Below are positions 1 through 32,897 of a stretch of DNA of 32,897 nt, one piece after another; positions within the stretch are counted from its first letter, which is position 1; each line of letters begins with the position of its first letter. The translations under genes were made by a program, and so were the position numbers. The stretch lies in the NCBI GenBank assembly GCA_938034445.1, contig CALHLD010000027.1, forward strand, positions 1 to 32,897, in the 5' to 3' direction. The stretch comes from an uncultured archaeon. Its GTDB lineage: Archaea; Thermoproteota; Nitrososphaeria; JACIWG01. The notes beneath the pieces are model-generated. The model had not been told where the DNA came from and did no database searches. It saw only the letters and a program-made list of their open reading frames with translations.

Positions 1-833
1 TCCTCAAATTTTAGTTCAAGGATTAATGGGCCACAAAAGTTTAATTCTTTTACGAGATTAAGGACTTCACTAATGTCAAGTATTCCGGAGCCCAGTGGCA
101 AATGATCTTTTATGGATTGTTTCTCACCATCCACTCTTTTCACTACATCATGTATATGGATTTCACTTATTCTATCTTTTGAAAGCTCGAAAGCTTCTTT
201 CAAGCCAACATCACCAGGAAAGCCTGCAATAATATGTCCTACATCAATACATAATGTAGTATTAAATTCTTTGGCCATCGCTATCGAGTATTTAAATGGA
301 AATTTTACTGATTCAAGCGCAAGCTTTTTCGATGACACTCCAAGTTGTGAAATATTTTCAACAAGTTGTTTAACAAAATTTCTGGAATTGTGTGCAAAAA
401 ATTTTATTAAATGTTCTTTTTGGTCTGCCGCAAGTTTCATGTTATATGCTTCTGTTGCAAAATCTCCTGTAGCATGCAAGACATAGGCTATGGGATCAAG
501 TTCTGTAACCTTCTCAATTAAACCTGTCATCACCTTAACTGTAGCGTCCCTGACTTCGTCAATATGTGATGATGGGTCTACAGACCAGAATGGCAAATGT
601 ATGGAGTAAGAGAGTTTAAACTGTTCCTTTAGTTCCAAGAGACTTTGTACACATTCTTTTGAAAAAAGTTGGTCTGGGTCTTTGAAAAAGTAGTGTGTGT
701 TTAATACTAGTTCGACGTGCTTGAAGCCTAGTTTAGCAGCCTTAAGAACCTGTTTAGGATAACTTTCTCTAGCACTAGAGTTTACTTCATTTACCAAGTC
801 TGAGAACCAGAATATTGGTACACCTATTCTCAA
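1..833 (-). CDS. Sugar phosphate isomerase/epimerase-like TIM-barrel protein (3' end cut off by window)
   Basis: This open frame runs leftwards to the edge of the window without a stop, giving about 277 residues. It looks like the xylose isomerase-like/AP endonuclease family 2 TIM barrel: the expected metal-ligand positions are visible as LALES (Glu), CIDVGH (Asp and His), EIHIHDV (paired His) and a final LILELK (Glu). These enzymes bind a divalent metal and act on sugars or sugar phosphates; the substrate cannot be told. The start is taken as TTG at 833 because a TGA lies in frame three codons upstream, and GGATGAATTAGG just before it could serve as a ribosome site. It follows the two radical SAM genes by 57 bases on the same strand and may be co-transcribed with them. 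Confidence 0.75.
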   Translation of the reverse strand, partial: MRIGVPIFWFSDLVNEVNSSARESYPKQVLKAAKLGFKHVELVLNTHYFFKDPDQLFSKECVQSLLELKEQFKLSYSIHLPFWSVDPSSHIDEVRDATVKVMTGLIEKVTELDPIAYVLHATGDFATEAYNMKLAADQKEHLIKFFAHNSRNFVKQLVENISQLGVSSKKLALESVKFPFKYSIAMAKEFNTTLCIDVGHIIAGFPGDVGLKEAFELSKDRISEIHIHDVVKRVDGEKQSIKDHLPLGSGILDISEVLNLVKELNFCGPLILELKFE

Positions 834-890
834 CCTAATTCATCCCTTAAACTTATACGTTAGAGGGGCTAAAGTATTGCTTAAAAAATT

Positions 891-1742
891 TTAGCTTTCA
901 AATAATGTAAAATATTCTTTGGGTATAGAACAGCATGCATTAAACGTTTTCATACCATATTTTGTTATAACATTCTTCGATGGCAAAGCAATCCTCGATA
1001 TTAAACCATTTTCTATGAGAATTTCGTCAAAACTTCGTTTAAGTGATGGAGGTCTCATACACCCTAAACCAATTTCCTTCCTCAAATTTTGTGCATAATT
1101 AAAAAATTCTAAAAGAATTTTTTCGTCAGGAGGTTTAAATGTTTCCATAGAAGTATATTTTGTTGGAGTAAAAACTAGAAAGACGACAAGTGCTATGTCA
1201 TGGCCCTTTAATATTTCAACTGCCTCCCTTTCTTTAAATATTGAACCGTATCTTAGACCTAAGGGTATATGTGGTACAATATGTGGGGGACCATATTTTT
1301 CAAGATATTCTAGACTCTTTACATAGTCTTCTGGACTTTTATCCAAACCCTGGATTTCTTTTATTATAATAGGGTCAACTATCAACTGATAGTCAACAAT
1401 ATCTACTCCACTTTCTCTCATTCTCGAAGCAAGTTCCTTATCAACTAGTCCAGAATGCACACTAATAATCATTTTGAAATCATTTTTTACAGTCTTTATA
1501 ATTTCTAGAAAAGGTTCTATTGGAAGAAAGCCTTCTTTATTAAATCCGCCACTTAAAAGTATACCTCTTGCACCCTGCAAATAGAGATTTTTTGAAACAT
1601 GGTATAGTTGTGTGGGAGTACTTGCATTTATCATGCCCTCTAAATAGTGCTTCTCACAGTATTTGCAATTGAGCATACAATAGTTTCCAGTAATACTGAT
1701 AGCAGGATATCTTTTACCAGGAATAAATGCCTTCACTTCCAT
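891..1742 (-). CDS. Radical SAM protein, probable second subunit of a LipS1/LipS2-type lipoyl synthase
   Basis: A 283-residue radical SAM protein. The CX3CX2C cluster motif is in GNYCMLNCKYCEKHY (near residue 25) and LLSGGF follows as the usual SAM-contacting GGE-like segment. A Cys in LGCMRP and a paired Cys in NACCSIP near the C terminus could ligate an auxiliary iron-sulfur cluster. A longer frame opens at 1877, but it would overlap the upstream gene by 131 bases; ATG at 1742 lies 4 bases after that gene's stop and places the cluster motif at a normal distance from the N terminus. Known family: archaea lacking LipA make lipoate with two biotin-synthase-like radical SAM proteins, LipS1 and LipS2. 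Two adjacent radical SAM genes close to gcvT fit this. The assignment is inferred from context; a different sulfur-inserting or methyltransfer role is possible. Confidence 0.6.
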   Translation of the reverse strand: MEVKAFIPGKRYPAISITGNYCMLNCKYCEKHYLEGMINASTPTQLYHVSKNLYLQGARGILLSGGFNKEGFLPIEPFLEIIKTVKNDFKMIISVHSGLVDKELASRMRESGVDIVDYQLIVDPIIIKEIQGLDKSPEDYVKSLEYLEKYGPPHIVPHIPLGLRYGSIFKEREAVEILKGHDIALVVFLVFTPTKYTSMETFKPPDEKILLEFFNYAQNLRKEIGLGCMRPPSLKRSFDEILIENGLISRIALPSKNVITKYGMKTFNACCSIPKEYFTLFES

Positions 1743-1746
1743 TTCT

Positions 1747-2694
1747 TTACACCAATAATTTTTTAATCTGGCATCTAATGAGTTCAATATCTTTTTCAAG
1801 TAAAGAAGTTGATGGATAATTGTATATTTTAGTCGGCCTTTCATTATAAAATGGTCTATTACATGCTGGACAACCACTAGTAAGGAAAGCGTTTTTTATT
1901 TCATTAACATTAACGTTAATCTTCAACTTTAGTTGATCTTCTTTTATATCAACAATTTCCTTTAATCTGTAATTGTTGCTTAAAAAATATCTTATAATCT
2001 GCATTAATCTATACTTTCCAATTTCTGGTTGTGGAAAATGCTCTAATGGTGTACCCTTTACTGGAGTAAAGGAAAAGAGTGCAACTTCTGCACCCATTTC
2101 ATAAACTCTTTCCATCGTCGAAGCAAATTCTATATCATCTTCTCCTAAACCATATATGAGATGCACATACACATTGTGGGGATTAAAAACTTTAACACCT
2201 TTTTTGATAAAGTTCCAGAATAAATCCATTTTAAATGGCCTCTTTATTTCCTCAAAAATTCTATTTGAAGCCACATCCATTCCTACACCTATAGAATCAA
2301 CTCCTAGCGACTTAAACTCATATAATGTTTTTTCAGAAACTGGTGTTGTAGCAATAGATAATGGAACATTTAAACCAGCTTCTCTCAACCTTCTAATAAT
2401 GTCAAATGCCTCTCTCTCAAAATCTTCTTTTAAAACTGTCTGTAAACATATTCTTGAAAAATGTTCCTCTCCAATTTTATTAACGATAGTTTCCAACTCG
2501 ATAGCAGGCCAAGGTATTCTTGAAACAAATTCTTTATTTGATTTGGAATATGAACTTTGTGGACAAAATAGGCAGCCTGCATTACAACCATAACTACTAT
2601 ACTGAAGTAGGTAGCATGTAGTTGGTTTAATATCAAAATTTGCATCAATTAAGCCTAACCTAGATAAACTTCCTATAGAAGCCCTTATCATCAT
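1747..2694 (-). CDS. Biotin-synthase-like radical SAM protein, probable LipS1/LipS2-type lipoyl synthase subunit
   Basis: A 315-residue radical SAM protein organised like BioB/LipA relatives. The cluster motif CNAGCLFC (CX3CX2C) is near residue 38, GVGMDVAS and the VHLIYGLGED strand follow as in biotin synthase, and FSFTPVKGTPLE matches the C-terminal part of the barrel. A further SGCPACNRPF near residue 275 supplies two Cys that could hold a second cluster used as the sulfur donor. The start is ATG 2694 (a second ATG at 2691), preceded by a strong TATA element about 25 bases upstream. It is the first gene of the minus-strand unit with the 283-residue radical SAM protein. No BioA/D/F genes are near, and gcvT lies 750 bases away on the other strand, so lipoate is a better guess than biotin. 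Confidence 0.62.
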   Translation of the reverse strand: MMIRASIGSLSRLGLIDANFDIKPTTCYLLQYSSYGCNAGCLFCPQSSYSKSNKEFVSRIPWPAIELETIVNKIGEEHFSRICLQTVLKEDFEREAFDIIRRLREAGLNVPLSIATTPVSEKTLYEFKSLGVDSIGVGMDVASNRIFEEIKRPFKMDLFWNFIKKGVKVFNPHNVYVHLIYGLGEDDIEFASTMERVYEMGAEVALFSFTPVKGTPLEHFPQPEIGKYRLMQIIRYFLSNNYRLKEIVDIKEDQLKLKINVNVNEIKNAFLTSGCPACNRPFYNERPTKIYNYPSTSLLEKDIELIRCQIKKLLV

Positions 2695-2706
2695 AAGAAA
2701 CTAAAT

Positions 2707-2720
2707 TATATAATTATATA
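2707..2720. promoter_or_regulatory. AT-only palindrome, TATA element of the radical SAM operon
   Basis: TATATAATTATATA is a perfect 14-base palindrome in the gap between the divergent radical SAM and VapB genes. Read on the minus strand it is 13-26 bases before ATG 2694, the distance expected for an archaeal TATA box feeding a leaderless or nearly leaderless message. Being pure A/T, its symmetry may be accidental. Confidence 0.5.
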
Positions 2721-2741
2721 TTCTTTCCTAATTCTCTATTA

Positions 2742-2752
2742 AAATTTATATA
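2742..2752 (+). promoter_or_regulatory. TATA box of the vapBC-like pair
   Basis: AAATTTATATA lies 24 to 34 bases before ATG 2776. This spacing puts transcription start at or next to the ATG, suggesting a leaderless message and supporting ATG 2776 over the TTG/ATG-like starts farther upstream. Confidence 0.55.
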
Positions 2753-2775
2753 CGGTGAAAATTTTAACAATATAT

Positions 2776-3024
2776 ATGGTAAAAACCACTATCATTCTCG
2801 AAGACGATCTATATAAAGAGTTGGTAAGAGAGGCATTAGAAAAGTATGGCACAACCAGAAAACTTTCTAAACTCATTAATGATAAACTTAGGAAGACAAT
2901 TTATAACGAAATGGAAATCGAAGAAAAAAGTTTGCGTGTGAAGCTTGGAAAAAAACTTTCTCCTGAAGAAATAGAAAAAATTGCTGAGGAGGGATGGAGT
3001 GAGGTACTAGGATGGAAGTTGTAG
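2776..3024 (+). CDS. VapB-like antitoxin, ribbon-helix-helix type
   Basis: An 82-residue protein. The N-terminal strand VKTTIILEDDLYKELVREAL followed by a helix and KLSKLINDKLRK has the pattern of ribbon-helix-helix DNA-binding antitoxins; the charged C-terminal half (KLSPEEIEKIAEEGW) would wrap the toxin. The frame is open from 2755, but ATG 2776 sits at the right distance from the TATA box and begins directly with the DNA-binding strand. It overlaps the downstream PIN-domain toxin gene by 13 bases, the usual translational coupling of VapBC pairs. It likely represses its own promoter. The antitoxin family is assigned by pattern and partner. Confidence 0.7.
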   Translation: MVKTTIILEDDLYKELVREALEKYGTTRKLSKLINDKLRKTIYNEMEIEEKSLRVKLGKKLSPEEIEKIAEEGWSEVLGWKL

Positions 3025-3413
3025 TGGATACAAATGTTCTTGTTTACGAGACTGTTGAAGACTCACTTTACCATAAAGAGGTTGTCGAAAAACTTAATCG
3101 TTTTTCAAGAATATACGTTCCATTTAATATTTTAATAGAATTCATTTTGGTTCTTAAAAAGCTTGGACTAGATGAAAATTTTATATGTAATAAGGTTAAA
3201 GAATTGTTGAAAAAAAGTAACATTGAATTAATTAACGCTAGGAAAGACGATTTAAGGAGAGTGGTTGACAGAATTATGAGCGAGCGATTGAGCGTTCTTA
3301 GGATAAATGATAAACTTGTTTTAGAATTGGCTATAAAAATGGATAAAACATTATACACGTATGATAAACAGCTTAGAGCTCAAGCAGAAAAATACGGTGC
3401 TAATCTAATATAG
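3012..3413 (+). CDS. vapC: VapC-like PIN-domain ribonuclease toxin
   Basis: A 133-residue PIN domain, the normal family length. Acidic metal-binding residues expected for this nuclease fold are visible: Asp in VVDTNVLVY at the N terminus, Glu in NILIEFIL, Asp in LRINDKLVLELA and Asp in TLYTYDKQLR. VapC toxins cut tRNA or rRNA and are held inactive by the partner. The start overlaps the antitoxin gene by 13 bases. It ends 38 bases before gcvT, with gcvT having its own TATA box, so the pair is likely a separate unit. The frame is intact and no catalytic residue appears lost. Confidence 0.85.
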   Translation: MEVVVDTNVLVYETVEDSLYHKEVVEKLNRFSRIYVPFNILIEFILVLKKLGLDENFICNKVKELLKKSNIELINARKDDLRRVVDRIMSERLSVLRINDKLVLELAIKMDKTLYTYDKQLRAQAEKYGANLI

Positions 3414-3420
3414 CGCAAAT

Positions 3421-3428
3421 TTTTATAA
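3421..3428 (+). promoter_or_regulatory. TATA box of gcvT
   Basis: TTTTATAA lies 24-31 bases before ATG 3452, after the vapC stop. It implies an independent, leaderless gcvT message, so no upstream riboswitch can be present. Confidence 0.55.
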
Positions 3429-3451
3429 CCATGATATAGTAATAATTTGGT

Positions 3452-4594
3452 ATGGAGAGCCCTTTAAAAAGAACACATTTATATAATTTTCATAAGATGA
3501 ATGGACAGCTTACAGAGTTTGCTGGATTTGAGCATGCACTGTTCTATGAGGGTATTGCAAGCGAGCATTTGGCTGTAAGAAATTCTGTAGGAGTATTTGA
3601 TGTAACACACATGGGTAGGACTGTTGTAGAAGGGGAGGATTCGATTTCCTTGCTTGAAAAGCTAATACCTCGTAAAGTTTCTATCATGAGCAATTTGCAG
3701 GGCAGATACGGGTTTTTTTTGAACAAGAATGGAGGCATAATAGATGATCTAACACTCTTTCGACTAGAAGAAAAAAGATTTCTTATAGTATATAATGCAG
3801 GTAATCGTGAAAAAGATTTTAGATGGATTAGGGACAATAGTGTAGGATACAACGTTAAAGTTACTGATGTTTCAGATGAAGTGGTAATGTTGGCAATTCA
3901 GGGACCGAATGCATTAAAGGTTCTACAAAAGCTTTCTGATAAGGACTTGTATAAGATAAAGCGTTATTGGTGCGATTGGATTAGGTTAGGAGAATTTCAT
4001 GTTCTAGCGTCAAGGACAGGTTATACTGGTGAAGATGGTTTTGAACTCTACCTCTGGAACACACCATTACATATGAGTGAGAAGGCTGAGAAATTTTTTT
4101 CAATGATATTGGATGCTGGTAGAGAATATAATATTAAACCTTGTGGACTCGGTGCAAGGGACACATTAAGACTTGAGGCTGGAATGTGCTTATATGACCA
4201 TGATTTAAATGAAGATATTACTCCTTTAGAGGCAGGATTTGATGGACTAATCGATTTTGATAAACCAGATTTTATTGGAAAAAGTGCACTCCTAGAACAG
4301 AGGGAAAAGGGTGTTGGTAGGAGGAGAGCCTGCATAAAGCTTCTTGGTAGAGGTGTTCCTAGGGAAGGGTGTGAACTATATTATAATGATAAGGTTATTG
4401 GAAAACTTACTAGTGGAACATATTCACCGTTACTTAACATTGGTATAGGCATGGGATATGTTTTAAAAGAATTTAGTGAGGCTGGAACAAGATTGAAGGT
4501 TAAGATTAGGGAACGTCTATTTGATGCTGAAGTGGTTAATCCACCTTTCTATGACTCAAGCAAGTATGGGTACAAGAGAGCATATCAGCAGTAA
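3452..4594 (+). CDS. gcvT: Aminomethyltransferase, glycine cleavage system T protein
   Basis: A 380-residue T protein, near the usual 360-375. It takes the aminomethyl group carried on the lipoyl arm of H protein and passes methylene to tetrahydrofolate or its archaeal analogue, releasing ammonia. Diagnostic segments occur in order: FAGFEHALFYEGI, GVFDVTHMGR (47-56), GGIIDDLTLFR with the conserved Asp pair at 98-99, NAGNREKDF, AIQGP, RTGYTGEDGFELY (188-200), CGLGARDTLRLEAG (231-244) and GFDGLIDFDKPDFIGK. The other glycine cleavage genes (P, H, L) are not in the window. Position close to two putative lipoyl synthase genes supports a functional link. It faces the AbrB-domain gene tail to tail with 21 bases between stops. 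Confidence 0.93.
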   Translation: MESPLKRTHLYNFHKMNGQLTEFAGFEHALFYEGIASEHLAVRNSVGVFDVTHMGRTVVEGEDSISLLEKLIPRKVSIMSNLQGRYGFFLNKNGGIIDDLTLFRLEEKRFLIVYNAGNREKDFRWIRDNSVGYNVKVTDVSDEVVMLAIQGPNALKVLQKLSDKDLYKIKRYWCDWIRLGEFHVLASRTGYTGEDGFELYLWNTPLHMSEKAEKFFSMILDAGREYNIKPCGLGARDTLRLEAGMCLYDHDLNEDITPLEAGFDGLIDFDKPDFIGKSALLEQREKGVGRRRACIKLLGRGVPREGCELYYNDKVIGKLTSGTYSPLLNIGIGMGYVLKEFSEAGTRLKVKIRERLFDAEVVNPPFYDSSKYGYKRAYQQ

Positions 4595-4615
4595 TGTACA
4601 AATATTTAAAGAGTT

Positions 4616-5035
4616 TTATTTCCATATTATACCTGCCTTTTTTAAATCTTCTAAAGTTATTGTACCCTTACTCAAAAAATATTCTATTGCTTCTTCAACT
4701 GTCCTGAAACCGAATGCGAGCATCCTGTTTTTTTCGCTCATTATAAAAAAGCCTCTTTTAGCAAGCTTATTGAACACTGGTATCGTCATTAATCTTGCTT
4801 CAAGATCAAGATTTCTATTAAGCTTTTCACCCGTTACTGGATCATGTGTTATGTCAGGCCTATAAAGTAGATGTAATGGTGGAGGAGAAATTTCTTTCCC
4901 AACAAATGCCTTTTTTAATATAATCTTTTCACCATCAAATATAATATTAAGTCTGTCACCTACATTAACTTCCAACTTTCTTAAAATTTCATCAGGTATC
5001 TTAATTTTACCTTCTTCTTCTATAATAACATCCAT
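4616..5035 (-). CDS. AbrB/SpoVT-domain protein with an uncharacterised C-terminal domain
   Basis: A 139-residue protein. Residues 1-45 form a swapped-hairpin AbrB domain (EEGKIKIPDEILRKLEVNVGDRL, then DGEKIILKKA), a DNA-binding fold found in archaeal regulators and antitoxins. The remaining 90 residues (HLLYRPDITHDPVTGEKL, then a helical end) are not recognised; this length is greater than a simple VapB, so it is more likely a stand-alone regulator. No toxin gene adjoins it. ATG 5035 is preceded by GAAAGG at a normal ribosome-site distance; TTG at 5044 in the same frame is an alternative start. It is convergent with gcvT. Confidence 0.7.
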   Translation of the reverse strand: MDVIIEEEGKIKIPDEILRKLEVNVGDRLNIIFDGEKIILKKAFVGKEISPPPLHLLYRPDITHDPVTGEKLNRNLDLEARLMTIPVFNKLAKRGFFIMSEKNRMLAFGFRTVEEAIEYFLSKGTITLEDLKKAGIIWK

Positions 5036-5146
5036 ATCAGACAACCTTTCTTCTCTCTAATGTTTAATAAATGTCCAACATAAACTATTATAAACATTAT
5101 CATCCAACATATTTTTTAACTCGAATTTACATAGATACGAAGACGT

Positions 5147-6190
5147 ATGACTGAATTCGGAATCGTTTACGAGAAAGGAGAGGTAAGTGAAGGAGACTTA
5201 AAAAATATTTCATCATTTCTTAATAAGATGGATATTGGATATAGGCTACATCCTGAGAACAGCATTTTATGCAAAAATGGACGTGTTTGCTTTGAAGGCC
5301 TTAAGGTAGATTACATTTTTGTAATTGGTAGTGATAAGATTGTTTTAAAAACTTTACTTGGAATATCGGGTAGGGAAGTACCTATAGTAAGCTTGTATGG
5401 TAGAAAGAGTAGAGGATTTTTTGCAATAGCAGGAATAGACAGCTTTCCTGAAGTGGTCAGAGAAATTGTTTCAGGCAACTACATGTTAGAGGAAAGGATG
5501 AGGTTATGTGCAAAAGTTGGTGATATTGAATTACCTTCAGCATTAAATGAGCTTGCAATATTTTCTAAAGAAAGTGGAAGCATTATAAGGCACACTCTCT
5601 CTATAGGTAATGAGATTGTTTGGAGAGATGTGTCAGACGGTGTTATAGTTGCTACACCAACAGGCTCTACTGCATATGCACTTTCAGCAGGCGGCCCGAT
5701 TGTTAAAGATGCTGATGTCTTCGTCATAGTTTCGGTCAATAGTCTTGTACCAACCCACAAGCCAATTGTTACATCATCGGATAAAATAATATACATAGGA
5801 GACTTACTAAAGAATGAGAATATTATAGTAATTGATGGGCAAGTGAGAAGAACAATAGATTCTGATACAGTAACAGTTTACAAGTCAAAGTATAAGGCAA
5901 AGTTCTTGAAGATTAATATGGAAAATATTATCGACCTAGACACCAGACTTTCAAAGAGAGTGAACATTAAAAGATTGTATTCATCATTGGAAGGTTTGCC
6001 TCCAAGTGCTAAGCTGGTGTACAAGATTCTAGAGTATGAAGGGCCATTGAATAGAATTGAGTTGATAAATAGGACAGGGTTACCGTCTCGAACTGTTGAT
6101 TACGCTTTAAACCTTTTAGTAAGTAAGGGTGTTGTCGTTAGAAAACAAGTGGATAAGGATGCAAGAATGACTATATATGCGATTTTATAG
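5147..6190 (+). CDS. NAD kinase-like protein fused to a C-terminal winged helix
   Basis: A 347-residue protein. Residues about 1-275 follow the NAD kinase (PpnK) fold: ALNELAIF (132-139) is the NE motif, and ATPTGSTAYALSAGGPI (169-185) is the hallmark nucleotide-binding loop. The usual GGDGT motif is replaced by GSDKI (61-65), keeping only the Asp, and the GRLGFL segment reads GRKSRGFF. Residues about 283-347 form a winged helix-turn-helix resembling MarR/TrmB domains (AKLVYKILEYEGPLNRIELI, TGLPSRTVDYALNLL). NAD kinases phosphorylate NAD to NADP with ATP or polyphosphate. The altered motif plus DNA-binding domain suggest either an unusual kinase or a pyridine-nucleotide-sensing regulator; the sequence does not decide between them. 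ATG 5147 is the first start in the frame. Confidence 0.8.
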   Translation: MTEFGIVYEKGEVSEGDLKNISSFLNKMDIGYRLHPENSILCKNGRVCFEGLKVDYIFVIGSDKIVLKTLLGISGREVPIVSLYGRKSRGFFAIAGIDSFPEVVREIVSGNYMLEERMRLCAKVGDIELPSALNELAIFSKESGSIIRHTLSIGNEIVWRDVSDGVIVATPTGSTAYALSAGGPIVKDADVFVIVSVNSLVPTHKPIVTSSDKIIYIGDLLKNENIIVIDGQVRRTIDSDTVTVYKSKYKAKFLKINMENIIDLDTRLSKRVNIKRLYSSLEGLPPSAKLVYKILEYEGPLNRIELINRTGLPSRTVDYALNLLVSKGVVVRKQVDKDARMTIYAIL

Positions 6191-6208
6191 TGATTGAAAA
6201 GATAATTT

Positions 6209-7519
6209 TTAGGATTCAGAAATTTCTTCCAAAGACTTCCCCATAGTTTCTATACCCAATATTAGAGTAGATAGGCCAGCGAAAATGTGAACAAGAGAGA
6301 ATACTGTGAATGGGCCGACAAGGCCTATTGTAGCAAACAGGTATCCTGTTATGGATGGAGCAAATATGCCCATAAGCCTTCCAAAACTTGCAGCTGCACC
6401 TGAGCCTGTACCTCTTATTTCTGTAGGATAGAGTTCTGGAGTGTAAGCGTACAGTCCAGCCCATGCACCGAGGTTAAAGAATGAGATTATTGAGCTCCAT
6501 AAGAAAATCCATGCTATATCAATTTTTAGGCTTAAAAGTGCAGACGCTATACCCGCTAAAATAAGGTAAACTATTAGGACCTTCCTTCGTCCTATTTTAT
6601 CAAGTAGATAGGATGCCGAATAGTAGCCCGGTATCTGGAATAGTGTAACAATTAGTGTCCACCATATGGATGTGACGTCTGTAAGATTAAATTGTTTTGA
6701 GTAAATGCTTGGAAGCCAAAGAAAGATTCCATGATATGTGTAAACTAGTGAACCCCATAAAATAAATAGTAGCATGGTACGTTTAAGATACTTTGTTGAC
6801 ATAAGATCCCTTACACTATACTTTTTTACCTTAATTTCTTCGATTTTAAAATTATTGACAGTAGATGATATTCCAGTTTTTTCTAAAATCCTTTTTATTT
6901 TTTCGATATCTCCTTTTTTGAGTAGATATCTTATGCTTTCAGGAAAAGATATTATAACAAAAGGTATTAGTGCTAAGGGAATAATTGCTGTAAAGAAAGC
7001 TATTCTCCAACCATAAGTTGGTAAAATTAGGTATGGGATTAGAAGAGATAATATTGCACCATAAACCCAAGCTGTTTCAACCAGTCCTAAAAATAAGCCT
7101 CTATACTTAACAGGAATATATTCTGAGACATATACTCCAGGTTGCGGCAGGGCACCGCCCAATCCTATTCCAGCAATAAATCTTAGGATAAATAGGGTAC
7201 CAAGGTCTTGTGATAGGCCACATAATGCTGTAAAAACAGCTTCTAGAAGTAGAACAATAACTAGAACCTTTTTCCGCCCTATAATATCAGCGAGCCTACC
7301 GAATCCAAGAGCGCCAATAAACATTCCAATGTAGCCTGTGCTCAGCAAATATCCTATTGTAACCACATTTAGAGACCATTCTTTGGCAATAGGGGTAACA
7401 AGCGCGGCTATAAGCATAACATCCATTCCAGTCAAACCATAAATTAGTGAAGATAATACAAGTATTTTGTAGTGGAAACTGTTTAATGAGGCATTATCTA
7501 GAACATTATATATGCTCAT
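6209..7519 (-). CDS. MFS transporter, sugar/aromatic-acid porter type
   Basis: A 436-residue membrane protein with about twelve hydrophobic helices. The loop 2-3 signature GRLADIIGRKKVL and its second-half counterpart SYLLDKIGRRKVL are both present, as are the YVSEYIPVKYRG and PELYPTEIRGTG segments typical of sugar and organic-acid/proton symporters, and the PESIRYLLKKGDIEKIKRIL linker after helix 6. The start is ATG 7519 with GTG 7522 as an alternative; a TATA box lies 18-25 bases upstream. It is divergent from the luxE-like operon across a 230-base regulatory region with palindromes, so I infer it may import the acid that operon consumes. It ends 18 bases from the stop of the NAD kinase-like gene. 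Confidence 0.85.
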   Translation of the reverse strand: MSIYNVLDNASLNSFHYKILVLSSLIYGLTGMDVMLIAALVTPIAKEWSLNVVTIGYLLSTGYIGMFIGALGFGRLADIIGRKKVLVIVLLLEAVFTALCGLSQDLGTLFILRFIAGIGLGGALPQPGVYVSEYIPVKYRGLFLGLVETAWVYGAILSLLIPYLILPTYGWRIAFFTAIIPLALIPFVIISFPESIRYLLKKGDIEKIKRILEKTGISSTVNNFKIEEIKVKKYSVRDLMSTKYLKRTMLLFILWGSLVYTYHGIFLWLPSIYSKQFNLTDVTSIWWTLIVTLFQIPGYYSASYLLDKIGRRKVLIVYLILAGIASALLSLKIDIAWIFLWSSIISFFNLGAWAGLYAYTPELYPTEIRGTGSGAAASFGRLMGIFAPSITGYLFATIGLVGPFTVFSLVHIFAGLSTLILGIETMGKSLEEISES

Positions 7520-7536
7520 CACTTCACAGCCACAAG

Positions 7537-7544
7537 TTTATAAT
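7537..7544 (-). promoter_or_regulatory. TATA box of the MFS transporter gene
   Basis: ATTATAAA on the minus strand lies 18-25 bases before ATG 7519. The two palindromic sites begin about 12 bases farther upstream, next to where TFB would bind. Confidence 0.45.
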
Positions 7545-7555
7545 AGTTAAACGTT

Positions 7556-7603
7556 TTTTGCAAAATTTGCTTATAAAATACTATTTTAAGCAAAATTTGC
7601 TTA
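7556..7603. promoter_or_regulatory. Pair of palindromic operator-like sites
   Basis: TAAGCAAAATTTGCTTA at 7587-7603 is a perfect 8+1+8 palindrome. A second copy at 7556-7573 shares GCAAAATTTGCTTA exactly and has a weaker left arm (TTTGCAAA). The shared cores begin at 7560 and 7590, 30 bases apart, about three helical turns, so two dimers would sit on the same DNA face. They lie just upstream of the MFS TATA box and about 120 bases from the luxE-like TATA box. A third inverted repeat, TATAAACATTTATA, is at 7610-7623. No candidate regulator is adjacent other than the winged-helix NAD kinase-like gene. Confidence 0.6.
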
Positions 7604-7722
7604 ACACACTATAAACATTTATAATAGAATGGAATCCAATTTAGATAAAATTCTTTTTTAAAACTTTAACATATGCATATAAAATTTTGGATAAAGTCTA
7701 ATCATTTTTTACAATACATTAA

Positions 7723-7731
7723 GTTTATATT
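7723..7731 (+). promoter_or_regulatory. TATA box of the luxE-like operon
   Basis: GTTTATATT lies 21-29 bases before ATG 7752. If transcription starts at the expected distance, the message is leaderless at 7752; AAAGGATG at 7748-7755 could instead act as a ribosome site for the second in-frame ATG at 7761. Confidence 0.5.
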
Positions 7732-7751
7732 TTAGAGTATAAAGTCAAAGG

Positions 7752-9020
7752 ATGTTCAAAATGAATGCCAAAGAAATTTTTGAAAAAGCATCGAAAAGCA
7801 GGCTCTTAAACAATTCATACGTAGAAAAGGTCTGGAATCTGATTGGAGATAGAAGCCTATTTCAAAAGTCACCGGACTATCTAAGAAGTTTAAGAAAAAG
7901 TCTATTTAGAGATGCCCTAAAATTCTTTTCAGAAAACAGCGAATACTATGCAAACCTTTTTGAAAGACTAAACATTAACTCAAGAAATGCAGAATTAGAG
8001 GACTTAGCGAAACTTGCAATACCATCTGATATATTAAGAGGAGATGGCCACAAACAATTTCTTATAAAAAGTGTTGATGGGGATGGCGAGTATTTTATGT
8101 CAAGTGGTACAACAAATAATGTGCCAGTAAAAATATACAGGAGTCCACTAGATTTGGCGATAATGATAAAGGCAAATACAGACCTCTTTGAATACGTTTA
8201 CGGAGACTATCTTGAACCAGGTAAAGGGTTAGCACTTTTTATGGCAGCCCCAGAACTTAGATACAGATTAAATTTCGTAGCATTCGTACACTTGGCTTTA
8301 GAGGCTAAAAATATACCCCTCTTATATGGAATGAATCTTGTAGAAGGTTCAGCCAGTGGACCAGCTTGGCAGAAGCTAGTGCCAAATAAGGATAATATTG
8401 CAAAGTTTTTAAGAAGCAAGGAGGAGCCTAAACTTTTCTTCACGGCACCAGCGGGTATATTCCTACTTTCAAAACAATTTGAAGAACTCAATTTTATAAA
8501 AAAGCTGATGTATAGGATTGCCTCAGTTTTACCTGTCCAACTGGGTAGAGGGGGGATTGTTGTAACTGGAGGGGGAACAAAAGGTTTCACAAACCTGCCA
8601 CCCTATAATGAGATTGTTGAATTTTCGAGAAAGTATTTTAAGGCGAAGGATAAGAGTGGGAAAGAGGTTTCAACACCTTTTATGGACGTTTTAGGGATGA
8701 CAGAAACTTTGACAGCTATGCTGGATAGGTTTGGTGTAATGGATAAGGTGCCTCATCCACTTTCTGAAGTATTTCTTCTTGATCCAAAAACATTCGAGTG
8801 GAAGAATGAGGATAATGTGGAGGGTATTGTTGGAATATACAATCCTTTCACAACGTCTTGGCTTGAAGTATTCTATCCAGGAGACCTAATGATTTCCCAT
8901 CCATCTGACAGATTTTATGGTAAAGAATTTGTTTACGTTAGAAGACTAAAGGTTGAGGAAGGGTGGGAGCTTCAAAGAGCATGTGGTGGAACTTTAGAAG
9001 AGCTTATGGGTAGAAGTTGA
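7752..9020 (+). CDS. luxE: LuxE-like acyl-protein synthetase (carboxylate-activating)
   Basis: A 422-residue adenylate-forming enzyme of the LuxE acyl-protein synthetase family (bacterial members about 370). It is expected to activate a carboxylic acid with ATP and hold the acyl group on a C-terminal cysteine before passing it to the reductase. The ATP-binding loop is YFMSSGTTNNVPVKIYR (115-130), VVTGGGTKG is near 270-278 and DVLGMTET is at 312-319. The only cysteine of the whole protein is Cys411 in RACGGT, exactly where LuxE carries its acyl-accepting Cys. The next gene starts directly after its stop, so the pair is translationally coupled. Some resemblance to phenylacetate-CoA ligases exists, but the C-terminal Cys and LuxC neighbour favour LuxE. 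Confidence 0.85.
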   Translation: MFKMNAKEIFEKASKSRLLNNSYVEKVWNLIGDRSLFQKSPDYLRSLRKSLFRDALKFFSENSEYYANLFERLNINSRNAELEDLAKLAIPSDILRGDGHKQFLIKSVDGDGEYFMSSGTTNNVPVKIYRSPLDLAIMIKANTDLFEYVYGDYLEPGKGLALFMAAPELRYRLNFVAFVHLALEAKNIPLLYGMNLVEGSASGPAWQKLVPNKDNIAKFLRSKEEPKLFFTAPAGIFLLSKQFEELNFIKKLMYRIASVLPVQLGRGGIVVTGGGTKGFTNLPPYNEIVEFSRKYFKAKDKSGKEVSTPFMDVLGMTETLTAMLDRFGVMDKVPHPLSEVFLLDPKTFEWKNEDNVEGIVGIYNPFTTSWLEVFYPGDLMISHPSDRFYGKEFVYVRRLKVEEGWELQRACGGTLEELMGRS

Positions 9021-10478
9021 TTGGAGCAGGAAATTAAACCCTTTCCTTTTCTAGAAGATTTAGATGTTATAGAAAAGGATGTTGACGGGTATAGGATATT
9101 TGAGGTAAGTGAATCATATTTTAGAAGAAATTTTCCTAAATTCAAAGAAGTTCAAGATGAGCTTTCATCAACACCAATTTTCGATAGAATAGAAGTTCTG
9201 AGTAAAGTTGGCCAAGTTTGGGATAGTAAGCTTCAGCATGGACGATTTGATGAACTTAAAGAGAAGCTGGTAAAGTCTACAGGATATAGTGAGAATCTGA
9301 TAGATTTAGAATTTTCTTTTATACCAATTTTATTTGATAAGGACAACATACGAAGAAATATCGAATTTTCTTTCAAAAATATAGAAGGATTATATAAGTT
9401 TGTTGAAGTTGACGAAGGAGAATATTATAGGTATGTTCCCTCGGGACCAACATTTATTATAAGTTCAGGAAACTCGCTCATACCGCCACTAATACCAACA
9501 GTATTGTCTCTTGTTACCGGAAACATGACTATCTTAAAGCCTTCTCTAACAAACTATTTTGGAGTTGTAAAAGTTCTCGAAATTTTGAAGGAAGTTCCTG
9601 GGAACTCTAATGTTGCTGAAAGGATGTTAAATGCTATATTAGTAAGCTACTTCACCCATGATAGTCCAGTATTAAGGTACCTGCTTAAAGAGGGGAAGAT
9701 TGGAGTAGTAAACTTTTGGGGAGGGGAACCTGCACGTACTGAAGTTGGAAAACTGGTTTATGAAAACCTTAACCATCCAAGATTTTTAGTAAACGGCCCC
9801 TTAACAGGAGTGGCTGTTGTTGATGAGGAGTCAGCTGACGATGAAACAGCGTGGGGACTTGCATATAATATAATATTGTATGATCAGCAGCTTTGTAGCT
9901 CACCTACTTCAACAATTTTTATTGGATCATTTGAGAAGGTTTTAGATTTTGCTTCAAAGGTTGCAGGACATTTGGATGAAATTGGAGGAGAATATAGAAT
10001 TTCGTTAAGTGAAAGTGAAAATATAATATTGCATGGTGTGAGAAGAAGTTTACAGTTGAATGGTGCAAATGTCTTTTATTCAAAAAATTTGGATAACCCG
10101 TGGACAATTTTAGTGTCTAAGGAAGGAAATGAACTAGATAATGTGATAAAATACTTTCCACAGTATAATATATATCATAGAAAAAGGTTTATTGAGATAA
10201 AAGTGGTCGATAAAATGGAAAAAGCTTTCAGTGAAATTGAAAAGATTCCATTAAGGGAGGCTTTTAGGGGTGTAGATAGGGTTCAGACAATAGGTTTAGC
10301 TGTCTCTCAAAAAAATTTAGAAAATGTTTTAGAGAAGTTTGTAAGAACTGGAGTGTACAGGATTGTTCCTTTAGCTGACATGTTTATGAGAAGCGCTATA
10401 GAACCATATGATGGAACTATTTTGGCTTCAGCATTTACTAACACAATATATTATAGAAACAAAAACTTGTGGAAGTGA
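9021..10478 (+). CDS. luxC: LuxC-like acyl reductase (acyl-CoA/acyl-protein reductase)
   Basis: A 485-residue member of the LuxC acyl-CoA reductase family, itself an aldehyde dehydrogenase relative that reduces an acyl thioester to aldehyde with NADPH. Seen: VPSGPTFIISSGNS (139-152), TGNMTILKPS (166-175, the cofactor-binding region), NFWGGEPARTEVGK (231-244), YDQQLCSSPTS (287-297) with Cys292 as the catalytic nucleophile, and a C-terminal EPYDGTILASA like LuxC's PHDG segment. Cys292 is the sole cysteine. The start is TTG at 9021, immediately after the luxE-like stop; no better start is near. It ends 4 bases before the SDR gene. No LuxD, LuxA or LuxB occurs, so the function is aldehyde or alcohol formation, not light. 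Confidence 0.85.
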   Translation: MEQEIKPFPFLEDLDVIEKDVDGYRIFEVSESYFRRNFPKFKEVQDELSSTPIFDRIEVLSKVGQVWDSKLQHGRFDELKEKLVKSTGYSENLIDLEFSFIPILFDKDNIRRNIEFSFKNIEGLYKFVEVDEGEYYRYVPSGPTFIISSGNSLIPPLIPTVLSLVTGNMTILKPSLTNYFGVVKVLEILKEVPGNSNVAERMLNAILVSYFTHDSPVLRYLLKEGKIGVVNFWGGEPARTEVGKLVYENLNHPRFLVNGPLTGVAVVDEESADDETAWGLAYNIILYDQQLCSSPTSTIFIGSFEKVLDFASKVAGHLDEIGGEYRISLSESENIILHGVRRSLQLNGANVFYSKNLDNPWTILVSKEGNELDNVIKYFPQYNIYHRKRFIEIKVVDKMEKAFSEIEKIPLREAFRGVDRVQTIGLAVSQKNLENVLEKFVRTGVYRIVPLADMFMRSAIEPYDGTILASAFTNTIYYRNKNLWK

Positions 10479-10482
10479 TTAG

Positions 10483-11478
10483 ATGAAGGTCCTTGTTACT
10501 GGCGCCTCAGGATTTTTAGGAGGACATTTAGTAGAAAAACTTGTTGACAAGGGCTACGATGTAATAGGTATGGTTAGAAAAAATAGTCCCAGAAAGCTTT
10601 TAGAAGAGTTAGCTATCAAACTTAGAATTGGAGACCTTGAGAATCCAGAAAGTTTAGTTGATGCAACTAAAAATATTGATATAGTAGTCCACCTTGCTGC
10701 ATACTATACATTTTTTGGTAAAAAAGAAATGTATGATAAGATAAATGTTCAAGGCACACGTTATCTTCTTGATGCAATGGTTAAAAATAATGTTAGGAGG
10801 ATAATATATTGTAGTACAACTGAGGCCGTTGGCCCAGTAAAGAAGCCTTACGTTGACGAAGACGTTGAACCTAACCCAGTCTACGAGTATGGGAAGTCAA
10901 AACTTAAAGCTGAAGGTGTTGTTAGAGAATACAGTTTAAAGGGAATAGATTATACAATCTTAAGGCCATCAGGAATATATGGTCCAAGAAATGTTGAAGA
11001 TGTATCATACTGGTTTATTACAGGTTTTGCAAAAAATTCTCTAACAAGTAGATTCCTAGTTGGAAGTGGAAAAAATCTTGTACAGTTTGCACATGTTCAA
11101 GATATAGTTCAAGGATTTGTTCTAGCTTTAGAGAAGTTTGATGTTGCAAGAGGTAGGGTATATTTTGTGAGTGAAGAAAAAGCGTACACTTATCAGGAAG
11201 TATATGGAATATTAGCGGAAATTTGTGGTAGAAAACCTCCAAAAACACGTATTTCACCAACTTTAGCAAAAGCCATGATTGCACCAGTAGAATTTTTTAA
11301 CAGAATTTTTGGTGTAGAAAATTTTAATTGGCATGTTAGCACAGTTGATGCAGTAACATGTGACAGGGCATATTCTATAGAAAGAATAAAGAGGGAATTA
11401 GGTTATATTCCAAAGTATGATTTAAGAAAGGGATTAAAAGAGACAGTAGAATGGTACAAGGACAATAATATGATTTAG
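10483..11478 (+). CDS. NAD(P)-dependent extended SDR (3-beta-HSD/dihydroflavonol-reductase-like)
   Basis: A 331-residue extended short-chain dehydrogenase. The nucleotide-binding VTGASGFLGGHL is at residues 5-16, a conserved HLAAYYTFF follows, CSTTEAVGP supplies the catalytic Ser/Thr, and YEYGKSKLKAE holds the YxxxK pair; LRPSGIYGPRN is the family's post-active-site motif. Its relatives act on sterol, flavonoid or beta-hydroxy-acyl carbonyls, including OleD-type enzymes. It begins 4 bases after the luxC-like stop, so it belongs to the same operon. I infer it reduces or otherwise processes the aldehyde, or a ketone formed from it; which carbonyl cannot be told. Its stop overlaps the tail of an ATPase remnant on the other strand by 4 bases. 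Confidence 0.82.
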   Translation: MKVLVTGASGFLGGHLVEKLVDKGYDVIGMVRKNSPRKLLEELAIKLRIGDLENPESLVDATKNIDIVVHLAAYYTFFGKKEMYDKINVQGTRYLLDAMVKNNVRRIIYCSTTEAVGPVKKPYVDEDVEPNPVYEYGKSKLKAEGVVREYSLKGIDYTILRPSGIYGPRNVEDVSYWFITGFAKNSLTSRFLVGSGKNLVQFAHVQDIVQGFVLALEKFDVARGRVYFVSEEKAYTYQEVYGILAEICGRKPPKTRISPTLAKAMIAPVEFFNRIFGVENFNWHVSTVDAVTCDRAYSIERIKRELGYIPKYDLRKGLKETVEWYKDNNMI

Positions 11479-11711
11479 TTTCCCATATTTAAAAGCCATT
11501 TCCACAATAACTTTTCATCACCATAAATTTTTGCAAGAATCGCTCTTCCAAACATGCATTCTTCAGGCAAACCACAAACCTTCATATATTCTTCAAGACG
11601 ACCATTTTGCCTGTTGAATAAAGGTCTTCTTCTGACAAATATACTTTCATAACAATTAAGGTATTCCCTAAAACTAAAAGGCATTAAGTTTTGATTCCCA
11701 GGATAGCCCTT
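11475..11711 (-). pseudogene. Remnant of an archaeal AAA ATPase with DUF4143-type C terminus
   Basis: A short minus-strand frame with KGYPGNQNLMPFSFREYLN and later RLEEYMKVCGLPEE. These match the GRYPG, LPFSFREFL and YL..GGFPE segments that follow each other in archaeal AAA_14/DUF4143 ATPases. The Walker regions upstream and most of the C terminus are missing and a TAA closes the frame at 11712-11714, so this is a fragment. An ATG at 11684 could open a 69-residue peptide but it would lack any complete domain. It marks the left border of the decayed accessory stretch. Confidence 0.5.
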
Positions 11712-11832
11712 TTAATTTCCTGCAAGTTCATAACATGCGTACCTACAACTTTTTTAAAAAGTTTGTGACTATAAATGCATATAGCAACACAAATTCTCAT
11801 AAACTAGAATAGTAAAATAATAATATTTTAGA

Positions 11833-12213
11833 TCATATCCATTGCACGTTAATTTCTTTAATTTGTTTCATGTGTATATCATCTGTTATGCAGACCGTTT
11901 TAGTTGCTTTAGCTGTTGCTGCTATTATACTATCAGCCATAGGAATTCTGTACTTATGTCTTAATTCTGCAGAAATTTTAGCTATCCGAGAATCAACACT
12001 TATTATCTTAAAATCTTTTTCAATAAGTCTTATTCTATGATCAGCTACTTCTCGACCATCCCTTTCCAAAGTAAGCTTGTAAATTTCGTGGACAGCTATT
12101 GCTGAAATCATTTTATTTTTATCTAATCTTATCATATTTGCTGTTTTTTGGAGAACCTTATCGTCCTTTGAGTAGTAGTGTTCTATAAAAAATCTTGTAT
12201 CATATATGCTCAA
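11833..12213 (-). CDS. vapC: VapC-like PIN-domain toxin
   Basis: A 126-residue PIN-domain ribonuclease. Acidic residues of the active site are visible: Asp in SIYDTRFF at residue 5, Glu in AVHEIYKL, Asp in IPMADSIIAATA and Asp in VCITDDIHM. It overlaps the AbrB-type antitoxin gene by 4 bases, the canonical VapBC arrangement. The frame is intact, unlike much of this region, so the pair may still be active and selected. Confidence 0.85.
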   Translation of the reverse strand: MSIYDTRFFIEHYYSKDDKVLQKTANMIRLDKNKMISAIAVHEIYKLTLERDGREVADHRIRLIEKDFKIISVDSRIAKISAELRHKYRIPMADSIIAATAKATKTVCITDDIHMKQIKEINVQWI

Positions 12214-12440
12214 AGATCCTCATCTCTAAGCTTATCCAAAAGCATCTTCATTTCTTCGGGAGAGGCATATTTTGCACCCGAACCTGCTAGGTCTGCCGTG
12301 TTGATGGCTGGTTTGATTAGAATTCCTTCTCCAGTGTCTGTGAGTATAAGTCTGGAGCCTTCTACAATATTGTATTTGCGTCTAAGCTTTGCAGGTATTG
12401 TTGTCTGACCCTTCCTTGTTACAATTACTTCATATTCCAT
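12210..12440 (-). CDS. vapB: VapB-like antitoxin, AbrB/SpoVT type
   Basis: A 76-residue antitoxin. The N-terminal AbrB hairpin is clear: YEVIVTRKGQTTIPAKLRRK, then EGSRLILTDTGEGILIKP. The C-terminal helix (SPEEMKMLLDKLRDEDL) is the expected toxin-binding segment. It is the first gene of the pair, overlaps vapC by 4 bases, and lies next to a palindrome that probably serves as its own operator. Confidence 0.85.
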   Translation of the reverse strand: MEYEVIVTRKGQTTIPAKLRRKYNIVEGSRLILTDTGEGILIKPAINTADLAGSGAKYASPEEMKMLLDKLRDEDL

Positions 12441-12448
12441 TACCGATC

Positions 12449-12474
12449 AGTACTACTTAATATAGTGTAGTACT
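12449..12474. promoter_or_regulatory. Palindromic operator of the vapBC pair, next to its TATA box
   Basis: AGTACTAC (12449-12456) and GTAGTACT (12467-12474) form a perfect 8-base inverted repeat with a 10-base spacer, starting 9 bases upstream of the vapB ATG at 12440. TACTACTTA recurs at 12484-12492. The minus-strand TATA element GTTTATAAG (12473-12481) abuts the repeat, so binding would cover the transcription start. AbrB-type VapB proteins typically repress their own operon through such repeats. Confidence 0.6.
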
Positions 12475-12520
12475 TATAAACATTACTACTTAGCTCAATA
12501 CCATGAACTTTAAACCCTTT

Positions 12521-12953
12521 CTAAGCAGATTTTGAAACATCGTAAACAATTTTTGAAGTCATACTTTTTGCTTCCCATCCATGTTCTATTTTTACTGTAT
12601 TGAATTTGTTCCTTATATTTTCGAACAAATTTTTTGCCACATCAAAAACCCATCATCGTATAAAGGTAACCCTCAGAGACAGCATATAGGGCTGTTGGAT
12701 GTCTTCGCTTAATCATCTTTAAAAATTCGTTTGGCTTATATCCTATTGTGGTATTGAGTTCGAAAAGCAAATTTAGCCTCTCTAAAAAGTTTTCTGGAAT
12801 GTTTTCTGAAACAACTATTATGTCGATGTCGCTTCCGGCACCAAACCTTCTAGTAGCCATTGAACCATATAGTATTACTGTCCTTGGACTAAGTTTTTCT
12901 AAAACATTTCTACAGAAAATATGTATTTCTTTGTCATAGGGTGTATTAAGCAT
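12521..12953 (-). pseudogene. MNT-type nucleotidyltransferase, frameshifted
   Basis: ATG 12953 opens a 103-residue minimal nucleotidyltransferase that stops at 12642. The active-site motif is YGSMATRRFGAGSDIDIIV, with GS and the DID acid pair intact. Dropping one base from the A5 run at 12644-12648 joins the frame, after MMGF, to DVAKNLFENIRNKF...YDVSKSA, which runs to a stop at 12521 and gives a plausible full-length MNT of about 143 residues. So either the gene lost its tail by a one-base insertion, or the base is a sequencing error. A longer upstream frame opens at 12995, but ATG 12953 overlaps the stop of the HEPN-like gene by 8 bases and is preferred. The role would be antitoxin/AMP-transferase for a HEPN toxin. 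Confidence 0.6.
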
Positions 12954-13059
12954 ATTCGCTAACCTCTTTAACGAAGTGGATAATGTTGGTTGCACATTCT
13001 ATAGCCTTTTTCATCCATTGTTCATATTCGTCTTTGTCGTAAATTGATAACTTAACCAT
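12946..13059 (-). pseudogene. Truncated HEPN-like partner of the MNT gene
   Basis: A 37-residue frame with a good ribosome site (GAGAGGTTGAATAATG). Its text, YDKDEYEQWMKKAIECATN, resembles the first helix of HEPN-domain proteins, which normally run beyond 100 residues and carry an RxxxxH ribonuclease motif that is absent here. It immediately precedes and overlaps the MNT gene, as HEPN genes do. Probably an internally deleted remnant; a genuine short peptide cannot be excluded. Confidence 0.4.
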
Positions 13060-13160
13060 TATTCAACCTCTCTAATATAATTATAATTTTTAAAGCTATT
13101 TAGAAGAATAGTAGATTTTGTGGTTCTTAGATATTTAACTTTATATGACACTTCCATTCA

Positions 13161-14276
13161 TAAAGAAGATGCCGCATACAACACAATAGCAATAGCCTAC
13201 TTAAAACAAGCGTTAGCAAAGCAGACTACTGATGAAGCATATGTTCATAGCCGACTAGACTCAAATGTTAACGCCGAAGATATTAAGAAAGCTAGTTGTA
13301 ACTGATACTTGGGCTACTATAGAATTTGTAAGTAGATTGAAGAAAGAGGGGAATGCTTAGTAATAATCTCCCAATCTCCTGCTAACATAGAAGATGATAT
13401 AAGAAAGAACGCTTAGAACATTTTCATCTTAAACTTCAAGATGCTGAAGATATTGCTATGGCATGCAGACTATTGGGTTAAGGAAATTCAATGCGGCAAG
13501 CGAATATTTGAGCAAAGGATAAGCAGGCTTGAGCAAAGGCATGCCATAGTTATGTCGCCTGTCAGCAAAGAGCCTTCCTTTATTAAAGCACCAGATGTAA
13601 TAATCAAGCAATACAGGAGGAAGAGATTAGAAAACATCTGCCGAAAGTTAGGTTGAGCTAGATGAGCTTGAGCAGGAGTTCTTAGAAAGCACGAAGAAGA
13701 GACCGTTTATACCAGTTGTTGGGAGGAGAAAACTATTAGGATGGGATAAGCAGACTTGCAGCGAAGTTGTTAACAAGCTTGTTGAAAAAGTAAGCGTCTC
13801 GATTGGAAAAGTAAGACTGTTAGTCCTTTACCAGGTTAAGGGAAAGAGGCCCAGTTTTGAGCGCAAATACTACGTTTATTGGATCCTTAACGAGCTTACT
13901 GGCAAAGGCTTAGTTTGCAGGATAGCTAAAATAGGTGAAGCGAAACCTGACGTAGAAATACCTTCCTTAAAAATAGCGATCAACATAGAGCTTGGAAATT
14001 CTGAAGTCAAGGAGAACATTAGGAAGGCTTTAGAGAAGTTTGGGAAGGTAATAGTCTGCTCAGATAACAAAAGCTTATTGAAAAAGCTGAACCAGGAGAG
14101 GAAGGATAATAGAGTTTTAATTTCAGAGATCTGGGATATTCCAAGCCTTATTTCAATTGGTGCCGTTTTTATGGTAGTTTATTGGTTTGCTGAAAATGGG
14201 CAAAGGGTGAGAAAATCTTTGGGGATGGTCAAATGGCTGTTTTACGGCTATAAAATAAGCTTTAACAAAAAACCTT
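13161..14276 (+). pseudogene. Decayed C-terminal half of a HerA/VirB4-type P-loop ATPase
   Basis: No single frame covers this stretch, but joining three frames gives one coherent protein: HKEDAAYNTIAIAYLKQAL, then KLVVTDTWATIEFVSRLKKE, CLVIISQSPANIEDDIRKNA, DAEDIAMACRLLG-like text, RISRLEQRHAIVMSPVSKEP and FIKAPDVIIKQ. This order (strand ending in an acidic residue, then ISQ, then the arginine-rich QRH segment) is that of HerA/TraG/VirB4 DNA-pumping ATPases. From about 13650 a long open stretch without a start (ELDELEQEFLESTKKRPF to the stop at 14276) adds a C-terminal part with IELGNSEVKENIRKALEKFG and VIVCSDNKSLLKKL, possibly nuclease-like. Stops and shifts near 13303, 13357, 13413 and 13654 show decay. 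It is probably left over from an integrated plasmid or virus. Confidence 0.55.
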
Positions 14277-14304
14277 AAATATTACAAAAGAAAAAATCAT
14301 AATT

Positions 14305-14623
14305 ATGATAGAGACCAGTTTTCCTATAGGGGGGATGTCTGAATCAAGTGGCTATCTTCATGTAAGTCCACTGCCTAATCTTTTATTAAAGCTTATGGAA
14401 GTAAAGAGGCTTCCAGAATTTGTTCCATCAACATCCTTAAAAAAAATCCTATGAGGTCTTGGCAGAACCGCCTAAAAGTAGAGGTATTTCAATCAGGTTT
14501 GAAGGAGAAGGCATGTTTGAGGCGAGAATTAAAATAAAGTTTCCTGAAAATGCAAGAATTTGGTTATATTCTGAACAAAAAAGAAATCGAAAACAACGGA
14601 GTGAAATAAAATGGGATTTCTAA
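14305..14623 (+). pseudogene. Unrecognised small gene broken by one extra A
   Basis: ATG 14305 follows a TATA-like TTAAATAT at the leaderless distance and opens a 49-residue frame (MIETSFPIGGMSESSGYLHV) that stops at 14454. Removing one A from the eight-A run at 14439-14446 continues it as SYEVLAEPPKSRGISIRFEG, EARIKIKFPENARIWLYSEQ and on to a stop at 14623, overlapping the next gene by 13 bases. The joined product is about 105 residues with a beta-rich second half. I do not recognise the family. The coupling to the next gene suggests a two-gene unit. Confidence 0.45.
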
Positions 14624-14856
14624 AAATAGTTGAGATGTTTTTTGGTGGTGTATTTACTCTTATTGGCGTTTTTCTAATATTCTATGATATCTATTGGCTA
14701 TATCGGTATGCAAGCACTCCTCCGACAAGTAGCATCATAGAAGGGCTAGGGGCAGGCTTTGCTGCTTTGTTTATAATAATAGGAATTGTTTTGCTTTTAG
14801 TTGGAGCATTCTTAATTTATCTCTCGAGAAAAAAGAAGTCAAAAATTGAATTTTAG
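14611..14856 (+). CDS. Small membrane protein with two transmembrane helices
   Basis: An 81-residue protein. Residues about 7-31 and 47-72 are strongly hydrophobic and a basic tail (SRKKKSKIEF) suggests that the C terminus is cytoplasmic. CGGAGTG ends 9 bases before ATG and is a good ribosome site. It overlaps the end of the frameshifted upstream gene, so both were probably one operon. Function unknown. Confidence 0.6.
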   Translation: MGFLKIVEMFFGGVFTLIGVFLIFYDIYWLYRYASTPPTSSIIEGLGAGFAALFIIIGIVLLLVGAFLIYLSRKKKSKIEF

Positions 14857-14966
14857 TGATAAAAATGATAACTAATTTAATAAAACCCGCTGAAAAAGGA
14901 AATTCATATCTTTCAGTGAAAAAGGCGGTGTTGAAAAAAGGCACAATGAGTTGGGCCACCGCACTT

Positions 14967-15324
14967 TCATTGGTTTTCCTCATCCAGTAATAGATTGTAA
15001 ATTCTTTCAAATAATGGTTTCAGACGGGGAAGGTCATCTTTTATTATTTTCCAAATGATTTCATAATCAACTCCATGATGGAAATGAATTATTTTTGTCT
15101 CTTGTTTTTGCCATGGAAGCCCAAGGTATATCTTTAAATCTATCTCTTATATTCTGTGGCAACTGTTTTGTTGCCTCACCCACAATTTCAAGTTTTCTTA
15201 CAACCGCACTTGAGGTTTTATCATCCCGAACAAAATCATTGAAATCCATATCCTCAACGAATTCCTCTATTTTTGTAATTGCGTCTATTATGTCTTTGAT
15301 GTAAAAGGAAGCCTTTCTTTTCAT
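14967..15324 (-). pseudogene. hepT: HepT-type HEPN ribonuclease toxin, frameshifted at its active site
   Basis: ATG 15324 opens a DUF86/HepT protein: KASFYIKDIIDAITKIEEFV, DDKTSSAVVRKLEIVGEAT and DIPWASMAKTRDK match the family. The frame then ends after 85 residues. Removing one T (plus strand) from the T5 run at 15092-15096 restores RDKIIHFHHGVDYEIIWKII, DDLPRLKPLFERIYNLLL and a stop at 14967, for about 118 residues, the normal HepT length. The break falls exactly inside the RX4H ribonuclease motif (R-DKII-H). In the restored frame the residue two after the His, a Tyr in AMPylated HepT proteins, is His. It overlaps mntA by 4 bases. Either inactivated toxin or base-call error. Confidence 0.75.
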
Positions 15325-15611
15325 ATCTCAACAACCTCTTTCAAAATATCATTTCTTATCTCTTCCCTTAACAATTTCGCCCTTACAAGGTCAACTTCAC
15401 ATTCCAGCAGTTTCTCAAGTTCATCCCACAACTCAAAGAATTTGAGCCCGATGGGTTTTTCAATCTCAATTAAAATATCAATATCGCTCGCTTTATTTTC
15501 CTCACCTCTTGCATAGGAGCCGAATATACCGAGGATTAATACTCCATACTTTTTTCTTATCTCGTCCTTATGCTCTGTAAGTATCTTATTTATCTCCTGT
15601 AGTGTTTTCAT
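15321..15611 (-). CDS. mntA: MntA-type nucleotidyltransferase antitoxin
   Basis: A 96-residue minimal nucleotidyltransferase. LGIFGSYARGEENKASDIDI contains the GSX9SDID active site, followed by VDLV as the third acidic position. MntA proteins neutralise HepT by adding AMP units to a tyrosine near the toxin's active site. It overlaps hepT by 4 bases downstream and the unrecognised 97-residue gene by 4 bases upstream, making a tightly coupled three-gene unit. The frame is intact. Confidence 0.88.
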   Translation of the reverse strand: MKTLQEINKILTEHKDEIRKKYGVLILGIFGSYARGEENKASDIDILIEIEKPIGLKFFELWDELEKLLECEVDLVRAKLLREEIRNDILKEVVEI

Positions 15612-15901
15612 ATTTCTTCATCTCCATCCTCTTCGTCTGATGCATAGGTGGGAGAGGGTTGGGGGAGGATGGCAGGCGAATTTTGGAAAGAATTGCAATG
15701 CTCTATGTTTGCCAAAATCCCATCAGCAATGACATTCCATCTACTTGGATGTTCTATAGGACTCATTTCAATATAATCCCATAGCATCGGCGGAGCTTGT
15801 CTGCTTATCTCTTCCAGTTGAGGCCCTTCCTTCCAGAGCAGCTCCAAGACCCTAACTTGACGCTCGCTGTAGAAAGCATACAATATCTCCTCTCTCTTCA
15901 T
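15608..15901 (-). CDS. Unrecognised small protein, first gene of the mntA-hepT unit
   Basis: A 97-residue acidic protein that I do not recognise. It starts MKREEILYAFYSERQVRVLE, has a helical, Trp-containing middle (MLWDYIEMSP, SRWNVIADGILANIEH) and ends in a low-complexity acidic tail (DEEDGDEEI). The first part could be a short helix-turn-helix (VLELLWKEGPQLEEIS), so a regulator is a reasonable guess. It overlaps mntA by 4 bases and has a TATA element (15943-15951) upstream, so it leads the operon. HEPN/MNT modules are normally two genes, which makes a third coupled gene worth noting. Confidence 0.6.
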   Translation of the reverse strand: MKREEILYAFYSERQVRVLELLWKEGPQLEEISRQAPPMLWDYIEMSPIEHPSRWNVIADGILANIEHCNSFQNSPAILPQPSPTYASDEEDGDEEI

Positions 15902-15942
15902 AGGACTAATGTCTCCGGCTTACTATTTTTTGTTCCCCCATC

Positions 15943-15951
15943 CTTATAAAC
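15943..15951 (-). promoter_or_regulatory. TATA box of the three-gene mntA-hepT unit
   Basis: GTTTATAAG on the minus strand, 42-50 bases before ATG 15901. This spacing implies a leader of about 15-20 bases, containing GGAG. Confidence 0.4.
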
Positions 15952-16205
15952 ATTAGCATTCTAGAGAAGTGGAACCATCACTTTAGAAGGCTATTGATAT
16001 CTCGTAATAAACCCTTCAAAAACTGATTGTTCATCCATGTAGATAGAACTGGAGAGGCTATTACCCTAACCCTTCTCTATTCTCGTAAATATTAGAAAAT
16101 CGATGAGGTAAATAAATAACTCTGCCTATATATTCTGCCAAAAATGTAAGAAAGGTGAATATTTAAATACGGGGTTTTGCCAATAGATATTAAAAGGTGA
16201 ACAAT
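15952..16205. other. Non-coding stretch
   Basis: No coherent reading frame or RNA gene is visible on either strand. The last part holds ATATTTAAATACGG (about 16161-16174), a TATA-like element 30-45 bases before the GTG of the decayed gene that follows. Confidence 0.4.
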
Positions 16206-17159
16206 GTGGCGAGGTACTTGAAGCACTTCTATGAGCGATTGAGAGGAAAGTATGCTGGCTGTTTGGTAAAGGTTGAAGAGGTAGAAAAGATGGAACCTAA
16301 TGCCAAAGAGTATTTGAACAAGTTAGCCTAGGCTGGATTGATAGAGAGGTTAGATGGGATTGGTACTGGATTCCAAACAAGATAAAGGACTTTAGGATTT
16401 CTTTGAAAAAGCAGGGATTTAAGATAATTTCGTGTCAAACAGCTGCTTTATTGTGGAATAACGACTTCGTTCACAGGGATTCATATGCTCTAAAAGTTTC
16501 TGATAGATCCTAGGGTAAGGCTTCAGAAGAATTTGCTAAGAAAAGGGGATGGAGATTTCAGGTGGAGTATGTAGACAAACTGGGAAACTACGAGAAGGTT
16601 GGGGATTATTGGTCGAAAATATTGGCGAGACAATAATCGAATGCATAAGCAGGTGGGCCTTTATGGATGCCTTCGCAACATTATGCTCGAACAGGGATAG
16701 GATAAGGTTAGAAGATTTATCAGAGTGACGTTATTGGAAGAGAGTTAGGGAACAAAAGTAAGGGTTAGGCAGGCTTAGAGTGCTGATTCTATTTAATCAA
16801 CGAGTTGGTCGGTGAAGAGGTTTTTTCTTGTTCGAAAGCCAAAGTTGGAAGACGAATACGTGAGGTGTGAAATAGTGGAAGCTATTGAGAAAGCGGTTGA
16901 GCTTGGCTGGATACGTTGAAATGGTAAGGGCTAGAGAGGAGGGATTGCTAAGCTGATAGAACTTCTCTCTGAAAAATCGGATGATTTTGAAGACCCTAAG
17001 CTTAAAACACGTCTTAAAACATGAAGAGGAAGAATAGTATTATCGTGCTCAGATAAGGATCTACGGAGGGCGGCTGAGAAAGAGGGGGCTGGAAACCATC
17101 GATCCCGAGGAGAGGAACTCTTTAGAAGAATTGGACAGTATGTTCGAGCCACAGTTTTA
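16206..17159 (+). pseudogene. Heavily decayed gene resembling an AbiEi-type regulator plus tail
   Basis: GTG 16206 opens a clean start (VARYLKHFYERLRGKYAGCL, VEEVEKMEPNAKEYLNKLA) that stops after 41 residues. Recognisable pieces continue in changing frames: AGLIERL and WYWIPNKIKDF (a winged-helix end), FKIISCQTAALLWNNDFVHR, ALKVSD, EEFAKKRGWRFQVEYVDKLG, then KLEDEYVRCEIVEAIEKAVE and a last part with KLIELLSEKSDDFEDPKL and RIVLSCSDKDLRRAAEKEG. The order (N-terminal winged helix, then a nuclease-fold-like core) recalls AbiEi antitoxin/regulator proteins; the tail may be a separate domain or gene. Many stops and shifts make it non-functional. Family assignment is tentative. Confidence 0.5.
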
Positions 17160-17464
17160 GTAATGTGTTAATTTTTTTATTACATGCTCAAAGTTTTCTT
17201 ATACAAAGACTTCGATATCTTAAAGGTTTAGTTTCTAGGTATGGCTAAAGGGGAAACAGGTGAGCTTACACTAACCGAGAAGTTTCTGAAGTTGACACTC
17301 TCCACAACTGAAGTCAGGAGATTATCGGTTCTTCAGCTTCATGCTTCATCATACTGAGTTCTGGGCCTTCTTGTCGAATTTTTGTAACCTTATGTCTAGG
17401 GAGAAGGAAAGGAACCTATGAGGAAGTTGCTTTTGACTGCAAATATTATGTTTATGTGGTACTA
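17160..17464. other. Gap with one small possible remnant ORF
   Basis: A 38-codon frame on the plus strand (17241-17357, beginning MAKGETGELTLTEKFLKLTL) is the only protein-like text. It lacks a clear ribosome site or family, and the following bases keep some codon-like character without an open frame, so it is probably the start of another decayed gene. Nothing else is seen. Confidence 0.3.
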
Positions 17465-18685
17465 TTATTCGATGGAGCCTGTTTTTATGTTAACAAGTTT
17501 TAACAATATTAAGCTGGATACAGTTAGTATGAAACTTGTTGGAAATATTATTTCAAGAGAGTAAAGTTCTATGAGTTTTGCTATAATTGGTGGCGTTACT
17601 GCAAATATGAGCTGGTATGTTGATGTTGTTAAACTGTAGCCAACACCTCTAAAGCTTGCTGGAGTTAGTTTAGCGGTCATAGCACTTACCGGAGGCCATA
17701 TTGCCGAACTCAAGAATGCGAACATGACGTAAAGTGATGCTAAGATGATCGTTGAGGAAGAAAAGGGTATTAAAATTATTGATAAAGCTGATAGTATCGT
17801 TATTACTGAAAGCAATCTTTTTTCTCCAAAGGTGCCAGCAAGTTTTCCAGAAAAAAGTGAGGCAAATATTCCAAGTATTGGGCCTATTGCAAATATTAGG
17901 CTGGAAATTGCTTCACTCAAATTTTTTTCAAAAACTAGGTAAGATGTTATGTAGGTGGTTATAGCTGTTGAAGCAGCAAACAAGAAACTTAATGCTATGA
18001 GAAAGTTGACAAAATTTTTTGTAAAAATTAGATTTATTGAAAAGTTAGTCTTTTTTTGGCTGATTTTTGAGTCTATATGTTTGGTTCCAATTAATAATAT
18101 TGCCCAAATTAGGATAGGTGGAATCCATATTAGGTATGCTAGACGCCAATCTCCATAAACCAAGATTATTGGAAGAAGAATAAGGGCTGTTGCTGAACCA
18201 AGGCTTCCTAGAGCATTATGGATGCCTATCATTCCATTTAATTTTTTTCCATCCAAAAATCGGCTTATTGTGGATAAGCCTGAATTATGGTATAGTGGTG
18301 AGGCTATGTTGATGAAGGTTATTCCCAAAAATAGTGAAAATATGTCCCAGCTTACGGCTACTAAGGCACCTCCTAATGCTTGAGAAAACATTCCTAGAAT
18401 AAGTGTTGGCTTAGCACCAACTTTGTCGATAAGCGCTCCAGAAACTAAACTTACTATTAGACTAAATATACGTGGTCCAGTCACTATTAAAGATACTTCA
18501 AAAATTGATAGACTAAAACTTTTTATGAAAACTGGCAAAAGTGAAACGTGTATGAATAAGTATACTTCAATAAGCATATGTGATATATTCATTAGCCATA
18601 CAGGATTTATTGAATTTAATGATATTTCAGGCTTATGCAATATGCCAAACCTTCCAAATTCTTCTGATATAAAGTTAAAGGTCAA
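17465..18685 (-). CDS. MFS transporter, fosmidomycin-resistance/drug-efflux-like
   Basis: A protein of up to 406 residues with about twelve hydrophobic helices. SGALIDKVGAKPTLILG is the loop 2-3 signature, SPLYHNSGLSTISRFLDGKK and IGIHNALGSLG resemble the Fsr subgroup, which exports drugs or small metabolites by proton exchange. The second-half loop is SGKLAGTFGEKRL. The start is uncertain: TTG 18685 is the longest; a TATA-like CTTTATATC at about 18668-18676 would instead favour TTG 18640 (before HKPEISL). Substrate unknown. It stands alone, divergent from the unrecognised gene at 18768. Confidence 0.8.
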   Translation of the reverse strand: MTFNFISEEFGRFGILHKPEISLNSINPVWLMNISHMLIEVYLFIHVSLLPVFIKSFSLSIFEVSLIVTGPRIFSLIVSLVSGALIDKVGAKPTLILGMFSQALGGALVAVSWDIFSLFLGITFINIASPLYHNSGLSTISRFLDGKKLNGMIGIHNALGSLGSATALILLPIILVYGDWRLAYLIWIPPILIWAILLIGTKHIDSKISQKKTNFSINLIFTKNFVNFLIALSFLFAASTAITTYITSYLVFEKNLSEAISSLIFAIGPILGIFASLFSGKLAGTFGEKRLLSVITILSALSIILIPFSSSTIILASLYVMFAFLSSAIWPPVSAMTAKLTPASFRGVGYSLTTSTYQLIFAVTPPIIAKLIELYSLEIIFPTSFILTVSSLILLKLVNIKTGSIE

Positions 18686-18767
18686 GACATAAAACTAATC
18701 TTATGAGAAGTATAGCAAAAAATTTAAAAAATTGTTCGCATCCCCTTTATTTGATAATAAAGTAAGT

Positions 18768-19514
18768 ATGGAAGCAAAAATAGGTAATGTGCTAACGATA
18801 GAGACAGAATATTCGAAGATGAAGGCAGCTAAGTTAATAGAAGATATTGTAATCGATTCACTTTTCTTGCAGCTTCCAATAGAATGGCAGAATATTATAG
18901 ATGAGATTGTTTCAGGAAACAGGTCTACAAAAAGAATTATAGAAAATGCTATCGACTCTGGTATAATAAAGGTTCCCGAAGACTCTCATTTAATAAAAGA
19001 GTATAGTCCACTATTCGAGATACTACCCAGCTTGCATAAGAAGGGTGTAAGGGTGTATTGTTGCCAAGACAATAGCGTACATGAGACAATATCAGAATTT
19101 CTTAATGAAATACTCCTATTAACTATCAGAGCGAGACTTGGAAAGATAGAGCCTAGAAAATGGAGAGCGCTGCTTGAGGAGGAGGCGAGAATGGAACTTG
19201 AGTTGACTGAAAAATGCAGTATTTACATTCTTTCTAAGGCTAAGAGCAAGAATCTTGGCATAGACCTTCCAAAAGAAATTTTAGAAAATTTGAAGACTAA
19301 AGGATTCCTAATTTACGAGATAACATTGGATGTCCCATCAAAGCCCCTTGACCTACTAAAGTATCGTATTAAGCAGAATTTGATAAAAGGTGAACAAATT
19401 TCTGATGAAGAGGTTGCATATTATGTTAAGGAGCACGTACATTTCACAGAATTGATAATGAGATATGGTTTTGATGAAGCCTATAGGATTTGGAGTCAGT
19501 CTAAAAAAGGTTAA
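18768..19514 (+). CDS. Uncharacterised 248-residue helical protein
   Basis: I do not recognise this protein. It is soluble-looking, mostly helical and charged, with no signal peptide or membrane segment. A central strand-like segment HKKGVRVYCCQDNSVHETI (about 95-113) contains adjacent Cys and a His; it is followed by LLLTIRARLGKIEPRKWRAL and a long helix EEEARMELELTEKCSIYILS, then KSKNLGIDLPKEIL. The pattern of a short buried strand before an Arg/Glu-rich helix vaguely recalls TraB/Tiki-like or other metallohydrolase folds, without enough for a call. ATG 18768 is preferred to TTG 18732 because of CTTTATTTG about 15-23 bases upstream. It converges with the gene at 19524, with 9 bases between stops. 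Confidence 0.65.
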   Translation: MEAKIGNVLTIETEYSKMKAAKLIEDIVIDSLFLQLPIEWQNIIDEIVSGNRSTKRIIENAIDSGIIKVPEDSHLIKEYSPLFEILPSLHKKGVRVYCCQDNSVHETISEFLNEILLLTIRARLGKIEPRKWRALLEEEARMELELTEKCSIYILSKAKSKNLGIDLPKEILENLKTKGFLIYEITLDVPSKPLDLLKYRIKQNLIKGEQISDEEVAYYVKEHVHFTELIMRYGFDEAYRIWSQSKKG

Positions 19515-19523
19515 AGGACAATA

Positions 19524-20069
19524 TTATTTTCTCTTCTTAGACCTTATAGAGAAGTAGATGAATCCTACACCAATTAAAGCGATAACAAAAGCGATAGGAT
19601 GGAAGGTTTCTGGCAGAGAGTACACCTTCTCTAGTAGGTATACAGAGAGCATAACGTAGGCAAACTTATCCTTTTCAGAAAGTAAAACGATATAATATGT
19701 TCCATTCTCATTAACTTCATAAGTAAATGTTCCATTTTTTGATTCTGGAATAAAGAATAAGGGTGAGCTTCTACCAATTTTATTGAAGAGTTCAAAACCC
19801 TTTCTGTCAAAACATACCAAAGAAATGGGCGCACCAGATATCACTGTATAGTTTCCGCCAACAATAGAATTTTTGTCCGCTTGAAAAGCAAGATGATAGG
19901 ATGTACCTGTTATATTAACTAGCGAGTATTCAACAACATTTTTAGAGTAACTTAAATTCGCTAAATCCAGTTTTTTCAAATATTCAACCATCACTGATTC
20001 AGGCAAAAGTAGCAGTGATGAACCCATTATAAACAATATTATTCCTATTAATAGTAACTTTTTTCTCAT
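19524..20069 (-). CDS. Membrane-anchored surface protein with two terminal helices
   Basis: A 181-residue protein: N-terminal helix (KLLLIGIILFIMGSSLLLLP), about 120 residues of beta-rich exterior domain and a C-terminal helix (FHPIAFVIALIGVGFIYFSI) ending in basic SKKRK inside the cell. Several N-x-S/T sites (LVNITG, GGNYTV, NGTFTY, NGTYYIV) lie in the exterior part, consistent with archaeal N-glycosylation. VNENGTYYIVLLSEKD resembles a beta-sandwich edge seen in GOLD- or PPC-like domains. ATG 20069 is chosen; GTG 20075 is an in-frame alternative. It follows the M20 gene by 21 bases and may be co-transcribed. Function unknown. Confidence 0.65.
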   Translation of the reverse strand: MRKKLLLIGIILFIMGSSLLLLPESVMVEYLKKLDLANLSYSKNVVEYSLVNITGTSYHLAFQADKNSIVGGNYTVISGAPISLVCFDRKGFELFNKIGRSSPLFFIPESKNGTFTYEVNENGTYYIVLLSEKDKFAYVMLSVYLLEKVYSLPETFHPIAFVIALIGVGFIYFSIRSKKRK

Positions 20070-20096
20070 ACACAAGCGGTAAGTAAGAGTGGGTTA

Positions 20097-21296
20097 TTAA
20101 ACTATAGTCTGTTTACTTAAATAGTTGGCTAGTACTAGTGTATATATTTTTGCACATTTAACTAGCTCATCTACTAGAACAAACTCGTTAACTGTATGTG
20201 CAACCTTAATGTCACCAGCACCTAATATTATTGATGGAATTCCAGCTTCAACAAGATGGGTCATTTCTGTTGTAGCCTGAAAACCTTTAACAGACCTTTT
20301 TTCACATAACACCTTTTCTACAGCATAATTTGCTAAAATAACAAACGGATGGTTTGAAGGTGTTTCAGCTGGATTATGTGAATGATAAATTTTTAGCTCA
20401 AATTTTAGGCTAGGATCTTCAGAGTGAAGCTTGTCTAGAATCTGATGAAATTCTCTTTCAACATCTTCCACCCTATCTCCTGGCAAAAGCCTTCTATCTA
20501 TTGTTATTTCACAAAAGTCTGGTACAACATTGTCTTTTGTTCCACCATATACAGTACCTACATTTAGCGTAGGCTTTCCAAGAAGGTAATGTGTTCTAGG
20601 ATATGTTGAATAGGATTTTGCCAACTTTTCCAATTCACATAAAATCTTAGCCATCTTGTAGATTGCGTTAATACCTTCTTCTGGTGTACTAGCATGAGTC
20701 GATTTACCTAAAGTTTTAAGCTTCCATCTTGCAACACCCTTATGTGCAACATTTACTTCTAGACAACTTGGTTCGCCGACAATGGATACATCAGCACGAT
20801 AACCTTTTTCGATGAAATCTTTTGTTCCAAGACCAGAAATTTCTTCATCAGAAGTTAGTAGCATGCATATGTTGCCACATAATTCTATACCAGAATCTAT
20901 TACAGTTTCTAGTGCGTGAATAAATGCTGCAATAGAACCTTTCATGTCAGCGGAGCCTCTACCGTACAGTTTACCGTCTTTTACTATTCCACTGAAAGGG
21001 TCAAAATCCCATAATGATATATTTCCAGCAGGAACAGTATCAAGATGCCCGTCAAAAAGAAAAGTTTTTCCACCATCACTAAACTTGTATTCTGCAAAAA
21101 GATTAGGCCTGTTAGGTAAAAAATTTAGTAAAGTTGTCTTCAGCCCAAATTTTTTTAGAAAATCCGCCAAATATTCTGCCAACTCTTTTTCCCTGCCAGG
21201 TGGATTTTGTGTGTCAAAATTTACAAGCTTACGAGCGTATTCTACAACCTTGCCCTCTCTCACATGATCTAAAATTTTATCCACATTTTCTATCAT
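20097..21296 (-). CDS. M20 family deacylase/peptidase (ArgE/DapE-like)
   Basis: A 399-residue zinc hydrolase of the ArgE/DapE/ACY1 family. Metal ligands and catalytic residues are visible: His84 and Asp86 in FDGHLDTVPAGN, Asp117 in GRGSADMKGS, the Glu pair 151-152 in TSDEEISGLG, Glu175 in VGEPS, and a late His in KVAHTVNEFV. The dimerisation domain lies between (HKGVARWKLKTLGKSTHAST onward). Members remove succinyl, acetyl or amino-acid groups; without lysine or arginine genes beside it the substrate is open. ATG 21296 has a purine-rich GAAGGAGGTTG just upstream. Confidence 0.88.
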   Translation of the reverse strand: MIENVDKILDHVREGKVVEYARKLVNFDTQNPPGREKELAEYLADFLKKFGLKTTLLNFLPNRPNLFAEYKFSDGGKTFLFDGHLDTVPAGNISLWDFDPFSGIVKDGKLYGRGSADMKGSIAAFIHALETVIDSGIELCGNICMLLTSDEEISGLGTKDFIEKGYRADVSIVGEPSCLEVNVAHKGVARWKLKTLGKSTHASTPEEGINAIYKMAKILCELEKLAKSYSTYPRTHYLLGKPTLNVGTVYGGTKDNVVPDFCEITIDRRLLPGDRVEDVEREFHQILDKLHSEDPSLKFELKIYHSHNPAETPSNHPFVILANYAVEKVLCEKRSVKGFQATTEMTHLVEAGIPSIILGAGDIKVAHTVNEFVLVDELVKCAKIYTLVLANYLSKQTIV

Positions 21297-21349
21297 AGAC
21301 AGTATATCTTCAACCTCCTTCTATTATATGATTTAGAACATTCATTTCC

Positions 21350-22600
21350 CTATGGTACAAAAGAGAATCTCAGTGTGAAAGTGTTTATTCCATCACTTAA
21401 TTCTAACCCCACAGTATACAATAGTCCAGGAACAAAGTTTCCATCAATGAGAGAAAATTTCAAGGTTTTCGCTTCACCACTATTTATTACCTGGTTTTGG
21501 TTTGGGTTCGCGAACATACCCGGATATGGTGTGATTGAAAGTATTTTTTGCTGGGTTATTGGAAGAAGACCGACATTTTTTATATTAAGTATAAGATCAC
21601 TTCCAGACGCGTACACGCTTTCAACTTCAGCCCTAAGATGTCCACCGTAAACCTTGAATATGACTTCCTGACCTATTCCTGGATCAAAGCCGCCTACTAA
21701 AACTCTTGCAGTATATGTTTGGAGGGGGTCAAAAATTAGTGCCTTTCCATAAATGTCCTTTAGCTGGTAAGTGAATTTTTCCGAGTCACCAGGTTTAATT
21801 TCAGCTGGAAACTTTATTTTTTCTGATGGGAGATTTGCATTTCTAGGCCTAGGATCTATATCTACTATTTCAATCCAGTTTATTGGAAGAGCACCTATGT
21901 TCCTTACTTCCAATATTAGTTTATCGTCTACTGTATAGGGATTTTCTATCCTACAACTTATTAGTGAAGAATAAAGTTTTTCATATTCTTCATTCACCAT
22001 TTTCAATAGGGTGTTCTGCCTGTTTAGAGATTCTTGTAAACTTGTAACACTATTGCTTAAGTGTCCTATCTTTTCATCCAGTTTTTTTATTTGAGAATCC
22101 AATTTTGATATCTGTGTATTAAACTGCGGCCTCTTAACTATCCTTTCTTCCAAGAAGAAGGCTATAAAAAATATGATTCCAACAAGTAGAACAGAATAAA
22201 GCCCATAGCCTAAAGAGATTATTGATGTTTCAGATACGTTCAGAGTTTCTAAAAAAGAAAATTTGTTAAATTCAATAGACATTATCCAAGACAAGCCTGT
22301 TATTGAACAAAATGTTCCTGTATAAAGGTTTAGTTTATGATATGCTATTGAAGCTAAAGCTAAAGCCACCGAAACCGTATAAAATATTACGGATAATAGG
22401 ATCATTTGATTACTTGATATTAGATTGGATAGTGGCTGCTCGTATGAACCTCTTAAAAAGTTTAACAATGCATAATATAGTTCTATTAGGTTAACACTCT
22501 TTACTTCTTCTTTAAATGTATATAATGTTATCCATGGAAGAAATGATGAAATAACAATTATAATTAAACCTAAGATTGAAATCATTTTATAGGTTTTCAT
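21350..22600 (-). CDS. Membrane protein with coiled coil and two tandem Ig-like exterior domains
   Basis: A 416-residue protein. Four hydrophobic helices occupy residues 1-150 (ISILGLIIIVISSFLPWITL; MILLSVIFYTVSVALALASI; a third near 95-110; LLVGIIFFIAFFLEER), then a heptad-like coiled coil from about 160 to 205 (ISKLDSQIKKLDEKIGHLSN), then two repeated beta domains. The repeats are recognisable as LILEVRNIGALPINWIEIVD and LILNIKNVGLLPITQQKILS, each followed by GE/GD-S/AE-xxF turns, as in CARDB/archaellin-type sandwiches. It lies between the M20 gene and the acyl-CoA synthetase, all on the minus strand. A cell-surface or adhesion role fits; function unproven. Confidence 0.7.
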   Translation of the reverse strand: MKTYKMISILGLIIIVISSFLPWITLYTFKEEVKSVNLIELYYALLNFLRGSYEQPLSNLISSNQMILLSVIFYTVSVALALASIAYHKLNLYTGTFCSITGLSWIMSIEFNKFSFLETLNVSETSIISLGYGLYSVLLVGIIFFIAFFLEERIVKRPQFNTQISKLDSQIKKLDEKIGHLSNSVTSLQESLNRQNTLLKMVNEEYEKLYSSLISCRIENPYTVDDKLILEVRNIGALPINWIEIVDIDPRPRNANLPSEKIKFPAEIKPGDSEKFTYQLKDIYGKALIFDPLQTYTARVLVGGFDPGIGQEVIFKVYGGHLRAEVESVYASGSDLILNIKNVGLLPITQQKILSITPYPGMFANPNQNQVINSGEAKTLKFSLIDGNFVPGLLYTVGLELSDGINTFTLRFSFVP

Positions 22601-22658
22601 TCAACCAATATTTTATTTATTCCTTTATAACCTTTTTTTATCAACCATTTCAGCCTAA

Positions 22659-24122
22659 TCATCTATTTACACTATTCAAGTATTCACCGTAGTAGCATAG
22701 AGCATACATGGCATAGGCAGCTTCTTCTGGAGAGGCGTAAGCAGGTATACCAAACTTTTCAAACTTTCTTCTTACATATAAAGCCATTTCTGTTTCACCA
22801 ATGTCACATACAACTATAGGCTTCTCTCTAGAAGAAGCTATTAAGGCAACTCTATCAACATAATCTTCTTGAAGACCAGGAACATGATGCAAGCCAAGCA
22901 AGATTATCCCATCAACCTTTTTATCATGATAAACAATTTCAGTAACCTTTACAATCATATCTGATGTCACAGAGCCGGTTAAATCGATGGGGTTTGATAA
23001 GGAAGCAAACTTTGGAATTTGCCCACTTTCACGCATAATTTCCAGTTTTCTAAAACTTTCTTCTGAAAGGCCTTCAATTTTTAATCCCCTGAGCTCACAT
23101 TCGTCAGCAACCATAATACCGGGTCCACCAGCATCAGTTATAATACAAATATTTCTTCCTCTAGCAGGAGGCTGCATTGAGAGAGCCTTACCCATGTTAA
23201 AAAATTCATTCATATTCTGTGCTCTAATAATACCAGTCTGTAAGAAAGCTGCATTATACACTTCATCTGAACCAGCAATTGATGCTGTATGAGACAATGC
23301 AGCCTTTGCACCAGCCTTTGTTTTACCAGTTTTAAGTACAATTATAGGTTTCACTCTACTCACGTTCTTTGCTGTTTCAACAAATTTATTTCCATCTCTT
23401 ACAGATTCGATGTACATTAAAATCACCTTTGTCCTTTCATCATGTAAAAAGTAGTTTAGAAGATCTGATTCGTCCAAGTCTACTCTATTTCCAAAGCTTA
23501 CAAATTTGCTTATACCGAGCTGTCTTCCAGCTAAATAGTCTAATGCGGCAACACCGAAGGCACCACTTTGTGTTACTACAGCAATTGAACCCTCTTTTGG
23601 ACGGGGTGTTGCAATAACCTCTTCACCTGAAATAAGGGTTTTTGTTACGGGTAGAAAGAGTGTATCTACACCTGATGTTGGGTCGTAAACGCCTAAACAG
23701 TTTGGGCCCAGAACTCTTATATTTCCTTCAACAGCTATACGTTTGACTTCATTTTCAAGTTCACGGTTTCCTACTTCACTAAACCCGCTAGAAATTATTA
23801 TTGCAGCCTTAGCATACTTTTCTTTAGCCTCCATCATAACCTGTGGCACAGACGCTGCTGGAACAACAATAACAACCAACTCGATTTCATTTACTGGAAG
23901 TTTGCTTATGGAGGGAAAACATTTGTAGCCTAAAATCGATTCTTCTCTAGGATTAATTGGATAAAGTTCACCTTTAAACAGACCCGTACGCTTATTTTCT
24001 ACAAAGTTTTTGAAGATAACATGCCCAGCTTTGTCAACATGCTTAGATGCACCTACAACTACAACAGAGGATGGTTCAAAAAACGGCCTTATCTGTTCAA
24101 TGATTCTACTATTCTTCAACAA
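22659..24122 (-). CDS. ADP-forming acyl-CoA synthetase, alpha-type subunit
   Basis: A 487-residue protein with the CoA-binding and two ligase-CoA domains of NDP-forming acetyl/acyl-CoA synthetases, which make ATP from acyl-CoA in archaea. Seen: FFEPSSVVVVGASKHVDKAG (14-33), YPINPRE, RVLGPNCLGVYDP (136-148), VVTQSGAFGVAALDY (182-196), SFGNRVDLDESDLL and KAALSHTASIAGSD, where His278 is the phosphorylated residue. The ATP-grasp (beta) part is not fused and not in the neighbouring genes, so it must be encoded elsewhere. The start is TTG 24122; no ATG occurs near the N terminus. Acetate, branched-chain or aryl acids are all possible substrates. Confidence 0.87.
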   Translation of the reverse strand: MLKNSRIIEQIRPFFEPSSVVVVGASKHVDKAGHVIFKNFVENKRTGLFKGELYPINPREESILGYKCFPSISKLPVNEIELVVIVVPAASVPQVMMEAKEKYAKAAIIISSGFSEVGNRELENEVKRIAVEGNIRVLGPNCLGVYDPTSGVDTLFLPVTKTLISGEEVIATPRPKEGSIAVVTQSGAFGVAALDYLAGRQLGISKFVSFGNRVDLDESDLLNYFLHDERTKVILMYIESVRDGNKFVETAKNVSRVKPIIVLKTGKTKAGAKAALSHTASIAGSDEVYNAAFLQTGIIRAQNMNEFFNMGKALSMQPPARGRNICIITDAGGPGIMVADECELRGLKIEGLSEESFRKLEIMRESGQIPKFASLSNPIDLTGSVTSDMIVKVTEIVYHDKKVDGIILLGLHHVPGLQEDYVDRVALIASSREKPIVVCDIGETEMALYVRRKFEKFGIPAYASPEEAAYAMYALCYYGEYLNSVNR

Positions 24123-24231
24123 AAGAATAATATTAATACTAACTTAAAATGTTTTCTGTAGGTTACAGGAATTTAATAAAAAGGCAAAAATTGCTATAAA
24201 ATTTTAGGGGAATACAAATCTAAAGTATTTT

Positions 24232-25458
24232 TTACGTTCTTAAAGTTCTTTTAATAATTATAAAGAATATGATGACAGCGGATAAGATAGTGAGCAAAAA
24301 TACTATAACTGGAAGAGGGTCAAATGACTGTATAAGAGGAGAAGTTGTAGTAGGCGTGTTAGGTTTCTCGGATAAAACAATTTTATGAAACATGTTTGAT
24401 GCAAGTTTTATTTCAGATTTTGATGTAATTGTACCGTACACTGCATATATTTTGTAAACTCCTTCTGGAAGAAGAAAGCTTATTTGACCATTTTTGTCTG
24501 TTAAACCTTCCCCTCTAACATTATTTTCCATATCGACTATTCTTATCCTCGAATTTGAGAAAGGGTTGCCTTCTTCATTAACAACTTGAACAGTAAGAGT
24601 ATAAGTTTTTAGCTCTGGAACGATTACAGAAAACTGTTTATCAGATTCAAGATTTATTTCAAATGTTCTATAAATTTTTCCAGCATAATAGACTTTTAGG
24701 GAGTATGTGTCTTGAATTAGATTTTTGAAAGTTGCAATACCATTTTGTGTATAAGATTTAAATGTCTTCAACCTATTTCCAAAAACTACTTCAACATTAG
24801 ATACGGGTTTTCCACTAGTATCCCTAACCTCCAGTATAAACTCGTATAAGGGAACCTTAACCTCATGTAAAGTGTCAGGCTTTGGTGTAAATGTTTCTGA
24901 AAAAACCTTATACGATGTATCAAGCCAATAAACATCCAAATTATAAGATTGTAACGGCATAGAATTAAAGACTGCGAAACCATCTCTGCCAGTAAAATTG
25001 TAAACATTTCTTGGACCAGATATTGTGTTCCATGTCAAGCTTACTTTAGAGTCTGAAACGATCTTGTTCGTTAAAGTTATTACACGGACCTTAACAAAAC
25101 CGACATTACATATAACCTTACTAAAACCGGCCTGTGAAGAGACCCTAGACTGTGCTACAACCACATCTTTCCATGTGACAAAAACATTAATTTCGTTCGG
25201 CGGATCCGTTAATGTGAATCCTGCAATACCCTTACCATCAGTTAAGGCTTCAGCAACAAGATATGCACCTGGAGGGGGGGCAAAAAGAGATACTCTGGCA
25301 CCAGCCAAAGGAGAGTCCCGAACATCCACAGCCTGAATGTTTAACTGGACAACAGCAGCATTAACATTAAAAAATTGGCTACAAGTAAATATTATGATAG
25401 ATAATAATATTATTGTAGGATAGGAAGATTTTTTAAAAAATCTATTTTTTGATGACAT
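24232..25458 (-). CDS. Secreted, membrane-anchored protein of repeated CarboxypepD_reg/Ig-like domains
   Basis: A 408-residue surface protein. A signal peptide or anchor occupies residues 14-35 (YPTIILLSIIIFTCSQFFNV), followed by four beta-sandwich repeats of roughly 85-90 residues, each with a D-x-x-G-x-P/K-V/L-x-x-x-x-V opening (VRDSPLAGARVSLF; LTNKIVSDSKVSLT; VRDTSGKPVSNVEVVF; NEEGNPFSNSRIRI) and a DG/NG turn before a strand (DGKGIAGFTL, GRDGFAVFNS, QNGIATFKNL, DKNGQISFLL). A Thr/Pro stretch (KPNTPTTTSPL) leads to a C-terminal helix and basic tail. It is 38 bases downstream of the pilin-like giant and probably the last gene of the pilus operon, as a stalk or adhesin. Confidence 0.75.
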   Translation of the reverse strand: MSSKNRFFKKSSYPTIILLSIIIFTCSQFFNVNAAVVQLNIQAVDVRDSPLAGARVSLFAPPPGAYLVAEALTDGKGIAGFTLTDPPNEINVFVTWKDVVVAQSRVSSQAGFSKVICNVGFVKVRVITLTNKIVSDSKVSLTWNTISGPRNVYNFTGRDGFAVFNSMPLQSYNLDVYWLDTSYKVFSETFTPKPDTLHEVKVPLYEFILEVRDTSGKPVSNVEVVFGNRLKTFKSYTQNGIATFKNLIQDTYSLKVYYAGKIYRTFEINLESDKQFSVIVPELKTYTLTVQVVNEEGNPFSNSRIRIVDMENNVRGEGLTDKNGQISFLLPEGVYKIYAVYGTITSKSEIKLASNMFHKIVLSEKPNTPTTTSPLIQSFDPLPVIVFLLTILSAVIIFFIIIKRTLRT

Positions 25459-25496
25459 ATTTCACATACCATTTTATTATCCACAAAATAAACATT

Positions 25497-27647
25497 TTAA
25501 AGAACACCGGTTACACTAACGATTGTTGGAAAATATGTTTCAACAAACATGCGATAGTACATGTTAGGTTCATCGTATCCATTACCATCATAGGCCCATA
25601 CTCCAGCAAACCATGAGATCACAGTATTCTTTCTTATTGTCATAGTGCCGCTAGTATCAAATCTTTGAGCAAGACAATCTATAACCCTCCTAGCATAGTC
25701 AGCTGAAGTCCATATCCACATTTCATAGCGGTTACCTGGAATAAGTGATTTAATGCTGTCAACGTAGCCCTTGCTTGGAAGAACAGCTTCACCAAAGCCT
25801 CTATAGTTGTATTGAGCGTACCAGTAGAGAAAGTTTTGATCCCTATCATGGGTAGCATGTGAAGAAGAGTATGTTCCAAAATGAACTGAAAGATCAGTCC
25901 TTTGATGAGCCCAATGGGATATTCTATCTGGAGAGGAAACGTCGCCGCTTGTGCCAGAAATCATTGTTAGATAACTGTAATATCGTCCATCCGTATGGTC
26001 TCTTAACCAGACTATATCATTATATAGTTGCCAATATTTTGTCTTATATGGTATTAAGGCTATTTCTGTATGCTTGAATGGCCCTGGATCGTCATAGTAT
26101 TCTCTGTAACCATTTTCGTACTCGACACGATATGTTCTGCTTGTGTCCCTATATGCTACAGCCCTTATTGGGCCGACTAGAACAGTCCAGTTTCCTGCTG
26201 GAAGTATGTGCGGTATCCAATATCCGCCTGGTACACGAATATAGCCGATGCCGTTCATTGAATATTCGACATGATAGTTTTTGTAGTACATGGAGAATGT
26301 CCAGTCTATTGCGAAGCTGAAGCCTTCATTTGGTATAAGCCTTAACTTGTATCTTTGATTATCTATGTCAACATATATGCCAGTACTATTCATTCTTACA
26401 AGATATGATGGTGGTGGTGCGTCAGCGTCCCAAAGCCATTCTACCCTAACCTTCTGCTGATAGACACCTGGGTTAGAAAAGTTGAGTAGGAAGACAAGCT
26501 TGTCTCCTACAGAAAATCTTCTTCTCCACTCAGCAAACTGTAAAGTTGGAACAAGATAGTTTGAAGTCCATACTTCGACTTGGCTTGGAATTTCTTTAAG
26601 GTTTGGATCGTTTGGCCCGTTTGTTGTACTATATACTCTAAATTGTTTAACTGGAGGCATAGGTATAGGAGGATATGTGCCTGAGAATGCAAGTTGCCTA
26701 TTAAACCACAAAATTGTCCCATTCAATATTATTTCTAGTGCGTAAACTTCTTCAGGCTTAGGTACATTTGGATAGAATTGGTTTATTGCATTTTCTTGTA
26801 TCACATACTCTATAGCCGTATAAGTATACGACTCTACTATTATTCCCCTATTGTCTACTGCCCAAACAATAATGCACCTGTTATAGGGTTCATCAATGAT
26901 TCTATTGTTTACTGATTTAAAGTATATTGTATAGTTTCCACCACCATTATTTAATAACGTTACTATCTTTGCATTTTCCCACTTTGAAGTGGATTTTTCA
27001 AAGTACGCTATTTTAAAATTGTTTACTGACAAGTCTTCAACAGGCTCACCATACTCTCTGTTTAAAGTGATAGTAACCTTTGTACCAAGCTGGTTATCAT
27101 TTTCTATAGAGTCCAAATGCACAGTCATGTTCAATAGTATAAGCATTTGCCCACTCCAACCGTAGAAACCGCTTCCCGGCACATTTAGGCTAAAGTTTGC
27201 TGAAATTGCTGAAATACTCTGTGGAGAATACCAGTATAGTTTTGCTAGATCATAAACATATCTTTCAGGTACTCTAAGCCTGCCGAATAGGAGTTTCTCA
27301 GGTTGAAGTAGAACCTTATTGAATGTGAAGTTTATCTGTATGCCTCTTGCAGAAAATGTTCTTATTGCAGTTTTCATCCACAACGTGAACCTTTCAAATG
27401 CATTATATCTTGGAATATCCATTTCAGCTGTAGCATTATATTCTTGCGTCATGTGTGCAAGAATATATTTTAGGGCACGTCTAAAGTCTTCGTTAAAGTT
27501 GTCAACAACTTCCTTAACCTCCTCATACCTTAAATTCTGGTAAGATGTTGAAGTAACATGTACTGTTATAGCGACATAGAATATTAGCAACGTTAATATT
27601 ACTCCTGCAAAAATTAGCAGCTGACCCCTCCTTTTCCTACAAACCAT
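25497..27647 (-). CDS. Very large pilin-like exterior protein
   Basis: A 716-residue protein whose N terminus looks like a class III (prepilin) signal: CRKRRG followed by QLLIFAGVILTLLIFYVAIT. The rest is beta-rich, aromatic, low in Lys and extracellular in character, with many N-x-S/T sites (for example NATAEM, NFTFN, NMTVHL, GNWTVL). No enzyme motif is recognised. ATG 27647 comes one base after the stop of the upstream pilin-like gene, with GGGGTTG as ribosome site; TTG 27656 in frame would overlap by 8 bases. At several times normal pilin size it may be a tip adhesin or minor pilin. Confidence 0.65.
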   Translation of the reverse strand: MVCRKRRGQLLIFAGVILTLLIFYVAITVHVTSTSYQNLRYEEVKEVVDNFNEDFRRALKYILAHMTQEYNATAEMDIPRYNAFERFTLWMKTAIRTFSARGIQINFTFNKVLLQPEKLLFGRLRVPERYVYDLAKLYWYSPQSISAISANFSLNVPGSGFYGWSGQMLILLNMTVHLDSIENDNQLGTKVTITLNREYGEPVEDLSVNNFKIAYFEKSTSKWENAKIVTLLNNGGGNYTIYFKSVNNRIIDEPYNRCIIVWAVDNRGIIVESYTYTAIEYVIQENAINQFYPNVPKPEEVYALEIILNGTILWFNRQLAFSGTYPPIPMPPVKQFRVYSTTNGPNDPNLKEIPSQVEVWTSNYLVPTLQFAEWRRRFSVGDKLVFLLNFSNPGVYQQKVRVEWLWDADAPPPSYLVRMNSTGIYVDIDNQRYKLRLIPNEGFSFAIDWTFSMYYKNYHVEYSMNGIGYIRVPGGYWIPHILPAGNWTVLVGPIRAVAYRDTSRTYRVEYENGYREYYDDPGPFKHTEIALIPYKTKYWQLYNDIVWLRDHTDGRYYSYLTMISGTSGDVSSPDRISHWAHQRTDLSVHFGTYSSSHATHDRDQNFLYWYAQYNYRGFGEAVLPSKGYVDSIKSLIPGNRYEMWIWTSADYARRVIDCLAQRFDTSGTMTIRKNTVISWFAGVWAYDGNGYDEPNMYYRMFVETYFPTIVSVTGVL

Positions 27648-27648
27648 A

Positions 27649-28152
27649 TTAAGCAACCCCCAAAAGAGCTAACTTCATTTCAACCACTATAACCTTCATC
27701 CATCTTGTAGTGTAAACGTACGATATTTGAACATTTTCTCCAGCCTTCAAAAACACTGCCTCATTAGCTTTCCCAAACTCGTCAACTGCATTCGATATTA
27801 CATCATTGTTTAAGGGGACAAGCTCTACAAAACCAAGCTCGTTTAAAGTAGCATTGTATATTGAAATGTTAAATATTATGTTATGTGGTATAAGAGAGTT
27901 TATTACAACCTTAAACTGTTGCTCCCATCCTTCTTTGACAGAGCCACTTGAATCGAATATTAGCCTGTCAAAACCTTGGTTGGCGGCAAGAGATGAGAGT
28001 AGATTGTATCCGAATTTTTTAAGGTCCTCACTTGCCCTCTGATGTGGAGTGTTGGGTGGTAGAGTAAGGTAATAGCTTATAGTAAATGCGGCTAGAATAA
28101 GTAGTGCTGAGACAACTGACTCTATAATTCTAGAAATACCTTTTTTACTCAT
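27649..28152 (-). CDS. Pilin-like protein with class III signal peptide
   Basis: A 167-residue protein. MSKKG then ISRIIESVVSALLILAAFTI is a typical archaeal prepilin leader: basic residues, Gly at the cleavage point and a hydrophobic helix with Glu at position +6 or so of the mature part. It would be cut by a PibD/EppA-type peptidase and assembled by the TadC platform. It overlaps the upstream gene by 4 bases (ATGA) and adjoins the giant pilin-like gene. Confidence 0.7.
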   Translation of the reverse strand: MSKKGISRIIESVVSALLILAAFTISYYLTLPPNTPHQRASEDLKKFGYNLLSSLAANQGFDRLIFDSSGSVKEGWEQQFKVVINSLIPHNIIFNISIYNATLNELGFVELVPLNNDVISNAVDEFGKANEAVFLKAGENVQISYVYTTRWMKVIVVEMKLALLGVA

Positions 28153-29336
28153 TCACTCATCCTCCATAGAGTTAATTCAGCATAATAGGAGTTTGTTCCA
28201 ATTCTAACAATACGTGATAAAGTTACTGTGTTTATTCCAGCACTTTCTAGTCCTAAGGACATGTAGTCGACAGCAACTGGTGTTCTTGGTCTTGACGCAA
28301 ACACTATGCCCCACTTACCCTGCTTCTTAACAAGTAATCCAACAAATATTACATCCTGTGAGGGTTCATTTTCCAGTTCATAAACTCTATAATTTTTACC
28401 ACCATAGTTAACTACTTTTCCAACTTCACCACTTGTTACATCTATTGCAGGATTTAGTATGATGTTTAAGCTTGATGTTAGCTCAAAGGCTGTAAGTTCA
28501 AGATGATGCGCGCCCCTTGCAATATCTTCAACCTGTGTAAAGTTTGCTATAAGATATTTGCCTTCAATAGCTAACCCTAATGTTGGTATAGTATTAGCTA
28601 CAAAAGATTGTTGAGATTGTAGACCATAATAGTTAACTGTGACCACAAGACAGTATGCGTATTCTGAGATACCTCGTGGAACCTGTGGCATATTGTTTTT
28701 AAAATCTAGCATTGTTTGCCCCCTCCAGTCTGTCATATTATATATTGTAACATAGCTGTAGTCAAAGTACTGAACATTTCCCTGTTTCGCAACATATATT
28801 GCAATGTATGTTCCCTTTACTTCAGCGTTTGGTGCATTCTTGCCCATAAAATTTTTTACATTTATTTTGAACTTTTCTGTAGGAGATTTTGTGTCAGCCT
28901 TTTCTATAGTTATATTTAATGCAGTCTTCAAATAGAATCTAAAACCATACTTCCAGTAACCCTTTTCTACATCATATAGTCCAGTTAGAGCACCGAAGGT
29001 TGTCGTGTTAATGTAAAGTGGATTTATTATTTCGCTCGCCCCAGAAAACATTCGCATAACCTTGTCAACGTCTAAATCGTACATTTTACCATGCTGAAAT
29101 GCGAGACCAAAGTCTTTTAGGCTAGTGTTGTTTACGTAAATGTTTGAACCCCAATCTTCAGGAAAACCTCTTGTTAGAAGTATTTTATCAAAAAGTCTGC
29201 TTGCGACTACGTCAAGCTGCTCTTCTTCAACAAGCTGCAACTGATTAGAGGATAGTGTTGTTACAGAATAGTATGTGTAGCCTAGCATCAGAATCGATAT
29301 CAATATTGCTACAATGTACTCGTAGGTTGGACTCAT
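28149..29336 (-). CDS. Pilin-like exterior protein with N-terminal helix
   Basis: A 395-residue protein. One N-terminal helix (YEYIVAILISILMLGYTYYS), then a mostly beta-rich exterior. The leader lacks the basic-Gly cleavage site of its neighbours, so it may stay anchored or be an uncleaved pseudopilin. NTS, NIT and NMT sequons are seen. It starts one base before the end of the upstream gene (TAATG) and overlaps the next by 4, placing it firmly in the pilus operon. Family not recognised beyond this. Confidence 0.65.
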   Translation of the reverse strand: MSPTYEYIVAILISILMLGYTYYSVTTLSSNQLQLVEEEQLDVVASRLFDKILLTRGFPEDWGSNIYVNNTSLKDFGLAFQHGKMYDLDVDKVMRMFSGASEIINPLYINTTTFGALTGLYDVEKGYWKYGFRFYLKTALNITIEKADTKSPTEKFKINVKNFMGKNAPNAEVKGTYIAIYVAKQGNVQYFDYSYVTIYNMTDWRGQTMLDFKNNMPQVPRGISEYAYCLVVTVNYYGLQSQQSFVANTIPTLGLAIEGKYLIANFTQVEDIARGAHHLELTAFELTSSLNIILNPAIDVTSGEVGKVVNYGGKNYRVYELENEPSQDVIFVGLLVKKQGKWGIVFASRPRTPVAVDYMSLGLESAGINTVTLSRIVRIGTNSYYAELTLWRMSE

Positions 29337-29854
29337 TAGCCTTTCACCTCAAGCCTTCCAATGCCGACTTGAAACAAGCCTGTGTCCGGGTTGAGTCTAC
29401 ACCATACAACAGGCTTAGAGACGCCACTATATAGGATACCATCATAGTAGATTACACCATTCCCTACATCGAAGCTGCCTGAAGATTTAGCAACTTCAAC
29501 ACCGAACCTAAAATTGAGCCTTGACTCTACCTTAAAAACCTCATATCCGTAAACATATGATACAACCTTCCATCCTAAAGAATCGTTTTCTAGCCTAATA
29601 ATGTATCCCCTATTGTTAACGTGAACAGGAATATCAATGACCCTATATATGTATGGACTCTTATGCTCAAGATAAAATAAGTTCAGCATGTCCATAATTT
29701 CTGAAGAAACTCTCTCACATACTTCTTGAAGATAGATTTTTGAAGATTTAAAGCCGGTATCCATTACTGTAAGAAAAGAGAAGAATGCTACAGCAGAAAG
29801 TAGTATAACTAAAATGAGAGTTCCAATCAAATGTGACATAGTCGTACTCGACAT
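29336..29854 (-). CDS. Small pilin-like protein
   Basis: A 172-residue protein with an N-terminal helix (HLIGTLILVILLSAVAFFSF), a helical spine continuing to about residue 60 (SSKIYLQEVCERVSSEIMDM) and a beta-rich C-terminal half, the layout of type IV pilin subunits. A cleavage Gly with basic residues is not evident. It lies 3 bases after the upstream pilin and overlaps the next gene by one base. Confidence 0.65.
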   Translation of the reverse strand: MSSTTMSHLIGTLILVILLSAVAFFSFLTVMDTGFKSSKIYLQEVCERVSSEIMDMLNLFYLEHKSPYIYRVIDIPVHVNNRGYIIRLENDSLGWKVVSYVYGYEVFKVESRLNFRFGVEVAKSSGSFDVGNGVIYYDGILYSGVSKPVVWCRLNPDTGLFQVGIGRLEVKG

Positions 29855-29857
29855 ATC

Positions 29858-30736
29858 TCATCCACCAAAATATGAGATTTCAACATTAGACTGTACTAGC
29901 ATAATAATAGTGTCTCTTGGAAGATAGTGTGTGCCATTAGAATAGAAGCTTGGCAAACTTATTTCTAAAAATCCATTTGGACCTGCAGAAAACCTAACCC
30001 TATAAGTTGGATTCAATGGACCAGCATCAGCTGGAGCAGACATTCTATAGTATGAGGTTTCCAAGCTCCTACATTTTGCTACAACATAAATGTTTCCGCT
30101 TCCAGAAAATGTTCCTGGCAAGAGGTTAATATAGTTCACTTGCAAAATATTCACCAGCTCGAAAATCGGTAACCCCGTAGTAGCGCTTATTCCTTTACTA
30201 AAGTTGAAGGTTCCAAGGTTAAGCACATTAACTCTAGAATAGTCTATCACAATCCAGGCACCATCACTTTGCTCTACATAAACACATCCCATAGAAGCAT
30301 TATTGTTAAAAAGTATTGGCACTTCTGTTCCTCTTATCAAATATTTTCCAGCCGCAGATGCCAGTGAACCACCACGATATTTTAGCTGGCTACATTGTAC
30401 TGAAAGTAGGTTAATGGAATCGTAAGGTAATGTTCCACTTAATGTTTCTACTGATAAAGTTAAAGTTTTAGCGTCCCTCACAAATGATGGGCCTCCAGTC
30501 CTAGAATTAAATTTGACATACCCAGAAGAACCCTGTTTTGTTGAAACATGCTCGATTACTTCTGCAAGGTTTGTCATAATATTTTTTGCCTGATCGAATT
30601 CAGTGCTTTCACTCTGTATTGCGAACATGTTGTTTGCAAAGCCCATAGCGATTAAAGCAATGCTTAACATTATACCAGTTAAAATAACACTTGTTACTAT
30701 CTCAGATAAACCCTTTTCTTTTCTAATTTTACGCAT
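29858..30736 (-). CDS. Pilin/archaellin-like protein with class III signal peptide
   Basis: A 292-residue protein whose leader is textbook: MRKIRKEKG, cleavage, LSEIVTSVILTGIMLSIALI. The helix runs on as GFANNMFAIQSESTEFDQAK, followed by a Gly/Ser/Asn-rich beta domain of the kind that packs on the pilus exterior. It begins 63 bases after the TadC gene, on the same strand, and is the first pilin of the operon. Confidence 0.75.
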   Translation of the reverse strand: MRKIRKEKGLSEIVTSVILTGIMLSIALIAMGFANNMFAIQSESTEFDQAKNIMTNLAEVIEHVSTKQGSSGYVKFNSRTGGPSFVRDAKTLTLSVETLSGTLPYDSINLLSVQCSQLKYRGGSLASAAGKYLIRGTEVPILFNNNASMGCVYVEQSDGAWIVIDYSRVNVLNLGTFNFSKGISATTGLPIFELVNILQVNYINLLPGTFSGSGNIYVVAKCRSLETSYYRMSAPADAGPLNPTYRVRFSAGPNGFLEISLPSFYSNGTHYLPRDTIIMLVQSNVEISYFGG

Positions 30737-30799
30737 ACCTTTAACCCTTCAACATTATTGAATATGATTATTGGGAAATTTAAAGGTTTCCCTTTTTAG

Positions 30800-32647
30800 C
30801 TATGTGGAAACTATCTGAAGCGAGCCCATGAAGATTGGAGCCAGATACAGTGAGATGAGTGAAATTATTGCTAGAACAAACGAGTGTTTGAAGCCAGCGC
30901 TAACCCTTTCACCCGAAACCTTTCCTGCAACAAGGCCCATAAACACTGTATTAAATATTATTGGTGGCACAAAGACTTTAACGAAATCTCCAAAACCAAA
31001 TGCTGCAGAAAACTGTTGGAATATGCTTCTTGCAAAGAATAGTATTGTTATCGTTGAAATTAGTAGGATTAGACCTCCAATATATGGTAGTAGCAGTAGA
31101 GGCCTGAGACTTGACCTCTTCTCCTTCTCTATCGACATTATTGATTCACTGAATGATGCTAGGCTTTCAAGTGTTTCAGGAGTGCCTCCACCAACATCAA
31201 TAGAGTCTATAAGAAGAAACATTGTCATAAGGTTAAGCCATCCATGGAGTCTCCTTCTAAGGTCTGCTAGAACCTTTCTAAAGGATATGCCCCAGCTTAT
31301 CTCATTAGACATAAGTCTCAAAATTTTTGAGAACTCGCCATATTCTCTTTTTGCAAGGTAAAAGATACATTTTTCAGGACTAATACCAGTCTTCCTTATT
31401 TCAACAAGGTCTCTTAGAAAGTTTGTTATACCAAGGGTTATAAGACTATTTTCTCTAGAATATTTTATGTCCATAATCATTCCAGGCAAAAATGTTACCA
31501 TCATAACAACACAAATGCCGATGGCGGGCTCAAAACCGTAGTCTAAACCCAAAATTTGCCTAAACCATATTATGAAGGTGTAAAAGGGTTCAAGAGGGCG
31601 AAATTCTCCAAAATTAACAAAGGGCATAGGCAGGTAGAATGCTAGAACCATTGGTATAGCAAGAAGGAATGTGAAGGGTAATGTTGCAAAAAACCACTTA
31701 TATGCCCTATAGTCTGAGATAGGATATTTTGGTGCAGTAATATCTATCATGTACAGGAAAACACCAGAAACAACTGGTAGAAAAATGTATGAGAAAATTA
31801 CAAACGTTTCCATGCTAAAAAGTCCACCGCCTCCACCCATACCAGTAGGCATAATTTTTGTCACAATAAACATAACATATAATGCTAAAGCAAGCAAAAT
31901 TGCGACAGTAATGTATGATTCCATAAGCAACGCCATCCTTTCACCAATAATCTTAATCTTAGTCTTCCTGTTCTCGAACATGATTTCAGTACGTTTCAAA
32001 AGATAGTGTTCAGTGTCGCCACCAACCCTTAAAGTTGAAGCATATCCTAAAACAAACTCCTTATAGTCCTTACTTGGAACATGCTTAGCACTCTCCTCCA
32101 GAGCAGTGACAGGGTCAATGCCTCTAGCCCTAGTGTCAACGTAAACGAGTTTAGCAGCCTGACCAAGCTGTGGAAGAAACTCAAGATCCTTAAGCTTCTC
32201 GAAAGCCTTAAAAGGAGAAATGCCACCAGAAGCTAATACACTAACGTATGCGGCTGCAAAAGGAACTTCAGTATCGAGTATTGAGGCACGGTTTGATGCA
32301 GCAAGATTAGGGTATATGAGGAAAAGTACGAGAACAAGTGGTGGTACAGCTATAAGTGTAAGCATTATTGGATTCAATAAAAAGAAGCCTAATAGGGCTA
32401 TTGGTAAAAATATGGCGAGAGAAAAGAAAGTCGCAAAACCGCACATTGAGAGATAGGTTTCTGGATGAATTCGAATGTTTGCAGCCTCCAATATTACAGG
32501 AATATTTTTAAAAATTTTAAGCATCCTACGACCAAACCAGCTAAAATATGCGTAAGATAAGCTTGTGAAAGTAAGCTTAGGCCTATAAGCCTTTTTACCC
32601 TTAACCTGAACCTTAACCTTAGCCATACTATAATATTTTTTAAGCAT
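30800..32647 (-). CDS. tadC: TadC/FlaJ-like pilus assembly membrane platform
   Basis: A 615-residue integral membrane protein with two T2SSF (GspF) domains, the archaeal FlaJ/TadC duplication. First domain about 125-250: ASILDTEVPFAAAYVSVLAS, GISPFKAFEKL, and later a four-helix group. Second domain about 405-520: LGITNFLRDLVEIRKTGISP, SWGISFRKVLADL, IDVGGGTPETLESLASF. Hydrophobic helices occur near 70-120, 245-265, 280-300, 315-340 and at the C-terminal end. It forms the inner-membrane core around which pilins are pulled from the membrane by an ATPase, which is not in the window. It leads the minus-strand pilin operon and is divergent from a further pilin gene. ATG 32647 is taken; ATG at 32626 (MAKVKV) is an alternative. 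Confidence 0.85.
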   Translation of the reverse strand: MLKKYYSMAKVKVQVKGKKAYRPKLTFTSLSYAYFSWFGRRMLKIFKNIPVILEAANIRIHPETYLSMCGFATFFSLAIFLPIALLGFFLLNPIMLTLIAVPPLVLVLFLIYPNLAASNRASILDTEVPFAAAYVSVLASGGISPFKAFEKLKDLEFLPQLGQAAKLVYVDTRARGIDPVTALEESAKHVPSKDYKEFVLGYASTLRVGGDTEHYLLKRTEIMFENRKTKIKIIGERMALLMESYITVAILLALALYVMFIVTKIMPTGMGGGGGLFSMETFVIFSYIFLPVVSGVFLYMIDITAPKYPISDYRAYKWFFATLPFTFLLAIPMVLAFYLPMPFVNFGEFRPLEPFYTFIIWFRQILGLDYGFEPAIGICVVMMVTFLPGMIMDIKYSRENSLITLGITNFLRDLVEIRKTGISPEKCIFYLAKREYGEFSKILRLMSNEISWGISFRKVLADLRRRLHGWLNLMTMFLLIDSIDVGGGTPETLESLASFSESIMSIEKEKRSSLRPLLLLPYIGGLILLISTITILFFARSIFQQFSAAFGFGDFVKVFVPPIIFNTVFMGLVAGKVSGERVSAGFKHSFVLAIISLISLYLAPIFMGSLQIVST

Positions 32648-32720
32648 AGAATTTAAACTTATCTATAAAATTGGATAAGAAAAAAATTTTATAGAAAGTG
32701 TTAAAGAAAGTTGACAGAAA

Positions 32721-32730
32721 AGTTTATATT
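32721..32730 (+). promoter_or_regulatory. TATA box of the divergent pilin gene
   Basis: AGTTTATATT ends 24 bases before ATG 32754, the classic leaderless archaeal spacing. It suggests a strong, separate promoter for this pilin. Confidence 0.55.
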
Positions 32731-32753
32731 ACCATAATGTGATAGTAGTTTAC

Positions 32754-32897
32754 ATGACCGTAAAAAATAGAAGGGGTATAAGCCCCGTTATAGCAACAGT
32801 TATACTTATCGCAATAGCAGTTGCAATCGCAATAGCAGTAGCGTTCTGGGCAGCAGGCCTAACAGGAGCATTCACAAGATTCGAGAAACTAGAAATA
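32754..32897 (+). CDS. Archaeal type IV pilin (N-terminal 48 residues, runs off the window)
   Basis: MTVKNRRG followed by ISPVIATVILIAIAVAIAIA is the conserved archaeal type IV pilin N-terminal domain (DUF1628 type): a short basic leader, Gly at the cleavage site and a very hydrophobic assembly helix. The short leader and its own promoter suggest a major pilin, in contrast to the divergent operon of larger minor subunits. The remainder lies beyond the window. Confidence 0.85.
   Translation, partial: MTVKNRRGISPVIATVILIAIAVAIAIAVAFWAAGLTGAFTRFEKLEI

Follow-up and report, generated by a model that had tools for sequence, protein, structure and literature searches.

In this work, we analyzed a 32,897-nucleotide stretch of DNA from an uncultured archaeon of the phylum Thermoproteota (the window) and specifically its gene P0001, which encodes a protein with a degenerate NAD-kinase fold followed by a winged helix. 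The open reading frame is real and begins with ATG; its counterpart in a sister genome is 86% identical, and full-length orthologues occur throughout the phylum. The features on which the analysis rests are the following (window coordinates):

5147..6190, + strand: predicted regulator gene P0001, 347 aa, degenerate NAD-kinase fold plus C-terminal winged helix (ORF, Pfam, AlphaFold, PDB matches)
5327..5341, + strand: GSDKI, aa 61-65, in place of the GGDGT phosphate-donor loop, with Asp63 conserved and Gly-Thr missing
5546..5551, + strand: NE, aa 134-135, a motif of the NAD site that is retained, with N invariant and E or D after it (alignment; PMC8553519)
5654..5698, + strand: TPTGSTAYALSAGGP, aa 170-184, conserved region II, retained (alignment)
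6002..6184, + strand: winged helix, aa 286-346, with the candidate recognition helix at aa 314-326 (AlphaFold, profile matches)
6209..7522, - strand: MFS transporter gene, 437 aa, best matched by the aromatic acid/H+ symport family; its product is predicted to be a niacin importer under control of the regulator
7559..7571, no strand assigned: candidate operator copy 1, TGCAAAATTTGCT, upstream of the MFS gene, core at 7560-7570 (exact match)
7572..7577, - strand: TATA-like hexamer TTTATA between the operator copies (sequence match; the region is AT-rich and holds other such hexamers)
7589..7601, no strand assigned: candidate operator copy 2, AGCAAAATTTGCT, 30 bp from copy 1, core at 7590-7600 (exact match)

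The NAD-kinase-like domain and its winged helix

Pfam matched NAD_kinase_C (PF20143) to aa 133-255 of P0001 (5.9e-23) and did not detect PF01513, the N-terminal half that carries GGDGT. The NCBIfam NAD kinase models cover aa 43-269 with values of up to 2.8e-40, all of them below cut-off, and members of the family are thus easily mis-annotated as NAD kinases. The AlphaFold model, computed from an alignment of 47 sequences, has the NAD-kinase fold (mean pLDDT of 89), with a low-confidence stretch at aa 262-273, where the helix that links it to the winged helix begins; when the model was compared with the PDB by Foldseek, NAD kinases were present in all 50 best matches listed. No Nudix, NMN adenylyltransferase or ribosylnicotinamide kinase domain was detected in P0001 with Pfam and NCBIfam, the only matches of note being NAD_kinase_C and HTH.

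GGDG, NE/D and conserved region II are the hallmarks of NAD kinases, and GGDGT is found in 124 of 127 archaeal NAD kinases (PMC8553519). The P0001 family keeps the last two and lacks the first: GGDG[TS] occurs in none of its 47 aligned sequences versus 79 of the 83 canonical kinases gathered. The first-pass annotation had read TPTGSTAYALSAGGP as intact, GGDGT as changed to GSDKI and the GRLGF region as altered, and all three readings agree with P0001 and the alignment, the last region being GRKSRGF. Its description of the catalytic motif as degenerate applies to the Gly-Thr pair but not to the Asp, as D63 is kept in 47/47 sequences. The residue that follows is Arg or Lys in 39/47, and Ser62 is not common to the family, the sister genome reading GGDK. 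The remaining invariant positions (47/47, P0001 numbering) are G61, N134, D161, D164, G165, P171, G173, S174, S180, G182, G183, N198, D230, G231 and R234.

At the C-terminal end, where a winged helix had been noted from the sequence, the AlphaFold model has helices at aa 286-298, 303-310 and 314-326 and strands at 330-334 and 342-346, with pLDDT of about 84-96 per block. A family profile over this part matches solved HTH regulators, and the Pfam HTH matches of P0001 as a single sequence stay below cut-off; the protein is thus predicted to have a DNA-binding domain. The winged helix is present in all 46 aligned orthologues, which form one clade with P0001, and a chance fusion is therefore ruled out.

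Full-length orthologues bearing the winged helix were found in more than 100 of 398 Thermoproteota genomes and, outside this phylum, in one Thorarchaeote and on one contig binned as Thermoplasmatota. When the last 65 residues were left out, the tree separated fusion proteins from canonical kinases (SH-aLRT 99), the fusion clade spanning Thermoproteota and the Thorarchaeote. Families f3 and f10 are taken to be ammonia-oxidising lineages, judged by the close named loci L036-L039.

A second, canonical NAD kinase, which the first-pass annotation had proposed to look for, is indeed encoded in the genome of the window (GGDGT, G000:C24:84991-85587), separate from P0001, which is thus not its only NAD kinase. 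Each near-complete genome listed likewise encodes a kinase of this kind besides the fusion protein, its open frame spanning about 250-300 aa. The genome's own canonical enzyme (L002, 1015-1845, - strand) reads GSKGVL in the GRLGF region, unusual in an otherwise canonical kinase, and a third NAD-kinase-like protein of about 400 aa (G000:C46:21620-22717) is AcoX/ATP-NAD kinase-like, with GGDGT intact.

Neighbouring genes and a candidate operator

In 10 of the 46 orthologue loci (L145, L150, L151, L159, L160, L161, L163, L164, L169 and, in the Thorarchaeote, L034), the divergent neighbour is the quinolinate synthase gene nadA, followed by nadC in seven and by the aspartate dehydrogenase gene nadX in five. 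This arrangement, often as nadA-nadC-nadX, is found in at least five archaeal families and in the Thorarchaeote; gene identities were checked with curated models at representative loci, for nadA including that of the Thorarchaeote.

In the window and its f1 and f2 relatives, P0001 is instead convergent with an MFS transporter gene, the aromatic acid/H+ symport match of the window's protein being below the curated cut-off. In L147 and L148, the regulator gene is divergent from a related MFS gene, 53% identical in the former and 43% in the latter, and regulator-adjacent MFS genes, 43-90% identical, occur in f1, f2, f39 and f53 genomes. NadA was not found in the MFS-adjacent regulator carriers that were scored, the genome of the window included. 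In this 95%-complete assembly, neither NadA nor a true NadC was found, and the sole QRPTase-family match is a 412-aa nicotinate phosphoribosyltransferase (467 bits against a cut-off of 243); the organism therefore probably lives on salvaged niacin, and niacin is the presumed substrate of the MFS transporter.

Many orthologues have no NAD genes beside them, for example those of Nitrosopumilaceae (next to CTP synthase), f32 and part of f39. For the CTP synthase, tryptophan genes and pfkB-type kinase found near the Nitrosopumilaceae orthologues, synteny within the clade seems a sufficient explanation, and they were set aside as targets. At L154 and L155 (f29, NadA not found), the neighbours of the regulator gene encode a molybdopterin-binding oxidoreductase subunit and a permease of the APC type, which may point to another target in niacin or pyridine uptake or metabolism. 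At L181, L183 and L153, isochorismatase-family genes lie within two genes of the regulator; this family includes nicotinamidases. Elsewhere in the window, a LuxC-type acyl-CoA reductase gene (9021-10478, + strand) lies directly 3' of a 422-aa ORF that has no Pfam match and by eye is LuxE-type acyl-protein synthetase-like, the pair (7752-10478) being kept in the sister genome, and genes for membrane and secreted proteins at 25497-32647 (- strand) follow one another in what resembles a type IV pilus/archaellum-like assembly cluster.

In genomes that carry the regulator, the region upstream of nadA contains an inverted repeat, GGCAA-N3-TTGCC, even when nadA and the regulator gene lie far apart. 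This candidate operator, GGCAANNNTTGCC, was first spotted by reading intergenic regions and afterwards tested statistically on the 250 bp upstream of nadA in 20 regulator carriers and 25 genomes without a detected regulator, with expectations obtained from shuffles. The exact core GCAANNNTTGC was present in 11/20 carriers (0.15 expected) versus 0/25 non-carriers (0.13 expected) and, with at most one mismatch, in 18/20 carriers (2.3 expected) versus 2/25 non-carriers (2.2 expected). The corresponding Fisher values, 1.7e-5 and 3.5e-8, ignore kinship, so that related rows overstate the number of independent events, and they compare carriers and non-carriers that differ in lineage and are phylogenetically unmatched. 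The motif ranked first of 3,328 four-base inverted repeats (256 half sites, spacers of 0-12), and was also first for held-out nadA genes not beside the regulator (6/11 versus 0/25). L199 and L203 have no site with at most one mismatch upstream of nadA, and no clear site is seen in the window in the promoter of P0001 itself.

The two exact copies upstream of the window's MFS gene, for which the chance expectation from the genome site density is about 5e-6, are both kept in the sister genome (L173); they flank the TATA-like box, one on its upstream side and the other between it and the start codon. Related MFS genes have an exact copy in L170, L009 and L148 and a one-mismatch copy in L147. The candidate operator is thus conserved upstream of NAD synthesis or uptake genes and limited to regulator carriers. 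In Nitrosopumilaceae, the bare motif, counted genome-wide, often occurs by chance; a lone site there carries little weight by itself, and the reversed-pattern control is unfair in this family because of base-composition differences. Two more exact GCAAAATTTGC sites in the genome of the window (C8, C51) were discarded, as each falls within an ORF whose function is unrelated. The window has a third exact core match, GGCAAAAATTGCT (24184-24194), some 60 bp 5' of a gene (22659-24122, - strand) for an acyl-CoA synthetase (ADP-forming)-like protein; as the genome density predicts about 0.9 site per window, this match may be due to chance.

Proposed function and alternative explanations

Taken together, we consider it likely that P0001 and its orthologues are NAD(P)-sensing repressors of NAD synthesis or niacin uptake, with a single origin from an archaeal NAD kinase. 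The first-pass annotation had suggested either a kinase-derived transcription factor that senses NAD(P) or a NAD kinase that controls transcription directly, and the former is well supported by the separate kinase, the loss of the donor loop, the gene context and the shared operator, with NAD(P) as the presumed ligand. The kinase fold would retain the dinucleotide site and, as the GGDGT donor loop is lost, would bind NAD(P) without phosphorylating it, while the winged helices of a putative dimer would grip the palindrome. When NAD(P) is plentiful, the liganded regulator would sit on the operators in the promoter regions and block nadA(-nadC-nadX) or, in organisms without de novo synthesis such as that of the window, the niacin-type MFS importer; when NAD(P) drops, it would leave them. 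One may speculate that the adenosine ribose is held, together with a 2'-phosphate, by the conserved Asp and the Arg/Lys that follows it, in which case the regulator would read NADP rather than NAD.

Several alternatives have to be weighed against this proposal. Sequence does not reveal the direction of control, and an activator of the same genes would be consistent with the window site upstream of the TATA-like box; we regard this as unlikely, given that the other site has the position typical of repression and that NadR, NiaR and NrtR, which regulate NAD metabolism in bacteria, all act by repression. The sensed ligand might also be adenylate charge or a precursor (nicotinate, nicotinate mononucleotide or quinolinate) instead of NAD(P), as nicotinic acid is the effector of the functionally analogous NiaR (PMC6800001) and the regulator is linked to a putative niacin transporter in NadA-lacking genomes. 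The kept residues, however, are those of a dinucleotide site spanning both kinase domains, and there is in our view only a small chance that such a signal is the one read. Quite unlikely, too, is an active NAD kinase, perhaps with another phosphate donor, that also represses NAD genes in the manner of the trifunctional NadR: D63, the NE/D motif, TPTGSTAY and D230-G231 are kept, and NadR and the prototypic NrtR are bifunctional (PMC6800001), but the donor-phosphate loop is lost family-wide (GGDG[TS] absent in 47/47), Arg or Lys replaces a loop glycine in most members (39/47), and a canonical kinase coexists in the genome. The direct control of transcription by a NAD kinase, as first suggested, is accordingly the less likely of the two early readings. 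Finally, an ordinary NAD kinase with a drifting motif, an otherwise employed winged helix and a coincidental neighbourhood and palindrome would account for the high overall similarity to the NAD kinase fold, but it is highly improbable and already strongly disfavoured by the conservation of the fusion in one clade, the recurrence of the nadA/MFS context and the operator statistics with their negative control.

Relation to known NAD regulators

The proposed repressor resembles NAD kinases (NadK/PpnK; PF01513 and PF20143) in its fold, NE/D, TPxGSTAY and DG motifs and the Asp at the GGD position, and differs from them in the absence of GGDG[TS], the extra winged helix, the canonical kinase encoded alongside and the links to NAD-synthesis genes. 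The known regulators of NAD synthesis, NadR, NiaR and NrtR, are all bacterial (PMC6800001), and none of them has a NAD kinase ligand domain. The NadR of Enterobacteriaceae likewise joins a DNA-binding domain to a NAD-metabolic kinase fold, controls NAD synthesis and salvage and is NAD-liganded (PMC6800001), whereas its repressor domain is N-terminal and its enzymatic parts are NMN adenylyltransferase and ribosylnicotinamide kinase, with no NAD kinase fold. NrtR, the Nudix-related regulator, also combines an enzyme-derived ligand domain with a DNA-binding domain and can be divergent from nadABC with the operator in between (PMC6800001), but its Nudix ligand domain is unrelated to that of P0001. 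NiaR likewise controls niacin transport and nad genes (PMC5343564, PMC7713382); it has another fold, responds to niacin and is bacterial. A search of an open-access library gave no paper on archaeal NAD regulators or on NADK-HTH fusions. Enzyme-derived NAD regulators are an already known idea, and one derived from a NAD kinase appears to be unreported.

It is possible, if somewhat doubtful, that these proteins form an ancient regulator class, shared with at least one Asgard archaeon, which arose by one fusion, either ahead of the expansion of Thermoproteota or in its early phase, and in which the Arg/Lys reads the 2'-phosphate of NADP(H). If true, the proposed NAD(P)-sensing repressor would clearly exemplify how a metabolic kinase, deprived of its donor site, is turned into a sensor of its own pathway. 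With the candidate regulon and operator at hand, it is directly testable, and it would fill a gap in archaeal NAD regulation across a major phylum, including the ammonia-oxidising archaea.
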